Assembly (NCBI RefSeq): GCF_900103345.1
Contig: NZ_LT629702.1
Location: 3,100,001-3,164,000 of the forward strand
Length of the DNA: 64,000 nt
Reading direction: 5' to 3'
From: Pseudomonas azotoformans
Lineage (GTDB): Bacteria > Pseudomonadota > Gammaproteobacteria > Pseudomonadales > Pseudomonadaceae
Position numbers and translations under genes: made by a program
Part shown: positions 1-64,000 of the stretch, in pieces
How the letters are laid out: each line of letters starts with the position of its first letter
Position numbering within the stretch: position 1 is the stretch's first letter
Notes under the pieces: generated by a model
Seen by the model: only the letters and a program-made list of their open reading frames with translations
Database searches by the model: none
What the model was told of the DNA's origin: nothing

Positions 1-1466
1 CCGCTTATCAGATCTTCGTGCTGGGGATCCCCGTCACCGAGGACGCCACCGACGACTTGTGGAACATCGACGCCAAGGTCGAGTTCGTCGCCAACCCGAA
101 AGACCCGGTGAAGATCCAGATGTTCGTGCCGCCCTTGAGCCGCGACTTCGTCAGCCTCAACGAAAGCTTCATCTCGAATAACTATGGGGTGAGCGTCAAC
201 CGCATCGACGGCAACCGTAAGGTCACCTGGTCGGCCCGCCGTGCCAAGGGCAACCAGACCCTGTATTACCGCCTGGTGCTGACCAAACGCTACAGCGGCG
301 AAAAAGTCAAAGTGAAGGGCCCCACGTTCCGCGACAGCATTGCCGTGGAAGGCCCGGAAAAAATCGCCGCCGAAGCCCTGCTGGCGCCGATCCGCCAGCA
401 CTCGGCCGACGTCGAGACGTTTATCACCGAAGCGATCAAGCGCACCAACAACCTCAACGACGACAACGTGAAGCTGCTGCTGGCGGGCGACCCGTCGACG
501 CCGCACAAGGCCAAGATCGTCGAATTGCTGCTGTCCATCGCCCATGTGCCGGTGGAAAAGGTCCACACCATCCGCCTGGTCGCCGACCAGCCGCAAACCC
601 CGGAACTGTGGCTGCGCAGCTTCAACGGCAATGACTGGTTGTACTTCAACCCGGAAACCGGCGAACAGGGCCTGCCTGCCGACCGCCTGCTGTGGTGGAC
701 CGGTGATGAAAACCTGATCACCGTCGACGGCGGCAAGAAGGCCATGGTGACCTTCAGCCTCAACAACAGCGAGATGAACGCGATTCGCCTGGCCAAGCTG
801 ACCGACGAGAACACCGACGCCAACTTCCTCGAATACTCGCTGTACGGCCTGCCGCTGCAAACCCAGCAAACCTTCATGATCATGGTGATGATCCCGATCG
901 GCGTGCTGGTGATCCTGATCCTGCGTAACCTGATCGGCTTGCAGACGCTGGGCACGTTCACCCCGGTGCTGATCGCCCTGGCGTTCCGCGAGACGCAACT
1001 GGGCTTCGGGATTGTGCTGTTTACGATTATCACGGCGCTGGGGCTGTCGCTCAGGTCGTACCTGGAACACCTCAAATTGCAGATGTTGCCGAGACTTTCG
1101 GTGGTGCTGACCTTTGTGGTGGTGCTGATTGCGGCCATCAGCCTGTTCAGCCATAAATTGGGGCTGGAGCGCGGGCTGTCGGTGGCGCTGTTCCCGATGG
1201 TGATTCTGACCATGACCATCGAACGCCTGTCGATCACCTGGGAAGAACGCGGCGCCAACCATGCGCTGAAAGTGGCGATTGGTACGCTGTTCGCGGCGTC
1301 CCTGGCGCACCTGATCATGAGCGTGCCGGAGCTGATCTACTTCGTGTTCACCTTCCCGGCGATCCTGCTGATCCTGGTGGGTTTCATGCTGGCCATGGGG
1401 CGTTATCGCGGTTACCGCCTGACCGAGCTGGTGCGTTTCAAGGCGTTCTTGAAGGCTGACCAGTAA
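1..1466 (+). CDS. UUP1-type inactive transglutaminase/7-TM membrane protein, 5' end missing
   Basis: The reading frame is open from the first bases of the window, so the gene starts upstream and only the last 487 or so codons are here. The N-terminal part seen is soluble and Lys/Asn-rich. From about residue 285 the chain becomes a run of roughly seven hydrophobic helices, beginning near TFMIMVMIPIGVLVILIL. This layout fits the inactive-transglutaminase fused to seven TM helices (UUP1 family). The stop codon overlaps the start of the next gene (TAATG), so the two are translationally coupled. In pseudomonads the family usually sits with a RimK-like ATP-grasp protein, as here. Function is unproven; the pair is thought to handle peptide or amino-acid conjugates at the membrane. 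Confidence 0.75.
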   Translation, partial: AYQIFVLGIPVTEDATDDLWNIDAKVEFVANPKDPVKIQMFVPPLSRDFVSLNESFISNNYGVSVNRIDGNRKVTWSARRAKGNQTLYYRLVLTKRYSGEKVKVKGPTFRDSIAVEGPEKIAAEALLAPIRQHSADVETFITEAIKRTNNLNDDNVKLLLAGDPSTPHKAKIVELLLSIAHVPVEKVHTIRLVADQPQTPELWLRSFNGNDWLYFNPETGEQGLPADRLLWWTGDENLITVDGGKKAMVTFSLNNSEMNAIRLAKLTDENTDANFLEYSLYGLPLQTQQTFMIMVMIPIGVLVILILRNLIGLQTLGTFTPVLIALAFRETQLGFGIVLFTIITALGLSLRSYLEHLKLQMLPRLSVVLTFVVVLIAAISLFSHKLGLERGLSVALFPMVILTMTIERLSITWEERGANHALKVAIGTLFAASLAHLIMSVPELIYFVFTFPAILLILVGFMLAMGRYRGYRLTELVRFKAFLKADQ

Positions 1467-2452
1467 TGTTCGGTTTCTGGAAGACCTGGAAAGCCCTGGA
1501 AGCGCGCGGGATCATGGGCATCAACCGGCGTAACGCCGACTACGTGCTCAAGTACAACAAGCGCAGCCTGTACCCGATCGTGGATGACAAGATCATCACC
1601 AAGGAACGCGCGCTGGCGGCCGGCATCCATGTGCCGGAAATGTATGGGGTGATCAGCACCGAGAAGGAAATCGACAAGCTCGACGAGATCATCGGCGGGC
1701 GCAGCGACTTCGTGATCAAGCCGGCCCAGGGTGCCGGCGGTGACGGCATCCTGGTAGTCGCCGACCGCTTTGAAGGACGCTACCGCACGGTGTCCGGCAA
1801 GATCATCAGCCATGAAGAAATCGAGCATCAGATTTCCAGCATCCTCACCGGCCTGTACTCCCTGGGCGGCCACCGTGATCGTGCGTTGATCGAGTACCGC
1901 GTGGTGCCCGACCAGATCTTCAAGAGCATCAGCTATGAAGGCGTGCCGGACATCCGCATCATCGTGCTGATGGGCTACCCGGTGATGGCCATGCTGCGCT
2001 TGCCGACCCGCCAGTCGGGCGGCAAGGCCAACCTGCACCAGGGTGCCATTGGCGTCGGCGTGGACCTTGCCACCGGCCTGACCCTGCGCGGCACCTGGCT
2101 GAACAACATCATCACCAAACACCCCGACACCACCAATGCGGTGGATGGCGTGCAATTGCCCAACTGGGACGGTTTCATGAAGCTCGCCGCCGGCTGCTAT
2201 GAGTTATGCGGGCTGGGCTATATCGGCGTGGACATGGTGCTGGACCAGGAGAAAGGCCCGCTGATCCTGGAGCTGAATGCGCGGCCTGGGCTGAATATCC
2301 AGATTGCCAATGACTGCGGTTTGACCCTGCGTACCCATGCAGTGGAAGCGCGGTTGGAGGAGCTGAACGCCGCTGGCGTGACGGAAACGCCGGAGGAGCG
2401 GGTGAAGTTCGTTCAAGAAATGTTTGGGCATATTCCACCGGTTGAAGGCTGA
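1466..2452 (+). CDS. alpha-L-glutamate ligase-like ATP-grasp protein
   Basis: This 328-residue protein has ATP-grasp features: KPAQGAGGDGI near residues 85-95 (nucleotide-binding loop), a central DIRIIVLMG strand, and LELNARPGLNIQ near residue 270 carrying acidic and Asn metal ligands. This matches the RimK/alpha-L-glutamate-ligase-like family that pairs with UUP1 membrane proteins. Its ATG uses the last base of the upstream stop codon, indicating translational coupling. ATP-grasp enzymes join a carboxylate to an amine with ATP; the substrate cannot be read from sequence. A REP-type inverted repeat follows and may end the transcript. Confidence 0.8.
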   Translation: MFGFWKTWKALEARGIMGINRRNADYVLKYNKRSLYPIVDDKIITKERALAAGIHVPEMYGVISTEKEIDKLDEIIGGRSDFVIKPAQGAGGDGILVVADRFEGRYRTVSGKIISHEEIEHQISSILTGLYSLGGHRDRALIEYRVVPDQIFKSISYEGVPDIRIIVLMGYPVMAMLRLPTRQSGGKANLHQGAIGVGVDLATGLTLRGTWLNNIITKHPDTTNAVDGVQLPNWDGFMKLAAGCYELCGLGYIGVDMVLDQEKGPLILELNARPGLNIQIANDCGLTLRTHAVEARLEELNAAGVTETPEERVKFVQEMFGHIPPVEG

Positions 2453-2480
2453 AGACCAATCTAATGTGAGAGCGGGCTTA

Positions 2481-2570
2481 TGTGGGAGCGGGCTTGCTCG
2501 CGAAGACGGCGTGTCAGTCAACAGATGCGTGACTGACCCACCGCATTCGCGAGCAAGCCCGCTCCCACAT
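2481..2570. repeat. REPIN/BIME-like inverted repeat pair
   Basis: Two arms of about 24 bases starting TGTGGGAGCGGGCTTGCTCG face each other across a 40-base spacer. They form the paired REP type typical of fluorescent pseudomonads. A degenerate half copy (TGTGAGAGCGGGCTTA) lies directly upstream at 2464-2479. The element sits in the gap between the ATP-grasp gene and pabB. Confidence 0.85.
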
Positions 2571-2646
2571 TTGAACCGCGCTCTAGGACCAAATTCTTCG
2601 GGGGGCTACAATCCCCTCCCCCACGCCAACGGCTGATCCACCCCGC

Positions 2647-3990
2647 ATGCCAACCTGCTCCGTACACCCACTGCCCTATCGAGCCAACCCCGCGGAATAT
2701 TTTGCGGCGATTCGTCACGCCCCTGGCGCGGTGCTGCTGGACAGCGGCCGGCCGGCAGCCGAACGCGGGCGATATGACCTGCTGAGCGCCTGGCCGCAGG
2801 AAACATTGACGGTATCGCCCGACGAAAGCGGCAGTGATTTCCTGCAACGCTTGCGGGAAAACCTTACGCATCTGGGCGAAGCGGATCTACCGACCGGTTA
2901 CACGCTGCCCTTTGCCGGTGGACTGATCGGCTACCTGAGCTATGACTTTGGTCGGCATCTGGAGCAGATGCCGCATCTGGCAACGGACGACCTGCACCTG
3001 CCGGATGCGCGCTTTGGCCTGTATGCCTGGGCGTTGACCAGTGATCACCAGGCGCAGACCAGCCAGTTGGTGTTCCATCCCACGCTGGCCGAGAACGAAC
3101 GGCAGCGGTTGATCGAGTTATTCAGCCATGACGTTGCCAACACATCGGCGACGTTCAAACTCCAGGGTCCCATGACGCCGGACCTCACCGCCGAGGCTTA
3201 CCGTCAGGCCATTGTGCGTATCCAGGATTACATCCAGGCCGGCGACTGTTACCAGGTCAACTTCGCCCAGCGTTTTCGAGCGCCGTGCAGCGGTGATCCA
3301 TGGGTCGCTTACTGCGCCCTGCGCGAAGCCTGCCCGACGCCGTTCTCCGGGTTTCAAAGCCTGCCGGACGAGGGTGCGGTGCTGAGCCTGTCGCCAGAGC
3401 GTTTCGTGCACATCAGCAAACGCCAGGTCGAAACCCGCCCCATCAAAGGCACCCGCCCACGCGGGCTGACGCCTGAGGAAGACGCGGCCAACGCCGCCGA
3501 ACTGCTGGCCAGCCCCAAAGACCGCGCCGAAAACCTGATGATTGTCGACCTGCTGCGCAACGACCTGGGGCGCACCTGCCGCACCGGCTCGGTCAGCGTG
3601 CCGGAGCTGTTCAGCCTGGAAAGCTACCCCAACGTGCACCACCTGGTGAGCAGCGTCATCGGCGAGCTGGCAGACGGCAAGGACGCTCTCGACCTGATCG
3701 CCGGCAGCTTCCCCGGCGGTTCCATTACCGGCGCGCCGAAGATCCGCGCGATGCAGATCATCGACGAGCTGGAGCCGACTCGCCGTGGGTTGTACTGCGG
3801 TTCGCTGGTGTATCTGGATGTGCGCGGCGAGATGGACAGTTCCATCGCCATTCGCAGTTTGCTGGTGAAGGATGGCCAGGTGTGCTGCTGGGGCGGCGGC
3901 GGGATTGTGGCGGACTCGCAGTGGGAGGCGGAGTATCAGGAGTCGCTGACGAAGGTGCGGGTGTTGTTACACACTTTGGAAAGTCTGTAG
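2647..3990 (+). CDS. pabB: aminodeoxychorismate synthase component I
   Basis: The 447-residue protein belongs to the chorismate-binding family (TrpE/PabB/isochorismate synthases). Motifs include DCYQVNFAQRF near residue 200, PIKGTRPRG near 265, ENLMIVDLLRNDLGR near 300 and GGSITGAPKIRAMQIIDELE near 356. The lysine in PIKGT is characteristic of PabB; anthranilate synthases have PIAGT. PabB with the PabA amidotransferase turns chorismate and glutamine into 4-amino-4-deoxychorismate, on the way to 4-aminobenzoate and folate. No pabA or pabC lies next to it. The ATG at 2647 has no strong Shine-Dalgarno, but the N-terminal residues match family length. Confidence 0.93.
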   Translation: MPTCSVHPLPYRANPAEYFAAIRHAPGAVLLDSGRPAAERGRYDLLSAWPQETLTVSPDESGSDFLQRLRENLTHLGEADLPTGYTLPFAGGLIGYLSYDFGRHLEQMPHLATDDLHLPDARFGLYAWALTSDHQAQTSQLVFHPTLAENERQRLIELFSHDVANTSATFKLQGPMTPDLTAEAYRQAIVRIQDYIQAGDCYQVNFAQRFRAPCSGDPWVAYCALREACPTPFSGFQSLPDEGAVLSLSPERFVHISKRQVETRPIKGTRPRGLTPEEDAANAAELLASPKDRAENLMIVDLLRNDLGRTCRTGSVSVPELFSLESYPNVHHLVSSVIGELADGKDALDLIAGSFPGGSITGAPKIRAMQIIDELEPTRRGLYCGSLVYLDVRGEMDSSIAIRSLLVKDGQVCCWGGGGIVADSQWEAEYQESLTKVRVLLHTLESL

Positions 3991-4219
3991 CAACCAAGCC
4001 CCTCCTGGCTCTTGTCGACAGAGCCGCCCGAAAGGAAAAAACCTGAATCAGAACGTCTATGGACGGTATTAGGGCTGGACGATAGCGTCCGGCTTGGACC
4101 ATCCACTGGCCGTCTGTGAGGGATCACATGAACCGACTGCTTACTCGTCAAAAATTGTTTCCGCAATTGCATCTCCATCCAACCGCGCCTATATTCTCCC
4201 AAAATGGGAGGTAGACGCG

Positions 4220-4522
4220 ATGCGCATAATCGCTCTCTCTACCCTGCGAATATTCTGGGAAAGCCACCCAGCCTATTCCGACGCTAAAACACCGCTGGTC
4301 GAGCTGTACCGCCATATGGAAAAAACGACTTACCCAACGCCACAGGCGCTCAAAGCAGAGCTTCGAACGGCGAGCATCCTTAAAGGTGGCAGGGTTGTGT
4401 TCAACGTGGGCGGCAACAAGTACCGGGTGATCATGGCGATCGATTATCAGCGCCAGCTTGGGTTCATACGTTTCGTAGGGACCCACGTGCAATACAACCA
4501 GATCAACGCAGAGACCGTGTGA
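4220..4522 (+). CDS. higB: HigB-type mRNA interferase toxin
   Basis: A 100-residue basic protein (MRIIALSTLRIFWESHP...) with the compact RelE-fold layout of HigB toxins, including VVFNVGGNKYRVIMAIDY and FIRFVGTHVQYNQI near the C terminus. HigB cleaves mRNA on the ribosome. The start at 4220 is chosen because GGGAGG lies 9 bases upstream; the frame is open further upstream, but that part does not look like the family. The stop overlaps the higA start by one base, so toxin comes first and the pair is coupled, as is usual for higBA. Confidence 0.85.
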   Translation: MRIIALSTLRIFWESHPAYSDAKTPLVELYRHMEKTTYPTPQALKAELRTASILKGGRVVFNVGGNKYRVIMAIDYQRQLGFIRFVGTHVQYNQINAETV

Positions 4523-4878
4523 TGAACATCAAACCTATACATTCCCAGGAAGACCTGACCGCAGCGCTCGCGCGCGTAGAGCAGATCTGGGGAGCTGAAA
4601 TCGGCTCGCCGGAGGGTGACGAGCTGGAAATCCTCGCCATCCTCATCGAGAGATACGAGGCCGAGCATTATCCAATGCCTCCTTCAGATCCGGTGGAAGC
4701 CATCAAATTCCGCATGGAACAACTGGGCATGACCGCCCGCGACCTGGAGCCCTTTATCGGCACCAGTGGGCGGGTATCAGAGGTGTTGAACCATAAGCGA
4801 AAATTGAGTCTGTCGATGATCAAGCGCCTGCATGAAGGCTTGAGTATTCCTTATGAGCGTTTGCTGGCAGGCGTTTGA
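4522..4878 (+). CDS. higA: HigA-type antitoxin with HTH
   Basis: A 118-residue protein with an acidic N-terminal half and a C-terminal XRE-like helix-turn-helix (MEQLGMTARDLEPFIGTSGR, then VSEVLNHKRKLSLSMIKRLHE). It matches HigA antitoxins that bind HigB and repress the higBA promoter. Its ATG at 4522 overlaps the higB stop (TGATG). A GTG one codon earlier is possible. The two genes form a self-contained type II toxin-antitoxin module between pabB and thrH. Confidence 0.85.
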   Translation: MNIKPIHSQEDLTAALARVEQIWGAEIGSPEGDELEILAILIERYEAEHYPMPPSDPVEAIKFRMEQLGMTARDLEPFIGTSGRVSEVLNHKRKLSLSMIKRLHEGLSIPYERLLAGV

Positions 4879-4890
4879 TCAACCGCAGGG

Positions 4891-5508
4891 TTACAGGCTC
4901 AACGACCGACTCGAGGCCTTGATGAATTCCTTCTTCAAATCCTCAAAGGTATGCACCGCCGGGAATTGCGGGAATTCGCGAATCACGTTTTCCGGCGCAT
5001 GGAACAGAATCCCACGGTCGGCTTCACCCAGCATGGTGGTGTCGTTGTAGGAGTCACCGGCAGCGATCACACGGTAGTAGAGGGTCTTGAAGGCCAATAC
5101 CGACTGACGCTTCGGATCTTTCTGGCGCAGTTGGTAACTCACCACACGGTCAGTTTCGTCGGTAATCAGGCGGTGGCACAGCAGGGTCGGGAAACCCAGT
5201 TGGCGCATCAGCGGCTGGGAGAATTCGTAGAACGTGTCGGACAGGATCACCACCTGGAAGCGCTCGCGCAGCCAGTTGACGAACTCGATGGCGCCATCCA
5301 GCGGCTTCAGAGTGGCGATCACTGCCTGGATGTCGGCGAGCTTGAGCCCATGCTCATCAAGGATGCGCAGGCGCTGCTTCATCAGTACGTCGTAGTCGGG
5401 AATGTCACGGGTAGTGGCACGCAGGGATTCAATACCGGTTTTTTCGGCGAAGGCGATCCAGATTTCCGGAACCAGTACTCCTTCCAGATCGAGACAGGCA
5501 ATTTCCAC
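4891..5508 (-). CDS. thrH: phosphoserine phosphatase/homoserine phosphotransferase
   Basis: The 205-residue HAD-superfamily protein starts VEIACLDLEGVLVPEIW, with the DxEG form of the nucleophile motif seen in ThrH instead of DxD. It has the later motifs LSDTFYEF, KDPKRQS and GDSYNDTTML. ThrH removes phosphate from phosphoserine and can transfer it to homoserine, linking serine and threonine synthesis. The GTG at 5508 is chosen because CTAGGGGAGTG lies just upstream and the length matches the family; the frame runs on 15 codons further. It is monocistronic and divergent from cysH. Confidence 0.92.
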   Translation of the reverse strand: MEIACLDLEGVLVPEIWIAFAEKTGIESLRATTRDIPDYDVLMKQRLRILDEHGLKLADIQAVIATLKPLDGAIEFVNWLRERFQVVILSDTFYEFSQPLMRQLGFPTLLCHRLITDETDRVVSYQLRQKDPKRQSVLAFKTLYYRVIAAGDSYNDTTMLGEADRGILFHAPENVIREFPQFPAVHTFEDLKKEFIKASSRSLSL

Positions 5509-5660
5509 AAGACACTCCCCTAGAGATGTTGTTGGTTGAGCGAGCAAATGCACTGCCGAACTCTAGCCATTCACGCTCGCCGCCGCAACGCAGGGCGGAT
5601 TTTGATACCATCGCTCCCCTATAGAGCGCTCAGCGCCACTGACCTGTAGGAACCGTCCTG

Positions 5661-6395
5661 ATGAACCAAGCCTTCGACGTCGCTGAACTCGCCGCGACTT
5701 ATGCCAACAAATCCGCCCAGGACATTCTCAAGCTGGCGTTCAGCCAGTTCGGTGATGACCTGTGGATTTCCTTCAGCGGCGCCGAGGACGTGGTGCTGGT
5801 GGACATGGCCTGGAAGCTGAACAAGAACGTCAAGGTGTTCAGCCTCGACACCGGCCGCCTGCACCCGGAGACCTATCGGTTTATCGAGCAAGTGCGCGAG
5901 TTCTACAAGATCGACATCGAGCTGATCTCGCCGGACCAGAGCAAGCTGGAACCTTTCGTCAAAGAGAAAGGCCTGTTCAGCTTCTATAAGGACGGCCACG
6001 GCGAATGCTGCGGCGTGCGCAAGATCGAACCGCTGCGCCGTAAACTCGCCGGCGTCACTGCCTGGGCCACCGGACAGCGCCGCGACCAGAGCCCCGGCAC
6101 CCGCAGCCAGGTGGCGGCGTTGGAAATCGACACGGCCTTCTCGACACCGGAACGCACCCTGTACAAGTTCAACCCGCTGGCACAGATGACCAGTGAGGAA
6201 GTCTGGGGTTACATCCGCATGCTGGAGCTGCCGTACAACAGCCTGCATGAGCGCGGCTTCATCAGCATCGGCTGCGAGCCCTGCACCCGCCCAGTGTTGC
6301 CGAACCAGCATGAGCGTGAAGGTCGCTGGTGGTGGGAAGAGGCCACCCAGAAGGAATGCGGGCTACATGCCGGGAATATCATCAGCAAGGCCTGA
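5661..6395 (+). CDS. cysH: assimilatory adenylylsulfate (APS/PAPS) reductase
   Basis: A 244-residue PAPS-reductase-family protein with the [16 protein letters not shown]-loop-like motif near residue 36, [13 protein letters not shown] near 72, and [11 protein letters not shown] near 115. The C-terminal part has GCEPCTRPV near 206 and the catalytic KECGLH near 232. The CC and CxxC pairs ligate the [4Fe-4S] cluster found in APS-reducing CysH of pseudomonads; E. coli CysH lacks them. It reduces activated sulfate to sulfite using thioredoxin. A REP pair directly follows the stop codon. Confidence 0.93.
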
Positions 6396-6410
6396 AGTTG
6401 CGCTGTAAAA

Positions 6411-6502
6411 ATGTGGGAGGGGGCTTGCCCCCGATAGCGGTGGGTCAGCCAGGTCAATGGTGACTGGCACTCCGCAATCGGGGGCAAGCCCCCTCCCACA
6501 TT
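6411..6502. repeat. REPIN/BIME-like inverted repeat pair
   Basis: Arms of about 26 bases of the ATGTGGGAGGGGGCTTGCCC family face each other across a 40-base loop. The same family recurs at 47.7, 56.9 and 61.5 kb in this window. It lies 15 bases after cysH and may act as its terminator or mRNA stabiliser. Confidence 0.85.
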
Positions 6503-6505
6503 TGA

Positions 6506-6861
6506 TTTATGTTTGCCGCCGAACGTGTACACACACATGTAACCATCGGTGCCATTTATGTGTGCAATCCATCTTGTGGCGCACCATTACGTAACACCTC
6601 TCCGCTCCTGCCTTTTGTCTTTGCAAATCGCCCGGTTCCCACCAAAAAATAAATAACTGTTCAAACGGTCAATTTATATTGCTTTTAATTCAGCTAGTTA
6701 TTTCATAAACCTATAAAAACGAAATTACCCAAGGTTTTCATATATCCAAAACTGGCACGCAAGTGGCTTAAGGTGAAATACGCTTTGTATACAATAAATA
6801 CAAAACCTACATACACTTTGCCATCTGCAGTCTGGCTGCCGATGCGCTGGAGCCTGCCGGA
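6506..6861 (+). promoter_or_regulatory. AT-rich intergenic region upstream of transporter
   Basis: This 356-base gap has no credible gene. It is clearly more AT-rich than its neighbours. It contains a sigma-54-like promoter (listed separately) and several A/T tracts between 6640 and 6730 that could bend DNA for enhancer-activator contact. A GCGCACC/TGGTG-like patch near 6575-6585 could be part of an activator site, but this is weak. Confidence 0.4.
6753..6768 (+). promoter_or_regulatory. sigma-54 (RpoN) promoter
   Basis: TGGCACGCAAGTGGCT matches the -24/-12 consensus TGGCACG-N4-TTGCW at all but one position and keeps exactly 10 bases between GG and GC. It lies about 95 bases upstream of the transporter start and in the right orientation. 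Sigma-54 control fits nitrogen-regulated use of hydantoins or nucleobases. Confidence 0.7.
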
Positions 6862-8388
6862 ATGCGTACAAGCCTCTCGAATAACATCGCACTGGATCTG
6901 CCCTCCTCCCTGAAGCCCGAAGCCATCGAGCCCGGCCCTCTGGTGCTGAGCCCACGCCTGCACAACAAGGACCTGGCGCCCACCAAGGTTGAAGGCCGGC
7001 GCTGGGGTCGCTATAGCATCTTCGCGCTGTGGACCAATGACGTACACAACATCGCCAACTACTCGTTTGCCATTGGCTTGTATGCACTGGGCCTGGGCGG
7101 CTGGCAGATTCTGTTGTCTCTCGGCATCGGTGCAGCGCTGGTGTACTTCTTCATGAACTTGTCGGGCTATATGGGGCAGAAGACCGGCGTGCCGTTTCCA
7201 GTGATCAGCCGTATCAGCTTCGGCATTCATGGCGCACAGATTCCGGCGTTGATCCGCGCGGTGATTGCGATTGCCTGGTTCGGCATCCAGACCTACCTGG
7301 CGTCGGTGGTGTTCCGCGTGTTGCTGACGGCGATTCATCCGGGCTTTGCCGAATACGACCACAACTCGATCCTGGGCCTGTCGTCCCTCGGCTGGGTATG
7401 CTTCGTGGCGATCTGGCTGGTGCAACTGGTGATCCTGGCCTACGGCATGGAAATGGTGCGCCGCTACGAAGGTTTCGCCGGGCCGGTGATTTTGCTCACC
7501 GTGGCGTCGTTGGCCGGTTGGATGTATTTTCAAACGGGCGGCAACATTGCCTGGTCGATCCGCGAGCCGCTGAGCGGCGGCGAGATGTGGCGCAATATCT
7601 TTGCCGGTGGCGCGCTGTGGCTGGCGATCTACGGCACGCTGATCCTCAATTTCTGTGACTTCGCCCGCTCATCGCCCTGCCGCAAGACCATCCAGGTCGG
7701 TAACTTCTGGGGCCTGCCGGTAAATATCCTGGTGTTTGCCGCGATCACCGTGCTGCTGTGCGGCGGGCAGTTCCAGCTCAATGGCCGGGTGATCGAAAGC
7801 CCTACCGAAATCATCGCCGCCATCCCGAATACCTTCTTCCTGGTGCTGGGCTGCCTGGCGTTCCTGATCGTCACCGTGGCGGTGAACATCATGGCCAACT
7901 TTGTCGCGCCGGCCTTTGTACTGAGCAACCTGGCGCCCAAGTACCTGAACTTCCGTCGCGCCGGGTTGATCAGCGCCACCGTGGCGGTGCTGATCCTGCC
8001 GTGGAACCTCTACAACAGCCCGCTGGTGATCGTGTACTTCCTCTCCGGCCTGGGCGCGCTGCTGGGGCCGCTGTATGGGGTGATCATGGTCGATTACTGG
8101 TTGATCCGCAAAAGCCAGGTCGACGTGCCGCAGTTGTACAGCGAAGACCCAAGCGGCGCTTATTACTACAGCCGGGGAATCAATTTGCGTGCGGTGGCAG
8201 CGTTTGTTCCGGCGGCGGTGATCGCCATTCTCCTGGCTTTGTTACCGGGTTTCGCCAGCGTCTCACCGTTCTCCTGGATGTTTGGCGCCGGTATTGCAGG
8301 GCTGTTGTATTTGCTGATCGCCAAGCGCCAGCCGTTCTACGCCGATGTCAGTGGCGAAAGCATTGCCGTCGATAACGTCAGTCATTAA
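6862..8388 (+). CDS. NCS1-family nucleobase/hydantoin:cation symporter
   Basis: This 508-residue integral membrane protein has about 12 hydrophobic segments. Signature stretches include YSIFALWTNDVHNIANYSFA near residue 50, the GVPFPVISRISFGIHG motif near 110, and FCDFARSSPCRKTIQVGN near 265. These are typical of NCS1 transporters that take up hydantoins, allantoin, uracil or cytosine. A weak GGAG lies 9 bases upstream of the ATG. The next gene is a racemase of the hydantoin family 13 bases away, so hydantoin or a related cyclic ureide is the likely substrate. The operon sits behind a sigma-54-like promoter. Confidence 0.85.
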   Translation: MRTSLSNNIALDLPSSLKPEAIEPGPLVLSPRLHNKDLAPTKVEGRRWGRYSIFALWTNDVHNIANYSFAIGLYALGLGGWQILLSLGIGAALVYFFMNLSGYMGQKTGVPFPVISRISFGIHGAQIPALIRAVIAIAWFGIQTYLASVVFRVLLTAIHPGFAEYDHNSILGLSSLGWVCFVAIWLVQLVILAYGMEMVRRYEGFAGPVILLTVASLAGWMYFQTGGNIAWSIREPLSGGEMWRNIFAGGALWLAIYGTLILNFCDFARSSPCRKTIQVGNFWGLPVNILVFAAITVLLCGGQFQLNGRVIESPTEIIAAIPNTFFLVLGCLAFLIVTVAVNIMANFVAPAFVLSNLAPKYLNFRRAGLISATVAVLILPWNLYNSPLVIVYFLSGLGALLGPLYGVIMVDYWLIRKSQVDVPQLYSEDPSGAYYYSRGINLRAVAAFVPAAVIAILLALLPGFASVSPFSWMFGAGIAGLLYLLIAKRQPFYADVSGESIAVDNVSH

Positions 8389-8401
8389 TCAAGGACCTGC
8401 C

Positions 8402-9118
8402 ATGCGTATCCTCGTGGTCAACGTCAACACCACCGAATCCATTACCGAAACCATCGCCCAGCAGGCCCGCGCCGTGGCTGCGCCGGGCACAGAGATTGTC
8501 GGGCTCACGCCGTACTTCGGCGCCGAATCGGTGGAGGGCAACTTTGAAAGCTACCTGGCGGCCATCGCGGTGATGGACCGGGTGATGGCCTACGACCAGC
8601 CGTTCGATGCGGTGATCCAGGCTGGCTACGGCGAGCATGGTCGTGAAGGTTTGCAGGAATTGCTCAACGTACCAGTGGTGGACATCACCGAAGCCGCCGC
8701 CAGCACCGCGATGTTCCTCGGCCACACCTATTCGGTGGTGACCACCCTGGACCGCACTGTGCCGCTGATCGAAGACCGCCTGAAACTGGCCGGCCTGTAC
8801 CAGCGCTGCGCCTCGGTACGCGCCAGTGGCATGGCGGTGCTGGAGCTGGAAGAAAACCCGCTGGCGGCGATGGAAGCCATCGTGCGCCAGGCCGAGTTGG
8901 CCATCAGCGAAGACAAGGCCGAGGTGATCTGCCTGGGTTGTGGCGGCATGGCCGGGCTGGATGAGCAGATTCGCCAGCGCACCGGCGTGCCGGTGGTGGA
9001 TGGGGTGACGGCGGCGGTGACCATTGCCGAGTCGCTGGTGCGGTTGGGACTGTCGACGTCGAAGATCAGGACTTATGCGACGCCGAGGGCGAAAAAAGTC
9101 ATCGGTTGGCCGCGCTGA
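8402..9118 (+). CDS. Asp/Glu/hydantoin racemase family protein
   Basis: A 238-residue protein of the Asp/Glu/hydantoin racemase superfamily: MRILVVNVNTTESITE at the start, VVDITEAAASTAM in the middle and VICLGCGGMAGL near residue 180. In classical hydantoin racemases two cysteines act as the base pair. The second is present here (LGCGG). The first position reads AGYGEHG where ACxGDPG is expected, so the first cysteine appears replaced. The start is set by AAGGA about 7 bases upstream. It is cotranscribed with the transporter and overlaps the convergent LysR gene by 20 bases. It may racemise a substrate by another route or have a different activity. Confidence 0.8.
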   Translation: MRILVVNVNTTESITETIAQQARAVAAPGTEIVGLTPYFGAESVEGNFESYLAAIAVMDRVMAYDQPFDAVIQAGYGEHGREGLQELLNVPVVDITEAAASTAMFLGHTYSVVTTLDRTVPLIEDRLKLAGLYQRCASVRASGMAVLELEENPLAAMEAIVRQAELAISEDKAEVICLGCGGMAGLDEQIRQRTGVPVVDGVTAAVTIAESLVRLGLSTSKIRTYATPRAKKVIGWPR

Positions 9119-10028
9119 AGCGTTGGTTCAACTGCTGCTCGGCGAATTGCTCGATGATGAAATCCACAAACGCGCGAGTCTTGCCGGGCAGCAGTTTGTG
9201 TTCGGCGTAGTAAATGGAGATGTTGCCGTCGTCGACGTACCAGTCGGGCAGCACTCGCACCACCGCGCCGCTGTCCAGGAATGGCACGGCCATGGGCATG
9301 CTCACCAAGGCGATGCCCAGGCCTTGGGCGCTGGCGCAGCAGGCGGCTTCGGAGTCGCTCATGGTCATGCTCGGCTTGAGTACCAGCGGGCGGTGTTCAC
9401 GCTCGATACTGGTCAATTGCCAGGACCGTATTCGACCGGTCTGCGGTGAACGGATGAGGATGCCGTGGCAACGCGCCAAATCTTCGGGCACCCGCACCGG
9501 AGGACGCTGCGCCAGGTAGTCCGGGGACGCCACCAGCACTCGATGGGCCGGCGTCAACTTGCGCGCCACCACCCCCTGAGGCAGCTCGAAGCCACCACCA
9601 ATGGCGGCATCGAAGCCCTGGCCGATCAGGTCGACCTGGCGGTTATCGAAATGCCAGTCCGGGCTGATGTCCGGGAAGCGACGCATGAACACGCCCAATA
9701 GCGGCACCACGTAGCGATTGCCAAACACCGTACCCATGCTCACTTTCAACGTGCCCACCGGCCGCCCTTCGGCGCTGGCCAGGTTGGCCACGGCGTTCTG
9801 GATGGTGGTGAGGCTGCCGCTGACCTCTTCAAGGAACAGCTTGCCGGCTTCGGTGAGGGTGAGGCGCCGGGTACTGCGCTGGAACAGGCGTACACCCAGG
9901 CGTGCCTCAAGCTTGGCGACACTTTTGCCCACCGCCGCCGGTGTCAGGCTCAGGTGCCGCGCCGCTTCGGCAAAGCTGCCACCTTCGGCGCTACGCACGA
10001 AACATTCGATACTGCCAAAGCTTTCCAT
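9099..10028 (-). CDS. LysR-family transcriptional regulator
   Basis: A 309-residue LysR regulator. The N-terminal winged HTH is clear (FVRSAEGGSFAEAARHLSLT, then GKSVAKLEARLGVRLFQRST). The rest is a LysR substrate-binding domain with TLKVSMG and QGLGIALVSMPMA. The ATG at 10028 is chosen; a GTG three codons earlier is also possible. It is transcribed away from the SDR gene at 10154, and LysR proteins usually control such a divergent neighbour. Its 3' end overlaps the racemase gene tail to tail. Confidence 0.88.
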   Translation of the reverse strand: MESFGSIECFVRSAEGGSFAEAARHLSLTPAAVGKSVAKLEARLGVRLFQRSTRRLTLTEAGKLFLEEVSGSLTTIQNAVANLASAEGRPVGTLKVSMGTVFGNRYVVPLLGVFMRRFPDISPDWHFDNRQVDLIGQGFDAAIGGGFELPQGVVARKLTPAHRVLVASPDYLAQRPPVRVPEDLARCHGILIRSPQTGRIRSWQLTSIEREHRPLVLKPSMTMSDSEAACCASAQGLGIALVSMPMAVPFLDSGAVVRVLPDWYVDDGNISIYYAEHKLLPGKTRAFVDFIIEQFAEQQLNQRFSAANR

Positions 10029-10153
10029 ATCGCCCACTCTAAACTTTTGGTTTACACAGACTATAGCAATCCGGGTCTACCGGGAGGGGCTGGCGAGGTC
10101 GATACTCGGTTCCAACAACAAGGCATCCCGCCTTGAACAGCTTGGAGATCGAC

Positions 10154-10900
10154 ATGACCACACAAAACCTCAGCGGCAAAGTCGCCTTGATTCAAGGCGG
10201 TTCTCGCGGCATCGGCGCCGCCATCGTCAAACGTCTTGCAGCGCAGGGTGCAGCCGTCGCCTTTACCTACGTCAGTTCAGCCGCCAAGGCTGAAGAATTG
10301 CAGAACAGCGTGATCAGCGAAGGCGGCAAAGCCCTGGCGATCCACGCCGACAGCGCCGATGCCGATGCGATCCGCAATGCGGTCAACGCCACCGTCGAAG
10401 CCTTTGGGCGCCTGGATATCCTGGTGAACAATGCCGGCGTACTGGCCATCGCGCCGCTGGAGGATTTCAAGCTGGAAGACTTTGACCAGACCCTGGCGAT
10501 CAACGTGCGCAGCGTATTTATCGCAACCCAGGAAGCGGCCAAGCATATGGGTGAAGGCGGCCGCGTGATCAATATCGGCAGCACCAACGCCGAGCGCATG
10601 CCGTTTGGTGGCGGTGGCCCGTATGCGATGAGCAAGGCGGCGCTGGTGGGGTTGACCAAAGGCTTGGCGCGAGACCTGGGGCCACGTGGGATCACCATCA
10701 ATAACGTGCAGCCTGGGCCGGTGGATACCGATATGAACCCGGCCAACAGTGATTTTGCCGAGAGCCTGATCAGCTTGATGGCGGTGGGGCGGTATGGGCA
10801 TGTGGAAGAGATTGCCAGTTTTGTGGCCTACCTCGCAGGGCCGGAAGCGGGCTACATCACCGGTGCAAGTCTGACCATCGATGGTGGCTTCAGCGCCTAG
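10154..10900 (+). CDS. SDR-family NAD(P)-dependent oxidoreductase
   Basis: A 248-residue classical short-chain dehydrogenase: GGSRGIGAA nucleotide-binding motif near residue 15, NNAGVLA near 90, catalytic Ser in INIGSTN near 140, and YAMSK near 157 with the Tyr-Lys pair. The C terminus has the usual YITGASLTIDGGFSA. GGAG upstream supports the ATG at 10154 over earlier starts. It resembles 3-oxoacyl-ACP reductase-like SDRs of unknown substrate. The LysR gene is divergent, with a 125-base shared promoter region. Confidence 0.88.
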   Translation: MTTQNLSGKVALIQGGSRGIGAAIVKRLAAQGAAVAFTYVSSAAKAEELQNSVISEGGKALAIHADSADADAIRNAVNATVEAFGRLDILVNNAGVLAIAPLEDFKLEDFDQTLAINVRSVFIATQEAAKHMGEGGRVINIGSTNAERMPFGGGGPYAMSKAALVGLTKGLARDLGPRGITINNVQPGPVDTDMNPANSDFAESLISLMAVGRYGHVEEIASFVAYLAGPEAGYITGASLTIDGGFSA

Positions 10901-10922
10901 GATTTGCGGAACACTGCAAATC

Positions 10923-10970
10923 AAATGTGGGAGGGGCAAGTCGAATCGTCGCACCGCCCCTCCTACATTT
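10923..10970. repeat. degenerate single REP hairpin
   Basis: AAATGTGGGAGGGGC at 10923 pairs with GCCCCTCCTACATTT at the right end. The loop is short. This looks like a single or decayed REP unit, and it lies between two convergent genes, where it can serve both as terminator. Confidence 0.7.
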
Positions 10971-10984
10971 TTAACCGCGATCAA

Positions 10985-11674
10985 TCAGGCTCGAGGTGGC
11001 AGGCCGTAGGCCGCCAGGTCGAAGTCCGCTAGCTTGCGGATGATCTGGTCGGCGTGGTGATACTTGCTGTCGGCCATGGCTTCGTCCGGCACGGCGATGG
11101 CGGTCATGTGGGCAGCTTTGGCAGCAGTGACGCCGAAGGGTGAGTCTTCGAACACCAGGCAATCCTCCGGTGCCACGCCCAAGCGGCGGGCGGCAGTGAG
11201 GAAGATGTCTGGCGCGGGTTTGGCGGCGCCGACTTCCGGGTCGTCAGCGGTGACGATGGTGTCGAACAGGCCAAACCATTCGCGGTGCAAGGTGGTCTTG
11301 TGGCCAAACGAATTGCGCGACGAACTGGTGCCCACGGCAATCGGGATATTGTGCGCCTTCAAGTGCCGCACCAAGGCTTCGGCGCCGGGCATGCCCAAGG
11401 CCTTGGGGAAACGCTCGCTCATCAGCGGTTCGCGGATCTCCAGGAATTGAGCTGGTGTGATCGGCAGGTCCAGCGCCTTCACCACGTAGTCCGCCAGGTC
11501 CTGGGCACCACGCCCAATAATGTGCTGTTTGATGCCCCAGTCGTAGGTGCGGCCGAAGCGTTCAGCGATGATCTGCGTGACTTCGGTGTAGATGCCTTCG
11601 GTATCCAGCAACAACCCGTCCATGTCGAAAATCACGGCCTTGATCGGACCGACTGCGGTACGCGGTACATTCAT
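10985..11674 (-). CDS. HAD-IA family phosphatase
   Basis: A 229-residue HAD hydrolase. AVIFDMDGLLLDTE near residue 15 carries the nucleophile Asp and its DxD partner. VGTSSSRNSF near 115 carries the motif-II Ser, AAKPAPDIF carries motif-III Lys, and FEDSPFGVTAA carries the acidic motif IV. The helical cap after motif I fits subfamily IA, close to beta-phosphoglucomutase and HDHD1/pseudouridine-phosphatase-like enzymes. The substrate is not readable from sequence. It stands alone, convergent with the SDR gene. Confidence 0.88.
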   Translation of the reverse strand: MNVPRTAVGPIKAVIFDMDGLLLDTEGIYTEVTQIIAERFGRTYDWGIKQHIIGRGAQDLADYVVKALDLPITPAQFLEIREPLMSERFPKALGMPGAEALVRHLKAHNIPIAVGTSSSRNSFGHKTTLHREWFGLFDTIVTADDPEVGAAKPAPDIFLTAARRLGVAPEDCLVFEDSPFGVTAAKAAHMTAIAVPDEAMADSKYHHADQIIRKLADFDLAAYGLPPRA

Positions 11675-11931
11675 CGCTACAACCCAAGGGAAAGACTAAA
11701 AGGATTCAGCACAATAGCGGGGCGGGTCTCATACAGGCAACCTCCACGACTTTGTATCGACTCAATTCCCCAGTTCATGGCCCTTCACATCAATGCCTCA
11801 TAACTGGAAACAGTTATACCGATCGGTGTGAGTGGCGAGCGTCTACGGTTTGTGAGGGCAGCGCGAACAGCCACTGGCCCGCGTCTGAAAATATTTCTTG
11901 CGAACCTTATAAAAGACTTATTAACCTTCCA

Positions 11932-12243
11932 ATGAACTCCATCCACTGGACTAGAAAATCCGTAAAGCAACTGCTTCGGTTGCATACGTATCATCAGCAA
12001 TAGGTACGCGATGCTGTCTCAGCGCTTGAGCGCATGCCCGAGACAGCCAACGTCAAGGCATTGGTCAATTACCCCCATGGTTATCGCTTGCGCGTGGGTA
12101 ATTACCGAGTCCTTTTCGATTGGGATCGCGATATCCATGTGGTCAGCATTGAAGAGGTCAAGAAGCGTGACGAGCGAACCTACTGCCGTACAGATCATCC
12201 ACAATACGGAGGGCAAGCCAGCCTTTGTGGTGATTCCCTATGA
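11932..12243 (+). pseudogene. RelE/ParE-like toxin interrupted by an in-frame amber codon
   Basis: One frame reads MNSIHWTRKSVKQLLRLHTYHQQ, then TAG at 12001-12003, then VRDAVSALERMPETANVKALVN and GYRLRVGNYRVLFDWDRDIHVVSIEEVKKRDERTY. Joined, this is a complete RelE-fold toxin including the R..NYRVLFD core. The TAG lies where a normal residue should be. Either the toxin is inactivated by a point mutation or it is made only by read-through. No strong Shine-Dalgarno precedes the ATG at 11932. The frame ends inside the antitoxin gene at 12243, so the genes overlapped as in many relBE-type pairs. Confidence 0.75.
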
Positions 12244-12493
12244 ACATTATCTGGCCCGGCAGAACGATCCAAATCTGATTCCCCATGCGGTGGTAAGCCG
12301 CCTGGTGGATGGGGCAACCCCTATCCGTGCATGGCGCGAACACCTGAAACTGACCCAGGAAGAGGTTGCCAAACGCCTGGGCATTTCCCAATCCGCATTT
12401 GCCCAACAAGAGTCGGTGAACAAACCTCGCCGTGCAACGCGGGAAAAAATTGCCAAGGCGTTCGGCATCAACGCCAATCAACTGGAGCTATAG
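12167..12493 (+). CDS. antitoxin with XRE-type HTH, partner of broken RelE-like toxin
   Basis: A 108-residue protein: an N-terminal part with KPAFVVIPYEHYLA typical of antitoxin neutralisation segments, and a C-terminal helix-turn-helix (LKLTQEEVAKRLGISQSAFA, then NKPRRATREKIAKAFG). It is likely an HTH antitoxin that also represses its promoter. The GTG at 12167 is chosen because AGAGG lies about 10 bases upstream and it overlaps the toxin frame. It is intact while the toxin is interrupted, as expected when a toxin is lost first. Confidence 0.8.
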   Translation: MTSEPTAVQIIHNTEGKPAFVVIPYEHYLARQNDPNLIPHAVVSRLVDGATPIRAWREHLKLTQEEVAKRLGISQSAFAQQESVNKPRRATREKIAKAFGINANQLEL

Positions 12494-12614
12494 AGCGTTA
12501 CTCTGGAAAATCCGCCCGCCCACGCGTTGAAGCCCTTGCTCAAGGCTTCCACCTGGATCCGCGCATGGGCCAGTGCCGTAGAGGCCGACGCTACAGGCCC
12601 CTTCGAGCCAAACT

Positions 12615-13583
12615 TCACACCGCCCGAGGCAGGCAACCTATGCCGGCCAGGGTCGTCTCCACCGCTTCATCCAGCGGCGTGTAAGGTTCAGCGCCCAATA
12701 CCGCCACCAGCCGCGTGTTATCGAGCAGCACAGGGGTTTGCCACAGGTAACGCATCTCCAGCATTTCACGGAAGGTGACTACAAAGGGCGAAGCTATTTT
12801 CAGCAGCCACCAGGGGAACATCCTGACGACCGGCTGCTGCCCTGTCCTACGCAGCACCACGCGCTGGATCGCCCGGCTCACCTGTCTGCCATCCGTGTCC
12901 ACCTGCCCCGCCATATGAAAACGCGCGAACGCCTCCAGGGTTTCACGGCGCTCGAGCAGTTCAACCATCGTGCGCGCCACATCGGGCAGGTACGCCCATT
13001 GATGGGCAACACCTGGCGCCCCCGGATAATTGATGCTGCGCACAAGGTTGCCAGGTTTGACCAAGCCCTGGGAAAACCAGCTGTTGGCCGCCTGCGCGCC
13101 GAAAAAGTCACCGGCGCGCACGATCAGCACCCTCGCCCCGTTGCCTGAAGCGTCGTATAAACGCTGCTCCAGTTGCACACGGATCGCGCCCTTGCGGGTT
13201 AGCGGGTGTTGAGGGGCGTCTTCGTGCAGGACGGGAAACGCGTCCGGCCCAAAGTTGTAGACGGTACCGGGCAACACAATGGTGGCGCCTTCAGCAACGG
13301 CCGCCGCGATGGTGTTGTCGATCATCGGCAGCACCCGCTCGGCCCAGTGCCGATAGCCCGGCGGGTTGACCGCGTGCACGATCACTTCACAACCTCGGGC
13401 TGCAGCAAGTACGTCATCGCGGTTGAGTGCATCCCCCTCAAGCCAGCCAAATGCGGCGTTCTGGCTACGGGCCTTGTCGGCATCACGGGTCAACGCGCGC
13501 ACCTGCCAGCCCGCCGCCAGCAGCTGCCGTGCAACTTCGCCACCAATGCCACCGGTTGCACCCAACACCAATACTGTATTCAT
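12615..13583 (-). CDS. NAD(P)-binding epimerase/reductase-like SDR (extended)
   Basis: A 322-residue extended SDR or NAD-dependent epimerase-like protein. VLVLGATGGIGGEVARQLL at the N terminus is the Rossmann glycine motif, followed by LEGDALN and EVIVHAVNPPGY. PGTVYNFGP contains the Tyr region, and the later WAYLPDVARTMVELLE helix is typical of the family. The substrate is unknown. The ATG at 13583 is preferred over the GTG just before it. It is divergent from a LysR gene 93 bases away, which probably controls it. Confidence 0.85.
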   Translation of the reverse strand: MNTVLVLGATGGIGGEVARQLLAAGWQVRALTRDADKARSQNAAFGWLEGDALNRDDVLAAARGCEVIVHAVNPPGYRHWAERVLPMIDNTIAAAVAEGATIVLPGTVYNFGPDAFPVLHEDAPQHPLTRKGAIRVQLEQRLYDASGNGARVLIVRAGDFFGAQAANSWFSQGLVKPGNLVRSINYPGAPGVAHQWAYLPDVARTMVELLERRETLEAFARFHMAGQVDTDGRQVSRAIQRVVLRRTGQQPVVRMFPWWLLKIASPFVVTFREMLEMRYLWQTPVLLDNTRLVAVLGAEPYTPLDEAVETTLAGIGCLPRAV

Positions 13584-13676
13584 CACACGCTCCCACGCTG
13601 GTTGATGGGGTCATTTTCTGCGCGGCCAAGCTATAGAGGAATTGTCGAAGACCGTCCAGGCGCTATACATTTATGC

Positions 13677-14561
13677 ATGGGAATGAATATTGGTTGGGAG
13701 CTTTACCGGTCGTTCCTTGGCGTGTTCCGGGAAGGATCGTTGTCGGGGGCCGCACGGCAACTCGGCATTACACAGCCCACGGTCGGCCGGCACATCGCCG
13801 CGCTGGAAACGGCGCTGGGCGTGGTGCTGTTTACCCGTTCACCCACCGGCTTGTTGCCCACGGCCGTGGCCCACACCCTGCGCGCCCACGCCGAAACCAT
13901 GGAGCGTACAGCGGCGGCACTTGAGCGTGCAGCGTCTGCCCAAGGCAATGAAGTGCGCGGCGTGGTGCGCGTGTCCGCCAGTGAAGTGGTCGGCGTGGAA
14001 GTGCTGCCACCGATCCTCACGCAAGTGCGCCGGGAACACCCGCACCTCAAGGTCGAACTGGTGCTGACCAACCGCCTGAGCGACCTGTTGCAACTGGAAG
14101 CCGACATCGCCGTGCGCATGGTCCGCCCCCGCCAGGCGCAACTGCTCGCGCGACGCATTGGCTTGATCGAAGTAGGCCTGCATGCCCGCGACGATTACTT
14201 GCAGCAGCACGGCACGCCTTTGTTGATGCAGGACCTGGCCGACCACTCAGTGATCGGTTTCGACCAGGAAAACGCATTTATCCGCAGCCTGGCCATCAAG
14301 GGTTTCAAGCGCAGCGCCTTCGCCCTCAGCAGCGACAGCGACCTGGCACAACTGGCACTGATCCGCGCCGGTGCCGGTATCGGCGGTTGCCAGGTCCAAC
14401 TGGCCAAGCGCGATCCCCGCCTGCGCCGGGTCCTGCCGGAAGGCTTTGCGCTCAAGTTGGACACCTGGGTGACCATGCACGAAGACCTGCGCAGCAGCCC
14501 GCGCTGCCGCGTAATGTTCGACGCGCTTGTCGAAGGTTTGCAGCGTTACGTACAGGATTGA
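13677..14561 (+). CDS. LysR-family transcriptional regulator
   Basis: A 294-residue LysR protein: WELYRSFLGVFREGSLSGAA and QPTVGRHIAALETALGVVLF form the winged HTH, followed by the LysR ligand-binding domain (GVVRVSASEVVGVEVLPPIL). The ATG at 13677 gives MGMNIGWEL; the second ATG at 13683 is equally plausible. The frame is open far upstream, but that part overlaps the divergent SDR gene and is not coding. It probably regulates the divergent SDR. Confidence 0.87.
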   Translation: MGMNIGWELYRSFLGVFREGSLSGAARQLGITQPTVGRHIAALETALGVVLFTRSPTGLLPTAVAHTLRAHAETMERTAAALERAASAQGNEVRGVVRVSASEVVGVEVLPPILTQVRREHPHLKVELVLTNRLSDLLQLEADIAVRMVRPRQAQLLARRIGLIEVGLHARDDYLQQHGTPLLMQDLADHSVIGFDQENAFIRSLAIKGFKRSAFALSSDSDLAQLALIRAGAGIGGCQVQLAKRDPRLRRVLPEGFALKLDTWVTMHEDLRSSPRCRVMFDALVEGLQRYVQD

Positions 14562-14616
14562 GACAGCTTCACTGGTGAAGAATCAGACTCCCTCAGTCCC
14601 TTCACAGACGCCCCCC

Positions 14617-15195
14617 ATGTCCGAAGCCTTCGAAGTCCCCAGCCCCCACGAAAAACACATCGAACACACCACCGAACATGCCCACGGCCGCGGTGACAAC
14701 TTCGCCAGCCGCATCGCCGTGATGACCGCCCTCATGGCCACCCTCGGCGCCATGCTCAGCTACCAGGCCGGCTCCACCGAAAGCGAAGCGGCGATGGACA
14801 AGAACAACGCCGCCATCTTCAAGACCGAAGCCGCCAACCAGTGGAACTACTACCAAGCCAAATCCAGCCGGCAAAACCTGGCAGAACTGGCGACCCACAT
14901 CCCCGGCGTGGACGCGGTGCATTACAAGGAAGAGATCGAGCGCTACAGAAGCCAGAAGGAAGACGTGCGCAAACAGGCCGAAAAGCTTGAGGCCACCTCA
15001 AAGGAATGGGATGAAAAGTCGGAACAGGCGCTGCACCAGCACCATCGCTGGGCCCAGGCGATGACCGCAATTCAGATCGCGATTTCGTTGGCGGCGATCA
15101 CCTTGCTCACTAGGCGCGAATGGTTGAAGCGCCTGTCGTATACGGCAGGCGGAGCAGCCGTGATATTGGGGAGCCTGGCCTGGCTGCATTTATAA
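14617..15195 (+). CDS. DUF4337-type membrane protein
   Basis: A 192-residue protein with a His/Glu-rich N terminus (EKHIEHTTEHAHGRGDNFAS), a hydrophobic segment near residues 30-50 (IAVMTALMATLGAMLSYQAG), a central coiled coil (YKEEIERYRSQKEDVRKQAE), and two C-terminal hydrophobic segments. This is the DUF4337 pattern. Function is unknown. The start at 14617 has no clear ribosome-binding site but gives the family N terminus. Neighbours do not suggest a pathway. Confidence 0.75.
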   Translation: MSEAFEVPSPHEKHIEHTTEHAHGRGDNFASRIAVMTALMATLGAMLSYQAGSTESEAAMDKNNAAIFKTEAANQWNYYQAKSSRQNLAELATHIPGVDAVHYKEEIERYRSQKEDVRKQAEKLEATSKEWDEKSEQALHQHHRWAQAMTAIQIAISLAAITLLTRREWLKRLSYTAGGAAVILGSLAWLHL

Positions 15196-15265
15196 AAAAT
15201 CCCCTTGGGCGCCAGAGCTTTACCGCTATATAGTAAATGGCATAACGAAACCCAAGGAGATACCG

Positions 15266-15925
15266 GTGTCCGCACAACCCAAGGAAGCTGTGGGCGCCGC
15301 CTACAGCATCGACGCCATGCGCTACGCCCAAGGCATGACCTGGCAAGCCATCGAACACCTCGCCCAACGCATCCGCCCCGGCATGCTCGAATCCGAAGCC
15401 CGCGAGCTGGGCAAACACGTCCTCGCCGAGCTCGACATGCAGCGCATCTGGCACCCGCTGCTGGTGCGCTTTGGCGCCAACACCCTCAAGACCTTCAAAC
15501 AACGCTCCGACGGCGACCCGGTGCTGGGCGACAACGACATCTTCTTCATCGACATGGGCGCCGTCTGGCAAGGCCACGAAGGTGACGCCGGCGCCACCTT
15601 CGCCATCGGCAACGACCCGGACATGCACGCCTGCGCCAGCGCCGCCAAAGCACTGTTCGACCGCGTGCAAGCCCGCTGGAAAAACGACCAGGTCGTCGGC
15701 CAGGAGCTTTACCGCTACGCCGAAGCACAAGCCCTGGCCATGGGCTGGCAACTGAACCTCGACATCAAGGGCCACCGCGTCAGCGACTTCCCCCACGCCA
15801 TCCACCGCGGCGGCGACCTGGGTGATTTCGAGCACTACCCGAATGCCGGGCTGTGGATCCTGGAAATCCAGATCGCCCACCCGAGCAAACCCTACGGGGC
15901 TTTCTACGAAGACCTCCTCGCTTAA
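15266..15925 (+). CDS. M24-family metallopeptidase (Xaa-Pro aminopeptidase-like)
   Basis: A 219-residue protein with a single pita-bread M24 domain and no long N-terminal domain. Metal ligands can be placed: FIDMGAVWQ (first Asp), GDAGATF (second Asp), the FPHAIHRG stretch (His), LEIQI (Glu) and FYEDLL (final Glu). It probably removes N-terminal residues or acts on a small amide. GTG at 15266 with AAGGAGA 6 bases upstream is a strong start. The next gene follows after 9 bases and is likely cotranscribed. Confidence 0.85.
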   Translation: MSAQPKEAVGAAYSIDAMRYAQGMTWQAIEHLAQRIRPGMLESEARELGKHVLAELDMQRIWHPLLVRFGANTLKTFKQRSDGDPVLGDNDIFFIDMGAVWQGHEGDAGATFAIGNDPDMHACASAAKALFDRVQARWKNDQVVGQELYRYAEAQALAMGWQLNLDIKGHRVSDFPHAIHRGGDLGDFEHYPNAGLWILEIQIAHPSKPYGAFYEDLLA

Positions 15926-15934
15926 GGAACACAA

Positions 15935-16288
15935 ATGAACCGCCCCACCGAACACCCCGTGCTGTTGTTTTCCTACGGCACGTTGCAGGACAAATCCGTA
16001 CAACTGGCCAACTTCGGCCGGGAGCTGACAGGCCAGCAGGATGCGATGCTGGGCTATTCGCAGAACTGGGTGGAGATCACCGACCCGGATGTGCTGGCGA
16101 GCAGTGGCAAGACGCATCATCCGATTGTGACGCCGAGCGCTGAGGCAGGCGCCAGGATTGAGGGGATGGTGTTCCGGATTACGGAGCAGGAGCTGACGGC
16201 GGCGGATGCGTATGAAGTGTCGGACTACAAGCGGGTGGAGGTGGGGTTGGCTTCGGGGTTGAGGGCTTGGGTGTACGTGCAGGCTTGA
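15935..16288 (+). CDS. gamma-glutamylcyclotransferase/AIG2-like protein
   Basis: A 117-residue protein opening with LLFSYGTLQDKSVQLANFGR. The YGTL motif is diagnostic of the gamma-glutamylcyclotransferase (AIG2/BtrG) fold. EGMVFRITEQELTAADAYE contains the catalytic Glu position, and YKRVEV follows. Family members cleave gamma-glutamyl amides to 5-oxoproline, though many close relatives have no proven substrate. It follows the M24 peptidase gene by 9 bases, and the two may act on related peptides. Confidence 0.85.
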   Translation: MNRPTEHPVLLFSYGTLQDKSVQLANFGRELTGQQDAMLGYSQNWVEITDPDVLASSGKTHHPIVTPSAEAGARIEGMVFRITEQELTAADAYEVSDYKRVEVGLASGLRAWVYVQA

Positions 16289-16416
16289 TATGAACAAGGG
16301 CGGCTTAGTTAGCCGCCCGCCTAGGCTCGCCTGAGCGCTTTCAAGAGCGACCGGACGCGTACACGATGACAAGACAGAACATAATTGCCAGGCTCAGGAC
16401 CGCGCGGCTTCTCTGG

Positions 16417-16845
16417 TCAGATGCCGACAAGGTTGCTCTGGGCCCATTGTTCGGCGGTCACGACCGGAATCGCCTGCCGCTCGTTGAAAGTGCCTGCTTT
16501 AGGCCACGCCACCCCCCTACCCTGGGCAAACACCGCGCGGTACTTCTTGATGTGGTGGGTCGGATCTTTCTCCAGTTCCTGAAGCAGGAACGGAACAGTC
16601 CATACGTTACGCTTGAAAGGGCGTCCCAGCACACGCTCAAGAAGACTCGCAAACTCTCCGTACGTCACAGTGTCTCCCGATAGATACACGATCTGGTTGC
16701 GCAAACGCGGTTCGAAGAAGACGACTTCCGCTGTCAGCGCACCAATGTCCTCTGGAGTCGTAAGCGTCACGCTGTTCTCAAGGCTGCCCAGCGCGTTCAC
16801 GGTATCGTTTTCGAAGTCAACCACCTCGAATACAGGCTCACAACC
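16417..16845 (-). pseudogene. C-terminal fragment of NmrA-like NAD(P)-binding protein
   Basis: About 140 residues match the C-terminal half of NmrA/isoflavone-reductase-like proteins: VVDFENDTVNALGSLENSV, TTPEDIGALTAEVVFFEP, VYLSGDTVTYGEFASLLERV and AVFAQGRGVAWPKAGTFN. The N-terminal Rossmann half with its GxxGxxG motif is absent. An unrelated small gene occupies the place upstream and runs into it. This is most likely the remnant left by a deletion; it could only be expressed by reinitiation. Confidence 0.7.
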
Positions 16846-17116
16846 ACACATTTGCGCGGCCACTGTCCAGACGCTGGCTCATGGCGTTCATTTGCTCTGC
16901 CGTTAGAGCCCCGGCCACCATCAGCCCCCAAAGGAAGCCGCGTAACTGGTTTTGCGTGCGCAACATGCCGGCGTGATTCAAAGCTTCAAACCTAAAATCT
17001 TTTACCTGGGGCTGCAGGTGTGGCAACGCGGCTGCTGGGTCGGCCAGAGCGATAAGATCGTCAAAATACAGATTGGCGGCGGCAATCGCGGTCGGGTCCT
17101 TCAGTGACTCGTACAC
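16838..17116 (-). CDS. small protein of unknown function
   Basis: A 92-residue frame, VYESLKDPTAIAAANLYFDD at its start and ending QRLDSGRANVWL, starts with GTG at 17116 and has AAGGA 10 bases upstream, so it is probably translated. No family is recognised. It is helical, with no signal peptide, and contains LRGFLWGLMVAGALTAEQMN, a moderately hydrophobic segment. Its end overlaps the NmrA fragment in another frame, so the C terminus may be a product of the same deletion. A bidirectional terminator follows upstream at 17213. Confidence 0.5.
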   Translation of the reverse strand: MYESLKDPTAIAAANLYFDDLIALADPAAALPHLQPQVKDFRFEALNHAGMLRTQNQLRGFLWGLMVAGALTAEQMNAMSQRLDSGRANVWL

Positions 17117-17212
17117 AGATGATTCCTTTCGAGTGAGTGGCAGGTGTTACGTGAAGCCACTCTATGGGGGGTTGGTATGCCAGTTCAGGGGGTTATGGTT
17201 TCCGCCGGCACA

Positions 17213-17257
17213 CAAAAAGGCCCCCGCACCAGGTCAAAGTGTGGGGGCCTTTTTTAC
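17213..17257. terminator. Rho-independent terminator
   Basis: AAAAAGGCCCCCGCAC pairs with GTGTGGGGGCCTTTTTT around a short loop, with A and T tracts on the two sides. It can stop transcription in both directions. It separates the small gene at 16838 from the AT-rich segment to the right. Confidence 0.85.
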
Positions 17258-17296
17258 ATAAGCGGCGTTATTCGCATTCAGCGCCCTATATTTATC

Positions 17297-18289
17297 TTAC
17301 AAAACTTCTATTTTTGTAACATTCAACTGATTGCGAAAAAAACGATCTCGCTCAGCAAACCATTCCTTTGCTTTTTCTTTTCCGGAATCTTGATTGGCTT
17401 GCTCTAAAGCGTATTTAGCTGACTTGTATCGCTCTACTTTATCCGAAGTAATGTAGCACAAGAGGCTTAAATCGCTGGCCGCAAACTTTTGCTCTTGCTC
17501 GATAAGTTGAAAGGCGTTTTTTCTGGCCAACTCAATGACATCCATTTTTTTTGTGAGAGCATTGAGTTTTAGTGTGGTGACGTTCTTCTCTATCTTCTCT
17601 GCTTCATCGTAGGCTTTTTTGACATCCGAGAGGTTCTGCAACACGTCTCGGTATCTCTCAACTAGAAGGAAAGAAGTGTTAGCTATCGTACCTAGCGTCA
17701 TACGCTGGGTACGACGATCAGTTTTTATCTTCCCTTTCTTATCTGTGTATTCCTTTATCGTCACGCCCGTTACTGACAGTGCATAAGCGCCGGTGCGGGC
17801 GATGGACTCAAGATGCCTCATGGTCTGAGGCCCGAGTTTTTCCCGCATTGCATGAACACGAGCCTGGACTGTAGCCAAGTCCGACTTTACTTGAAAAACT
17901 TCCTTGAGTGCGGAGTCTTTTTGCTCCACTAGCGTTCGAAGGCGCTCAAGCCCTTCTTCATATTTCTTCTGATTCAGGTATTTAGTTCTGTCAGCGTTCA
18001 GCTTTGACTTACCATCAAATTTGGTCTGGGCGCAATCGTTGCCAACAAGAGTAATGCTGTTATCTGTAAGCAGAGCAACAAAGCCCCACTTGTGACCCTC
18101 ATTGCATAGCTTGTCATTGCTTTTCAGAAGACAGCATTTCACCTCATCGCTAAAAAAATAATCCCCAAGAATATGTTTATAATTTTTAGGCGATACTGGG
18201 TTTTCTTTTTTGAAGCCAGGGAGCGCCTCAATCTCAGAAATTGTATTGAATGTGCGGATCTCAACGGTTCTATCGAGTTTCTCGTGCAT
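17297..18289 (-). CDS. unknown coiled-coil protein with Cys/His cluster
   Basis: A 330-residue protein of unknown family. Residues 50-85 contain CCLLKSNDKLCNEGHKWGF and GNDCA, a Cys/His grouping that could bind zinc. Residues 105-150 and 215-260 are rich in Lys/Glu and predicted coiled coil. The centre has KGKIKTDRRTQRMTLG, strongly basic. The DNA is visibly more AT-rich than the surrounding chromosome, suggesting horizontal origin. It lies outside the tRNA-Ser direct repeats, so it does not belong to the present 12-kb island. It may be a remnant of an older insertion at the same site. No function is assigned. Confidence 0.65.
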   Translation of the reverse strand: MHEKLDRTVEIRTFNTISEIEALPGFKKENPVSPKNYKHILGDYFFSDEVKCCLLKSNDKLCNEGHKWGFVALLTDNSITLVGNDCAQTKFDGKSKLNADRTKYLNQKKYEEGLERLRTLVEQKDSALKEVFQVKSDLATVQARVHAMREKLGPQTMRHLESIARTGAYALSVTGVTIKEYTDKKGKIKTDRRTQRMTLGTIANTSFLLVERYRDVLQNLSDVKKAYDEAEKIEKNVTTLKLNALTKKMDVIELARKNAFQLIEQEQKFAASDLSLLCYITSDKVERYKSAKYALEQANQDSGKEKAKEWFAERDRFFRNQLNVTKIEVL

Positions 18290-18852
18290 ACGGATATGTA
18301 CCCAGATATCAAGATTCTATTGCTAGACATCACCCGGCTGCGGAGCGGCAGATTGATCATGACTAGATTTTTCGTAATGCCGTTAAGCCTTGGTTGGAGC
18401 CGGAGCATGCCCTAGGGCAATGCGCCCCGTGGAGCTTTGAGGGCCGGTACCCACGTGCCAAACCACTGTTAATTAATACAGTATAGCCTATTTTTCTGGC
18501 CCGATATCTGCTGCCAGGTGAGGCGAGTCGAACTGCGCGTCATCTGGAGCAAACAAACCGAAAGCAGGCTTTTACTGCTCGAAATTGAGCTACCACTGCG
18601 GAGTCTCAGAAATAGGCGGCCTGTGAGAACCCACCCACGTCACGTGCGCAACCACTGCGGCGGCAATCTGACTGCGTAACTTCTGCTCTAGCCCGCTCTT
18701 GGCAGAAGTTCGCCACACGCACGCTAAGTGGTCTGCCGCCGGCTGAAATGGCCCTGCCGATCACGCGGTCACTGGCCACGCTTTCCGCACCAGAATAGAG
18801 CGCTAGTCCCATGGTGGTCCCATGGGCTTATTTTTTGGGCGCCAAAAACCAC
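18290..18852. other. gene-poor remnant region
   Basis: No convincing gene is seen in this stretch of about 560 bases. Short frames (for example 18606-18812, minus strand) lack family features. It holds an orphan LexA-like box near 18466. It joins the unknown AT-rich gene to the tRNA-Ser repeat and probably derives from one or more degraded insertions. Confidence 0.5.
18466..18481. promoter_or_regulatory. LexA-like SOS box
   Basis: CTGTTAATTAATACAG fits CTGT-N8-ACAG exactly with an A/T core. No intact gene starts close by on the right. The unknown protein begins 177 bases to the left on the minus strand. Confidence 0.45.
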
Positions 18853-18888
18853 AAACCCCCGACTTTCTCTAGGAAAATCAGGGGTTTG
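18842..18888 (-). terminator. terminator downstream of displaced tRNA-Ser 3' end
   Basis: On the minus strand, CAAACCCCTGATTTT pairs imperfectly with AAAGTCGGGGGTTTG and is followed by GGTTTTTGG. It sits immediately beyond the left copy of the tRNA-Ser 3' end. It is probably the original tRNA terminator, now 12 kb from the gene. Confidence 0.65.
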
Positions 18889-18897
18889 CGTTTTCAG

Positions 18898-18924
18898 AAT
18901 GTGGCGGTGAAGGAGAGATTCGAA
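18898..18924. repeat. left attachment site (copy of tRNA-Ser 3' end)
   Basis: This is a 27-base identical copy of 30917-30943. It contains the tRNA acceptor 3' strand and T-arm up to GAGAGATTCGAA, after which the two sites diverge. It marks the left edge of the island. Confidence 0.88.
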
Positions 18925-18977
18925 TTAACCACACCTACGGGCCTTTAAACCCCGTATTTAGGGGCTTACAGCTTGGA

Positions 18978-19012
18978 TAGTAGTACAATCGAGTAGTACA
19001 ATTCGCTGTACC
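18978..19012. promoter_or_regulatory. integrase arm-type direct repeats, left
   Basis: AGTAGTACAATCG is followed by AGTAGTACAATTC and a third GTACC-containing copy, giving tandem copies of AGTAGTACAA. The same doublet appears near the right end at 30846-30867. The position between att and the int start fits arm sites that may also regulate int. Confidence 0.6.
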
Positions 19013-19036
19013 ACTCTTCTCTCCCAGCGTGACCCC

Positions 19037-20530
19037 ATGGCCGATAACCTGATCCAGAAACGCGGCGAATCCACATGGTATTGCAGACTTGCTGTACCTG
19101 CTGATGTCCGGGCGGCGATGGGCGGCAAGACCGTTCTCATCCGGTCACTACAGACCGGCCTACGCTCCGAAGCCATGGAACGCCGCTTGGTGGTACTAGC
19201 CGAATGGAAGGCGCAGATTGCACAGGCCAGAGGGAAACGGGCTGCCCGTGGGGATACGTGGAAAGACCCCGTAGCAAACGTGGCTCATGGATTTGCACAG
19301 GCCACACGCAAGCTCAAAACAGACGTTGCCCTCGGGGAGACTGACGAACCATTGGCGTTCGCCCCTGAGGATATTGAAGCGCTTTACCGGGGGCTCTTCG
19401 ACGACTCGCCAGAGGGCAAGAAACGCCGGGAGAAGGCAGACCGGGTTTACGCCATGACAGGCATGGATGGCGAAGTGGCTAACATCGACTTTGCTACAGA
19501 AATGGCGCAGCAGCTCATGGCGAAGGTGTTTGGTGCAACCCAAGGACTCTCCTCAATGGAAGAGACCGAGGCACTACAGATACTAGCGGCGCCAGATGCC
19601 CATAAACCAAAGTCACCCATCACGCCCGCAAGACTCAAGGCATTTCGAGAATTCCGGGAGAGCCGTGGGGGCGCCCCGAAACACGTAGACCAGCAAGTTG
19701 GGAAGATGGAACGCCTGACAGACTTCCTGAAGAAAGACTCGCTGCCTCTGACCTTCGACACCGTAGACGTTTGGTTGAAATCCCTAGACCGGGCACCCGC
19801 GACACTGAGTCAGTATTTGATGGCTGGCACTGCGTTCTGGAAATGGGCGATGAAGTACGATTCGGGTTGGCGCGAGATGTATCAGGACAAGGTGAATCCG
19901 TTCGTTGGTCACGATCTGCCAAAGGGTGGGGGCGCAGACACAGCAGGTAAGGACAGGGAAATCTACACTCGGGCTGATACTCTCAAGCTGCAACGTGCAG
20001 CGCTGGATAATGATGATCAGCCGCTTGCAGATTTGATTGCTTTGGGCTGGTACACGGGGGCCAGGATTGAAGAGCTTTGCAGACTGACCACGGACAGCGT
20101 GATTACCGTCGATGGTGTCCAGTGTTTTGACTTCCCCAAGAGCAAAAGCAAGGCGAGTAAGCGTGTGGTACCGATTCATCCAAGCCTGTTGGCCGCTGTG
20201 GATCGACTCCGTAAGGACAGCACAGATACCTTCCTCATCCCAGCAGAGTCAGCAGATAAGTATGGCAAGCGGTCGCACGCAATCTCCAAAGCATTTGGCA
20301 GGTTACGTACAGCGGCAGGGTTCAGCAGACTGCATGTCTTTCACAGTTTTCGGCACACAGTTGTGACCGAGCTAATCAGGGCAGACGTGCCAGACGCACT
20401 GGCGAAAGAATTGGTAGGTCATGAGACGGGATCAGTTACCCATGATGTTTATTCGAAGGGTGCGTCCACAAAACAGAAGTTTGACGCTATATCGAAGCTG
20501 CCCACCATAGCCACGGGTTTGAAGCTGTGA
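19037..20530 (+). CDS. int: tyrosine-type site-specific integrase
   Basis: A 497-residue phage/island integrase. The N-terminal part (LIQKRGESTWYCRLAVPADV) resembles the DUF6538 arm-binding domain. The C-terminal catalytic domain shows the Arg in YTGARIEELCRL near residue 341, a Lys in KSKASKRVV, HSFRH with His and Arg near 434-438, GHETGSVTH near 460 and the nucleophile Tyr in HDVYSKG near 470. It recombines attP with the tRNA-Ser 3' end. It is transcribed away from the left att, next to the arm repeats. It lies at the island end far from the intact tRNA, which is less usual. No excisionase was recognised. Confidence 0.95.
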   Translation: MADNLIQKRGESTWYCRLAVPADVRAAMGGKTVLIRSLQTGLRSEAMERRLVVLAEWKAQIAQARGKRAARGDTWKDPVANVAHGFAQATRKLKTDVALGETDEPLAFAPEDIEALYRGLFDDSPEGKKRREKADRVYAMTGMDGEVANIDFATEMAQQLMAKVFGATQGLSSMEETEALQILAAPDAHKPKSPITPARLKAFREFRESRGGAPKHVDQQVGKMERLTDFLKKDSLPLTFDTVDVWLKSLDRAPATLSQYLMAGTAFWKWAMKYDSGWREMYQDKVNPFVGHDLPKGGGADTAGKDREIYTRADTLKLQRAALDNDDQPLADLIALGWYTGARIEELCRLTTDSVITVDGVQCFDFPKSKSKASKRVVPIHPSLLAAVDRLRKDSTDTFLIPAESADKYGKRSHAISKAFGRLRTAAGFSRLHVFHSFRHTVVTELIRADVPDALAKELVGHETGSVTHDVYSKGASTKQKFDAISKLPTIATGLKL

Positions 20531-20708
20531 GGAAAATCTAAAAACGGACGTGCGCTAACATTAAGTTTAAAGTATAACTATGAAAAGATGGCCTAGCGCC
20601 ATTATTTTCTGAGGTTGCCGAGATCCACAGCTGGCATGGAGGCTTCCAAGGACGGGATTTTAGCTAGGGGCAATGTGAGCATTGCTGGCACCTGAGGACA
20701 ACTGCATC

Positions 20709-21536
20709 ATGGCAATAAATTTCGACGTCGTAATTGAGACACCTGACTACGAAGTAGATATGAAAACCGGCCTTGACACCTTACAAGGTGTTTCTGACGC
20801 GACAAGAACCATTGCGGAAACGCTGCTCACTGGCAATGTTCCCCAGCGTAAAAACAGTAAGAGCAACGTTCGGACTATGCTAAAAAAAACGTTCGAGGGT
20901 TCTTACGGTCAAATCTTCAGCTTGAACATTTCTGATGAAGAGCTGAAAAAGGAATATCGAAAAATTGGCAATACGGCTTTCGCAGAGCTGATGGGCTTTT
21001 TTATGAACGAAGCTCTAGACTTAGAAACTAAGGAACTATCCGCAAAAGCGGAAAAAATAGTTGAGAGTCTCGGTGATAATGCTGAAAGGCTTGTCAGACA
21101 ACTACGAACTTCAATCATGAAAGACGCACATGAAGTTTCGAAAAAATTCGGATATGACGTCAAGGTTAACTTTAGAAAAAACTCAGTACAAAAAATATTG
21201 ATTGCCGAATTTGACGAAACCACGGCACACGCATTGGAGGCCGTACGCTCGGATGTTCGAGAAACTATCATCGCAGCCGTACGACGATTCAACACTAATA
21301 CCGGAAATGGACGTTTACAAATTCAGGACGAAGAAGAGACCATTGCATTCGGCTTCGAAAAAGTCTACAGGGAAGTTAGATTTGCCACCAAAAAAAGATT
21401 CTCAGAAAATCTAGACTACAACAATGGAATTGAGATAGAACGTTGGAAATATTTGGAAATCGAGGTATATCCCATTAAACGCTTTGACGACAAGGTCGTT
21501 AAATATGTAGTAGCCGGACTCCATGAAGACCAATAG
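20709..21536 (+). CDS. unknown protein, partner of AbiC-like gene
   Basis: A 275-residue soluble protein with no recognised motif. It starts MAINFDVVIETPDYEVDMKT and has long charged helices in the middle (LETKELSAKAEKIVESLG) and a beta-rich C terminus. The DNA is strongly AT-rich, which points to recent acquisition. The ATG at 20709 is used because TGAGGA lies 12 bases upstream. Its 3' end overlaps the next gene by 14 bases, so the two are coupled. Context suggests the sensor or regulatory half of a two-gene phage-defence unit, but this is inference from neighbourhood only. Confidence 0.65.
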   Translation: MAINFDVVIETPDYEVDMKTGLDTLQGVSDATRTIAETLLTGNVPQRKNSKSNVRTMLKKTFEGSYGQIFSLNISDEELKKEYRKIGNTAFAELMGFFMNEALDLETKELSAKAEKIVESLGDNAERLVRQLRTSIMKDAHEVSKKFGYDVKVNFRKNSVQKILIAEFDETTAHALEAVRSDVRETIIAAVRRFNTNTGNGRLQIQDEEETIAFGFEKVYREVRFATKKRFSENLDYNNGIEIERWKYLEIEVYPIKRFDDKVVKYVVAGLHEDQ

Positions 21537-22260
21537 ATACATCTTCATCGCGATCACCCTTATTGCAATCGTCTGCTTGTCATACGTGCTTAATTTTTAC
21601 GTAAAGTTGAGCTATGTAATCTCAGATGAGCCAGAAGCATGGGGACAGCTAGGAGACTTTGTAGGCGGCTTAATCAACCCTATTTTAAGCTTCATGTCGC
21701 TGTTATTCATCATAAAATCTCTCAGTCTCCAGAATGAAGCGAACGTAGGTTTGAGAGAAGAAGTAAAAAACACTAGAAAGACTGAAAAGCTGCGTTCATT
21801 TGAAACCCAGCTATTCCACATGATCGCTTCTCAAAGAGAATTATTCAACTCCTTAAAAGTTAACGATATATCATATCAAACCTTTTCCAAAAAAATGGGA
21901 GTTGAAGCGGTTATCGTTATTGAAACAGAAGTGGAACGCTTGAGAGAAAGCTTTGATGTGGACATTGTCAACGCATACTTAGAGGCGGCTGATCCGACCG
22001 ATCAAATTTATGGCCTCACAAGGATTTTTTACAACATCGTAAAGCTCACTTCCGAAAAATTAAGCGACGCCAATGAGTTCTCCGCCGAGGATAGAAAGTC
22101 CCACTATCTTACATTGATAAACTTTACAGATTTTTCTCTACTACGACTCATTATGCTGTCCGCTCAATTTACAGGACTTCCGCCTACAGAATATCTTAAA
22201 TCAAACCAAGAATTTAGCTCAACACTAAAAGAAGTTGGACTAAACTACAGTCTCTACTGA
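21523..22260 (+). CDS. putative phage abortive-infection protein, putAbiC-like
   Basis: A 245-residue protein with a hydrophobic helix at residues 6-28, then WGQLGDFVGGLINPILSF at 40-57 leading into a second helix to about 66. A coiled charged stretch and a helical cytoplasmic domain follow. The W-x-x-GDFxGGxxNPxxSF signature between two helices is that of the putAbiC family. FETQLFHMIASQRELFNSLK follows, as in relatives. These proteins are linked to aborted phage infection, probably by acting at the membrane after sensing. It overlaps the preceding gene, and both are AT-rich island cargo. Confidence 0.65.
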   Translation: MKTNRYIFIAITLIAIVCLSYVLNFYVKLSYVISDEPEAWGQLGDFVGGLINPILSFMSLLFIIKSLSLQNEANVGLREEVKNTRKTEKLRSFETQLFHMIASQRELFNSLKVNDISYQTFSKKMGVEAVIVIETEVERLRESFDVDIVNAYLEAADPTDQIYGLTRIFYNIVKLTSEKLSDANEFSAEDRKSHYLTLINFTDFSLLRLIMLSAQFTGLPPTEYLKSNQEFSSTLKEVGLNYSLY

Positions 22261-22649
22261 ATGACAACTCACACCAAAGCATACCGTGCATTCAACATTA
22301 ATAATCATAGAAGTTAAATTTTCGCTGAAAAAAACAACTGACTTTCGTTTTGACTTGAGTTTCACCGTTAGAAAATAATCTGGTAGCCCACCTGCACCTC
22401 TGGACTGTCCCCAGAATTCCGGTGCAGGCGAGCACAGGGGATTGTACAGCAACGTATTTTTGGTGGTCATTCGACAGGCGCTTAACATCGAACGACAGGG
22501 GCTTATCCAAACCCTTGAAATCCAGGAATAACCTGACACGCCGTGGCGCTCTGAGACCCCCTACAAGCCACGCTATAGCAACCTGAATCACATGGCATCA
22601 GAGACGACAAAGCCCGGTCAAGGCGGGCTGGAAGGCTGTCTCAGCAACG
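22261..22649. other. intergenic region with nested stem-loop
   Basis: No gene is seen in 389 bases. Near 22391-22428, CCTGCACC pairs with GGTGCAGG, and an inner CTGG/CCAG pair nests inside. It may act as a terminator-like barrier for the AbiC-like pair, although there is no T tract. Confidence 0.35.
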
Positions 22650-23192
22650 TTAATTCTTCATGGCACGTTGCACGGTGCTCAGACTTACACCAAGGGCCTT
22701 TGCTACCTTGCGGAAAGATGCGCCCTCTTCTGCCATTGCCTTGCGAATGGCTTCGTCATCTACCGTCTTCACACGTCCCTTGTAGACACCTGCTGCCTTG
22801 GCCTTTTGAATGCCCTCTGCCTGACGCTCACGAATCAACGCACGCTCGAACTGAGCAACACTGCCCAGCAGACCCAGCATTAGCTCCTGCATAGGGTTGG
22901 CTTCGCCGGTGAAGTGAAGTTGTTCCTTATGGAACGAGACAGCCACACCCCGACTGATCAATCCCTTTACAAGGGCCAGCAGATCTTCCAGTGAGCGGGC
23001 TAACCGATCAATGCTGTGGACGTGGAGAACGTCGCCCTTGCGAACATGGCGAAGCATTGCCTGTAGTTCGGGGCGGTCAGTGTTGGCCGCTGACACCTTG
23101 TCTGTGAACACTTCGTCCAGGGCAACGCCTTCCAGCTGGCGAGCGGTGTTTTGATCGGTGGATGAAACTCGAATGTAGCCGATGCTCGCCAT
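22650..23192 (-). CDS. serine recombinase, resolvase/invertase family
   Basis: A 180-residue small serine recombinase. MASIGYIRVSSTDQNTARQL places the catalytic Ser at residue 10. DKVSAANTDRPEL, GDVLHVHSIDRLAR and the MQELMLGLLGSVAQFERALI helix E region follow, and the C-terminal helix-turn-helix is SFRKVAKALGVSLSTVQRAM. This is the normal length for Tn3-type resolvases and invertases. The start at 23192 has AGAGGGGAG just upstream; seven codons further up is an alternative. Repeated TGTATTCA elements in front of it look like its own crossover or regulatory site. Confidence 0.9.
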   Translation of the reverse strand: MASIGYIRVSSTDQNTARQLEGVALDEVFTDKVSAANTDRPELQAMLRHVRKGDVLHVHSIDRLARSLEDLLALVKGLISRGVAVSFHKEQLHFTGEANPMQELMLGLLGSVAQFERALIRERQAEGIQKAKAAGVYKGRVKTVDDEAIRKAMAEEGASFRKVAKALGVSLSTVQRAMKN

Positions 23193-23204
23193 TGCTCTCC
23201 CCTC

Positions 23205-23325
23205 TGTATTCATTTAACTCTAGAGGTTTGAGTATGATCGTATTCATTAACAAAAACAAACCCTAATGAACACGACCCTTGTATTCACCGACGAGCGGTC
23301 TGAAGGGTATACCCAAATGAATACA
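23205..23325. promoter_or_regulatory. res-like array of TGTATTCA elements
   Basis: GTATTCATT-like 9-mers occur at 23205, 23240 and 23280 in one direction and, inverted, at 23265 and 23315. The elements at 23205 and 23315 are perfect 11-base complements. The pairs form dyads of roughly 34 and 46 bases, like the subsites of a resolvase res site. The array sits directly upstream of the recombinase start. Confidence 0.5.
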
Positions 23326-23397
23326 ATCTAAAAATTGATCCATTGACCCTCATCAAGCTATGGTGGCGATTTAACATACGCAGCAGGAATGATTTAG

Positions 23398-23922
23398 ATG
23401 AATCTCTTGTTACAAGATCCAGGCAATGACCTAGTTTACATTGAGCACAACGGAAAACGTCGCGGACCGTACGCATGTGCTTTCAGCACTACCCCCCTTA
23501 GGCTTTTCCAGGTCGAGCTGGAAATCACCGAAGGCGACAAGATCGTTCGCAAGGTGCACGGACAGGAATTCGTCTACACAATTAACGAGTTCGAATACTA
23601 CAGCGGTGGACACTCCCACTCTCGTTTTGACCCCCATTACGAGCTGACAATTACAAAGGATTCCGCCCTCCCCAAGCCGCAGCCTTCCGTCACCACCAAT
23701 AACATCAACATCCACGGATCGACCGGCATCCAGATTGGCGACCACAACGTCCAGAATCTTGAAGTAGCCCTGAAAGAGGTGCTTACCTCAATAGACAACG
23801 CGGACGCCCCTAAGGAAGAGCGAGAGGAAGCGAAGAACAAGCTCAATGCCTTCCTTGCACACCCACTAGTTTCTGCCGCTGTTGGTGCAACACTTCCCGT
23901 GGCTCTCGGCCTACTGAGCTGA
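23398..23922 (+). CDS. RHIM/amyloid-motif protein of unknown role
   Basis: A 174-residue protein. Residues 1-95 form a beta-rich domain of unknown family (DLVYIEHNGKRRGPYACAFS at its start). Residues 100-119 read TNNINIHGSTGIQIGDHNVQ, in which IQIGDHN matches the RIP homotypic interaction motif core I/V-Q-I/V-G-x-x-N that forms amyloid-like assemblies. Residues 121-155 are a charged helix, and 156-174 a hydrophobic helix (HPLVSAAVGATLPVALGLL) that could insert in membrane. Bacterial proteins with such motifs have been linked to cell-death signalling in phage defence. The effector or partner is not obvious. It is divergent from the recombinase. Confidence 0.65.
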   Translation: MNLLLQDPGNDLVYIEHNGKRRGPYACAFSTTPLRLFQVELEITEGDKIVRKVHGQEFVYTINEFEYYSGGHSHSRFDPHYELTITKDSALPKPQPSVTTNNINIHGSTGIQIGDHNVQNLEVALKEVLTSIDNADAPKEEREEAKNKLNAFLAHPLVSAAVGATLPVALGLLS

Positions 23923-24247
23923 TTACCTCTCCCTTTCGGCCCTTCGGGGCCGGAGGCTATCGCCGCCTTGGCCTTGCAGGAAAACGGTGGTTCCGGCTCA
24001 GAACGGGCGTTTTAGTGTGAAAACCTCGATTTGGGCGTCAGCATGGACCCGAGCTAAGCAAATTAACGTTGCCCCCTACGGAAACAGAGGGCTTCAGACG
24101 TGCCACAAAGTCAATCTTAGAAACAACGTCCACATCGCGCACTGGTTTCGAGTGGGTTTTGTCCAGGTTATCAAGAGGTTTCCAAAACGGTATGACGTTA
24201 CGGTGCCAGCATGGATAATCATGCCTATGACCAAGGAGCACTGGCGA
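23923..24247. other. intergenic region with UUCG hairpin
   Basis: CGGCCC-TTCG-GGGCCG at 23937-23952 is a perfect six-base-pair hairpin closed by the very stable UUCG loop, 15 bases after the RHIM gene. It lacks a T tract, so it may be a stabiliser or a weak terminator. The rest of the 325 bases carries no convincing gene, although a frame is open ahead of 24248. Confidence 0.4.
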
Positions 24248-24655
24248 ATGGAACGATTGAACGGGTGGCAAAGGCTGTGGGTTGCGGTTGCAGTAATCCT
24301 GCTTGCCGCGATTACCCTAGGCGGGGTGGATTCCTACCCTAGCCAATCCGAGGTCAAAGACAGGTATCAGGCACGACTAAAGTTTTGGGGCGACTGCAAC
24401 CTCTACTATCAAGGCCACAAGCTAGCACCAGAAACGCCACCATCACTCTGCCTCGACTTGAAAAAAGATGATGCGGTGATGACCTACAGGAAGACGGCAA
24501 TCGAATACAGCGATGAAGTAGAGCGATTGCCTGTTAGGCGCCTAGGTTGGGCTGGGACCATTCTAGGTATATGGGCAATCACTAACCTCGTCATTTTCAG
24601 CGTATTTACCACCACAAGGTGGATATACCGGGGCTTTCGCCCCAAGGCTGCATAA
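24248..24655 (+). CDS. small two-TM membrane protein, unknown
   Basis: A 135-residue protein. The N-terminal helix is WVAVAVILLAAITLGGV and the C-terminal helix is WAGTILGIWAITNLVIFSVF. Between them is a loop of about 70 residues with two cysteines (DCNLYY and SLCLDL), which could form a disulfide outside the cytoplasm. The end is basic (RWIYRGFRPKAA), consistent with a cytoplasmic C terminus. AAGGAG 9 bases upstream fixes the ATG at 24248; the frame runs open upstream without a better start. No family is recognised. Confidence 0.6.
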   Translation: MERLNGWQRLWVAVAVILLAAITLGGVDSYPSQSEVKDRYQARLKFWGDCNLYYQGHKLAPETPPSLCLDLKKDDAVMTYRKTAIEYSDEVERLPVRRLGWAGTILGIWAITNLVIFSVFTTTRWIYRGFRPKAA

Positions 24656-24680
24656 CCGTCTACATCTCACGCTGTATGGC

Positions 24681-25025
24681 CTACGAGACTTGGATCAGCG
24701 GACTATCACCAATCTGCACCACGTAAGCGATGGTAGCCAATTTGGCGTGGTGAGCAGCCTGCCTCAAGGCTTGGTCTACTTTCTTGGCAATGGGTGCCCG
24801 GTTCAATTCATCTTGGTAGGAGGTAGTCCAGACTGAGTAACCAGTTACTCGCTGCCAGCCTTGTTTGCGGAGTGACATTTCAAACCTCAAGCGCTGGAGG
24901 GCCGTAGCTTCCTTTAGCTGGGATATCGCCGTGCAATGCACCATTGAAATCTTCTCTGTGATGGACGCTTGCCCTAAGGGTATAGGACTACCCACAGCGC
25001 CGCTGTAAAGTTCAACTGCATTCAT
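24681..25025 (-). CDS. unknown small protein
   Basis: A 114-residue protein, soluble and mixed alpha/beta by eye, with LRFEMSLRKQGWQRVTGYSV and IAKKVDQALRQAAHHAKLAT. It has no signal peptide or known motif. GTAGGGGG lies about 8 bases before the ATG, which supports translation. It is divergent from the small secreted protein at 25056, leaving only 30 bases between the two starts, so their promoters must overlap each other's coding region. Confidence 0.55.
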   Translation of the reverse strand: MNAVELYSGAVGSPIPLGQASITEKISMVHCTAISQLKEATALQRLRFEMSLRKQGWQRVTGYSVWTTSYQDELNRAPIAKKVDQALRQAAHHAKLATIAYVVQIGDSPLIQVS

Positions 25026-25055
25026 TGAACCCCCTACACTGTGGAAGGACCCATC

Positions 25056-25346
25056 ATGAAATTCATCTGCACATTCACATTTCTACTGCTCGCCCAAGCA
25101 GCATATGCGGCTGACTCGGCTCCTGTCCCTGATCCCTACGGTGGCCCTGATAAGCGTCCAGAGAAAAGTGAGAATGTCACTGCCTACTTGAACGAAGACG
25201 GTACCTCTACCACCACGGCAGTGATCATTTACGCCGATGGTCATAAGGAATTCTGTATTACCCAAATGGTACGGCCTACAGCGGACCCACGGCGGTGGAA
25301 AGTCACCGGCAAGAAGTGCACACGAATTCTCTCGTATCTCAAATAA
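25056..25346 (+). CDS. small secreted protein, unknown
   Basis: A 96-residue protein with a clear signal peptide: MKFICTFTFLLLAQAAYAAD, with cleavage likely after AYA. The mature part is about 77 residues, with YLNEDGTSTTTAVIIYADGH and two cysteines (KEFCITQ and KKCTRIL) that may form a disulfide in the periplasm. AAGGA 7 bases upstream supports the ATG at 25056. No family is recognised. Confidence 0.6.
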   Translation: MKFICTFTFLLLAQAAYAADSAPVPDPYGGPDKRPEKSENVTAYLNEDGTSTTTAVIIYADGHKEFCITQMVRPTADPRRWKVTGKKCTRILSYLK

Positions 25347-25922
25347 CGGACTGCTGGGTGGACGACTTCGCCAATAGGGGCAGATAACCTCATAGCTTCC
25401 GCTATCGGATAATGTCAGTCTCTGTGCACAGATCAGCCAAGGGCTGATACACGGTCAAGACGGATCAGGATCACAGCGGCGCTGTAAAGTCATTCACCTT
25501 AACGCTTGTCTCCACCTCTCAGTGGACGTATCGCCACAGGACTTCCAGTCCAACCGAAGTCATACATAAAGAAATCACCACAGAACCGCTCTTACCTTTG
25601 ATCTTGGATTCTTGTGCAGAATCGAATGCGCTCGCATTCAGTAGTTTTCCGTCAGCGCTCGCTGACAACTGTTGCCCATCACCTTCGGTGCAACAGATCA
25701 AGAGCAAAAGCTTTTTGGGTTGTGGTGATGCTGGATGTATTTATTGGTGGGCTGATCCGGAATCGGGACGATACGACTAACGGCAATCCACGTGTGAGTC
25801 CACCGTAGTGCTCCGCACTGTGCGACAGCACTGCAACGTAACAATCGATAACTCCGTTATCCCGGCAAAAACACCACAACACCCACCCCCTTAGTATTGT
25901 TCGCGCGGTTGGGGTGATCTGG
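25347..25922. other. 576-base non-coding region with a cluster of hairpins
   Basis: No convincing protein gene is seen. Three compact stem-loops follow one another: GAATGCG/CGCATTC at 25624-25639, GTCAGCG/CGCTGAC at 25651-25666, and GTTGC...GCAAC with an inner CACC/GGTG at 25671-25694. The density of short perfect stems suggests a structured RNA or a protein-binding DNA site. Confidence 0.4.
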
Positions 25923-26807
25923 TCAGTAGCCCAGATTGGCGATGGATTCTTCCACCTCGGCGTAGTGCTCGGGCCTTAGCCATCCCTGATCCTCAACGTA
26001 GTCAAGGAACGGGTTGCTACCAGTCGGTTCCAGGGAATACCCATCGTAGGAATCGACTTTGCCCATCACTGCGTCTGGCATACGGCCAAGGCCGTTGGCC
26101 TGTTCCTCTGCACGCTCAATCAACACGCTGATGGGTTCCGACCCGACCTCAGGGATTGCCAGCTTCAGAATGTGCGAGCGTGCAGCCTTCCTTTGCTTTG
26201 CGAATTCAGTTAGGTACTGGTCGCCCTCGAATTGGTTGGGCGAACCTTCATCGACAACCAGCTCAACACCACAGGCAGCCATGTATTCATCGACGACGTC
26301 TTGCAACCGCTGGGCAAGGGTCACGGCGCACTCGCGAATCTTTCGGTTGCATTCCACAGGGGCGCGGGCATCAAACCAATCCATTAGGAATACGGCAACC
26401 TCACCTCTTGAAGCCGCAATCTCCCGGATACGCATACGCACACGGCTCGCACAGTCTTTGTCGTAGCCACCTTCGCGCTTGCCTTCTTGGGAGTTCCATG
26501 TGGATCCATAGCATTCAAACATGATGCTGTGAAACAGATAATCCTTGATGCCAAGTGGGCTGACAGCCAAGGGGTAGGCTTTCGCAACTGCACGACCGAA
26601 AGGGTCGTTATATGACTTTTGTCCCTTTACTACACCAGAAGTGAGACGCCGGACGTGATGTTCCGTTACACCTAAGCGCTGCTCGATCTTCCGGCGTGAA
26701 ATGCCCTGCCGATGCAGCTCAACAATCTGTTCATCAATGGTGGGGGCAATAGTGTCTTGGTTGGCAGCGATTGTGCCGGGGGTCAAACGAAGGGTAAACG
26801 TACGCAT
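25923..26807 (-). CDS. HTH-containing protein of unknown function
   Basis: A 294-residue protein. Residues 24-52 (IDEQIVELHRQGISRRKIEQ, then RLGVTEHHVRRL) form a homeodomain-like helix-turn-helix of the kind found in transposase and resolvase N termini. The rest has no recognised domain; it includes FHSIMFECYGSTWN and a helical middle (CAVTLAQRLQDVVDEYMAAC). It could be an island regulator or a replication or partition-like DNA-binding protein. It stands alone between two non-coding regions. No clear ribosome-binding site is visible in front of the ATG at 26807. Confidence 0.6.
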   Translation of the reverse strand: MRTFTLRLTPGTIAANQDTIAPTIDEQIVELHRQGISRRKIEQRLGVTEHHVRRLTSGVVKGQKSYNDPFGRAVAKAYPLAVSPLGIKDYLFHSIMFECYGSTWNSQEGKREGGYDKDCASRVRMRIREIAASRGEVAVFLMDWFDARAPVECNRKIRECAVTLAQRLQDVVDEYMAACGVELVVDEGSPNQFEGDQYLTEFAKQRKAARSHILKLAIPEVGSEPISVLIERAEEQANGLGRMPDAVMGKVDSYDGYSLEPTGSNPFLDYVEDQGWLRPEHYAEVEESIANLGY

Positions 26808-27138
26808 ACTGTTCGGCTCCTGTGTGGTAGTTCAATTCATAGGCGAATGCCTCGGGTAAGTTGTTGGGTCATTTTCCAGACGGCAAGAAACCAACGCCTG
26901 ACGTTGCACTGGGGCAAGTCGAGATCGTTCAGTTCTGGCTTTCTGGAAAGCGGCTAATATGCATTTTAAGACCATAGTTGTCAAGCAACTTTACACTTTC
27001 AAGCCCCTGTAGTGCGATATGAGAGCCTTACTCTTGGCAGGCAGCCCAAACTTCGCCTTACAGCATACGTGACGACTAAGAGGCCAGCAGAGGCTTACAA
27101 ATGCAACTTCGCCCCCCCCCTTTCTTAGCCAACGCCAC
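26808..27138. other. intergenic region
   Basis: No gene is seen in these 331 bases. It has an inverted repeat TTTCCAGA (26872) / TCTGGAAA (26941) in the likely promoter area of the HTH gene, and a run of nine or more C near 27110. Confidence 0.35.
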
Positions 27139-27444
27139 TCAGTGACGAGAGTTCAGATAGACAATGAAAACGATCACGATAATGATGATCAACAATACTT
27201 TGTTCTTGTATTGATCCTCGTTGCGAATAGCCTGGTACGCTTCCACGTCGGACTTCCCAGATTCTTTGTGCTCCAGTATTCGAGCGATCTTCTTATCAAT
27301 TCTTTTGTTATGCCTACTATTCTGCATGGCGACAAGAAACCAAAACACTAGCCACAACCCGACTGTAGGTATGCAAAGGAGGAGATGCAGAATGTGATTG
27401 GTGGTCTTCTTCTGGCCGTTCAGCACGTAGATTCGTTCGTTCAT
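27139..27444 (-). CDS. small two-TM membrane protein
   Basis: A 101-residue protein. KKTTNHILHLLLCIPTVGLW runs into a first membrane segment, followed by a basic charged loop (NSRHNKRIDKKIARILEHKE) and a second segment IIIIVIVFIVYL at the C terminus. AGGTGAG 8 bases upstream favours the ATG at 27444 over the GTG four codons earlier. It is divergent from the XRE regulator and shares its palindromic operator region, so that regulator may control it. It could be the membrane effector or immunity part of the neighbouring module, but no family is certain. Confidence 0.6.
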   Translation of the reverse strand: MNERIYVLNGQKKTTNHILHLLLCIPTVGLWLVFWFLVAMQNSRHNKRIDKKIARILEHKESGKSDVEAYQAIRNEDQYKNKVLLIIIIVIVFIVYLNSRH

Positions 27445-27487
27445 GACTGTGCTCACCTAATAAACACTGGAGTGTCGAGCGGACAAA

Positions 27488-27521
27488 ATATCTGAAATTC
27501 AGATATCTGAAAAGCAGATAT
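27488..27521. promoter_or_regulatory. palindromic operator of the XRE regulator
   Basis: ATATCTGAAATTCAGATAT is a perfect 19-base palindrome (27488-27506). A second dyad, ATATCTG-N5-CAGATAT, shares its right half (27503-27521). This gives three half sites in the gap between two divergent genes, the usual arrangement for an autoregulating XRE protein. Confidence 0.65.
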
Positions 27522-27554
27522 AGGTTGAGCAGCTAATCTCCATAGCTGACGACC

Positions 27555-27806
27555 ATGCCTAAAACGATCTACAGACATGAGCACGCTGTGCTCTTGTCAC
27601 TGCTGAAGAAATACCGAGACGAGGCAGGTCTGACCCAGGTCCAGTGCTCAAAAGCGCTGGGGCGCCCGCAATCCTTCATGAGTGACGTTGAGAGTGGGAC
27701 GCGCCGCCTGGATGTAGTACAGGTCCGCGATCTGTGCAACGTCCTTGGAGTTAAGCTTACGAAACTGGCAATTGACCTTGAAGAACTACTAGCAGAGGAA
27801 GGATGA
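27555..27806 (+). CDS. XRE-family HTH regulator
   Basis: An 83-residue protein that is almost entirely one lambda-repressor-like HTH: LLKKYRDEAGLTQVQCSKAL, GRPQSFMSDVESGTRRLDVV, and VRDLCNVLGVKLTKLA. Small regulators of this sort act as controllers for restriction-modification and abortive systems. The operator palindromes lie just upstream. It precedes the nuclease-like gene at 27932 by 125 bases and probably times its expression. Confidence 0.85.
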   Translation: MPKTIYRHEHAVLLSLLKKYRDEAGLTQVQCSKALGRPQSFMSDVESGTRRLDVVQVRDLCNVLGVKLTKLAIDLEELLAEEG

Positions 27807-27931
27807 GGCTATACATACGACCAAACGTATCCTCGAAGTGTTAGCTATGAGCTTCATCACATTTTCGAGGGTGACTGGCATTAACGTCGGTCAAAACCAA
27901 GGGCGATGACTACCGAGAAGGCTGCTGACGC

Positions 27932-28843
27932 ATGATTGACGAAATGATCGCTATCGAAGATCCAGTAGATTGGCTGCTGGGGACGGATGAATTCCATCAC
28001 AGTCTCTATGCCGCAGCACTCCGAAACTTGGAAGACGTAGATAATAAGCTCCGCTTCAACAACTTCGCCTACGCACTGCGGGAGCTGACCAACTCTATTC
28101 TGATGAAACGGGCCCCCAAGGCAGAGGTCCTGAAGTGTCCTTGGTACAAAGACGAGATTCAGCTGCCTCACATTAGAGATGGGGTCACGAAGATCCAGCA
28201 CGCTCGGTACGTGGTTCAGGGAGGACTTTCAGACGAATATGTTGCAAAGGAGCTGAAGCTTGATCTGTCGCCAGAACGCAAGGCGATCCGAGACTCGCTA
28301 ACCGAGTTGAGCAAGTACACGCACGTAGAAGAGGCAACCTTCAACCTTCCTGGTCAGGAGGTCAAAATGCTTGTCGAAAAATCACTTGATGCCTTACGAG
28401 GGTTGGGAATGGCGATGGTTAACTGTCGCAGCCGCATAGCTCACAGCCTTTATGAAGCGATCGAAGACCAGGCTATCTACGAGGTCGTTTCTGACTCTCT
28501 CGAGGCGTTGGATAGCGTAGCTCATCATTATTCGCTGGAAGACGTCAGTGTCAATATCAGCGGGGTAGAGCGGATCACCCACGACACTGTTCATTTATTT
28601 GCAGCCGGGTTTATAAATGTTCAACTGCAGTGGGGATCTAACTCGGATGTTCGGCGCGGTGATGGCCACTTGCAAGATGATTCGTTTGAGTTTCGCTGCA
28701 GCCTCACCTGCTCTGTCGAGGACCCTACCGGTGATTCATTAGTAATGGAGGATGACTCTATTATCGTGGATACGAAGGCTTGGGGGCAGCGGGAGGACGA
28801 GTGGGACCATGTAAGTACGATTGACTCTGAGCCCGCGACCTAA
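27932..28843 (+). CDS. predicted pPIWI-associating-nuclease-like protein
   Basis: A 303-residue protein. Conserved-looking stretches are RFNNFAYALRELT (41-53), VQGGLSDEYV (95-104), LSKYTHVEE (126-134) and LQWGSNSDVRRGDG (232-245). From memory this pattern matches the predicted pPIWI-associating nuclease families, found beside prokaryotic PIWI modules and in defence islands; no PIWI gene is present here. AGAAGG about 10 bases upstream supports the ATG. It is followed after about 100 bases by the SEC-C/nuclease-like gene in the same direction. Activity is not shown, and no canonical nuclease motif is certain by eye. Confidence 0.55.
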   Translation: MIDEMIAIEDPVDWLLGTDEFHHSLYAAALRNLEDVDNKLRFNNFAYALRELTNSILMKRAPKAEVLKCPWYKDEIQLPHIRDGVTKIQHARYVVQGGLSDEYVAKELKLDLSPERKAIRDSLTELSKYTHVEEATFNLPGQEVKMLVEKSLDALRGLGMAMVNCRSRIAHSLYEAIEDQAIYEVVSDSLEALDSVAHHYSLEDVSVNISGVERITHDTVHLFAAGFINVQLQWGSNSDVRRGDGHLQDDSFEFRCSLTCSVEDPTGDSLVMEDDSIIVDTKAWGQREDEWDHVSTIDSEPAT

Positions 28844-28945
28844 ACCAACTGGCCCCAGCCGTTCTGGCTAGACGGGCAGCTTCGACACCTGCTGCAAGCG
28901 GCCATTTCGTGGCGCTCAACTCCACCTGACGGGAAGCCTGTGCGG

Positions 28946-30541
28946 ATGCGCAACAAGCCTGGTCGAAATGATCCCTGCCCTTGCGGTAGCGGCCGCAAGC
29001 TCAAAAAATGTCATGGGTCTGTCGACGGTCTCGGGCCGAATGTACCGCGCATGTACGAGCAGATGCAGATGAAACTCGCTCATCATGAAGCCCGTGAGTT
29101 TCAAAGGCGTGAGCAGCAGGGCCTTGGTAAGTCGATCATTTCCACTAAGTTCCATGATCACAGAGTCATAGCCGTCGGTAACACGATGCATTTCTCACAG
29201 AATTGGAAAACGTTTCACGACTTCCTGAACGACTACCCGAGGATCGTCTTGGGCAGAGAATGGTGGACGTCAGAGGTAAGCAAGCCTCCAGAAGAGCGAC
29301 ATCGCATTCTCACCTGGGCCGTCCGCAGCTCTGAGCATTCGAAAGCTCACATGGAACAGACTGGGCCAGGTGTTGCTCAGCCGATGACGGGGGCCATAGG
29401 TGCCTATATGCGCTTCGCATATGACCTCTACAGCCTGAAGCACGCCATTGAGGTCGAGAAATTGCTTATCGACCGAATCAAATGCGCGGAGAACTTCCCC
29501 GGCGCGTTGTATGAAGTGCGAGTCGCTGCCGCCCTGCTTCGGGCAGGCTTCAGCCTGCAACCCCAAGATGAAACTGACAGACGTAGTACCCACGTTGAGT
29601 TCATTGCCACTGACGCTAAGTCCGGTGCGATCTACGCCGTTGAGGCCAAGCGACGAGAAGGCAGGCGGATGAAAATCAACAGACAAATGAATCGCGCTTT
29701 GAGCAAAAAGTCGGATCATCCTCGCATTGTTTTCATTGACACAAATGACGAGCGACTGGAACTGGGCAGGGGCCAACCTAATCCAGTAGCGCTTGTAGAG
29801 GCTGAAAACCTCTTAAAGCTATATGAGCGAGATCCGGTTGGGCAAACGCTTCCGCAGGCGTATGTCATAGTCACGTACGAGCCAGAGGAGCATCACCTTG
29901 ATGCTATTGATCTGCCTTCTGGAGTGCTGCTATGGGGCTTTCACCTCGAAGATCTTCACCCTGGGCCCAAAACCCTGCTTCAGCAGGTCAAAACTAGGCG
30001 TCAGCATGCGCCAGTGTTTTCGCTACTGGAGTCCATGCAGAAGCACCGGCGCATTCCCACTACGTTCGACGGAGAGACTGAGGCGTTCTCAGACGGAAGT
30101 TCCAAGACACGGCTACAGGTTGGTCAGCGGATGGAAGTGCCAGCACCTAACGGAACACAGATAGAGGCTACGGTAGAGAGTTGCGTCGTTATACCAACGT
30201 GGAGAGAGGCAGCGTGTCTCGTTCGCACGGACGATCAACAGCGCTTCATAGTCAAGATTCCGTTGACGGAAGATGAACTAAAGGCTCACATCCAGCACCC
30301 TAAGACCTTTTTCGGCGTTATTGATAAAAATGCTGGCCGTTCGTCTCCGAAGACCGGCTTGGACTGGTTCGACTTCTTATGGGAAACATACTCGAGCAGC
30401 ACAAAAGAGAAGCTGATTGAGCTCATGGGGCATGCACCTGACGTTGAACGATTGAAGGAGATGACCCGAGAGGATTTGGCCGACGAGTACTGCGCTCGAA
30501 TGGCAAGCGCAATGATGACGCCCCAAATGGAAAAGATGTGA
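28946..30541 (+). CDS. SEC-C zinc motif plus PD-(D/E)XK-like nuclease protein
   Basis: A 531-residue protein. The N terminus is a complete SEC-C motif, PGRNDPCPCGSGRKLKKCHG, with Cys11, Cys13, Cys22 and His23 as zinc ligands. Around residues 186-236, GALYEVRVAAALLRAGF, then HVEFIATDAKSGAIYAVEAK, shows the E...(E/D)-x(n)-ExK spacing of PD-(D/E)XK nucleases. The C-terminal 250 residues are unrecognised. ATG at 28946 is preferred; GTG two codons earlier is possible. It is likely the nucleic-acid-acting effector of the XRE/nuclease-like module. It is the last gene of the island before the right end. Confidence 0.65.
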   Translation: MRNKPGRNDPCPCGSGRKLKKCHGSVDGLGPNVPRMYEQMQMKLAHHEAREFQRREQQGLGKSIISTKFHDHRVIAVGNTMHFSQNWKTFHDFLNDYPRIVLGREWWTSEVSKPPEERHRILTWAVRSSEHSKAHMEQTGPGVAQPMTGAIGAYMRFAYDLYSLKHAIEVEKLLIDRIKCAENFPGALYEVRVAAALLRAGFSLQPQDETDRRSTHVEFIATDAKSGAIYAVEAKRREGRRMKINRQMNRALSKKSDHPRIVFIDTNDERLELGRGQPNPVALVEAENLLKLYERDPVGQTLPQAYVIVTYEPEEHHLDAIDLPSGVLLWGFHLEDLHPGPKTLLQQVKTRRQHAPVFSLLESMQKHRRIPTTFDGETEAFSDGSSKTRLQVGQRMEVPAPNGTQIEATVESCVVIPTWREAACLVRTDDQQRFIVKIPLTEDELKAHIQHPKTFFGVIDKNAGRSSPKTGLDWFDFLWETYSSSTKEKLIELMGHAPDVERLKEMTREDLADEYCARMASAMMTPQMEKM

Positions 30542-30871
30542 GCCATTATCCGGGTATAGCTCCACAATACTTTAGCGCCTGAGAACGGGGGGGCTTCCTC
30601 GCCCTTCAATGAGCATGGAATGTCCCAACGAGTCAGCTCATGCCATTTATCACAACGGCTGAACAACCGTTTTCCGCAGTCGAGACTGGTCATTCCAAAT
30701 GCCGTCTCTGGGCCGAACGAATTCGTACGCGAGTGGCTGATTTTGGCCGATTCCTGCCAGTCAGGAGTAAAACCAAAAACGTTCTCGACGATGGATTGGA
30801 TCGCCTTAGCTGCATAGGTCGAGAGGGAATGCGACGTAGAGCGAGAGTAGTACAATTGAGTAGTACAAACG
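30542..30871. other. right-end non-coding region of island
   Basis: No gene is supported in this stretch. Near 30846 it carries the AGTAGTACAA repeats that mirror those next to the integrase. Confidence 0.45.
30846..30867. promoter_or_regulatory. integrase arm-type direct repeats, right
   Basis: AGTAGTACAATTG followed by AGTAGTACAA has the same sequence and spacing as the repeats at 18978, about 50 bases inside the right attachment site. Confidence 0.6.
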
Positions 30872-30914
30872 AAAAAGCCCGCGAACTCTAAGTAACTGAA
30901 TTCACGGGCTTTTC
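30872..30914 (-). terminator. terminator for tRNA-Ser carried by the island
   Basis: AAAAGCCCGTGAA pairs with TTCGCGGGCTTTTTC on the minus strand just beyond the tRNA 3' end. It replaces the original terminator that now lies at 18842. Confidence 0.75.
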
Positions 30915-30916
30915 TA

Positions 30917-30943
30917 AATGTGGCGGTGAAGGAGAGATTCGAA
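30917..30943. repeat. right attachment site in tRNA-Ser
   Basis: Identical over 27 bases to 18898-18924. It overlaps the 3' end of the intact tRNA-Ser, so integration keeps the tRNA functional. Confidence 0.88.
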
Positions 30944-31010
30944 CTCTCGATACAATTTCTTGTATACACACTTTCCAGGCGTGCTCCTTAAGCCACTCGG
31001 ACACTTCACC
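30921..31010 (-). tRNA. tRNA-Ser (anticodon GGA)
   Basis: The 90-base minus-strand gene starts GGTGAAGTGTCCGAGTGGCT and ends CTCCTTCACCGCCA with an encoded CCA. The anticodon arm is CACGC-CTGGAAA-GTGTG, giving GGA. A long variable arm (TATACAAGAAATTGTAT) marks it as a class II serine tRNA, and TTCGAAT forms the T loop. Its 3' part is the integration target of the island to its left. Confidence 0.95.
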
Positions 31011-31330
31011 GTATCTCGTCAAACCAGTTCAGTCTGTCGAGGCGCGCTAATGTAGTCGAAAGCCTTTCTGATGGCAAAGGTTTTTTTCAGAATATTCATG
31101 CGCTTAGCCGGTTATGCCGCTCACCGCCCGGCAAGGGGCGTTGATTGTGCCATTCTCAGGCATTGGCGGTAGGTCTCTGGGGTGGCGATTGTGCCCTGTC
31201 CCAGGCATTCCGATGCGCTGTGCAGGGGAAAACCCTGACTGGCCAGTCAGTCACAGCGCTTTACCGGGGCGGGCGTGGTGGGTAACGTCTGCTGCATTCT
31301 TCTATAACAAGTCCTACAAGGAACCGCGTC

Positions 31331-32023
31331 ATGAGTGAGTTGATTGCCTACCACCTCGAAGACGGTATCGCGACCCTGACCTTGAGCAACGGCAAGGTGA
31401 ATGCCATTTCTCCGGCGGTGGTCAGTGCCTTTAATGAAGCGCTGGACCAGGCGGAGAAGGACCGGGCGGTGGTGGTGATCACTGGGACGCCGGGGATTTT
31501 GTCGGGTGGTTATGATTTGAAGGTGATGACCGCCGGCCCTAAAGAGGCCATCGGCCTGGTGACGTCCGGGTCGACGTTGGCGCGTCGCCTGCTGTCGCAC
31601 CCGTTCCCGGTGATTGTGGCGTGCCCTGGGCATGCGGTGGCCAAGGGCGCCTTCCTGCTCTTGTCGGCAGATTATCGGATTGGGGTGGATGGCCCGTTCA
31701 GCATTGGCCTGAACGAGGTGGCGATTGGCATGACCATGCACCACGCCGGTATCGAGTTGGCGCGGGATCGCCTGCGCAAGTCGGCCTTCCATCGTTCGGT
31801 GATCAATGCCGAGATGTTTGACCCGCAGGGCGCTTTGCAAGCCGGCTTCCTCGATAAGGTGGTGGCACCGGAGGAGCTGCACGCGGCTGCGCTGGAGGCG
31901 GCACGTCAGTTGAAGAAGCTCAACATGAACGCCCACAAGCACACCAAGTTGAAAGTCCGTAAAGAACTGTTGGAAGCCTTGGATGACGCCATCATCCAGG
32001 ACCAAGGGCATATCCTGAGTTAA
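31331..32023 (+). CDS. crotonase/enoyl-CoA hydratase-family protein
   Basis: A 230-residue single-domain crotonase. IATLTLSNGKVNAISPAVV at the start and the oxyanion-hole stretches GTPGILSGGYDLK near residue 57 and GHAVAKGAFLLLSADYRIG near 100 are clear. Family members hydrate or isomerise acyl-CoAs, but the exact substrate is unknown. AAGGA about 9 bases before the ATG supports the start. It is the first chromosomal gene after the island, with a rho-independent terminator 20 bases beyond its stop codon. Confidence 0.85.
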   Translation: MSELIAYHLEDGIATLTLSNGKVNAISPAVVSAFNEALDQAEKDRAVVVITGTPGILSGGYDLKVMTAGPKEAIGLVTSGSTLARRLLSHPFPVIVACPGHAVAKGAFLLLSADYRIGVDGPFSIGLNEVAIGMTMHHAGIELARDRLRKSAFHRSVINAEMFDPQGALQAGFLDKVVAPEELHAAALEAARQLKKLNMNAHKHTKLKVRKELLEALDDAIIQDQGHILS

Positions 32024-32043
32024 GCCCTACGCCTGATACACCG

Positions 32044-32072
32044 AAGCCCGACCTTGAGTCGGGCTTTTTCTT
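32044..32072 (+). terminator. Rho-independent terminator of crotonase gene
   Basis: AAGCCCGACCTTGAGTCGGGC forms a strong stem and is followed by TTTTTCTT. Confidence 0.9.
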
Positions 32073-32235
32073 ACAACCAATTCCGAATCATCTTCAGCCG
32101 CTCTAGCTTGCCCGTATCGACAGATGTTGAAACATGCGCTTAAACATCGCCTATCTCCTACCTCTACCGGGGTAATTGCCGAATACAGTGCACAACCGTA
32201 CACTGCGCCACCTTTTGTCCCGGTGGGCCGTATCG

Positions 32236-32976
32236 ATGCTTTTTCTGTTGCGTATGTTGTTGATGAGCCTGCACTTTATGCTCGCCGGTGTGCTCGGCGT
32301 GCTGGTTGGTGTGTGCCGGCCGTTCAACCCCGACAACAGTCGCCTTTGCGCACGCCTGTATGCGCTGCCGGCCATGTGGATCCTGCGGCTCAACGTGAAG
32401 GCCGATGTGGACTCGCTGCGCAACAAGCCCGGCACCTGCGTGATCATCGCCAATCACCAATCCAACTATGACCTGTTTGTGTTCGGCAACGTAGTGCCCT
32501 ACCGCACGGTGTGCATCGCCAAGAAAAGTCTGAAATGGGTGCCGCTGTTCGGCCAGTTGTTCTGGTTGGCGGGCAATGTGTTGATTGACCGGGGCAATGC
32601 GCACAAGGCACGCCGCGCGATGCTTACCACCACCCACACTTTGCAGCACGAAGACACTTCGATCTGGGTGTTCCCGGAAGGCACGCGCAACCTGGGCCAA
32701 GGGTTGCTGCCGTTCAAGAAAGGCGCGTTCCATATGGCTATCGCGGCGGGTGTGCCGATTGTGCAGGTGTGTGTCAGCAATTACGTCACGCATATGCAGC
32801 TCAATCGCTGGAACAGCGGGGATGTGCTCATACGGTCGTTGCCGCCGATTCCTACAACGGGCCTGACCTCAGATGACATTCCTCAGTTGATGCAAACCTG
32901 CCAGACGCAGATGGATGAGTGCATCAAGGCAATGGATCTGGAACTGAATACCTCCCAAGCAAGTCGCCCGCTGTAG
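32236..32976 (+). CDS. 1-acyl-glycerol-3-phosphate acyltransferase-like (PlsC family)
   Basis: A 246-residue membrane acyltransferase. A hydrophobic N terminus (MLFLLRMLLMSLHFMLAGVL) is followed by the catalytic IIANHQSNYDLF (NHx4D box) near residue 75, and by WVFPEGTRN near 145 (acyl-acceptor phosphate-binding box). It transfers an acyl chain to lysophosphatidate in phospholipid synthesis. The ATG at 32236 is preferred to a TTG 20 codons upstream because it starts at the membrane segment. The stop codon lies inside a REP arm. Confidence 0.87.
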   Translation: MLFLLRMLLMSLHFMLAGVLGVLVGVCRPFNPDNSRLCARLYALPAMWILRLNVKADVDSLRNKPGTCVIIANHQSNYDLFVFGNVVPYRTVCIAKKSLKWVPLFGQLFWLAGNVLIDRGNAHKARRAMLTTTHTLQHEDTSIWVFPEGTRNLGQGLLPFKKGAFHMAIAAGVPIVQVCVSNYVTHMQLNRWNSGDVLIRSLPPIPTTGLTSDDIPQLMQTCQTQMDECIKAMDLELNTSQASRPL

Positions 32977-33073
32977 GAGCGAGCTTGCTCGCGAAAAACA
33001 TACAGGCGACAAGGGCGTCCTGATAGCGCCGCGTTTTCGTTGACGTTCTTCGCGAGCAAGCTCGCTCCTACAG
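32971..33073. repeat. REPIN/BIME-like inverted repeat pair
   Basis: CTGTAGGAGCGAGCTTGCTC and its mirror CGAGCAAGCTCGCTCCTACAG enclose a 55-base loop. The first arm contains the TAG stop codon of the acyltransferase gene. This variant (GAGCTTGCTC) is different from the GGGCTTGC forms elsewhere in the window. Confidence 0.85.
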
Positions 33074-33166
33074 TAAAGAGCAAAGCAGCGTTCAACGGCT
33101 ACAACGGAACGCCATTCAGGCTAAGCTGCCCAACACCTGTCATCCCAATAAGAAGCGATCAGCACC

Positions 33167-34138
33167 ATGGGTAGAGTTGTTGCGGCCGCCGTCTACAGCG
33201 CCGGTAAGAAAGTTTCGGATATCACCCTCGACGAAGGCGCGGCCTGGGCCGCCAAACCCGATCACTTTGTGTGGATCGGCCTGGAAGAACCCAACGCCCA
33301 GGAGCTGGCCAACCTGCAACGCCAGTTCAACCTGCATGAACTGGCCATCGAAGACGCCCTGGAAAAACACAGCCGCCCCAAACTGGAAACCTTCGGCGAT
33401 GCACTGTTTATCGTCACCTACTCACCGGTGCGCGAGAACGGCAAGCTGGAGTTTATCGAAACCCATATTTTTGCCGGCAACGGCTACATCATCACCGCCC
33501 GCAATGGGCACTCGGCGTCCTACGGCTTTGTGCGCCAGCGTTGTGAGGCGCGGCCGTTGTTGCTGGAGCATGGGGAAGATTTCGTACTCTATGCGCTGCT
33601 GGATTTCGTCACCGAGAACTACCAGCCGGTGAGCGAAGCGATCCACGCCGAGATCGATGAACTGGAGCGCAACGTGTTGTGCAGTTCGTTGAGCGAGCGC
33701 GATATCCAGAACCTCCACGGGCTGCGCCGCGATGTGCTGCGGCTCAAGCGTTATGTGGCGCCGATGGTGGAGATCAGCCAGGAGCTGCAGAAGCTCAGCT
33801 TCCCGTTCATCGACAAGAACATGCGCCCGTATTTCCGTGACGTGCAGATTCACGTGACGCGGCAGATGGAAGACCTCACCACCCTGCGCGATATCGCCAG
33901 CCAGACCATCGAAATCGGTGTGTTACTGGAGGCTTCGCGCCAGAGCGTGGTGCAGCGCAAGTTCGCCGCGTGGGCGGCGATCCTCGCATTCCCCACCGCG
34001 GTGGCGGGAATTTATGGGATGAACTTCCAGAACATGCCCGAGCTGCAATGGCACTACGGCTATTTTGCGGTGCTCGGGTTTATTGCGACGGGTTGCACGG
34101 GGTTGTGGGCCAGTTTCAAACGGTCGGGTTGGCTTTAA
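33167..34138 (+). CDS. CorA-family magnesium/zinc transporter
   Basis: A 323-residue CorA/ZntB-type protein: a long cytoplasmic N-terminal funnel domain with many acidic residues, and a coiled helix up to VVQRKFAAW. Then come two C-terminal membrane helices with the diagnostic YGMNFQNMPE loop (GMN motif) between them. It forms a pentameric channel for divalent cations; whether Mg, Zn or Co is favoured cannot be read from sequence. Its 3' end overlaps the convergent amidotransferase gene by 4 bases. Confidence 0.93.
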   Translation: MGRVVAAAVYSAGKKVSDITLDEGAAWAAKPDHFVWIGLEEPNAQELANLQRQFNLHELAIEDALEKHSRPKLETFGDALFIVTYSPVRENGKLEFIETHIFAGNGYIITARNGHSASYGFVRQRCEARPLLLEHGEDFVLYALLDFVTENYQPVSEAIHAEIDELERNVLCSSLSERDIQNLHGLRRDVLRLKRYVAPMVEISQELQKLSFPFIDKNMRPYFRDVQIHVTRQMEDLTTLRDIASQTIEIGVLLEASRQSVVQRKFAAWAAILAFPTAVAGIYGMNFQNMPELQWHYGYFAVLGFIATGCTGLWASFKRSGWL

Positions 34139-34860
34139 ACCTGAGCTTCGGACTTGTGCGCCACAAACCGCATCATCCATTCCGCCACGGTTGCACCGTG
34201 GTGGTCGCGCTCAAGGCTGGCTACGCCGTTTGTGTAGACCTTTTCACCCAGGGTTGTCTGAAGAATCTCCAACAACTCGCGGGAATAGTCGTGGACAAAC
34301 TCCGGGTGGCCCTGGAAGCACAGCACCTGGTCGCCGATGTGGTAGGCCGCGAACGGGCAAAACGCGCTGGAGGCGATGACCGTGGCATTCTCCGGCAGCG
34401 TGGTCACCTGGTCCTGATGGCTGATCAATAGGGTCAGTTCCGGCACTTCGGGGCTCATCCAAGGGGCCTTGGCATCGAGCTGGTAGTCGTGGATGCCCAT
34501 GCCCCAGCCCTGGCCGGCGCGCTCGGCCTTGCCGCCCAGCAACAGTGCCAGCAATTGATGACCGAAGCAGATACCTAGCAGCTTGTCGCCGCGTTCGTAG
34601 CGGTCGAGCAGGTAGGTCTTGAGGGTCTGGATCCATGGGTCAGTGCCGAAGGAGTCGGCCTTGCTGCCGGTGACCAGGTACGCGTCGAACACTTCGTCGT
34701 CCGACGGGTACTCACCGTTCACCACGTTGTACACCACGAACTCGGCGGGAATCGGCTGCTTGGCGAACAGGCGCTTGAACATCTGCCCGTACCCTTGGTA
34801 TTGATCGATCAAGCCTGGACGCAGGATATCGGTTTCCAGGATACAGACGCGTAGCGACAT
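34135..34860 (-). CDS. class I glutamine amidotransferase-like protein
   Basis: A 241-residue stand-alone GATase1 domain. LLGICFGHQLLALLLGG near residue 95 contains the nucleophile Cys in GxCxGxQ, and LCFQGHPEF near 185 supplies His-x-Glu. The N terminus has a DAYLVTGSKADSF oxyanion region. It resembles the GuaA-like amidotransferase proteins found near many pathways; the ammonia acceptor is unknown. It stands alone. Confidence 0.87.
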   Translation of the reverse strand: MSLRVCILETDILRPGLIDQYQGYGQMFKRLFAKQPIPAEFVVYNVVNGEYPSDDEVFDAYLVTGSKADSFGTDPWIQTLKTYLLDRYERGDKLLGICFGHQLLALLLGGKAERAGQGWGMGIHDYQLDAKAPWMSPEVPELTLLISHQDQVTTLPENATVIASSAFCPFAAYHIGDQVLCFQGHPEFVHDYSRELLEILQTTLGEKVYTNGVASLERDHHGATVAEWMMRFVAHKSEAQV

Positions 34861-34943
34861 AAAAAATACCTGACACGGTGATGGGAATATTGCACACCCC
34901 AGAGCCTGCCCTGAAATACCCCTTCAAGGCAAGCCCCCCTGCT

Positions 34944-37091
34944 TCACCGGAACACTTCACCCTGCGCCGCTTTCTCCAGCAACAACCCCGGCGGCGTGAA
35001 ACGTTCGCCATACTGCTCCGCCAGGTAGCGGGCGCGGGCGATAAAGTCGTTCAGCCCATATTGGTTGATGAACTGCAACGCGCCGCCGCTCCAGGCCGCA
35101 AAGCCAATGCCGAAAACAGACCCCACATTCGCGTCGGCCGTGGACATCAACACCCCCTCTTCCAAACAGCGCACCGTCTCGATCGCCTGGATAAACAGCA
35201 GGCGGTCGCGTACATCCTGCGGCGAGATGCGTTGACCGGGCCGTTCAAAGCGGCTTTTCAACTCCGGCCACAGGTACTTTTGCCCGCCGCTGGGGTACTC
35301 ATAGAAACCGCCTCCCGCCGCCTTGCCCACGCGCTTGTATTCGTTGACCAACAGATCAATCACCGCCGTCGCCGGATGCGCAGGCAGCGCCTTGCCCTCC
35401 GCCTGCAGGTCCTTGGCCGTCTGCTGTCGGATATGGCTCATCAGGCTGAGGGACACTTCGTCAGACACCGCCAACGGCCCCACCGGCATGCCGGCCTTGC
35501 GCGCTTCGGTCTCGATCATCGGTGCGGCCACGCCTTCACCGAGCATGGCGATGCCTTCGTTAGTAAAGGTGCCGAACACCCGTGAAGTGAAGAAGCCACG
35601 GCTGTCATTAACCACGATCGGGGTTTTCTTGATTTGCAGGACAAAATCGAAACCACGGGCCAGGGTTTCGTCACTGGTGCGCGCGCCCTTGATGATTTCC
35701 ACCAGGGGCATCTTGTCCACCGGGCTGAAGAAGTGCAGGCCGATGAACTTGGCTTGCTCCGGCACTGCCGTGGCCAGGCCGCTGATGGGCAAGGTGGAGG
35801 TATTGGAGGCGATCACAGCGTCGGCGCCGACCACGCTTTGCGCAGCGGCCGAGACCTTGGCCTTGAGTTCACGATCTTCGAATACCGCTTCGATGATCAA
35901 GTCGCAACCCGCCAGGTCGGTATCGGAGTCCGTAGGACGAATCCGCGCCAAAATGGTTTCCCGCTGCTCGGCGGTCAATTGCCCACGGCTGACCTTCTTG
36001 TCCAGCAGCGCAGCTGAATGCGCCTTGCCCTTCTCGGCGGCCGCCAGGTTGATGTCCTTGAGCACCACCTCGATACCGGCGCTGGCGCTGACATAGGCAA
36101 TGCCCGCCCCCATCATCCCGGCGCCCAGCACACCGACTTTGCGCGTGACATACGGTGCAAACCCTTGCGGTCGCGAGCTGCCGGCGTTGATCTCGTTAAG
36201 CTGGAACCAGAAAGTGCCGATCATGTTTTTTGCCACCTGCCCCGTCACCAACTCGGTGAAGTAACGGGTTTCGATCAGGTGCGCGGTGTCGAAGTCCACC
36301 TGGGCGCCTTCAACGGCCGCACAGAGAATTTTCTCCGGGGCGGGGAAACAGCCGTTGGTTTTACTGCGCAAAATCGACGGCGCAATGGCCAGCATCTGCG
36401 CCACTTTTGGGTTCGACGGTGTACCGCCCGGAATCTGGTAGGCCTTGTTGTCCCACGGTTGCCTGGCGTCCGGATTGGCCAGGATCCAGGCGCGGGACTT
36501 GGCCAGCAACTCATCGCGATCCGCCGCCAGCTCGTTGATCAAGCCGGCTTGCAGTGCCTGCTGCGGCCGCACTTTCTTGCCTTCGAGCAAATACGGCAAG
36601 GCCTTTTCCAGCCCCAGCATGCGCACCATGCGCACGACCCCGCCGCCGCCCGGCAGCAGGCCCAGGGTGACTTCCGGCAAGCCCAACTGCACCGACTTGT
36701 CGTCCAGCGCAACGCGGTAATGGCATGCCAGGCAAATCTCCCAACCGCCCCCGAGTGCCGCACCGTTGATAGCGGCCACCACGGGCTTGCCGAGGGTTTC
36801 CAGGCGCCGCAGTTGCGCCTTCAACACCCGCACACCGTCGTAGAAATCCTTGGCGTGGGCCTTGTCGACCTTGATCAGTTCATTGAGGTCGCCACCCGCG
36901 AAAAAAGTCTTCTTCGCCGAGGTAATGACGACGCCGGCGATGCTGTCCCTTTGCGCCTCCAGGCGCTCCACCGTAGCCGCCATGGCCTCGCGGTACACGC
37001 CGTTCATGGTGTTGGCCCTCTGGCCGGGCATGTCGAGGGTCAACACCACGATGCCGTCCTGGCCTTTTTCGTAACGAATGGCTTGGGTCAT
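34944..37091 (-). CDS. trifunctional-type fatty-oxidation protein: enoyl-CoA hydratase/3-hydroxyacyl-CoA dehydrogenase
   Basis: A 715-residue FadB/FadJ-like fusion. The N-terminal crotonase domain has VVITSAKKTFFAGGDL near residue 70 and INGAALGGGWEICLAC near 115. The dehydrogenase starts at VGVLGAGMMGAGIAYVSAS near 320 (NAD-binding) and continues with IASNTSTLPISGLA and GLHFFSPVDKMPLVEI. The C-terminal 3HCDH domains follow (EYKRVGKAAGGGFYEYPSGG). It performs two beta-oxidation steps. AAGGA before ATG 37091 supports that start. It lies 14 bases after the thiolase, forming a fadAB-like operon in thiolase-first order. Close relatives also annotate as FadN-like. Confidence 0.9.
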   Translation of the reverse strand: MTQAIRYEKGQDGIVVLTLDMPGQRANTMNGVYREAMAATVERLEAQRDSIAGVVITSAKKTFFAGGDLNELIKVDKAHAKDFYDGVRVLKAQLRRLETLGKPVVAAINGAALGGGWEICLACHYRVALDDKSVQLGLPEVTLGLLPGGGGVVRMVRMLGLEKALPYLLEGKKVRPQQALQAGLINELAADRDELLAKSRAWILANPDARQPWDNKAYQIPGGTPSNPKVAQMLAIAPSILRSKTNGCFPAPEKILCAAVEGAQVDFDTAHLIETRYFTELVTGQVAKNMIGTFWFQLNEINAGSSRPQGFAPYVTRKVGVLGAGMMGAGIAYVSASAGIEVVLKDINLAAAEKGKAHSAALLDKKVSRGQLTAEQRETILARIRPTDSDTDLAGCDLIIEAVFEDRELKAKVSAAAQSVVGADAVIASNTSTLPISGLATAVPEQAKFIGLHFFSPVDKMPLVEIIKGARTSDETLARGFDFVLQIKKTPIVVNDSRGFFTSRVFGTFTNEGIAMLGEGVAAPMIETEARKAGMPVGPLAVSDEVSLSLMSHIRQQTAKDLQAEGKALPAHPATAVIDLLVNEYKRVGKAAGGGFYEYPSGGQKYLWPELKSRFERPGQRISPQDVRDRLLFIQAIETVRCLEEGVLMSTADANVGSVFGIGFAAWSGGALQFINQYGLNDFIARARYLAEQYGERFTPPGLLLEKAAQGEVFR

Positions 37092-37105
37092 GACAAGTTC
37101 CTTGG

Positions 37106-38311
37106 TCAGAGGCGTTCGATAATGGTGGCGATGCCCATGCCACCACCGACACACAGGGTGGCCAGGCCATAGCGCTGCTGGCGTACTTCGAGTTCATCGA
37201 GCAGGGTGCCGAGGATCGCGCAGCCGGTCGCCCCCAACGGGTGCCCCATGGCGATCGAGCCGCCGTTGACGTTCACGCGAGCGGCGTCAATGCCCATATC
37301 CTTGATGAACTTGAGCACTACCGAGGCAAACGCTTCGTTGACCTCGAACAGGTCAATGTCTTCAACGCGCAGGCCGGCCTTGGCCAGGGCCTTGCGCGTA
37401 GCGGGCGCAGGGCCGGTGAGCATGATGGTCGGGTCGGTGCTGGTGACCGCTGTGGCAACGATACGCGCGCGCGGTTGCAGGCCCAGCTCGCGCCCCTTGG
37501 CTTCGGAGCCGATCAACATCAGCGCGGCGCCATCGACGATGCCGGAACTGTTGCCGGGGGTGTGTACGTGGTGGATGCGTTCTACGTGGCTGTAGACACG
37601 CAACGCGGTGGCATCGAAGCCCATCTGCCCCATCATTTCGAAACTCGGCTTGAGCTTGCCGAGGCCTTCAAGGGTGGAGTCGCCGCGAATGAATTCGTCA
37701 TGGTCCAGCAGTACGATGCCATTCTGGTCCTGCACCGCGATCAGCGATTTGTTGAAGGAACCCTCCGCACGCGCCCTCGCCGCTTTCTGCTGGGAATGCA
37801 GGGCAAAGGCGTCGACGTCCTCGCGGGTGAAACCTTCCAGGGTGGCGATCAGGTCCGCGCCAATGCCCTGCGGGGTGAAGTGACTGTGCATATTGGTCTG
37901 CGGGTCGAGCACCCAGGCGCCACCGTCACTGCCCATGGGCACGCGGGACATGGACTCGACACCGCCGACCACCACCAGGTCCTCGAAGCCGGAGCGGACT
38001 TTCATCGCCCCCAGGTTGACCGCTTCCAGGCCTGACGCGCAGAAGCGGTTGACCTGCACCCCGGCGACGCTGATGTCCCAGTCCGCCACCAGCGCGGCGG
38101 TCTTGGCGATGTCGGCGCCCTGGTCGCCTACCGGGGTCACGCAGCCGAGCACGATGTCGTCCACCTGGTGGGTGTCCAAGTCACTGCGCCGGGCCAGCGC
38201 CGTGAGCAGGCCGGCTACCAGGTTCACCGGCTTGACGCTGTGCAGGGCACCGTCCGGCTTGCCTTTGCCACGGGGGGTGCGTATTGCATCAAAGATCAAC
38301 GCTTGGGTCAT
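37106..38311 (-). CDS. acetyl-CoA C-acyltransferase (thiolase)
   Basis: A 401-residue thiolase. [13 protein letters not shown] near residue 88 carries the nucleophile Cys. [13 protein letters not shown] near 350 and [12 protein letters not shown] near 388 supply the His and the second Cys. It cleaves 3-ketoacyl-CoA at the end of a beta-oxidation round. GAGGAC before the ATG is a good ribosome-binding site. With the downstream dehydrogenase gene it forms one operon. Confidence 0.93.
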
Positions 38312-38701
38312 GACGTCCTCGAACCAGTGTGCATGTGTGCCCTACCTTAGGCCCGATTGACACGGTTTCAATGACGGATGCGCTCATTGCTTTTGACCCC
38401 CTCGCTCGGACGAACGGTAGGCACCTGAGGTAATCACCTGATTAATCGTTTTAGCTGTCTAGCCAAGGCATTGGCGCCAAGATGGCGATATGCCTCATGC
38501 CTTTTTAAGCTGAAATTCTGATTAGCTGATATGAAATGAGTCTAAGCCGCGAAGAACGAGGGCTCTAAGGTTGAATCAGTAAGAAGTTGCTGCCGGGTTT
38601 TGCTGGAGCAACTGTAAGAAAAGCGACACGTCATCTCGCCATACTGAAATAAGACCGGCACGCATTTGACGCTCAGGAATAACAACAAAAGGCAGTCAGC
38701 C
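38312..38701. promoter_or_regulatory. intergenic region upstream of thiolase operon and 38702 small gene
   Basis: This 390-base gap separates divergent transcripts. No gene is seen. The half near the small gene has AT-rich stretches and GCGACACGTCAT-like patches, but no motif is certain. No good CAAAC-N4-GTTTG PsrA-type box was seen here. Confidence 0.35.
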
Positions 38702-38797
38702 ATGTTCAAACATTCGAAAGTACGTCAGGCGGGACTCATTCTGTTCGCCACCACACTGATTCTGATCTTGCCCAATTTGACCAAGGTCATTGGGTGA
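38702..38797 (+). CDS. 31-residue small membrane protein
   Basis: Codes for MFKHSKVRQAGLILFATTLI and ends LPNLTKVIG: a short basic start, then one hydrophobic helix. An AAGGCAG lies 8-9 bases before the ATG. The single-helix small-protein layout with a basic N terminus and no frame decay suggests a real, translated gene. It seems to be its own transcript, upstream of the cytochrome gene. Function unknown. Confidence 0.55.
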   Translation: MFKHSKVRQAGLILFATTLILILPNLTKVIG

Positions 38798-38956
38798 CCC
38801 CCCAACGCCACATTCCGTGCATTCACAGCACCGGGTCTGCAGCTTTTGGCAGCGCCTGCCAGGACATTGCGCATAGCGGTCCGGCAGGGGCTGCCTTTTT
38901 GCGCGCCGATTTCCGGTATCGTTAGCTTAAACAGCCCTTTGATTCGAGCCTGCGTC

Positions 38957-39763
38957 TTGAAATCCATCCTCGCCCTCCTCGCCCTGCTGATCGCGCTTCC
39001 TGCTGCAGCCGCGCAATTGACCATCGAACTCGACCATTCCCGCAAGACCTGGCAGACGGCCGACTTGCTCAAGCACCCGCAAGCACAGACGGTGCAGATT
39101 GTCGATGACGTCTCCTACAAGCGCAGCATGAGTTATCGCGCAGTGCCGCTGGCCGTACTCCTACCGGGTTTGAAACCTGAGAGCCATCTGCAAGCGGTTG
39201 CCCTGGATGGATTCGCCGCCGAACTCACCGCCGCGCCGTTGCTGGAACAACAGGGTGCACGTGCTTGGCTGGCGGTGGAGGACCCTGCTCAACCCTGGCC
39301 GGCGCTGGCAGATGGCAAACCGAGTGCCGGGCCGTTCTACCTGGTATGGACTGACCCGCAAGCCGGGGCTATCAGCCCTGAGCAGTGGCCGTTCCAGATC
39401 TCCGGGATCAAGCAGTTGAAGACGGTGGCGGAGCGCTTTCCGGCGTTGTTGCCGGATCCGAAGCTGGCGGCCAATGACCCGATCAACCAGGGTTTTGCCC
39501 TGTTCCAGAAAAATTGCCTGGCGTGTCACCGCCTCAATGGCGCCGGAGACGCCCAGGTCGGACCGGACCTGAATATCCCCTACAACCCCACCGAGTATTT
39601 TGGCGGTGATTTCCTCAAGCGCTATATCCGCAACCCGCAGAGTTTGCGGCATTGGCCACAGGCGAAGATGCCGGCGTTCGCGGCCAGTGTGTTGCCGGAC
39701 GGTGAACTGGATTTATTGGTGGGGTATTTGAAGCATATGGCGGGGCGCAAACAGCAACCTTAA
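38957..39763 (+). CDS. periplasmic c-type cytochrome
   Basis: A 268-residue exported protein. The signal peptide KSILALLALLIALPAAAAQ begins at the TTG at 38957. A middle domain with no heme motif follows, then KNCLACHRLNGAG (CxxCH heme-binding) near residue 187 and KMPAF near 243 (distal Met ligand). This fits a class I cytochrome c with an extra N-terminal domain. No ATG start is available near the signal peptide, so TTG is the likely start. It carries electrons in the periplasm; the partner is unknown. Confidence 0.85.
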   Translation: MKSILALLALLIALPAAAAQLTIELDHSRKTWQTADLLKHPQAQTVQIVDDVSYKRSMSYRAVPLAVLLPGLKPESHLQAVALDGFAAELTAAPLLEQQGARAWLAVEDPAQPWPALADGKPSAGPFYLVWTDPQAGAISPEQWPFQISGIKQLKTVAERFPALLPDPKLAANDPINQGFALFQKNCLACHRLNGAGDAQVGPDLNIPYNPTEYFGGDFLKRYIRNPQSLRHWPQAKMPAFAASVLPDGELDLLVGYLKHMAGRKQQP

Positions 39764-39798
39764 ACATCCGGTGGTGAACGCGTTGTGGCGAGCGGGCT

Positions 39799-39940
39799 TG
39801 CTGTGGTGAGCGGGCTTGCCCCGCGCTGGGCTGCGCAGCAGCCCTGATCAAGCAGAATGCGGTGTGTCAGGAGTTTCTTCGGTTCCTGGTTTTGGGGCTG
39901 CTGCGCAGCCCAGCGCGGGGCAAGCCCGCTCACCACAGCA
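39799..39940. repeat. long inverted repeat with 46-base arms
   Basis: TGCTGTGGTGAGCGGGCTTG begins a left arm of about 46 bases, and its complement ends at 39940 with CCACAGCA. The arms also contain CTGGGCTGCGCAGCAGCCC-type sequence. It is a longer, different cousin of the REP pairs. Confidence 0.85.
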
Positions 39941-39992
39941 AATCTGCTCACCACAACAAATCTGCTCACCACAACAAGTCCGCCAGCCACAA
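39939..39992. repeat. tandem 18-base repeat
   Basis: CAAATCTGCTCACCACAA is repeated at 39939 and 39957, with a degenerate third copy to about 39992. The unit resembles the end of the right arm of the inverted repeat, so it probably grew by slippage from it. Confidence 0.75.
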
Positions 39993-40014
39993 CACCCCGC
40001 TCGCCGCAACCGAA

Positions 40015-40818
40015 TCATTGCTGCTGGACGGAAATCACCGGCGTCGGCGCCACGAACACCTTCGCATGCATCTGCTCATGCCCCCCGCCCCGGCGCATGC
40101 CGCGCACCGGGCAAGCGTCTAGGTAATCCAGCCCCACCGCCAGCTTCAAGTGCCGCTCCGGGCGGGCCAGCTGGTTGGTCACGTCAAAGCTGTACCAGGC
40201 GTCATCCAGCCAGGCTTCGGCCCAGGCGTGGCTGGCCAGGTGCGTGCTGTCCTCGGTGTACAAATACCCCGACACATACCGCGCAGGAATGCCCAGGCTA
40301 CGTGCACAGGCCAGGAACGCGTGGGTGTGGTCCTGGCACACGCCCGCACGGCCGGCGAAGGCCTGGGCGGCGCAGGTGTCGACCTCGGTCGCGCCGGGCG
40401 TGTAGACCATCGCCTGGTTCAGTGCGTGCATCAAGTCGATCAACGCCGTACGGTCACGCCGTTGATGGCAGTGCTGTTCGGCAAAACCGCGCAGGGCTTC
40501 ATCGGGTTCGGTCAGGCGCGTGCACCGCAGGAACGGGAACGCCGATTGGCTCTCATGCTCGGCCTCGCGCAGCTCATCGATGTCCACCTGGCCACGCGCC
40601 CCAATGATGATGGCGTCGTGGGGCTCATCCAGGGTCAGCACATGCAGGATGTTGCCGAACGGGTCCACCTGGGCACGCACCGGGCGTGGCAGGTCGAGTT
40701 GCCAACTGAGTACATGCTGGCGCTCGCTGTCATGGGGCGTGAGGCGCAGGTACTGAATGCTGGCGCGCACCTGGTCTTCGTAGTGGTAGGTGGTTTCGTG
40801 GCTGATGGAGAGTCTCAT
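40015..40818 (-). CDS. transglutaminase-like protein
   Basis: A 267-residue bacterial transglutaminase-like protein. GVCQDHTHAFLACARSLGIP near residue 160 supplies the Cys, ASHAWAEAWL near 200 the His, and WYSFDVTN near 215 the Asp. The start overlaps the alpha-E gene stop by 4 bases. In many bacteria this gene follows alpha-E and circularly permuted ATP-grasp genes; the trio probably makes or modifies a peptide, with no product known. Confidence 0.88.
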   Translation of the reverse strand: MRLSISHETTYHYEDQVRASIQYLRLTPHDSERQHVLSWQLDLPRPVRAQVDPFGNILHVLTLDEPHDAIIIGARGQVDIDELREAEHESQSAFPFLRCTRLTEPDEALRGFAEQHCHQRRDRTALIDLMHALNQAMVYTPGATEVDTCAAQAFAGRAGVCQDHTHAFLACARSLGIPARYVSGYLYTEDSTHLASHAWAEAWLDDAWYSFDVTNQLARPERHLKLAVGLDYLDACPVRGMRRGGGHEQMHAKVFVAPTPVISVQQQ

Positions 40819-41765
40819 GCCGCCTCCAGGTAGGAACTGTAGATGGCGTCGCCTAACTGGCGGACCAAAGGAATAAAGTCGGTCAGCCAGGCGTGCAGGC
40901 CTTCCTCAAGGATTTCATCGATGGCGGTAAAGCGCAGGCGCGCGTCCATCTCGGCGGCCAGGCGCTGGGCCGGGCGGCCGTTGATGCCAGGCAGGCTGGC
41001 GAGGATCTGGTCGATCTCTTCACTGCAGGCCCGCAGTGAGCGTGGCACATCGGCGCGCAACAGCAGCAACTCGGCGACTTGCCGTGCGCCAGGCGCATCG
41101 CGATAAATCTCGGTGTAGGCCTCGAACGACGACAAGGCGCGCAGCAAGGCGCTCCATTGATAGTAGGCGTGGGCCGTGCCATCGGTGACAGCCTCGGCGC
41201 GGTCACCGGCCATCTCATAGCGGGCGTCCAGCAGGCGCAACGTGTTGTCGGCCCGTTCGATAAAGGTGCCCAGGCGGATAAACCGGAAAGCATCGTTGCG
41301 CATGATGGTGCCGTAGGTGGCACCACGGAACAGATGGGAGCGCTCCTTGACCCACTCGCAGAACCGGCTCATGCCATAACGGCTCAGGCCCTGCTGGGCG
41401 ATATCCCGAATATCCAGCCAGGTGGCGTTGATGTTTTCCCACATGTCGGCGGTAATTCGCCCACGCACCGCATGGGCGCTGGCCCGCGCGGCGCCGAGAC
41501 AACTGTAGATGCTGGCCGGGTTGGCCGCGTCCAGCGCGAAAAAGTGCAACAGGCGTTCGGCGTGCAATTCGCCGTGGCGCTCGTGGTAATCCTCCAGGGT
41601 GCCGGTAATCAATAGCGGCATGGCCAGTTCATGCAGGCCGTCGCCGCGCCCATCCTGGGGCATCAGTGACAGCGAATAGCTGACGTCGAGCATGCGTGCG
41701 AGGTTTTCCGCACGCTCCAGGTAGCGCGACATCCAGTACAGATCCGAGGCAGTTCTACTCAACAT
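40815..41765 (-). CDS. alpha-E domain protein
   Basis: A 316-residue alpha-helical protein of the alpha-E family: LSRTASDLYWMSRYLERAEN at the start, with WLDIRDIAQQGLSRYG and FIRLGTFIERADNTLRLLDA in the middle. The family has no known fold-based activity, but genes for it nearly always sit beside permuted ATP-grasp and transglutaminase genes. Here it lies between them: 4 bases after the ATP-grasp stop codon, and overlapping the transglutaminase start. Confidence 0.88.
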   Translation of the reverse strand: MLSRTASDLYWMSRYLERAENLARMLDVSYSLSLMPQDGRGDGLHELAMPLLITGTLEDYHERHGELHAERLLHFFALDAANPASIYSCLGAARASAHAVRGRITADMWENINATWLDIRDIAQQGLSRYGMSRFCEWVKERSHLFRGATYGTIMRNDAFRFIRLGTFIERADNTLRLLDARYEMAGDRAEAVTDGTAHAYYQWSALLRALSSFEAYTEIYRDAPGARQVAELLLLRADVPRSLRACSEEIDQILASLPGINGRPAQRLAAEMDARLRFTAIDEILEEGLHAWLTDFIPLVRQLGDAIYSSYLEAA

Positions 41766-41769
41766 GGCA

Positions 41770-43179
41770 TCAGTCCTCGACCACCCAAGTGTCTTTGGTG
41801 CCGCCGCCCTGGGACGAGTTCACCACCAGCGAACCTTCGCGCAAGGCCACGCGGGTCAGGCCGCCGGGCACTACACGGGTCTCCTTGCCGGACAACACAA
41901 ACGGGCGCAGGTCGATATGGCGCGGCGCAATGCCGTTTTCGACAAAGGTCGGGCAGGTGGATAAACACAGGGTCGGCTGGGCGATATAGGCGTGGGGCTT
42001 GGCCTTGATCCGCGCTCGGAAGGCTTCGATTTCCGCCGCCGTGGACGCCGGGCCTACCAACATGCCGTAGCCACCGGAGCCTTGGGTTTCCTTCACCACC
42101 AGGTCGGGCAGGTTGGCGAGTACGTGGGACAGTTCGTCGGGCTTACGGCACTGGAAGGTCGGAACATTCTTCAGGATCGGTTCTTCATCCAGGTAAAAAC
42201 GGATCATCTCGGTGACGAAGGGATACACCGACTTGTCATCCGCCACCCCGGTGCCGATGGCATTGGCCAGCACCACATTGCCGCAGCGATAAGCCGCGAG
42301 CAGGCCGGGCACGCCGAGCATGGAGTCCGGGTTGAAGGCCAGGGGGTCGAGAAACGCATCGTCGAGACGACGGTAGATCACGTCCACGGCCTTGGGGCCA
42401 TCGGTGGTGCGCATGAAAACGCGGTCATCGCGTACGAACAGGTCGGCGCCTTCCACCAGTTCCACGCCCATTTCGCGGGCGAGAAAGGCATGTTCGAAGA
42501 ACGCGCTGTTGAAGCGCCCCGGAGTCAGTACAACCACGCTGGGGTTATCCAAGGGGCTTGAGCTTTTCAGGGTGTCCAGCAGCAGGTTGGGATAGTGATC
42601 GATGGGCGCGATGCGCTGGGCAGCGAACAGTTCGGGGAATAGCCGCATCATCATCTTGCGGTCTTCGAGCATATAGCTGACGCCGCTGGGCGTACGCAGG
42701 TTGTCTTCGAGCACGTAGTACGTGCCGTCGCCATCGCGTACGAGGTCAACGCCGGATATGTGGGAATACAGGTCGCGGTGCAGGTCCAACCCCTGCATCG
42801 CCAACTGGTATTGCTCGTTGGCCAGCACCTGTTCGGCAGGAATGACCCCGGCCTTGATGATGCGCTGCTCGTGATACAGGTCGGCGAGAAACATGTTCAG
42901 CGCCTTGACCCGCTGGATGCAGCCACGCTCGACAATCCGCCATTCGCTGGCGGGAATACTGCGCGGGATGGTATCGAAGGGAATCAGACGCTCAGTGCCC
43001 TGCTCGTCCCCGTAGAGGGTGAAGGTGATCCCGGCGCGGTGAAACAGCAAATCGGCTTCGCGCCGGCGTTGAGCCAGCAGTTCAGCGGGGGTTTCGGCCA
43101 ACCAGCGGGCGAACTCGCGGTAATGCGGTCGGACCTGGCCTGCCCCATCGTACATTTCATCGTAATAAGTGCGGATCAT
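41770..43179 (-). CDS. circularly permuted ATP-grasp type 2 protein
   Basis: A 469-residue ATP-grasp protein, first gene of the three-gene operon. Recognisable parts are YYDEMYDGAGQVRPHYREFA at the N terminus, DLYHEQRIIKAGVIP, DGTYYVLEDNLRTPSGVSYM, and the C-terminal VKETQGSGGYGMLVG ATP loop. AAGGAG about 8 bases before the ATG at 43179 supports the start. It likely builds a peptide bond on an unknown substrate. Confidence 0.9.
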   Translation of the reverse strand: MIRTYYDEMYDGAGQVRPHYREFARWLAETPAELLAQRRREADLLFHRAGITFTLYGDEQGTERLIPFDTIPRSIPASEWRIVERGCIQRVKALNMFLADLYHEQRIIKAGVIPAEQVLANEQYQLAMQGLDLHRDLYSHISGVDLVRDGDGTYYVLEDNLRTPSGVSYMLEDRKMMMRLFPELFAAQRIAPIDHYPNLLLDTLKSSSPLDNPSVVVLTPGRFNSAFFEHAFLAREMGVELVEGADLFVRDDRVFMRTTDGPKAVDVIYRRLDDAFLDPLAFNPDSMLGVPGLLAAYRCGNVVLANAIGTGVADDKSVYPFVTEMIRFYLDEEPILKNVPTFQCRKPDELSHVLANLPDLVVKETQGSGGYGMLVGPASTAAEIEAFRARIKAKPHAYIAQPTLCLSTCPTFVENGIAPRHIDLRPFVLSGKETRVVPGGLTRVALREGSLVVNSSQGGGTKDTWVVED

Positions 43180-43407
43180 GCCGAACTCCTTGTCACCCGG
43201 GCGCAAGAACCATCGCAAGGCCCGTGCCAGCGGCATAAACACTTAAAAATCAGTGAGTTAAATTAACCACGCAATCTGCTCGCACCGTCCTGGTGCGCAG
43301 AATGCCCGGTGCACTGCCCGACGCTTCATCGCAATGCGGGCTTTGACTATCAACAGCATAGTCAGAGTTGATTTCACTGCCCGGCGCAGGCTGCGGATAA
43401 TCGGCCC

Positions 43408-43474
43408 CATCTGCTGAACTGCCTTCAGCGCTCCGCTCTTCCCTTTAGGCCACCCGTATGGGTGGCCTTTTTTT
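43408..43474 (+). ncRNA. candidate Hfq-type small RNA
   Basis: A sigma-70-like promoter is seen: TTCACT (43373-43378), a 17-base spacer, then GATAAT (43396-43401). A transcript from about 43408 would have a small hairpin CTGAA-CTGCC-TTCAG, a CU-rich open stretch (CTCCGCTCTTCCCTTTA), and the terminator AGGCCACCC-GTAT-GGGTGGCC followed by eight T. The terminator faces right although no plus-strand gene lies upstream, so an RNA is the simplest explanation. It lies in the gap between the ATP-grasp operon and rraB. Confidence 0.5.
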
Positions 43475-43476
43475 TG
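43447..43476 (+). terminator. Rho-independent terminator with no upstream gene
   Basis: AGGCCACCC and GGGTGGCCT form a perfect stem around GTAT, followed by eight T. It reads only to the right and belongs to the candidate small RNA. Confidence 0.85.
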
Positions 43477-43526
43477 GTGCATAAAAACAGCGCGCAAGTT
43501 CCGAGTAATTTTCCCACCTCACAAAC

Positions 43527-43555
43527 AAAATCGGCCGACCCAAAGGTCAGCCGAT
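43527..43555 (-). terminator. Rho-independent terminator of rraB
   Basis: On the minus strand, ATCGGCTGACC pairs with GGTCGGCCGAT, followed by TTTTG, 26 bases beyond the rraB stop. Confidence 0.8.
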
Positions 43556-43580
43556 ACGCTGTGTTGCTCATAAACTGCCG

Positions 43581-43922
43581 CTACATGGGTAACCCACGCA
43601 CCTCCTGCTTCACGCCCCATCCTTCGATGATCCCGCCCAGCGGCTCGACCACCGCCCCGAAGTCTTGCTCGAAGTCTCCAATGCCGTCGTAGGTCGCAAA
43701 CATGACTTTGCTCAGCTCCAGGTACCAGGCGCCATCGTCGCGCGCACTCACCTGGGCATTCAGGGATTCCCCGCGAAACTCACCCGCAGCCCTGCGCGCC
43801 CGTTCCTCATCCGGGAAAATGGCGTAGAACTCGATGGGGTGAAAACGCGAGAAGTCGAAACCGCCTTCTTTCATGCGGCGCAGAACGTTGGTGCTGATGT
43901 CTTCTTGATAGGCTGTGCTCAT
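43581..43922 (-). CDS. RraB-family ribonuclease E inhibitor-like protein
   Basis: A 113-residue protein with the RraB fold pattern: VLRRMKEGGFDFSRFHPIEF near the start, FYAIFPDEERARRAA, and WYLELSKVMFATYDGIGDFE before FGAVVEPLGGIIEGWGV. The family binds RNase E and moderates RNA decay in enterics. Relatives in Pseudomonas are annotated by similarity only. It is a single gene with its own terminator. Confidence 0.85.
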   Translation of the reverse strand: MSTAYQEDISTNVLRRMKEGGFDFSRFHPIEFYAIFPDEERARRAAGEFRGESLNAQVSARDDGAWYLELSKVMFATYDGIGDFEQDFGAVVEPLGGIIEGWGVKQEVRGLPM

Positions 43923-44135
43923 GAAAAGTGCTCCTCAAATTGATGGATAGACTTTCCGTGCTTCCCGAAGCCCACGCCGCAATGGCGTGGGGACTACGGC
44001 AACAACATCACCGCTGGAAAACAAGCATGTAGCTGACAAGACCAGACCTTAGCGATTCATTCGCTGATCTCCCTTGCAGAGTAGCGCGAAGCTATCACCT
44101 CCACCAGAGGTGCTTGGATGACTTACAGGGAATGT

Positions 44136-44372
44136 TCAGGCGGCGGGAGAGATGTCGAGGATCTGGATGCTGTTCTGGTCTTTGAGGATCTTGACCGTCG
44201 GCTCGGGCTTGCGGCCCTCTAAGTCATTGAGGTCCAGTTCGGCGGCGACGGGCACCAGCTTGTTGCGAATCATGTGCGCAGCGTCTTCGAGGCTGGGCTT
44301 GTGTTCGCAGGTGAACTGCTCCACGGACTGCACGCCGTGATCATCAACGAAGGTAATTTGCCACGTTTGCAT
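44136..44372 (-). CDS. small unknown protein
   Basis: A 78-residue protein starting MQTWQITFVDDHGVQSVEQF and ending SIQILDISPAA. GAGGAGG lies 8-9 bases before the ATG at 44372, a very good ribosome-binding site. It is mixed alpha/beta with no motif. It is one transcript unit by itself, between rraB and the START protein. Confidence 0.7.
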   Translation of the reverse strand: MQTWQITFVDDHGVQSVEQFTCEHKPSLEDAAHMIRNKLVPVAAELDLNDLEGRKPEPTVKILKDQNSIQILDISPAA

Positions 44373-44475
44373 CGGTGCCTCCTCGATAAAACCCATGTGT
44401 GGGCTTACACGTATCTGGACCTTGAGCGCTGGGCAAACGTTCCACTCAAGGCCGGAGGCACCGGATCAGCTGCAG

Positions 44476-45081
44476 TTATTTTTCCGCGTGTTGTTTCAAG
44501 GCTTTCAAGGTGTTGAACGGGGCGTCCACCACGAACTTGTTGGCCAACCACGAGGGGACGCTGCCGCCTGGCTCGGTGTGCACCTGGTAGGTGACTTCGG
44601 TCAGGTTGTCGCCTTTGGGCACCAGTTTCCAGAAGCCATCCACTTGGGCGACGCGCACGTAGCCTTTTTCTTCAGGCTTGTAGGTGGGGACACCTTCGAG
44701 TTTACGAGTCAAGGTGCCGTCAGCGGCCTTGGTCGTGGTGATATGCAGGTAGGAATCGCGATCCGTCACGGGGAACGGTGCTTTGAATTGGGTGTAGGTC
44801 CAGCTCTCGTCGCCCTTCTTGTCGACCAGCTTCTGGGCCTTGCATTCGTGGATCCAGGCGCACGCACCGACTACGTCTTCCTGCAACGCGACGATCTTCG
44901 CCACCGGCGCCTTGATCGTGGTCACCCCGCGATACGCCTTGTACTTGGAGCCGGTAATTTCGCTCAGGGACACCTTGATACCGTCTTCGTCCTTGGCGAC
45001 TTGCCAATCCTCAGCCTGGGCAGTGGCAGCAAACAACACCGTAAAACCGCACAACACAGCCATTCGTTTCAGCGAACCCAT
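44476..45081 (-). CDS. periplasmic START-domain protein
   Basis: A 201-residue protein with a signal peptide (KRMAVLCGFTVLFAATAQAE), then a START-like lipid-binding domain: GIKVSLSEITGSKYKAYRGV, WTYTQFKAPFPVTDRDSYL and VTYQVHTEPGGSVPSWLANK. It probably binds a hydrophobic ligand in the periplasm. The start at 45081 places the signal peptide at the N terminus, though the frame is open upstream. The YkgJ gene begins upstream in the same direction. Confidence 0.85.
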   Translation of the reverse strand: MGSLKRMAVLCGFTVLFAATAQAEDWQVAKDEDGIKVSLSEITGSKYKAYRGVTTIKAPVAKIVALQEDVVGACAWIHECKAQKLVDKKGDESWTYTQFKAPFPVTDRDSYLHITTTKAADGTLTRKLEGVPTYKPEEKGYVRVAQVDGFWKLVPKGDNLTEVTYQVHTEPGGSVPSWLANKFVVDAPFNTLKALKQHAEK

Positions 45082-45122
45082 TGTTGTATTCCTTATTGTT
45101 GAAGTTCCGATAGTAAAGCCCA

Positions 45123-45377
45123 TCAAGCCGCCGTCATCTGCTCCCACCAGCCGATCAAGCGGATCGCATCGGCCTGGTCGGTGCCGCAGACCTCGAGATC
45201 TGCCTTGAAATCACTGCACACCGCCGGTCGCTCCGGCTGGCCGAACAGTAGGCATAGCTGTTCGACCGACAGGTGCAGGCAGCGTTCGCCCGCCGGTTTG
45301 CCCTGTGGCATGCCCGGTAATGGCGAACTGATGGAGGGGGCGATGCAGCAAGCGCCACAGCCTTCACGGCAATTCAT
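45123..45377 (-). CDS. YkgJ-family cysteine-cluster protein
   Basis: An 84-residue protein with CREGCGACCIAPSISS at the N terminus, RCLHLSVEQLC and VCSDFK. The CxxxCGxCC arrangement is the YkgJ-type metal or iron-sulfur binding cluster, of unknown role. It lies 41 bases upstream of the START-domain gene, same strand. Confidence 0.88.
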   Translation of the reverse strand: MNCREGCGACCIAPSISSPLPGMPQGKPAGERCLHLSVEQLCLLFGQPERPAVCSDFKADLEVCGTDQADAIRLIGWWEQMTAA

Positions 45378-45539
45378 GACCAGCAGGTCCTCGACGACTC
45401 AATGTGGATGGCCGGGCTAGAGTACGCCCTAAAACAGCCGTTTTAAAATGGGTTAACAGGGGTTTTTCGCAGAAAACACAAGTGACTGACCAGTCTGCGA
45501 CAGATGGTCGAGGGCACGCGTCACGTTTGCGGGAAAAGT

Positions 45540-46025
45540 TTACTGCTTGAACTCGAACTCCACCGCGGCGCCTTCGACTTCGCGCCGTTCTTCGTTGCGC
45601 AATTGCAGCTTCATTTCATTGCTGAGCAGGCGGCCGTTGATCTGGAAGGCGCTGTTGTCGGTGGGTTTCTCGCCGAACATCGGCGGCAGCAAGGGCACAC
45701 TTTTAGGTTTGGGCATGGTGCCGATAGGTTGCAAGTGCCTGACCATGTCCGACGGCAGGGACAGGTCCAACTGTGCCGGTGGCAATTGTGTCTGCGTCAC
45801 TTCGCGGGATGCCTTGGACCTGCTGGCTGCACGTTTTTTGGCTGCAGCGGTGGGTTTCTTCACCGCTGGGGCTTTTTTAACGGGGGCCGTTTTTTTCGCG
45901 GGGGGCTTCTGCTCGTTACTGGCGGCGGGCTTGGTTTCACTCACAGGAGCTGCCGCCAGCACTGTGCCGACGTTGCACAGGCTTAACAGGCCAATTACCA
46001 GAACAGCGCGAAAAATACAGGTCAT
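45540..46025 (-). CDS. exported Lys/Ala/Pro-rich protein
   Basis: A 161-residue protein with an N-terminal hydrophobic stretch MTCIFRAVLVIGLLSLCNVG acting as signal peptide. A low-complexity part follows (AKKTAPVKKAPAVKKPTAAA), and a C-terminal domain ends in EVEGAAVEFEFKQ. The Lys/Ala/Pro repeats look like a periplasmic spacer. The true start is uncertain because there is no good ribosome-binding site; the frame goes 20 codons further up. Function unknown. Confidence 0.6.
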   Translation of the reverse strand: MTCIFRAVLVIGLLSLCNVGTVLAAAPVSETKPAASNEQKPPAKKTAPVKKAPAVKKPTAAAKKRAASRSKASREVTQTQLPPAQLDLSLPSDMVRHLQPIGTMPKPKSVPLLPPMFGEKPTDNSAFQINGRLLSNEMKLQLRNEERREVEGAAVEFEFKQ

Positions 46026-46129
46026 ATCGCCTACAGCATTAACGGCAGAGGGCCATATGCTCGCTTGTTGTGCGCGCCATGACAAGCATAGTGATTAGTG
46101 TGCTAGAGGATTTGTCCCCTTTCTGAGCG

Positions 46130-47569
46130 TCATAATCCTGCTGCTGTTTCCTGGCATAACTGGCTCGCCAGCATCCCCAACGTCATCAGCGCCCGCTCTG
46201 CCTCGCGGTTCCACGGGGTGCCGCAGTTCAGGCGAATACAGTGGTTGAACTGCTCCGTATTACTGAAGATCAGCCCCGGCGCAATACTGATGCCCTGTTG
46301 CAGTGCGCGCACGTGCAGTTCCTGGGTATTGACCCTTCCAGGCAAACTGACCCACAGGATGAAGCCGCCCGTCGGACGGGTCATCTGGGTGCCTTCCGGG
46401 AAATACTGCTGCACCGCCAGCTGAAAGGCGCTGAGGTTCTTGCGGTACTCCTGGCGAATGTAGCGCAGGTGCCGGTCGTAGCCACCATTCTCCAGGTAAG
46501 CGGCAACGCCCATCTGCGTGACACTGCAGGCGGAGTGAGTGCTGAACATCTGCAGGCGCTGGATCTCCTGCTGGTACTTGCCGGCGATCATCCAGCCAAT
46601 GCGCACACCAGGGGACAGCGTCTTCGAAAAGCTTGAACAATAGATAACCCGATCCAGGCGGTCATAGGCTTTCAGCGCCTTGGTGCGGCCCAGTTCGAAC
46701 ATCAGCTCGCCGTAGATATCGTCCTCGACAATCTGGATGTCGAAGTCCGAGGCCAGGCGCAGTAACTGTTTCTGCCGTTCCTCAGGCATGGTGCCGCCCA
46801 GCGGGTTGCTCAGGCGCGTGGTCAGCACCAGGGCCTTGATCGACCATTGGTTGGCCGCCAGTTGCAGGGCTTCCAGGCTCATGCCGGTGGACGGGTCGCT
46901 GGGAATCTCGATGACCTTGAGGCCCAACAGATCGGCGAGTTGCAGCAACCCGTAATAGGTCGGCGACTCAGCGGCAATCAGGTCGCCAGGCCGCGTCAGC
47001 ACCCGCAACGACATCTGCAACGCATCGACACAACCGTGGGTGATCACCACTTCGGACGGGTCCACCACCACGCCCGCATCGCGCATGCGGATCGCCACCT
47101 GGCGGCGCAGCGGTTCGAAACCGGGGCTGAACATGTAGCTGAATGCACGCGGGCTCTGGAAGCGCGTGACCTTGGCCAATTGCTGGTGCAGAGCGCGTAC
47201 TGGCAGGTAGTCCACGCTCGGCACTGCGGCGCCCAACGGAAACACACCCTCGCGGCGCGATTCGCCCAAGACCTGTTGAATGATACTGCTGCGGGTGACC
47301 AACCCTGGGCGCTCGACCCGTGCAATGTCCGGCGTCGGCGCCGTGAGTGCTGGCGTCTGGTGCACGTAATAGCCGGACTGTGGCCGCGCCCGGATCAACC
47401 CCTGGTCTTCCAGGTTGGCGTAGGCCTGCAACACGGTGGCGTGGCTGACGTTCAGCTGTGAGCTCATCTTGCGCACCGAAGGCACGCGCTCACCCGGTTG
47501 ATAGACACCGCGCCGGATATCCTCAGCCAGTTGCTGGGCGATACGTTGGTAAAGCAACAGATTGGTCAT
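46130..47569 (-). CDS. MocR-type GntR/aminotransferase-fold regulator
   Basis: A 479-residue fusion. Residues 1-70 form a GntR winged HTH (IAQQLAEDIRRGVYQPGERV, PSVRKMSSQLNVSHATVLQA). Then a fold-type I aminotransferase domain follows, with a PLP-Lys in SSFSKTLSPGVRIGW near residue 315 and VEDDIYGEL supplying the Asp. Family members (MocR/PdxR/GabR) sense PLP or amines and act as transcription factors. The target is probably close by or self; no amine gene adjoins. Confidence 0.88.
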   Translation of the reverse strand: MTNLLLYQRIAQQLAEDIRRGVYQPGERVPSVRKMSSQLNVSHATVLQAYANLEDQGLIRARPQSGYYVHQTPALTAPTPDIARVERPGLVTRSSIIQQVLGESRREGVFPLGAAVPSVDYLPVRALHQQLAKVTRFQSPRAFSYMFSPGFEPLRRQVAIRMRDAGVVVDPSEVVITHGCVDALQMSLRVLTRPGDLIAAESPTYYGLLQLADLLGLKVIEIPSDPSTGMSLEALQLAANQWSIKALVLTTRLSNPLGGTMPEERQKQLLRLASDFDIQIVEDDIYGELMFELGRTKALKAYDRLDRVIYCSSFSKTLSPGVRIGWMIAGKYQQEIQRLQMFSTHSACSVTQMGVAAYLENGGYDRHLRYIRQEYRKNLSAFQLAVQQYFPEGTQMTRPTGGFILWVSLPGRVNTQELHVRALQQGISIAPGLIFSNTEQFNHCIRLNCGTPWNREAERALMTLGMLASQLCQETAAGL

Positions 47570-47708
47570 GACGCAGCACTCGATTTCACGGGTATTTTAT
47601 TTTTGTGTGAAACATACCGGCACAGTTTAGAAGTGTACGGGGACAGTTGCCACAATAGTCGAGCGCGCGTTGGAGTGACAGTAAAACTGTGAGGGTGCAC
47701 ACCAAAAA

Positions 47709-47800
47709 ATGTGGGAGGGGGCTTGCCCCCGATGACGGTGGGTCAGCGACAGATTTGCTGACTGATGCACCGCTATCGGGGGCAAGCCCCCTCCCACATT
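47709..47800. repeat. REPIN/BIME-like inverted repeat pair
   Basis: Same family as that at 6411: arms ATGTGGGAGGGGGCTTGCCC and complement around a 40-base loop. It lies between the convergent/divergent ends of the MocR start region and the OmpA gene. Confidence 0.85.
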
Positions 47801-47818
47801 CATAGCTGCTCCAGGCTT

Positions 47819-48634
47819 CTACCGGGCGGCGCCGAGTTGGCCTTTTTCGTCAGAGAAGACGATTTCAACGCGACGGTTCTGCGCCCTGCCCCGCTCGGAG
47901 GCATTGGCCTCCACCGGGTACTGGTCACCATACCCTTCCACCTGGATGCGTTTTTCGTCGATCCCCAGGTCGACCAGCACATCAGCCACCGACTGCGCGC
48001 GGTCGCGGGACAGTTTGAGGTTTTCCTGCTCGCCGCCGGTGTTATCGGCGTAGCCCTCGATACGCACCACACGCTTGGGGTTCAGTTGCAAGAACTGCAC
48101 GATCTTGAGCACTGTGCGGTTGGCCGAGTTCTTCAGCTCGGCGTCACCGGTGTCGAACAGCACATCGCCCAGGGTCATCACCAGGCCACGATCGGTCTGG
48201 GTGGTGGTCAGGCTGGCGATCTGCTCTTCAAGCCATTTACCCTGCTGCTGCACGCTGCTCAGCTTGCTTTCACGCAGCGCCAGTTGCAGGCGCTGGCGCT
48301 CCAGTTCGAGCTTGGCACCGCGCTCCTGGTTGAGCGCCTGTTCGGTGTGTTCACGGGCAATAGCGCTGTAGCGTTGGCTCAAGTAGGCGTAATGCACCAC
48401 GTCGGCACCACTGCCCCAGTAGCTGGACAAGCGGTCGGCACGGGCCAGGGACTCACCGGCGCGGATTACGTCCTTGGGCGCAAAGCGCAACACATTGGCG
48501 TCTTCCTTGACCTTCTGGAAGTCATTCCCGGCCTGTTGCAGGGCCTGTTCGCTGTCGGGATGGCTGGCACAACCGCCCAATACGGCAGTGCCCAACAACA
48601 GCGCACAGCTCAAACCACGGATCAGCGGACTCAT
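47819..48634 (-). CDS. OmpA-family lipoprotein
   Basis: A 271-residue protein. MSPLIRGLSCALLLGTAVLG followed by GCAS is a lipobox, so Cys is lipidated. A helical DUF4398-like middle part (GGCASHPDSEQALQQAGNDF) comes next. The C-terminal OmpA domain has NPKRVVRIEGYADNTGGEQE, and NRRVEIVF near the end, for binding peptidoglycan. Such proteins link the outer membrane to the cell wall. It overlaps the DUF4398 gene by 4 bases and ends the operon. Confidence 0.9.
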   Translation of the reverse strand: MSPLIRGLSCALLLGTAVLGGCASHPDSEQALQQAGNDFQKVKEDANVLRFAPKDVIRAGESLARADRLSSYWGSGADVVHYAYLSQRYSAIAREHTEQALNQERGAKLELERQRLQLALRESKLSSVQQQGKWLEEQIASLTTTQTDRGLVMTLGDVLFDTGDAELKNSANRTVLKIVQFLQLNPKRVVRIEGYADNTGGEQENLKLSRDRAQSVADVLVDLGIDEKRIQVEGYGDQYPVEANASERGRAQNRRVEIVFSDEKGQLGAAR

Positions 48635-48993
48635 TGGGCTTCCCCCAACTGCAGTTGCTTGCGCAGGCGAGTGATGCGGGTGTTGAGCACGTTCAACTGC
48701 TCCTGGCTCTTGCGGGTCAACACTTTGGCTTCTGCCAGGCGCGCGTCCAACTCGGCTTGCTCAAAGCGCATGCGTGCATTTTTGTAGGACTGGTCAGCCA
48801 TGCTCGACTTGGCCCGGGCGAATTTCTCTTCGGCCAGTTTTAGTTCGGGCGATTCATCGGGGTTGGCGCCAACGGCGCTGGCTTGCTCAAGGGCTTGCTG
48901 GGTGAGGCGAATTTGTTCATTCGGCGCAGGATCAGCTGCACATCCCGCCAGAGCGACAACGGCGAGGGCCGCGAAAAGAGGTCGAAGAGTCAC
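48631..48993 (-). CDS. DUF4398 lipoprotein
   Basis: A 120-residue lipoprotein with a signal peptide and lipobox LAVVALAGCAAD, then a helical DUF4398 domain rich in LAEEKFARAKSSMADQSYKN. It starts with GTG at 48993 and has AGGGA just upstream. It overlaps the OmpA-family gene and lies 9 bases after the solute-binding protein stop, so the three form one operon. It may help assemble the OmpA partner. Confidence 0.8.
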   Translation of the reverse strand: MTLRPLFAALAVVALAGCAADPAPNEQIRLTQQALEQASAVGANPDESPELKLAEEKFARAKSSMADQSYKNARMRFEQAELDARLAEAKVLTRKSQEQLNVLNTRITRLRKQLQLGEAQ

Positions 48994-49002
48994 TGAAAAT
49001 CC

Positions 49003-49818
49003 CTACTTTGTTGGGGTGCCGACGGGTTGTTGCAATTGCGCTTTCCAACGTTCCAGATTGCGCTGCAATGCGGCTTCCGTCACACCAGACCCGGGCAATT
49101 CTGTCATCTTTTTGGCGAGCTGTCCGCGCAACCACGGATCGTTGCAGGCCGAGTTGTGGGAAATCGCCAGGTACAGGCCCGGCTGATCAACGGGCACATC
49201 GCGGGTGATCAGGTCGTTGCTCATGCCCAACGTCTGCGCCATCGCCATGCCGGAATAACGCCCGGCGAGGACATAGTCGACCTCTCCCAGCAGCAGCTTC
49301 TGGAACGCCGGCGTCAAGGACGGCAGGCGTTGCAGGCTCAGTTGCTGGCCGGCGAACGTTTCGAAGGCGGCACTCAAGCGCGCACGTTCCGACACCGCGC
49401 CTTTGTGCCCGTGCAGGTCCGCCGCCGTGGTGTAGGCCAGCGCTGAATCCTTGCGCGTCCACACCAGGTAGTCGAGCTGCACCAGGGCCGGGTGGATGTA
49501 GTCGAGGGTTTCCAGCTCGCCCAGGTTCAGCGGCGCATCGGCGAGGATATCCATGCGCCCGCTGCGCACTTCATCCAGGGCCAGCGAACGTCTGCCGCCG
49601 TAGAGCAGGTCGATTTTCAACCCGAGGTCCTTGCCCACTTGTTGCAGCACGTCGGCGGTGGCGCCGATGAGGTGCGTGGGGTCTTGCGGGTCACGCCAGA
49701 GCAGGGGCGGCGCGTCCGGACTGCCGGTGATCACCAGGCGGTCGCATTTGCCGGCGGCCAGCGTCAGGCTCGGCAGCAGAGTGAGGCCCAGCAGTACGGC
49801 CCAGGGACGCAGTTCCAT
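49003..49818 (-). CDS. periplasmic solute-binding-like protein (SBP family 3)
   Basis: A 271-residue protein with a signal peptide (MELRPWAVLLGLTLLPSLTLAA) and a family-3 extracellular solute-binding fold: TADVLQQVGKDLGLKIDLLY, RSGRMDILADAPL and VDYVLAGRYSGMAMAQ. No ABC permease is adjacent, so it may act as a sensor or stray binder. ATG 49818 is chosen since it starts the signal peptide. It precedes the DUF4398/OmpA genes. Confidence 0.82.
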   Translation of the reverse strand: MELRPWAVLLGLTLLPSLTLAAGKCDRLVITGSPDAPPLLWRDPQDPTHLIGATADVLQQVGKDLGLKIDLLYGGRRSLALDEVRSGRMDILADAPLNLGELETLDYIHPALVQLDYLVWTRKDSALAYTTAADLHGHKGAVSERARLSAAFETFAGQQLSLQRLPSLTPAFQKLLLGEVDYVLAGRYSGMAMAQTLGMSNDLITRDVPVDQPGLYLAISHNSACNDPWLRGQLAKKMTELPGSGVTEAALQRNLERWKAQLQQPVGTPTK

Positions 49819-49839
49819 GGCAAGTGTCTCCAGCAAGTC

Positions 49840-49872
49840 AAAAAAAAGCCCGGTCACAAGGACCGGGCTCTT
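49840..49872 (-). terminator. Rho-independent terminator of etfBA
   Basis: On the minus strand, AGAGCCCGGTCC pairs with GACCGGGCTTTTTTTT, 20 bases past the etfA stop. Confidence 0.9.
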
Positions 49873-49891
49873 TATAAGTGAAGCGACTGGA

Positions 49892-50821
49892 TTAGACCAG
49901 CTTCTCCAACTCAGGGACAGCTTCGAACAAGTCCGCCACCAGGCCGTAATCAGCCACCTGGAAGATCGGTGCTTCTTCGTCCTTGTTGATCGCAACGATC
50001 ACCTTGGAGTCTTTCATACCGGCCAGGTGCTGGATCGCGCCGGAGATACCGACGGCGATGTACAACTGTGGCGCAACGATCTTGCCGGTCTGGCCGACCT
50101 GCATATCGTTGGGTACGAAACCTGCGTCGACGGCAGCGCGGGAAGCGCCGACCGCAGCGCCCAGCTTGTCGGCCAGGGCGTACAGGTGCTTGAAGTTGTC
50201 ACCGTTCTGCATGCCACGCCCGCCGGAAACGACGATCTTGGCAGCGGTCAGCTCAGGACGGTCCGACTTGGCCAGCTCTTCGCCAACAAAGCTGGAGGTG
50301 CCAGCGTCGTGGGCAGCGGCGACGGCTTCAACGGCAGCCGAACCACCTTCGGCGGCAACCGGGTCGAAACCGGTGGCGCGTACGGTGATGACTTTGACCG
50401 AAGCGTTGGACTGTACGGTAGCGATAGCGTTACCGGCATAGATCGGGCGCTTGAAGGTGTCGGCGCTTTCGACCGAGATGATCTCGGAGATCTGGTCAAC
50501 GTCCAGTTGCGCAGCAACACGTGGCAGGATGTTTTTGCCGTTGGAAGTGGCGGCAGCCAGGATGTGGCTGTAGCCAGCGCCCAGCTCTGCAACCAGAGGG
50601 GCAACGTTTTCCGGCAACTGGTGAGCGTAAGCGGCGTTGTCGGCCAGCAGTACTTTGCTCACGCCCGCGATTTTCGCAGCGGCTTCAGCCACGGCGCCAG
50701 CGCCCTGACCAGCAACCAATACGTGGATATCACCACCGATTTTCGCAGCGGCAGCCACGGTGTTCAGGGTGGCCGGGGCCAGCACCTTGTTGTCGTGTTC
50801 AGCGATTACCAAGATAGTCAT
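49892..50821 (-). CDS. etfA: electron transfer flavoprotein subunit alpha
   Basis: A 309-residue ETF alpha. The C-terminal FAD domain shows [20 protein letters not shown] near residue 200, [40 protein letters not shown] and [20 protein letters not shown]. With EtfB it accepts electrons from acyl-CoA dehydrogenases and passes them to ETF-quinone oxidoreductase. It is the second gene after etfB, 2 bases away, with its own terminator. Confidence 0.96.
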
Positions 50822-50823
50822 GA

Positions 50824-51573
50824 TTAGATTACCTTCGCTTCGTTTTTCAGTTTCTCTACCAGTTCAGCTACCGACTTGACCTTGATGCCCGCGCTGCGTG
50901 CAGCCGGTGCTTCAACTTTCACGGTCTTGTTGGTAGAGGCGGTGGAAACGCCCAAAGCTTCCGGAGTCAACGACTCAAGCGGCTTCTTCTTGGCTTTCAT
51001 GATGTTTGGCAGGGACGCGTAGCGCGGCTCGTTCAAACGCAGGTCGGTGGTGACGATGGCCGGCAGTTTCAAAGAAACGGTCTGCGCGCCGCCGTCGATT
51101 TCACGGGTGACAGCCACGCTGTCGCCGCTCACTTCGACCTTGGAGGCGAAAGTGCCCTGGCCGTAGCCGGTCAGCGCAGCCAGCATCTGGCCAGTCTGGT
51201 TGTTGTCGCTGTCGATGGCCTGTTTGCCGAGGATCACCAGCTGAGGCTGTTCCTTGTCGACAACGGCTTTGAGCAGCTTGGCAACGGCCAGGGAGGTCAG
51301 CTCTTCAGCGGACTCAACCAGGATGGCGCGGTCGGCGCCCAGTGCCAGGGCGGTACGCAGCTGCTCTTGAGCAGTGGTCGGGCCGATGGAAACCACGACG
51401 ATTTCAGTCGCCACGCCTTTCTCTTTCAGGCGTACGGCTTCTTCCACGGCGATTTCGCAGAAAGGGTTCATCGACATCTTGACGTTAGCGAGGTCGACGC
51501 CGGAATTGTCCGCCTTGACGCGAACTTTCACGTTGTAATCGACAACGCGTTTGACAGCTACAAGAACCTTCAT
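50824..51573 (-). CDS. etfB: electron transfer flavoprotein subunit beta
   Basis: A 249-residue ETF beta: [20 protein letters not shown] at the start, [20 protein letters not shown] near residue 37, and [20 protein letters not shown] near 130 (AMP-binding). [20 protein letters not shown] is the family signature near 190. It starts the etfBA operon and is divergent from the ETF-QO gene across a 506-base gap. Confidence 0.96.
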
Positions 51574-52079
51574 GGATTCCTCGTTACTCTCCGGTGAAAA
51601 GAAAGTCGCCTAGGCGAACCTGGCGGTTGATGCTCATCGGCACACAAGGGCACCTCCAAAAACGCAGGCGGCGACCTTGCTCACGGGAAATGATGACCGT
51701 TCGTCAGGGGTGACTGAGAGGTCATTCTTTATCGCAGCGTGTAAACTGCGCGCCAATGTTTGGGCACGCGTCACCTGTCTTGCTTTTGGACGTGCTCTTG
51801 AAACCTGCTGTCTGCCTACGGTAAGCGCAAAACCGACCGTATATTGACCGGAACGCCTATTCTGGTCAATACAGCAAAATAGCCAGTCATAAGCCGCACC
51901 ACTTTGATTTATCTAGCCTGCGAGCAATTCAAACAAACGTTTGTATTGGACGCTGCCAGTGGTGTAGATATAATGCGCCACCTAGAGAGAAAGGTGGGTC
52001 TTGCCGTTGCCGCAAGACGACACCGAACCTCCACCCATTAGAAAAAAAAGCCTGTTGAGCCTTGAGTAGGAGATAGCCT
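51574..52079. promoter_or_regulatory. divergent regulatory region of etfBA and ETF-QO
   Basis: The 506-base gap has no gene. On the right side a PsrA-like box at 51930-51943 precedes a promoter, TTGGAC (51946)-N17-TATAAT (51969), aimed at the ETF-QO gene. The left 200 bases presumably hold the etfB promoter; nothing else stands out. Confidence 0.5.
51930..51943. promoter_or_regulatory. PsrA-like operator
   Basis: CAAAC-AAAC-GTTTG fits the recalled PsrA consensus G/CAAAC-N2-4-GTTTG/C. The overlapping ACAAACGTTTGT is also a perfect palindrome. It sits just upstream of the -35 element of the ETF-QO promoter. PsrA responds to long-chain fatty acids, which suits beta-oxidation electron transfer. 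Confidence 0.6.
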
Positions 52080-53744
52080 GTGGAACGCGAATACATGGAA
52101 TTCGACGTGGTCATCGTCGGCGCTGGCCCGGCGGGACTGTCTGCCGCCTGCCGACTGAAGCAGAAGGCCGCCGAAGCCGGTAAGGAAATCAGCGTCTGCG
52201 TGGTCGAGAAAGGCTCCGAAGTCGGCGCGCATATCCTCTCCGGTGCCGTGTTCGAACCACGCGCCCTGAACGAACTGTTCCCGGACTGGAAAGAACTCGG
52301 TGCCCCGCTCAATACCCCAGTGGTGCGCGACGACATCTATGTACTGCGCAGCCCCGAAGCCTCCACCAAGGTGCCTGACTTCTTTGTGCCCAAGACCATG
52401 CACAACGAAGGCAACTACATCATCTCCCTGGGCAACCTGTGCCGCTGGCTCGCCCAGCAGGCCGAGAACCTCGGTGTGGAAGTCTACCCAGGCTTCGCCG
52501 CCCAGGAAGCGCTGTTCGACGAACACGGCGTGGTGCGCGGGATCATCACCGGTGACCTCGGCGTCGACCGCGAAGGCAACCCGAAAGAAGGCGTCTACAC
52601 CCCCGGCATGGAACTGCGTGGCAAATACACGCTGTTCGCCGAAGGGTGCCGTGGCCATATCGGCAAGCAGCTGATCCAGCGTTTCAACCTGGACAGCGAC
52701 GCCGACGCCCAGCACTACGGCATCGGCCTCAAGGAAATCTGGGAAATCGACCCAGCCAAGCACCAGCCTGGCCTGGTGGTGCACACCGCCGGCTGGCCGC
52801 TGGACATCATGAGCGCCGAGAACACCGGCGGCTCGTTCCTCTATCACCTGGAAAACAACCAGGTAGTAGTCGGCCTGATCGTCGACCTGTCCTACAGCAA
52901 CACTTTCCTGTCGCCGTTCGATGAGTTCCAGCGCCTCAAGCACCACCCGGTGCTGGCCCAGTACCTGGAAGGCGGCAAGCGCATCAGCTACGGCGCCCGT
53001 GCCATCTGCAAAGGCGGCCTGAACTCGCTGCCGAAGATGGTCTTCAAGGGCGGCGCGCTGATCGGGTGCGACCTCGGCACCCTGAACTTCGCCAAGATCA
53101 AGGGCAGCCACACCGCGATGAAGTCCGGCATGCTCGCCGCCGACGCCGTGGCCGACCGCCTGTTTGCCGACTCCGAAGGCGGTGATGAACTGACCGCTTA
53201 CGTCGACAGCTTCAAGTCCAGCTGGCTCTACGAAGAACTGTTCGCCAGCCGCAACTTCGGCCCGGCGATGCACAAGTTCGGCCCGATCATCGGTGCCGGC
53301 TTCAACTGGTTCGACCAGAACATCCTGGGCGGCAAGATGCCGTTCACTCTGCACGACACCAAGCCGGACTACGCCTGCCTCAAGCTGGCCAAGGACAGCA
53401 AGAAGATCGACTACCCCAAACCCGACGGCAAGCTGAGCTTCGACAAGCTGAGCTCGGTGTTCATCTCCGGTACCAACCATGAAGAAGAACAGCCATGCCA
53501 CTTGAAGTTGAAAGACGCCAGCATCCCGATCGGCACCAACCTGCCGCTCTACGATGAACCGGCGCAGCGCTACTGTCCGGCCGGCGTGTATGAAGTGATC
53601 ACCCAGGAAGACGGCGAGAAGCGCTTCCAGATCAACGCCCAGAACTGCGTGCACTGCAAGACCTGTGACATCAAGGACCCTTCGCAGAACATCACCTGGG
53701 TCACACCGGAAGGTGCGGGTGGGCCGACTTACCCGAATATGTAA
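52080..53744 (+). CDS. electron transfer flavoprotein-ubiquinone oxidoreductase
   Basis: A 554-residue flavoprotein. VVIVGAGPAGLSAACRL near residue 12 binds FAD, and GCDLGTLNFAKIKGSHTAMK near 320 belongs to the quinone/FAD domain. The C-terminal NCVHCKTCDIKDPSQNITWV near 520 supplies cysteines for the [4Fe-4S] cluster, as in ETF-QO. It passes electrons from ETF to ubiquinone at the membrane. GTG at 52080 with TAGGAGA about 7 bases upstream is a strong start. It is divergent from etfBA and ends in a terminator. Confidence 0.95.
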   Translation: MEREYMEFDVVIVGAGPAGLSAACRLKQKAAEAGKEISVCVVEKGSEVGAHILSGAVFEPRALNELFPDWKELGAPLNTPVVRDDIYVLRSPEASTKVPDFFVPKTMHNEGNYIISLGNLCRWLAQQAENLGVEVYPGFAAQEALFDEHGVVRGIITGDLGVDREGNPKEGVYTPGMELRGKYTLFAEGCRGHIGKQLIQRFNLDSDADAQHYGIGLKEIWEIDPAKHQPGLVVHTAGWPLDIMSAENTGGSFLYHLENNQVVVGLIVDLSYSNTFLSPFDEFQRLKHHPVLAQYLEGGKRISYGARAICKGGLNSLPKMVFKGGALIGCDLGTLNFAKIKGSHTAMKSGMLAADAVADRLFADSEGGDELTAYVDSFKSSWLYEELFASRNFGPAMHKFGPIIGAGFNWFDQNILGGKMPFTLHDTKPDYACLKLAKDSKKIDYPKPDGKLSFDKLSSVFISGTNHEEEQPCHLKLKDASIPIGTNLPLYDEPAQRYCPAGVYEVITQEDGEKRFQINAQNCVHCKTCDIKDPSQNITWVTPEGAGGPTYPNM

Positions 53745-53759
53745 GCTCGCGGCTCGAAC

Positions 53760-53789
53760 AAAAAGGCTCCCAAATGGGAGCCTTTTTTT
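53760..53789 (+). terminator. Rho-independent terminator of ETF-QO gene
   Basis: AAAAGGCTCCCAAATGGGAGCC is followed by a run of seven T. Confidence 0.92.
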
Positions 53790-53806
53790 GGCCAACACCA
53801 ATCAAA

Positions 53807-53897
53807 ATGTGGGAGCGGGCTTGCTCGCGAAAGCGGTGTGTCAGTTAAAGATGTTTTAACTGGTCCACCGCCTTCGCGAGCAAGCCCGCTCCCACAT
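53807..53897. repeat. REPIN/BIME-like inverted repeat pair
   Basis: GTGGGAGCGGGCTTGCTCGC arms as at 2481, facing each other, between the ETF-QO terminator and the AraC gene. Confidence 0.85.
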
Positions 53898-53922
53898 TTA
53901 ATCTGCGTTTTGCCTGGAATAA

Positions 53923-54816
53923 CTATGCAGCACGCTCTTCACCGGGGTTGCGTTCGAAGTAGCGTTTATATTCCCGACTGAACTGCGACGTACTCTGATA
54001 CCCCACACTATGCGCCGCCTGCGCCACACCCATGCCGTCCACCAGCAGCAACTGCTGGGCCTTGAGCAGACGCAAACGCTTGAGGTACTGCACCGGCGAC
54101 AACAACGTGCAGCGCTTGAAGTGCTCATGAAAGGTCGACGCACTCATATGCGCATACCCCGCCAGCGTCTCGATATTCAGCGGTTCGGCGTAATGGGCAT
54201 GCAGGTGATTCAACGACGTGGCGATCCGCGAAAACTGTCCCTGCTGCTCCACCAGTGCTCGCAACACATCCGCCTGCGGGCCCCGCAGAGCGGTGAACAA
54301 CACTTCCCGGACCCGCGCCGCGCCCATGATCCGGCTTTCCAGCGGATCGTGCAGGCATTGCAACAGCCGCTCGACGGCGCCGCGCATTGCGTCATCGAGC
54401 ATCACCGAGCTCATCGACTCCAGCGTCTGTGCGGTCGGTGGCGGCCCGGCCTGAATGCCCATGGCCATGACCAATTCGCCCAGGACCACGCGGTCAATGC
54501 CCACCGTGACACCGTACAACGGCGCATCAGCCCCCATGGCAAAGGTCTCGCACTCGAACGGCACCGGCATGGCCTGGATCAGGTAATGTCCGGCGCCATA
54601 CTCCAACGTGCGCGGCCCCAGGTAGGCGACTTTGCTGCCTTGGGCCACGAACATCAGGCTCGGCTCATAGATCTGCGGCCCGCGTGCCACGTCACAACTG
54701 GCGCGCAGCACTTGCACACCGGACAGGTGGGTCGGGGAAAAACCGTCGCAGGGCGTAAGCCCCTCAATCAAGGCAACCAAGGTGGCATTGGCATCGAGAT
54801 GGCGGGTCAACAACAT
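53923..54816 (-). CDS. AraC-family transcriptional regulator
   Basis: A 297-residue AraC regulator. The N-terminal half is an AraC_N-like cupin sensor (VLRASCDVARGPQIYEPSLM). The C-terminal two-HTH module has PLNIETLAGYAHMSASTFHE, and VGYQSTSQFSREYKRYF near 275. It is divergent from the alcohol dehydrogenase gene across about 180 bases and likely regulates it, as in many aldehyde-responsive pairs. Confidence 0.9.
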   Translation of the reverse strand: MLLTRHLDANATLVALIEGLTPCDGFSPTHLSGVQVLRASCDVARGPQIYEPSLMFVAQGSKVAYLGPRTLEYGAGHYLIQAMPVPFECETFAMGADAPLYGVTVGIDRVVLGELVMAMGIQAGPPPTAQTLESMSSVMLDDAMRGAVERLLQCLHDPLESRIMGAARVREVLFTALRGPQADVLRALVEQQGQFSRIATSLNHLHAHYAEPLNIETLAGYAHMSASTFHEHFKRCTLLSPVQYLKRLRLLKAQQLLLVDGMGVAQAAHSVGYQSTSQFSREYKRYFERNPGEERAA

Positions 54817-54996
54817 GGCAAAAAACTTCGCGAGTAAGGGATGAGAACATCATCGCAGGTCTGGCGGCCAATGGATCCAAACCAGGGGCACTCCCGGACG
54901 AATAGGCATGAGACTCGGAGCAATCGCCATGGCCGCATCAGGACCCGGCGCGGAGAATGCGCCACCTCACCTGTCATTGCTTTGCGAGGTTTCCCC

Positions 54997-56049
54997 ATGT
55001 ACACCGCCATCGGTTATGCCGCCCAGTCGGCCACCACTCCCCTCGCCCCCATGTCTTTCCAGCGCCGCAGCCCGCGCACCGATGACGTGGCCATCGAGAT
55101 CCTCTACTGCGGCGTCTGCCACTCCGACATCCACCAGGCTCGCAACGAATGGGGCATCGCCGTGTACCCGCTGATGCCGGGCCACGAGATTGTCGGCAAG
55201 GTCACCGCCGTGGGCGCCAACGTCACCGCGCACAAAATTGGCGACCTGGTCGGCGTAGGCTGCATGGTCGATTCGTGCCGTCACTGCGACGCCTGCAAGT
55301 CAGACCTGGAGCAATACTGCCTCGAAGGTCCGACCATGACCTACGCCACCCCGGACCGTGTAGACGGCAGCAACACCATGGGCGGTTACTCCGACAGCAT
55401 CGTGGTCAGCGAGCACTTCGTCGTGAAGATCCCGGCCAAGCTCGACCTGGCCAGCGCGGCGCCGATCCTGTGCGCCGGCATCACCACCTACTCGCCGCTC
55501 AAGCACTACGGCGTGAAGGCCGGCGATAAAGTCGGCGTGCTGGGCATGGGTGGCCTGGGCCATATGGGCATCAAGTTCGCCAAGGCCATGGGCGCGGAAG
55601 TGACGTTGTTCACCCGCTCGGCGAGCAAAGCCGAAGAAGGTCGTCGCCAGGGTGCCGACCATGTGATCGTGTCCACCGATGCCGAGCAGATGAAAGCCGC
55701 CGCCGGCCGTTTCGACTTCCTGTTGGACACCATCCCGGTGCAGCACGACCTGAACCCCTACCTCGACGTGCTGCGCTTTGACGGCGTGCACATCCTGGTC
55801 GGCCTGATCGAGCCGGTCGACCCGCCGGTCAACGCCGCCAAGCTGGTGCTGGGCCGTAAAGTACTGGCGGGCTCCTTGATCGGTGGCATTGCCGAGACCC
55901 AGGAAGTCCTGGATTTCTGCGCCGAGCACAACATCACCTGCGACATCGAAATGCTCGACATCCGCCAGATCAACGAAGCCTACAGCCGCATGATCGCCGG
56001 CGATGTGAAGTACCGCTTTGTCATTGACATGGCGACCTTGAAGGCCTGA
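54997..56049 (+). CDS. zinc-dependent NAD(P) alcohol dehydrogenase (CAD/YahK-like)
   Basis: A 350-residue zinc-type alcohol dehydrogenase: YCGVCHSDIHQARNEWG near residue 35 (catalytic Cys), GHEIVGKVTAVG near 63, and four structural Cys in CRHCDACKSDLEQYC near 95. The nucleotide motif is GVLGMGGLGHMGIKFAKA near 175. It fits the cinnamyl-alcohol/aldehyde reductase group (YahK/AdhC-like), which reduces aldehydes with NADPH. ATG 54997 has a GCGAGG ribosome-binding site and matches normal length; longer starts do not fit. The AraC gene is divergent. Confidence 0.9.
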   Translation: MYTAIGYAAQSATTPLAPMSFQRRSPRTDDVAIEILYCGVCHSDIHQARNEWGIAVYPLMPGHEIVGKVTAVGANVTAHKIGDLVGVGCMVDSCRHCDACKSDLEQYCLEGPTMTYATPDRVDGSNTMGGYSDSIVVSEHFVVKIPAKLDLASAAPILCAGITTYSPLKHYGVKAGDKVGVLGMGGLGHMGIKFAKAMGAEVTLFTRSASKAEEGRRQGADHVIVSTDAEQMKAAAGRFDFLLDTIPVQHDLNPYLDVLRFDGVHILVGLIEPVDPPVNAAKLVLGRKVLAGSLIGGIAETQEVLDFCAEHNITCDIEMLDIRQINEAYSRMIAGDVKYRFVIDMATLKA

Positions 56050-56853
56050 TCAGGCCTTCGCGCCCAACTCCGCCGACAGCCGGGCTGCGACCTGTTTGAC
56101 CACGGGAATCAGCTCGGCCATTTTCTCCAAGGGCATGTAGGGCACGGTACTGGCGATGCTGATGCCCGCGACGATTCGCCGGCTGGCATCGCGCACCGGT
56201 GCCGCCACGCAGCGAATCGACGGTTCGTTGTCTTCCAGGTCGAACGCATACCCGCCCACCACGTATTCACGCATGCGCTGCTCGAACTGTGCCCAGGATT
56301 GTTCCGGGTGCTGCGGCCATTGCAGGCTTTTCCCGCCCACCGGCAGGCTGACGTCGTACAGACGCTGCCACTCTTGCACCGTGTCATCCAGCAGCAATGC
56401 CTTGCCAATTCCGGTGCGCGCCAGCGGCATGCGGTGGCCGACCCGCGAGCGCATTTCCGGGCCATTGCGGCCGGGGTTCTTGTGCAGGTAAAGCACGTCG
56501 TCGTATTCGCGAATGGCCAGGTGGATAGTGTCACCGGTCAATGCCGACAGCTCATCCAGATAGGGGATAGCCAAGGTCACCAGCGGCAGCTCTTCGCGCG
56601 CCTGGAAACCCAGCTCGATCAACTTCGGCCCCAGCAGGTAACCGACTTGCGGCACTACGCGCAGGTAACGCTCGTCCACCAGACAACTGGCCAGGCGGTG
56701 GGTGGTGCTGCGGGTGGTGCCGATGCGCTTGGCGATCTCTTTCAGATCCCGCGCACCCGCCGCCACGGCCTGCACCACGCCCAGGCCGCGCAGCAGGGTC
56801 TGGGTGCCGGTGGGGGCGGTGTCTTTGACGGGGGTGTGGGCGTTTTCCTGCAT
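56050..56853 (-). CDS. IclR-family transcriptional regulator
   Basis: A 267-residue IclR regulator. The N-terminal winged HTH is QAVAAGARDLKEIAKRIGTT, then RSTTHRLASCLVDERYL. The rest is the IclR effector-binding domain with GHRMPLARTGIGKALLLDD. It lies downstream of araH on the same strand, so it probably governs the SDR-araFGH sugar operon; its stop nearly abuts the alcohol dehydrogenase gene end to end. Confidence 0.9.
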   Translation of the reverse strand: MQENAHTPVKDTAPTGTQTLLRGLGVVQAVAAGARDLKEIAKRIGTTRSTTHRLASCLVDERYLRVVPQVGYLLGPKLIELGFQAREELPLVTLAIPYLDELSALTGDTIHLAIREYDDVLYLHKNPGRNGPEMRSRVGHRMPLARTGIGKALLLDDTVQEWQRLYDVSLPVGGKSLQWPQHPEQSWAQFEQRMREYVVGGYAFDLEDNEPSIRCVAAPVRDASRRIVAGISIASTVPYMPLEKMAELIPVVKQVAARLSAELGAKA

Positions 56854-56920
56854 ATCGGGCCTATTAGTGTGAAAGCGGGGGCATTATGGCAAATACCGAC
56901 CCTCAATACAGTGGCGATCC

Positions 56921-57015
56921 AAATGTGGGAGGGGGCTTGCCCCCGATGGCGGCACATCAGAGAAACATGTATCCACTGACCCACCGCTATCGGGGGCAAG
57001 CCCCCTCCCACATTT
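56921..57015. repeat. REPIN/BIME-like inverted repeat pair
   Basis: AAATGTGGGAGGGGGCTTGC arms around a 40-base loop, same family as at 6411. It sits between araH and the IclR gene. Confidence 0.85.
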
Positions 57016-57036
57016 GAATCTTCATAGGGCTGGGGA

Positions 57037-58002
57037 TCAGCGCTGTTTCATGCGGTCGATGATGACCGCCAGCAACAGGATCGAGCCACGGATGACGTAC
57101 TGATAGAAGGTGTCGATATTTTTCAGGTTCATCGCATTCTCGATGATCGCCAAAATCAACACCCCGGCAATCACATGGCGGATCATGCCGATGCCGCCAC
57201 TCAACGACACCCCGCCCAATACGCACGCCGAGATCACGGTCAGCTCGAACCCCTGCCCAATCATCGGCTGGCCCGAGGTCATGCGCGAGGCGAGGATCAC
57301 CCCGGCCAACGCACCGATCAACCCGTGCACGGCAAAGATGATGATCTTGGTGCGATCGACGTTCACCCCGGCCAGCAACGCCGCTTCCTGGTTGCCACCG
57401 ATGGCCATGGTGTTGCGCCCGTAGGTGGTGTAGTTGAGCAGCCAGCCGAAGAACACAAAGCACAGCACGGTGATGATGATCGGCACCGGCACGCCCATCA
57501 GTTGGCCGTTGCCAAACACAAAGAAACCTTCGTCCATCACACCGACGGCCTTGCCGTTGGAGAAAATGTAAGCCAGGCCGCGCACGATCTGCATGGTCGC
57601 CAACGTCGCGATCAAGGCGTTGATACGCAGCTTGGCGATGACAATGCCGTTGATCAGCCCCACCACCAGGCCCATGGCCAATGCCGCCGACACACCGAGC
57701 ACCACGCTGTCGGTGTCACGGATCACGATACCCGCGACCACACCGGCGCAGGCGATCACCGAGCCCACCGACAAATCGAAATGCCCGGATGCCAGGCAGA
57801 ACAACATGGTGCACGCGGCGATGCCCACGGTGGAAATCGCCAGGCCCAGCCCGCGCATGTTCAGCGGTGAAAGGAAGTTGTCGATAAACAACGCGCTCAG
57901 CACAAAGATACTCAACGCGGCGAGCAGCATCACCCAGTCATCGAGGAATTTGCGCTGGTTGAAACCCGGCCAGAAGCCCTTTGCAGTTTTTACCTCAGAC
58001 AT
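57037..58002 (-). CDS. araH: sugar ABC transporter permease, AraH-like
   Basis: A 321-residue permease with about nine hydrophobic segments, including LLAALSIFVLSALFIDNFLS, SVGSVIACAGVVAGIVIRDT, and GFELTVISACVLGGVSLSGG near residue 250, the usual EAA-like loop of ribose-type permeases. It is the third gene of a full ABC sugar-uptake set. It uses either of two ATGs (58005 or 58002); the second has better spacing to GAGGTGA. The araG stop is 14 bases upstream. Confidence 0.87.
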   Translation of the reverse strand: MSEVKTAKGFWPGFNQRKFLDDWVMLLAALSIFVLSALFIDNFLSPLNMRGLGLAISTVGIAACTMLFCLASGHFDLSVGSVIACAGVVAGIVIRDTDSVVLGVSAALAMGLVVGLINGIVIAKLRINALIATLATMQIVRGLAYIFSNGKAVGVMDEGFFVFGNGQLMGVPVPIIITVLCFVFFGWLLNYTTYGRNTMAIGGNQEAALLAGVNVDRTKIIIFAVHGLIGALAGVILASRMTSGQPMIGQGFELTVISACVLGGVSLSGGIGMIRHVIAGVLILAIIENAMNLKNIDTFYQYVIRGSILLLAVIIDRMKQR

Positions 58003-58019
58003 CATTCACCTCGAATTCT

Positions 58020-59519
58020 TCAAGCCCGCGAACGCGGGAGAGCCAGTTGCAACAGCCGTGTTTCATCCGCCTGGTCACGGGCGAGTTCGCCGGTCAGGGC
58101 ACCTTCGCTCATCACCAGGATGCGGTCGGAAATACCCATCACTTCCATCAGGTCACTGGACACCACGATTACCGCAATCCCGCTGGCTGCCAGGTTATGG
58201 ATGATCTGGTAGATCTCCGACTTGGCGCCGATATCGATGCCACGGGTGGGTTCGTCCAACAGCAGCACTTTCATCGGCATCGACAGCCAGCGGCCGAGAA
58301 TGGCCTTCTGCTGGTTGCCGCCGGACAGGTACATGATTTTCTGTTCGGCGTTCGGCGTCTTGACCTTCATGCTTTTGATTTGCCGGTCTGCGTTGGCCTT
58401 TTCCCAGCCGTCGCGCAGCAGCCAGCCGAACGCGGAGTGGGCGCCACGCGCGCTGATATTGATGTTCTCGGCGACGCTGGACAGCGGAATGATGCCTTCC
58501 TTCTTGCGGTCTTCCGGGCACAGCAGTACGCCGGCGGCGATGGCATCGCGCGGTGAACGCAGTTGCAGGGCCTGACCGCACAGTTCCAGGCTGCCGGAAG
58601 TGCTGCGGGTCAAACCACTCAGCAGTCGAAACAGCTCCGTGCGCCCTGCCCCGACCAAGCCGAACAGACCCAGAATCTCGCCCTTGTGCACCTGCAAGCT
58701 GACAGGCTCACGCAAGCCCGGGCCAAGCAAGCCCTCGACCTTCAGCGCTACATCGCCCTGTTCACGCGGGCGGTAGTCGTAGATGTCCTGGATATCGCGG
58801 CCGACCATGCACGTCACCAATTGGTCGTGGGTCAGGGTGCTCATGTCGTCGAAGGTGCGCACGTAGCGACCGTCCTTGAACACCGTGACGGCGTTGCAAA
58901 TGCGGAACACTTCTTCCATGCGGTGGGAGACGTAGAGCACCACTTTGCCTTCGTCACGCAGCCGCGTGATGATCGCCATCAAGCGGTCAATCTCCCGCGC
59001 CGACAGGCTGCTGGTGGGCTCGTCGAAGGCAATCACATGGGCGCCACGGGACAGCGCCTTGGCGATTTCCACCAGTTGGCGTTGCCCGAGGGACAGACGG
59101 CCGAGCTTTTCATCCGGGTCGATTTCATCCGCCAGGCCCTTGAGGCAGGCCAACGCTTGCTGGCGCAACTGGCTGCGGTTGACCACCCCGAAACGGGTCG
59201 GCAGGTGCCCAAGGAACAGGTTCTCGGCCACGGTCATTTCCGGCACCAGGTGCAGTTCCTGGTGGATCACCGCCACGCCGCTGGCAATGCTGTCGGCGGC
59301 AGACTTGAAGTCCATGGTCTGCGCGCCGATCTGCAACGTGCCGCTGCTGGGCAAGTAGGCACCGCCAAGGATTTTCAGCAGCGTCGACTTGCCCGCGCCG
59401 TTCTCGCCCATCAACGCATGCACCTCACGCGGCCGCGCTTCAAAGCTGATCTGCGCCAGGGCTTTCACACCGGGAAATTCCTTGCCGATGCCGTTGAAGC
59501 GCAAGGCCGCGCCGGTCAT
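58020..59519 (-). CDS. araG: sugar ABC transporter ATP-binding protein, AraG-like
   Basis: A 499-residue protein with two ABC cassettes. The N-terminal Walker A is GENGAGKSTLLKIL near residue 38. LSLGQRQLVEIAKAL is the signature, and FDEPTSSLSA the first Walker B. The second cassette has GLVGAGRTELFRLLSG and YLSGGNQQKAILGRWL, then LLDEPTRGID. The first domain drives transport; the second has the degenerate Walker A typical of this class. Its ATG overlaps the araF stop (ATGA). Confidence 0.92.
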   Translation of the reverse strand: MTGAALRFNGIGKEFPGVKALAQISFEARPREVHALMGENGAGKSTLLKILGGAYLPSSGTLQIGAQTMDFKSAADSIASGVAVIHQELHLVPEMTVAENLFLGHLPTRFGVVNRSQLRQQALACLKGLADEIDPDEKLGRLSLGQRQLVEIAKALSRGAHVIAFDEPTSSLSAREIDRLMAIITRLRDEGKVVLYVSHRMEEVFRICNAVTVFKDGRYVRTFDDMSTLTHDQLVTCMVGRDIQDIYDYRPREQGDVALKVEGLLGPGLREPVSLQVHKGEILGLFGLVGAGRTELFRLLSGLTRSTSGSLELCGQALQLRSPRDAIAAGVLLCPEDRKKEGIIPLSSVAENINISARGAHSAFGWLLRDGWEKANADRQIKSMKVKTPNAEQKIMYLSGGNQQKAILGRWLSMPMKVLLLDEPTRGIDIGAKSEIYQIIHNLAASGIAVIVVSSDLMEVMGISDRILVMSEGALTGELARDQADETRLLQLALPRSRA

Positions 59520-60496
59520 TTCCACAGCCCGATCTTGGTCAGCTCTGCCTGGAAGTTGGCGCGGGTGATCAGGGTCACTTCGTCCATCGCCGTATATTTC
59601 GCAGGTTCGGTGCCTTTGGTGACCCACTCATACATCGCCAACGCGGTGTTGTAACCCTCGATATGCGGGCTGGGCAGCATCGAGCCGAAGAAGCCGCTGT
59701 CAGCCTTTTTCAACTCGCCGATGGCGTCGGTGCCATTGATGCCGATACCGATCACGTTGGCCGCCTTGAAGCCCGCGCTTTCGGTGGCGCGTACGCCGCC
59801 GAGCACGGTGTTGTCATTCATGCCGCCGATGATCAGGTTTTTCGCGCCGCTGGGCAGCTTGACCAGCGCCGAGTTGGTGGCGTCCATGCTGCCGGGTACG
59901 TCGAGGGTCTTGAGCGCGGCGGTCAGGATATGGTCTTTGGGTAGGCCGGCGTCTTCCAGGGACTTGATCGAACCGTCGGTGCGCTTCTTGCCGGTGTCGA
60001 GTTCGTTATAGGTGTTGATCACGGCGTAGGTTTCCTTCCAGTCCCAGCCGCGTTTTTTCGCTTCGGTTGCCATTGCGGCGCCCTGCTTCTGGCCCACTTC
60101 AAAGGCAGCCATGCCCAGGTACGGCACGTCTTCCATGAAGTTGCCCTTTGCATCCACGAAGCGATCATCCACGGCCATGACTTTCAGGCCATTGACCTTG
60201 GCCTTGGCGACGATGGCCGGGCCGAGGGACACGTCCGGCGGGCAGATCACAAAGCCCTTGGCGCCGTTGGCAGCCAGGCTGTCGATGGCCGAGAGGGTTT
60301 TTTCACCGTCGGGCACGGCGATCTTGATCACGGTAAAGCCGTGTTCCTTGCCGGCTTTCTCGGCGAAGGCCCATTCGGTCTGGAACCACGGCTCTTCAGC
60401 CTGCTTGACCAGGAAACCGATCTTCACTTCTTCGGCGAGTGCCACGCTGCTGAAAGCCATTGCGAGTGCCAGGGTGCCTAAAGTCTTCTTGAACAT
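59516..60496 (-). CDS. araF: L-arabinose-type ABC substrate-binding protein
   Basis: A 326-residue exported protein: signal peptide MFKKTLGTLALAMAFSSVAL, then EVKIGFLVKQAEEPWFQTEW. DGEKTLSAIDSLAANGAKGF, VDDRFVDAKGNF and GIGINGTDAIGELKKA follow E. coli AraF closely in order and wording. It binds L-arabinose or a similar pentose in the periplasm. AGAGGTGG before the ATG at 60496 is a good start. The frame is open far upstream, but that part overlaps the SDR gene. It is coupled to araG. Confidence 0.92.
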   Translation of the reverse strand: MFKKTLGTLALAMAFSSVALAEEVKIGFLVKQAEEPWFQTEWAFAEKAGKEHGFTVIKIAVPDGEKTLSAIDSLAANGAKGFVICPPDVSLGPAIVAKAKVNGLKVMAVDDRFVDAKGNFMEDVPYLGMAAFEVGQKQGAAMATEAKKRGWDWKETYAVINTYNELDTGKKRTDGSIKSLEDAGLPKDHILTAALKTLDVPGSMDATNSALVKLPSGAKNLIIGGMNDNTVLGGVRATESAGFKAANVIGIGINGTDAIGELKKADSGFFGSMLPSPHIEGYNTALAMYEWVTKGTEPAKYTAMDEVTLITRANFQAELTKIGLWK

Positions 60497-60528
60497 GAAC
60501 CACCTCTTTCTTGTTATTGGAAAACGCT

Positions 60529-61350
60529 TCAGTCGTGGTACATCACAGACCGCCCGCCATCGATCATCAGGCAGGTGGCATTGATAAACGGCGCCTCGTC
60601 GGTCGCCAGGAACAACGCGGTCATCGCCACTTCGATCGGCTGGCCGATGCGCTTGGGCGGGTGCAGGTCGAACGCACGCTGGCGCTCGGCGTGGGGGTCG
60701 GGGGAACCGTTCCAGTAGTCGACATTGAGTTGGGTTTCGATGTAGCCCGGCGCGATAGCATTCACACGGATGCCCTTGGGCGCGTATTCGATGCCGAGGG
60801 CGCGGGTCAGGCCAAGCAGGCCATGCTTGGCCACGGGATAGGGGAAGCAGCCAGGAATGATGTGGCTGGAATGGGTGGAAGCAATGTTGATGATGTTGCC
60901 GAGGCCCTGCTCGATCATGTGCGGCAACACCGTGCGGCAGCCGTACCAGGCGCCGTCGAGGTCGATGGCGAAGCAGCGGCGCCAGTCTTCGTCGGTCATC
61001 TCCAGCGGGTCGCGGAACACATTGACCCCGGCGCAATTGACCAGTACATCCACACGACCGAAACGCTCGATGGCCACATTGACCAGCGCCTGCCATTGCT
61101 CCTTGGACGTGATATCGACGGGTTGCGCGTAGATCTCGGCGCCACGTGCGCGCCAGTGGGCGGCAACGTGCTCGACCTTTTCGCCCTGGATGTCAGCGAT
61201 GACCAGCTTCGCCTGCTGCGCCTGGAAACACGCGACGATCGCCTCGCCAATGCCTTGGGCGGCACCGGTGATGATCACCACTTTGCCTTTGAGCCGCTCG
61301 CCGTAGGTGGGTTCGGGCACGGCAGGGAGTGACAACGGTTGTGCCTGCAT
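60529..61350 (-). CDS. SDR-family sugar dehydrogenase-like protein
   Basis: A 273-residue SDR: VVIITGAAQGIGEAIVACFQ near residue 25 binds NAD(P), VDVLVNCAGVNVF near 100, and NIASTHSSHIIPGCFPYPVAKHG carries the catalytic Ser-Tyr-Lys. FINATCLMIDGGRSVMYHD ends it. Being first in the araFGH operon, it likely oxidises the same pentose or D-galactose at C1, as in the Weimberg-type oxidative route of pseudomonads. AGGTGAAG precedes the ATG. It is 32 bases upstream of araF. Confidence 0.85.
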   Translation of the reverse strand: MQAQPLSLPAVPEPTYGERLKGKVVIITGAAQGIGEAIVACFQAQQAKLVIADIQGEKVEHVAAHWRARGAEIYAQPVDITSKEQWQALVNVAIERFGRVDVLVNCAGVNVFRDPLEMTDEDWRRCFAIDLDGAWYGCRTVLPHMIEQGLGNIINIASTHSSHIIPGCFPYPVAKHGLLGLTRALGIEYAPKGIRVNAIAPGYIETQLNVDYWNGSPDPHAERQRAFDLHPPKRIGQPIEVAMTALFLATDEAPFINATCLMIDGGRSVMYHD

Positions 61351-61466
61351 CGCTTCACCTGTTTTATTTTTGGTAGTGAGTGCTGATGCAGCCGACTATA
61401 AACCCATCTTTTGAAATATCTCAATATATAAATTTGCATCCCATATTATGAGAAAATCGCAAAAAA
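61351..61466 (-). promoter_or_regulatory. promoter region of SDR-araFGH operon
   Basis: About 115 bases of AT-rich sequence lie before the SDR gene, with TTTTGAAATATCTCAATATA and TATTATGAGAAAA patches, which partly mirror one another. This is a likely site for the IclR regulator, but no known consensus is matched. Confidence 0.4.
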
Positions 61467-61560
61467 ATGTGGGAGGGGGCTTGCCCCCGATAACGGTCGA
61501 TCAGCCAGCATCTTGGGTGACTGACACTCCGCTATCGGGGGCAAGCCCCCTCCCACATTT
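61467..61560. repeat. REPIN/BIME-like inverted repeat pair
   Basis: ATGTGGGAGGGGGCTTGCCC arms around a 40-base loop. Same family as 6411, 47709 and 56921. It lies in the promoter-side gap between the SDR gene and the GNAT gene. Confidence 0.85.
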
Positions 61561-61573
61561 TGATCTACGGTCT

Positions 61574-62053
61574 TTAGCCTAGGGCGAAGTCACGCAGCGC
61601 ATCACCCTCCATGCGATAGCGCACCCACTCCTCCTGCGGCTGGGCACCGATGGATTTGTAGAACGCAATCGCCGGTTCGTTCCAGTCCAGCACGCTCCAC
61701 TCGAAGCGCCCGCAGCCGTTGTCGAACGCGATCTTCGCCAAGTGGCGCAAGAGCTTCTTGCCCGCGCCGCCGCCGCGTTGCTCCGGGTTGATGTACAGGT
61801 CTTCCAGGTACAGGCAGTTGCTGCCCAGCCAAGTGGAATAGCTGAAGAAGAACACCGCAAAACCAATCGGCAAGCCATCGCGCAAACAGATCAGGCCATG
61901 GGCGGTCGCCCCTTCGCTGAACAGGCTACGCTCGATGTCCACCACACTGGCGATCACTTCATGCCGGGCCTTCTCATACTCGGCCAACTCAGTGATGAAA
62001 GTCAGGATCTGCGCAGCATCGCTGGGCACGGCGGGGCGAATCTCGATGGTCAT
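61574..62053 (-). CDS. GNAT-family N-acetyltransferase
   Basis: A 159-residue GNAT protein. IEIRPAVPSDAAQILTFI is the usual start. LYLEDLYINPEQRGGGAGKK near residue 90 is the acetyl-CoA binding motif A, and CGRFEWSVLDWNEPAIAFY near 125 is motif B. The layout resembles spermidine/diamine-type N-acetyltransferases, but the substrate is unknown. Confidence 0.9.
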   Translation of the reverse strand: MTIEIRPAVPSDAAQILTFITELAEYEKARHEVIASVVDIERSLFSEGATAHGLICLRDGLPIGFAVFFFSYSTWLGSNCLYLEDLYINPEQRGGGAGKKLLRHLAKIAFDNGCGRFEWSVLDWNEPAIAFYKSIGAQPQEEWVRYRMEGDALRDFALG

Positions 62054-62243
62054 GGGCGAGCCTTGGCAATTTCAAAGCACACATACTAAGGCGCTTTCGT
62101 GACGAGTTGCAGCGCAATTTCGTGGTCACTGGCACACAAAATCTTACAGGTGACGCAAGACCGTTCGTCGCCATCAAGGCACGAACGCAGAGCACCGGCG
62201 GACCAATAGAGGGTAAGGACATTCATCATATGGAGACACCCTC

Positions 62244-62576
62244 ATGAAGCATTCCAAGTTTGCTGCCCTCGCCCTGGCTGGCCTGTTGTCTTCGGTTTCG
62301 CTGAGCGGTTTTGCGGCCACCTCCTCCACCGGCCCGACCAATCCGGACGCCACCACCGAGTCCCAGAAATCCATGGGCACCGGCCTGGACACCAATGGCG
62401 GCGCAGTCATTGACAATACCAATGCCGCTGACCCGCATACCCAGGGCCATGACACCCAACGCCAGGCACCAGCCGCCGTCGGCAACGGCAAAATGGGTCC
62501 ATCGGTCAATGAACCCAAGATCAATAAGGGCGATGACTCGAACCTGCCCGGCGCTCCGAAACAACCTGCGCCTTGA
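62244..62576 (+). CDS. small exported protein, unknown
   Basis: A 110-residue protein with a signal peptide (MKHSKFAALALAGLLSSVSL), then a polar, low-complexity mature part rich in Thr, Asn, Gly and Pro, with no cysteines or strong motifs. GGAG before the ATG supports the start. Probably a periplasmic or extracellular protein. It is followed by a small gene after 50 bases, same direction. Confidence 0.7.
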   Translation: MKHSKFAALALAGLLSSVSLSGFAATSSTGPTNPDATTESQKSMGTGLDTNGGAVIDNTNAADPHTQGHDTQRQAPAAVGNGKMGPSVNEPKINKGDDSNLPGAPKQPAP

Positions 62577-62627
62577 TCCACCCAACACAAGACGAACACC
62601 CGATCATTTCCCAGTGAAGAGGTACGC

Positions 62628-62894
62628 ATGAACGTCGACAAAGACCTTGAGAAAGAAGTCTTGACCCGCCTGCTGCACGCTCACCCCCAGGGGCTGGGTA
62701 AGGAGGTGTTGGATAACTACCGCGGAGAAAAAGTCGTCGCCAGTGCGTTGGCGTTCCTGCAGGATCGCGGCCTGATCAAGGATGGGCATGTGACCACCGA
62801 CGCCGCCGGTGAATATGCGTTGAACCTGCCGATCAAGCTGACGGCGTCGGGTGTGGATGAGGCGCGTAAGTTGGAGTCTGAAACGAGCCAGTAG
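62628..62894 (+). CDS. small wHTH-like protein
   Basis: An 88-residue protein: DKDLEKEVLTRLLHAHPQGL, then VVASALAFLQDRGLIKDGHV. The shape of helix, helix and strand-rich wing is that of a small winged-helix protein, perhaps DNA-binding, but no family is certain. AGAGG lies 8 bases before the ATG. It follows the exported protein gene. Confidence 0.7.
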   Translation: MNVDKDLEKEVLTRLLHAHPQGLGKEVLDNYRGEKVVASALAFLQDRGLIKDGHVTTDAAGEYALNLPIKLTASGVDEARKLESETSQ

Positions 62895-62898
62895 CCTC

Positions 62899-62934
62899 AA
62901 ATGTGGGAGGGGCTCGCCCCCTCCCACATTTTTT
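62899..62934. repeat. single compact REP hairpin
   Basis: AAATGTGGGAGGGG and CCCCTCCCACATTTTTT, separated by only four bases plus shared CTCG-type loop. One REP unit, located in the gap between convergent genes, with T tract, so it also looks like a terminator. Confidence 0.75.
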
Positions 62935-62942
62935 GACCCGCC

Positions 62943-63860
62943 CTACTCCCGGAGCAAGGCGTCGACTTCTGCGGCAACAGGCGAGGTAGCCGGCCCCCAG
63001 CGCGTCACCGCCAGCGCCGCTGCCGCATTCGCCCGGCGTGCTGCCTGGGCAGGTGCCAGGCCATCGGCCAACCCTGCGATAAACACCCCGGCATGGGCAT
63101 CCCCAGCGCCATTGCTGTCCACCGCCGTCACCTTGAACCCCGGCACATGCTCGGCCTGGCCATTGCGGCTCACCCAGCAGCCATTCGGCCCATCCCGCAC
63201 CACCAGCAAGGCATCGCCGGGCAGATGACGATTGAGGTCGACCAACGCCTCTGCAACCGTACCCGCCCCTGTAAACGCCAGCGCCTCAGGGCCATTACTG
63301 GTCCAGATATCGATACGCGGCAACAACGCGACCATCAGCGCTGAATCCGGTGCCGTCACCAACGGACCGGGGTCGAACACCACCTTGATAGCGCGAGGCA
63401 GGGCCAGCAACCAGTCGAGCAGGGCCTGCGCCTTGCCTTCCAGCAACAGGCTGTAGCCACTCACATACACGTAATCGTCCGGCTGCGGGACCACGCGCGC
63501 CAGGTCCTCGGCGCTCAACTCGCCTTCAGCGCCGATATGGGAAATGAAGGTGCGTTCGGTGCTGGCCTCGGTCAGCGACACACACAACCCCGTGTCTTTG
63601 TCCGTGCTGGCCGCTTGGGCGATCTCGACACCTTCCGCCTGCATCGCCGCACGCGCCAGGTCGCCGAAACGCCCGTTGCCGTGACGGCCCAGGTAGACCA
63701 CCGCCAGCCCATTGCGCCGCGCAGCCGCCATCACATTGAAGCCACCGCCGGCTTCGAAACTGGCCGATTGCGCCAGCACGTCGCCGCCGGTTGCGGGCAA
63801 GGTATCGAGGGCCATGACCAGGTCGACGATGACCTGGCCGGTGTGCAGCAATCTAGACAT
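62943..63860 (-). CDS. PfkB-family sugar kinase
   Basis: A 305-residue PfkB kinase. FEAGGGFNVMAAARRNG near residue 35 is the first family signature, and VDSNGAGDAHAGVFIAGLAD near 250 is the second; DSNGAGDAHAG replaces the usual DTTGAGDAF, with the catalytic Asp kept. It phosphorylates a sugar or nucleoside ribose. It overlaps the upstream permease gene by 8 bases, so the permease probably supplies its substrate. Confidence 0.88.
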   Translation of the reverse strand: MSRLLHTGQVIVDLVMALDTLPATGGDVLAQSASFEAGGGFNVMAAARRNGLAVVYLGRHGNGRFGDLARAAMQAEGVEIAQAASTDKDTGLCVSLTEASTERTFISHIGAEGELSAEDLARVVPQPDDYVYVSGYSLLLEGKAQALLDWLLALPRAIKVVFDPGPLVTAPDSALMVALLPRIDIWTSNGPEALAFTGAGTVAEALVDLNRHLPGDALLVVRDGPNGCWVSRNGQAEHVPGFKVTAVDSNGAGDAHAGVFIAGLADGLAPAQAARRANAAAALAVTRWGPATSPVAAEVDALLRE

Positions 63861-64000
63861 TGGGGCTCTCTACTAAAGCCGGGCGACGGTCAGCCGCACC
63901 GCCCAGTACTGCATAAATCCCACCGGCCACCAGGAAGGTGACGATCCAGCCCAGGCCGTTGTGGCCCAGCCAGGAGTCGGACAAAGGCCCGGCGAACCAG
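63853..64000 (-). CDS. C-terminal end of a permease (purine/cytosine type), 5' part outside window
   Basis: The last 48 residues are seen on the minus strand: WFAGPLSDSWLGHNGLGWIV, TFLVAGGIYAVLGGAADRRP and then a short tail. There is one long hydrophobic helix at the end, as in NCS1/cytosine-permease-like transporters. The stop codon overlaps the kinase start by 8 bases, so they are one operon. The assignment rests on a short fragment. Confidence 0.55.
   Translation of the reverse strand, partial: WFAGPLSDSWLGHNGLGWIVTFLVAGGIYAVLGGAADRRPALVESPNV

What the first reader, a model, noticed from the sequence alone, without database searches (positions are those of the whole stretch)
27488..30541. 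XRE-controlled module with a pPIWI-associating-nuclease-like protein and a SEC-C/PD-(D/E)XK protein
Three co-directional genes (27555, 27932, 28946) lie behind a palindromic operator. The small XRE protein resembles controller proteins. The second gene has the RFNNFAYALRELT, VQGGL and LSKYTHVEE pattern recalled for predicted pPIWI-associating nucleases, but no PIWI gene is nearby. The third joins a zinc SEC-C motif to an E...E-x-ExK nuclease-like core. This combination, without PIWI, helicase or methyltransferase, is not a system I can name. It sits in a mobile defence-like island.
Basis: partly seen in the sequence, partly recalled or inferred. Interest (0 to 1): 0.78.

Follow-up and report, generated by a model that had tools for sequence, protein, structure and literature searches.

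The report
Swappable defence-like genes in tRNA island
Three neighbouring genes at the end of a small mobile DNA island in a Pseudomonas genome are probably separate, interchangeable cassettes, two of them likely phage-defence genes, rather than parts of one new system.

Summary
In detail: an XRE gene (27555-27806) behind a tandem palindromic operator, a pP_pnuc gene (27932-28843; PF18165+PF18166, PADLOC Aga_Nuclease) and a SEC-C gene with a conserved PD-(D/E)XK-type core (28946-30541).

The reading as one XRE-controlled module does not hold. The genes lie at the tRNA-Ser end of a 12.05-kb integrase island with exact 27-bp att repeats. Homology breaks between the genes: the pP_pnuc cassette (27827-28855) occurs without the SEC-C gene in P. 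reidholzensis; the SEC-C cassette (from 28896) occurs without pP_pnuc in two other Pseudomonas; operator+XRE relatives occur in 22 of 199 genus genomes (own included). The pP_pnuc/SEC-C pair was seen in one other place only (97%), behind a SIR2-like gene; in a third locus a different gene lies between the SIR2 and SEC-C blocks.

PIWI was found in 1 of 39 pP_pnuc-bearing genomes or records, not beside the gene. Both families turn up separately at the P2-prophage defence hotspot and near Lamassu, Avs1a, CBASS or restriction genes (neighbours chosen by eye). Best reading: independent single-gene defence candidates. Defence is inferred; no activity was tested.

The parts
18898..18924 (.). att repeat at the integrase end, exact 27-bp copy of the tRNA-Ser 3' end
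19037..20530 (+). tyrosine integrase (Phage_integrase + DUF6538) of the island
27488..27521 (.). tandem palindromic operator, two overlapping 19-bp palindromes, 34-67 nt before the XRE start
   Evidence: same site in 20 of 25 other XRE loci at 7 or fewer mismatches of 35
27555..27806 (+). XRE regulator, 83 aa; with the operator forms its own cassette
27827..28855 (+). pP_pnuc cassette: about 105-nt leader plus gene 2
   Evidence: homology block with L004, where gene 3 is absent
27932..28843 (+). gene 2: pP_pnuc_1 + pP_pnuc_2 protein, 303 aa (PADLOC Aga_Nuclease, 254 bits)
28896..30717 (+). SEC-C/PD-(D/E)XK cassette: about 50-nt leader plus gene 3 and tail
   Evidence: homology blocks with L132 (28896-30717) and L133 (28897-30552), where gene 2 is absent
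28946..30541 (+). gene 3: N-terminal SEC-C zinc motif, PD-(D/E)XK-like core (E190, E218, E233-x-K235), SH3/Tudor-like part near residues 388-439 (ATG numbering)
30917..30943 (.). att repeat inside the tRNA-Ser 3' end
30921..31010 (-). tRNA-Ser (GGA), integration site

Best explanation
The region is the cargo end of a 12.05-kb tRNA-Ser integrative island (18898-30943). It holds three independently exchanged cassettes: (1) a self-regulating XRE repressor with its own tandem operator; (2) a stand-alone pP_pnuc protein that works without Argonaute; (3) a single-protein SEC-C/PD-(D/E)XK nuclease. Shown here: island ends, cassette borders, independent occurrence, conserved nuclease-type residues in gene 3, and repeated location of both families in or near defence loci. 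Inferred: gene 3 binds zinc through SEC-C and cuts nucleic acid with E190/E218/E233/K235, limiting incoming phage or plasmid DNA or killing the infected cell; gene 2 is a one-gene, probably cell-suicide, effector whose helical N-terminal domain (R50-E51, T130-H131) is the active part and whose C-terminal NTF2-like domain pairs or senses; the XRE represses itself and may dampen genes read through from its promoter.
For: Island: exact 27-bp repeats, integrase next to one end, tRNA-Ser at the other; G+C 0.507 against 0.588 and 0.605 in the flanks. Cassette borders: window against L004, L104, L132, L133. Cassette swap: L104 and L133 share a SIR2 block (93%) and the SEC-C block (87%), but gene 2 in one is replaced by a 477-aa gene in the other. 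XRE cassette: DNA similarity to islands L185 and L186 begins at the operator (27484 and 27489) and ends at 27736 and 27749; relatives in 22 of 199 genus genomes, own included. Active site: E190, E218, E233, K235 identical in the 119 of 120 aligned relatives that cover them; these 120 are the best of 347 found. Defence context, gene 2: between the gpA-like replication gene and the portal in L118, and next to the portal in L121, the hotspot described in PMC9122126 (passages) and PMC9519451 (passages); near PD-Lambda-1 and LmuB (L136), PDC-M07A (L138), a SMODS CD-NTase (L121), a CAP12/PCTIR TIR protein (L143) and AbiE genes (L147). Gene 3: portal side of P2-type genes in L030 and L031; near Avs1a (L034), HEC-05 (L032), type I restriction (L148), Schlafen AlbA_2 (L132), PDC-S58 (L030). 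Neighbours were picked by eye, not at random.
Confidence: 0.66

Rival explanations
1. Two-gene defence system: gene 2 and gene 3 act together (gene 2 as sensor or toxin, gene 3 as nuclease), with the XRE as an optional local switch.
For: Co-directional with a 96-nt gap to the GTG start; the pair block 27827-30753 is kept at 97% in another element with a different upstream gene.
Against: Pair in 1 of 51 distinct other gene-2 loci and 1 of 13 distinct gene-3 loci, plus 0 of 4 further gene-3 loci. In two searches of 298 genus genomes gene 3 is in 5 and PF18165 in 4, together only in the window's own genome. Close relatives without the partner exist (84% for gene 2, 87% for gene 3).
Confidence: 0.15
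2. XRE-controlled operon of restriction-modification controller type: the XRE holds genes 2 and 3 silent until the island enters a new host, then delays their expression.
For: Strong tandem operator, co-direction, no terminator-like site in between; weak match to PADLOC Control_protein (E 5.5e-5) and CapH (1.1e-5). Similar XREs lie upstream of McrBC (L189) and PD-T7-5 (L188).
Against: No methyltransferase family among the island proteins scanned; operator and XRE form a separate cassette, and none of 25 other XRE loci has gene 2 or 3 in its flanks. Of 7 XRE loci read over 16 kb, 2 have co-directional defence genes downstream, 2 a resolvase, 3 neither, though one of these (L191) has a type I restriction-like gene upstream. 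The other copy of the pair (L104) has no match to the XRE.
Confidence: 0.12
3. Genes 2 and 3 serve the island itself (DNA processing, excision or stability) and not phage defence.
For: Distal cargo position beside the att site; a resolvase gene beside one gene-3 relative (L134, by its sequence).
Against: The same families sit in unlike elements: P2-type prophages, an E. coli plasmid with tail genes, conjugative plasmids, other islands. In the clustering of neighbours (output partly cut) shared families were confined to groups of related elements, such as seven Bacteroidota loci; none ran through the whole set apart from gene 2 itself.
Confidence: 0.07

Closest known systems
Predicted pPIWI-associating nuclease families PF18165/PF18166; PADLOC Aga_Nuclease (PDLC02413)
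   Same: Near full-length match of gene 2 above the Pfam cut-offs; some relatives bear the name 'pPIWI-associating nuclease domain-containing protein' in their source records.
   Different: No PF02171 match in this genome, and 1 in 39 gene-2-bearing genomes or records, not beside gene 2; the predicted model shows no recognised nuclease core.
PD-(D/E)XK restriction-like endonucleases (fold matches PaqCI, XisH, AF2093, Kpn2I)
   Same: E190 on a helix, then E218, 14 residues, E233-x-K235 on strands, conserved throughout; weak fold matches within residues 186-368.
   Different: Joined to a SEC-C zinc motif and an SH3/Tudor-like part; no methyltransferase partner seen; no family above cut-off beyond SEC-C in Pfam and none above cut-off in NCBIfam, and only SEC-C pieces matched in PADLOC.
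P2-like prophage defence hotspot cargo (Rousset et al. 2022, PMC9122126, passages seen; PMC9519451, passages seen)
   Same: Relatives of gene 2 (L118, L121) and of gene 3 (L030, L031) lie on the portal side; in L118 the gpA-like gene bounds the other side.
   Different: SEC-C and PIWI do not occur in the main text of either paper. The window's own copy lies in a tRNA-Ser island, not a P2 prophage.
Modular defence hotspots in Pseudomonas genomic islands (PMC12629846, passages seen)
   Same: Defence genes clustered in exchangeable loci of islands.
   Different: SEC-C and PIWI do not occur in its main text; this island was not compared with those named there.
Long-B pAgo-associated nuclease bAgaN (PMC10620215, passages seen)
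   Same: Resemblance of name to PADLOC 'Aga'; bAgaN is a PD-(D/E)XK DNase.
   Different: No PD-(D/E)XK core was recognised in gene 2 and there is no PF02171 gene in the genome; homology to bAgaN was not tested.

Membership tests
pP_pnuc (PF18165/PF18166, Aga_Nuclease) | Both Pfam domains above gathering score | tested here: met
   106.6 and 93.2 bits against 26.3 and 25; Aga_Nuclease 254 bits
pP_pnuc (PF18165/PF18166, Aga_Nuclease) | Nuclease fold or active site | tested here: inconclusive
Argonaute/pPIWI system | PIWI gene beside it | tested here: not met
   No PF02171 in the host genome; 1 of 39 gene-2-bearing genomes or records has one, at G728:C6:13029, not beside gene 2. PF13032 (pPIWI-RE): 0 of 39, but no control rang, so this one is no proof
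PD-(D/E)XK nuclease (gene 3) | Conserved acidic/ExK active-site pattern | tested here: met
   E190, E218, E233, K235 in the 119 of 120 aligned relatives covering the sites
PD-(D/E)XK nuclease (gene 3) | Restriction-endonuclease-like fold | tested here: inconclusive
SEC-C zinc motif proteins (gene 3) | PF02810 with C-x-C...C-H ligands | tested here: met
   37.2 bits against 20.4; C11, C13, C22, H23 in the 95 of 120 aligned relatives that cover the motif; 25 lack that end
Restriction-modification controller protein (gene 1) | Small XRE protein with tandem palindromic operator | tested here: met
Restriction-modification controller protein (gene 1) | Linked methyltransferase and restriction gene | tested here: not met
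   No methyltransferase family among 20 window proteins scanned, which include the larger ORFs of the island
Conserved three-gene system | Adjacency kept across diverged genomes | tested here: not met

The most novel reading that the evidence does not exclude
Gene 3 founds an undescribed family of single-protein restriction-type defence nucleases (SEC-C zinc motif, PD-(D/E)XK core, SH3/Tudor-like reader domain) that need no methyltransferase partner and may read a phage DNA modification. Gene 2 is an Argonaute-free defence effector, so that the 'pPIWI-associating' label names a minority context of its family.
Probability: 0.3. Interest if true: 0.62.

Novelty: new member of a known kind. Interest (0 to 1): 0.4.

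Why it matters
It replaces a supposed three-part system by three exchangeable cassettes, which changes what to test: each gene alone. It marks two protein families that lie repeatedly in or near phage-defence loci but have, within the searches made here, no tested function that I found, and it indicates that a family named after Argonaute often occurs without it. The operator+XRE cassette, portable among Pseudomonas islands and found ahead of different cargo, is a small separate question.

Tried and rejected
One operon: rejected on adjacency and block borders. Argonaute partner: rejected for this genome. HEPN active site in gene 2: no conserved R-x4-6-H among its invariant columns (the motif is recalled); HEPN toxin structures appear only at Foldseek E 0.57-0.70, so a HEPN-like fold is not excluded. 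Solved relatives by sequence: none significant for gene 2 (best E 0.26-0.38), only SEC-C pieces for gene 3 at E under 0.01. Phage records: no match. Viral structure library for gene 2: nothing at E 0.001. Exact spacer of the pair in viral contigs: only the L104 contig. Exact operator pattern in viral contigs: none. Promoter-like sites: none on the + strand ahead of any of the three genes, and counts no higher than in shuffles. Literature: 0 papers for 'pPIWI-associating nuclease' and for pP_pnuc_1/PF18165/PF18166; 2 papers for SEC-C with antiphage, off the subject by title (listing only); 0 for SEC-C motif with nuclease and genomic island; passages only of PMC3702460, PMC6299218 and PMC10620215. 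The library lacks most subscription papers and all preprints, so this does not show that nothing is in print.

Rows dropped before counts: the own-genome loci and shorter copies of loci fetched again (L001, L002, L028, L123-L131, L140) were left out. L003/L139 (G029, a C-terminal piece of gene 2) did not pass the limit of 80 bits used. L136 duplicates L007 and L033 duplicates L032. Of the 76 viral loci, the 68 from L036 on match mainly through the SEC-C motif (28.4 to 42.1 bits for most) and are not counted as gene-3 relatives. 48 of the 52 gene-2 loci had at least 2.5 kb downstream, 12 of the 14 gene-3 loci at least 1.5 kb upstream. PADLOC, Pfam and PHROGs scans of neighbours used hand-picked genes; no random control was run. 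The genomes are draws from larger groups. The genus name Pseudomonas is taken from named relatives (a same-genus locus, L136, is the P. putida HAI-2 contig L007), not from a label of the window.
Full report
What is there. The finding's three genes exist at the stated places. Gene 1 (27555-27806) is an XRE protein (HTH_31 40.6 bits, HTH_3 31.6). Gene 2 (27932-28843) is a full pP_pnuc_1 + pP_pnuc_2 protein. Gene 3 (ATG 28946 to 30541) carries SEC-C and no other Pfam domain. In PADLOC gene 2 is Aga_Nuclease (254 bits), while gene 3 matches only through its SEC-C piece. The operator is real: two overlapping 19-bp palindromes at 27488-27506 and 27503-27521, with none in 100 shuffles. One detail of the finding is misplaced: the E-x-ExK residues (E233, K235) are in the third protein.

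The setting. A 27-bp exact repeat lies at 18898-18924 and at 30917-30943, the latter in the 3' end of a tRNA-Ser. A tyrosine integrase (19037-20530) sits just inside the first repeat. The stretch between is 12.05 kb, with G+C 0.507 against 0.588 and 0.605 outside. The genes of interest are the cargo furthest from the integrase.

Not one module. Comparing the window with related loci: L104 (a viral-collection contig, IMGVR_UViG_2513237292) matches 27827-30753 at 97%, that is, genes 2 and 3 but not the XRE; upstream there lies a 695-aa SIR2-like protein (SIR2_2 45.9 bits). L004 (Pseudomonas reidholzensis) matches 27827-28855 at 83%, gene 2 with its leader and nothing of gene 3. L132 and L133 (two same-genus genomes) match 28896-30717 and 28897-30552 at 88% and 86%, gene 3 with its leader and nothing of gene 2. 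L104 and L133 share a SIR2 block at 93% and the gene-3 block at 87%, while between them one has gene 2 and the other a different, 477-aa gene. In L133 the SIR2 reading frame is shorter (488 aa) and its domain score is just under the cut-off (22.3 against 24.5), so that copy may be broken. The picture is replacement of one cassette between two shared blocks.

Counts agree. In two searches of 298 genus genomes each, gene 3 is in 5 and PF18165 in 4, both sharing only the window's own genome; one further genome, G029, has a C-terminal piece of gene 2. In a draw of 398 genomes of the phylum, gene 3 is in 5 and PF18165 in 1, again sharing only the own genome. Among loci held, gene 3 accompanies gene 2 in 1 of 52 (51 without a duplicate), and gene 2 accompanies gene 3 in 1 of 14 (13 without a duplicate), both being L104; 4 wider gene-3 loci add none.

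The XRE is its own cassette. Relatives occur in 22 of 199 genus genomes, own included. Of 25 other XRE loci (L162 and L178 overlap), 20 have the tandem operator within 7 mismatches of a 35-base consensus, against a best of 14-17 mismatches in five letter shuffles of each locus; the 5 others (best 14-17) do not. In one search the site is seen just upstream of the start. DNA similarity to two other islands starts at the operator. None of the 25 holds gene 2 or 3 in its flanks. Of 7 read over 16 kb, one lies ahead of McrBC (L189) and one ahead of PD-T7-5 (L188); two lie ahead of a resolvase (L185, L186, with an RT-protease gene further on in L185); three have other downstream neighbours, one of them (L191) with a type I restriction-like gene upstream.

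Why defence. The P2 hotspot between the replication gene and the portal gene is a known store of phage-defence systems (PMC9122126, passages; PMC9519451, passages). A gene-2 relative lies between those two genes in L118, and another next to the portal in L121; gene-3 relatives lie on the portal side in L030 and L031, where the other border was not established. Other neighbours include PD-Lambda-1, LmuB, PDC-M07A, SMODS, a CAP12/PCTIR TIR protein and AbiE genes (gene 2), and Avs1a, HEC-05, type I restriction, AlbA_2 and PDC-S58 (gene 3). An E. coli IncY plasmid with tail and baseplate genes (P1-like by recall) carries a gene-2 relative between a Dam-family methyltransferase gene and baseplate genes, with a TnpB gene beside it. 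These neighbours were chosen by eye, and some loci show no such neighbours, so the argument is one of repeated association, not a measured enrichment.

Verdict. The most likely case is three separate cassettes in a mobile island, two of them single-gene defence candidates. The unsettled parts are biochemical: whether gene 2 cuts anything, and what gene 3 recognises.

Noticed in passing
23398-23922 (+): 174-aa protein with NNINIHGSTGIQIGDHNVQ and a hydrophobic C-terminus; Pfam RHIM at 16.4 bits, under the cut-off of 20. Possibly an amyloid-type signalling motif of a cell-death protein.
   Followed up: no
20682-22260 (+): Two overlapping genes near the integrase, 284 aa (sub-threshold DUF7946) and 245 aa without any Pfam match; also 25923-26807 (-) with only weak HTH matches.
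   Followed up: no
L133:7436-8869: 477-aa protein without Pfam or PADLOC match that takes the place of gene 2 between the SIR2 and SEC-C blocks.
   Followed up: partly
L010:9449-10786: Thermosipho relative of gene 2 with an N-terminal extension holding RNHFEH, HEPN-like by recall; L147 (Bradyrhizobium) has another long N-terminal extension.
   Followed up: partly
L188, L189: XRE relatives with the same tandem operator lie ahead of PD-T7-5 and of McrBC.
   Followed up: partly
L162, L175, L178, L179: A diverged XRE group has a different palindrome, TTTGGGATAATCCCAAA or close to it, at a similar distance.
   Followed up: no
L144, L145: Two E. coli plasmids (typed IncY and IncHI1B) carry a gene-2 relative next to an RdgC and Dam-family methyltransferase region; L144 has baseplate and tail genes on the other side.
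   Followed up: partly
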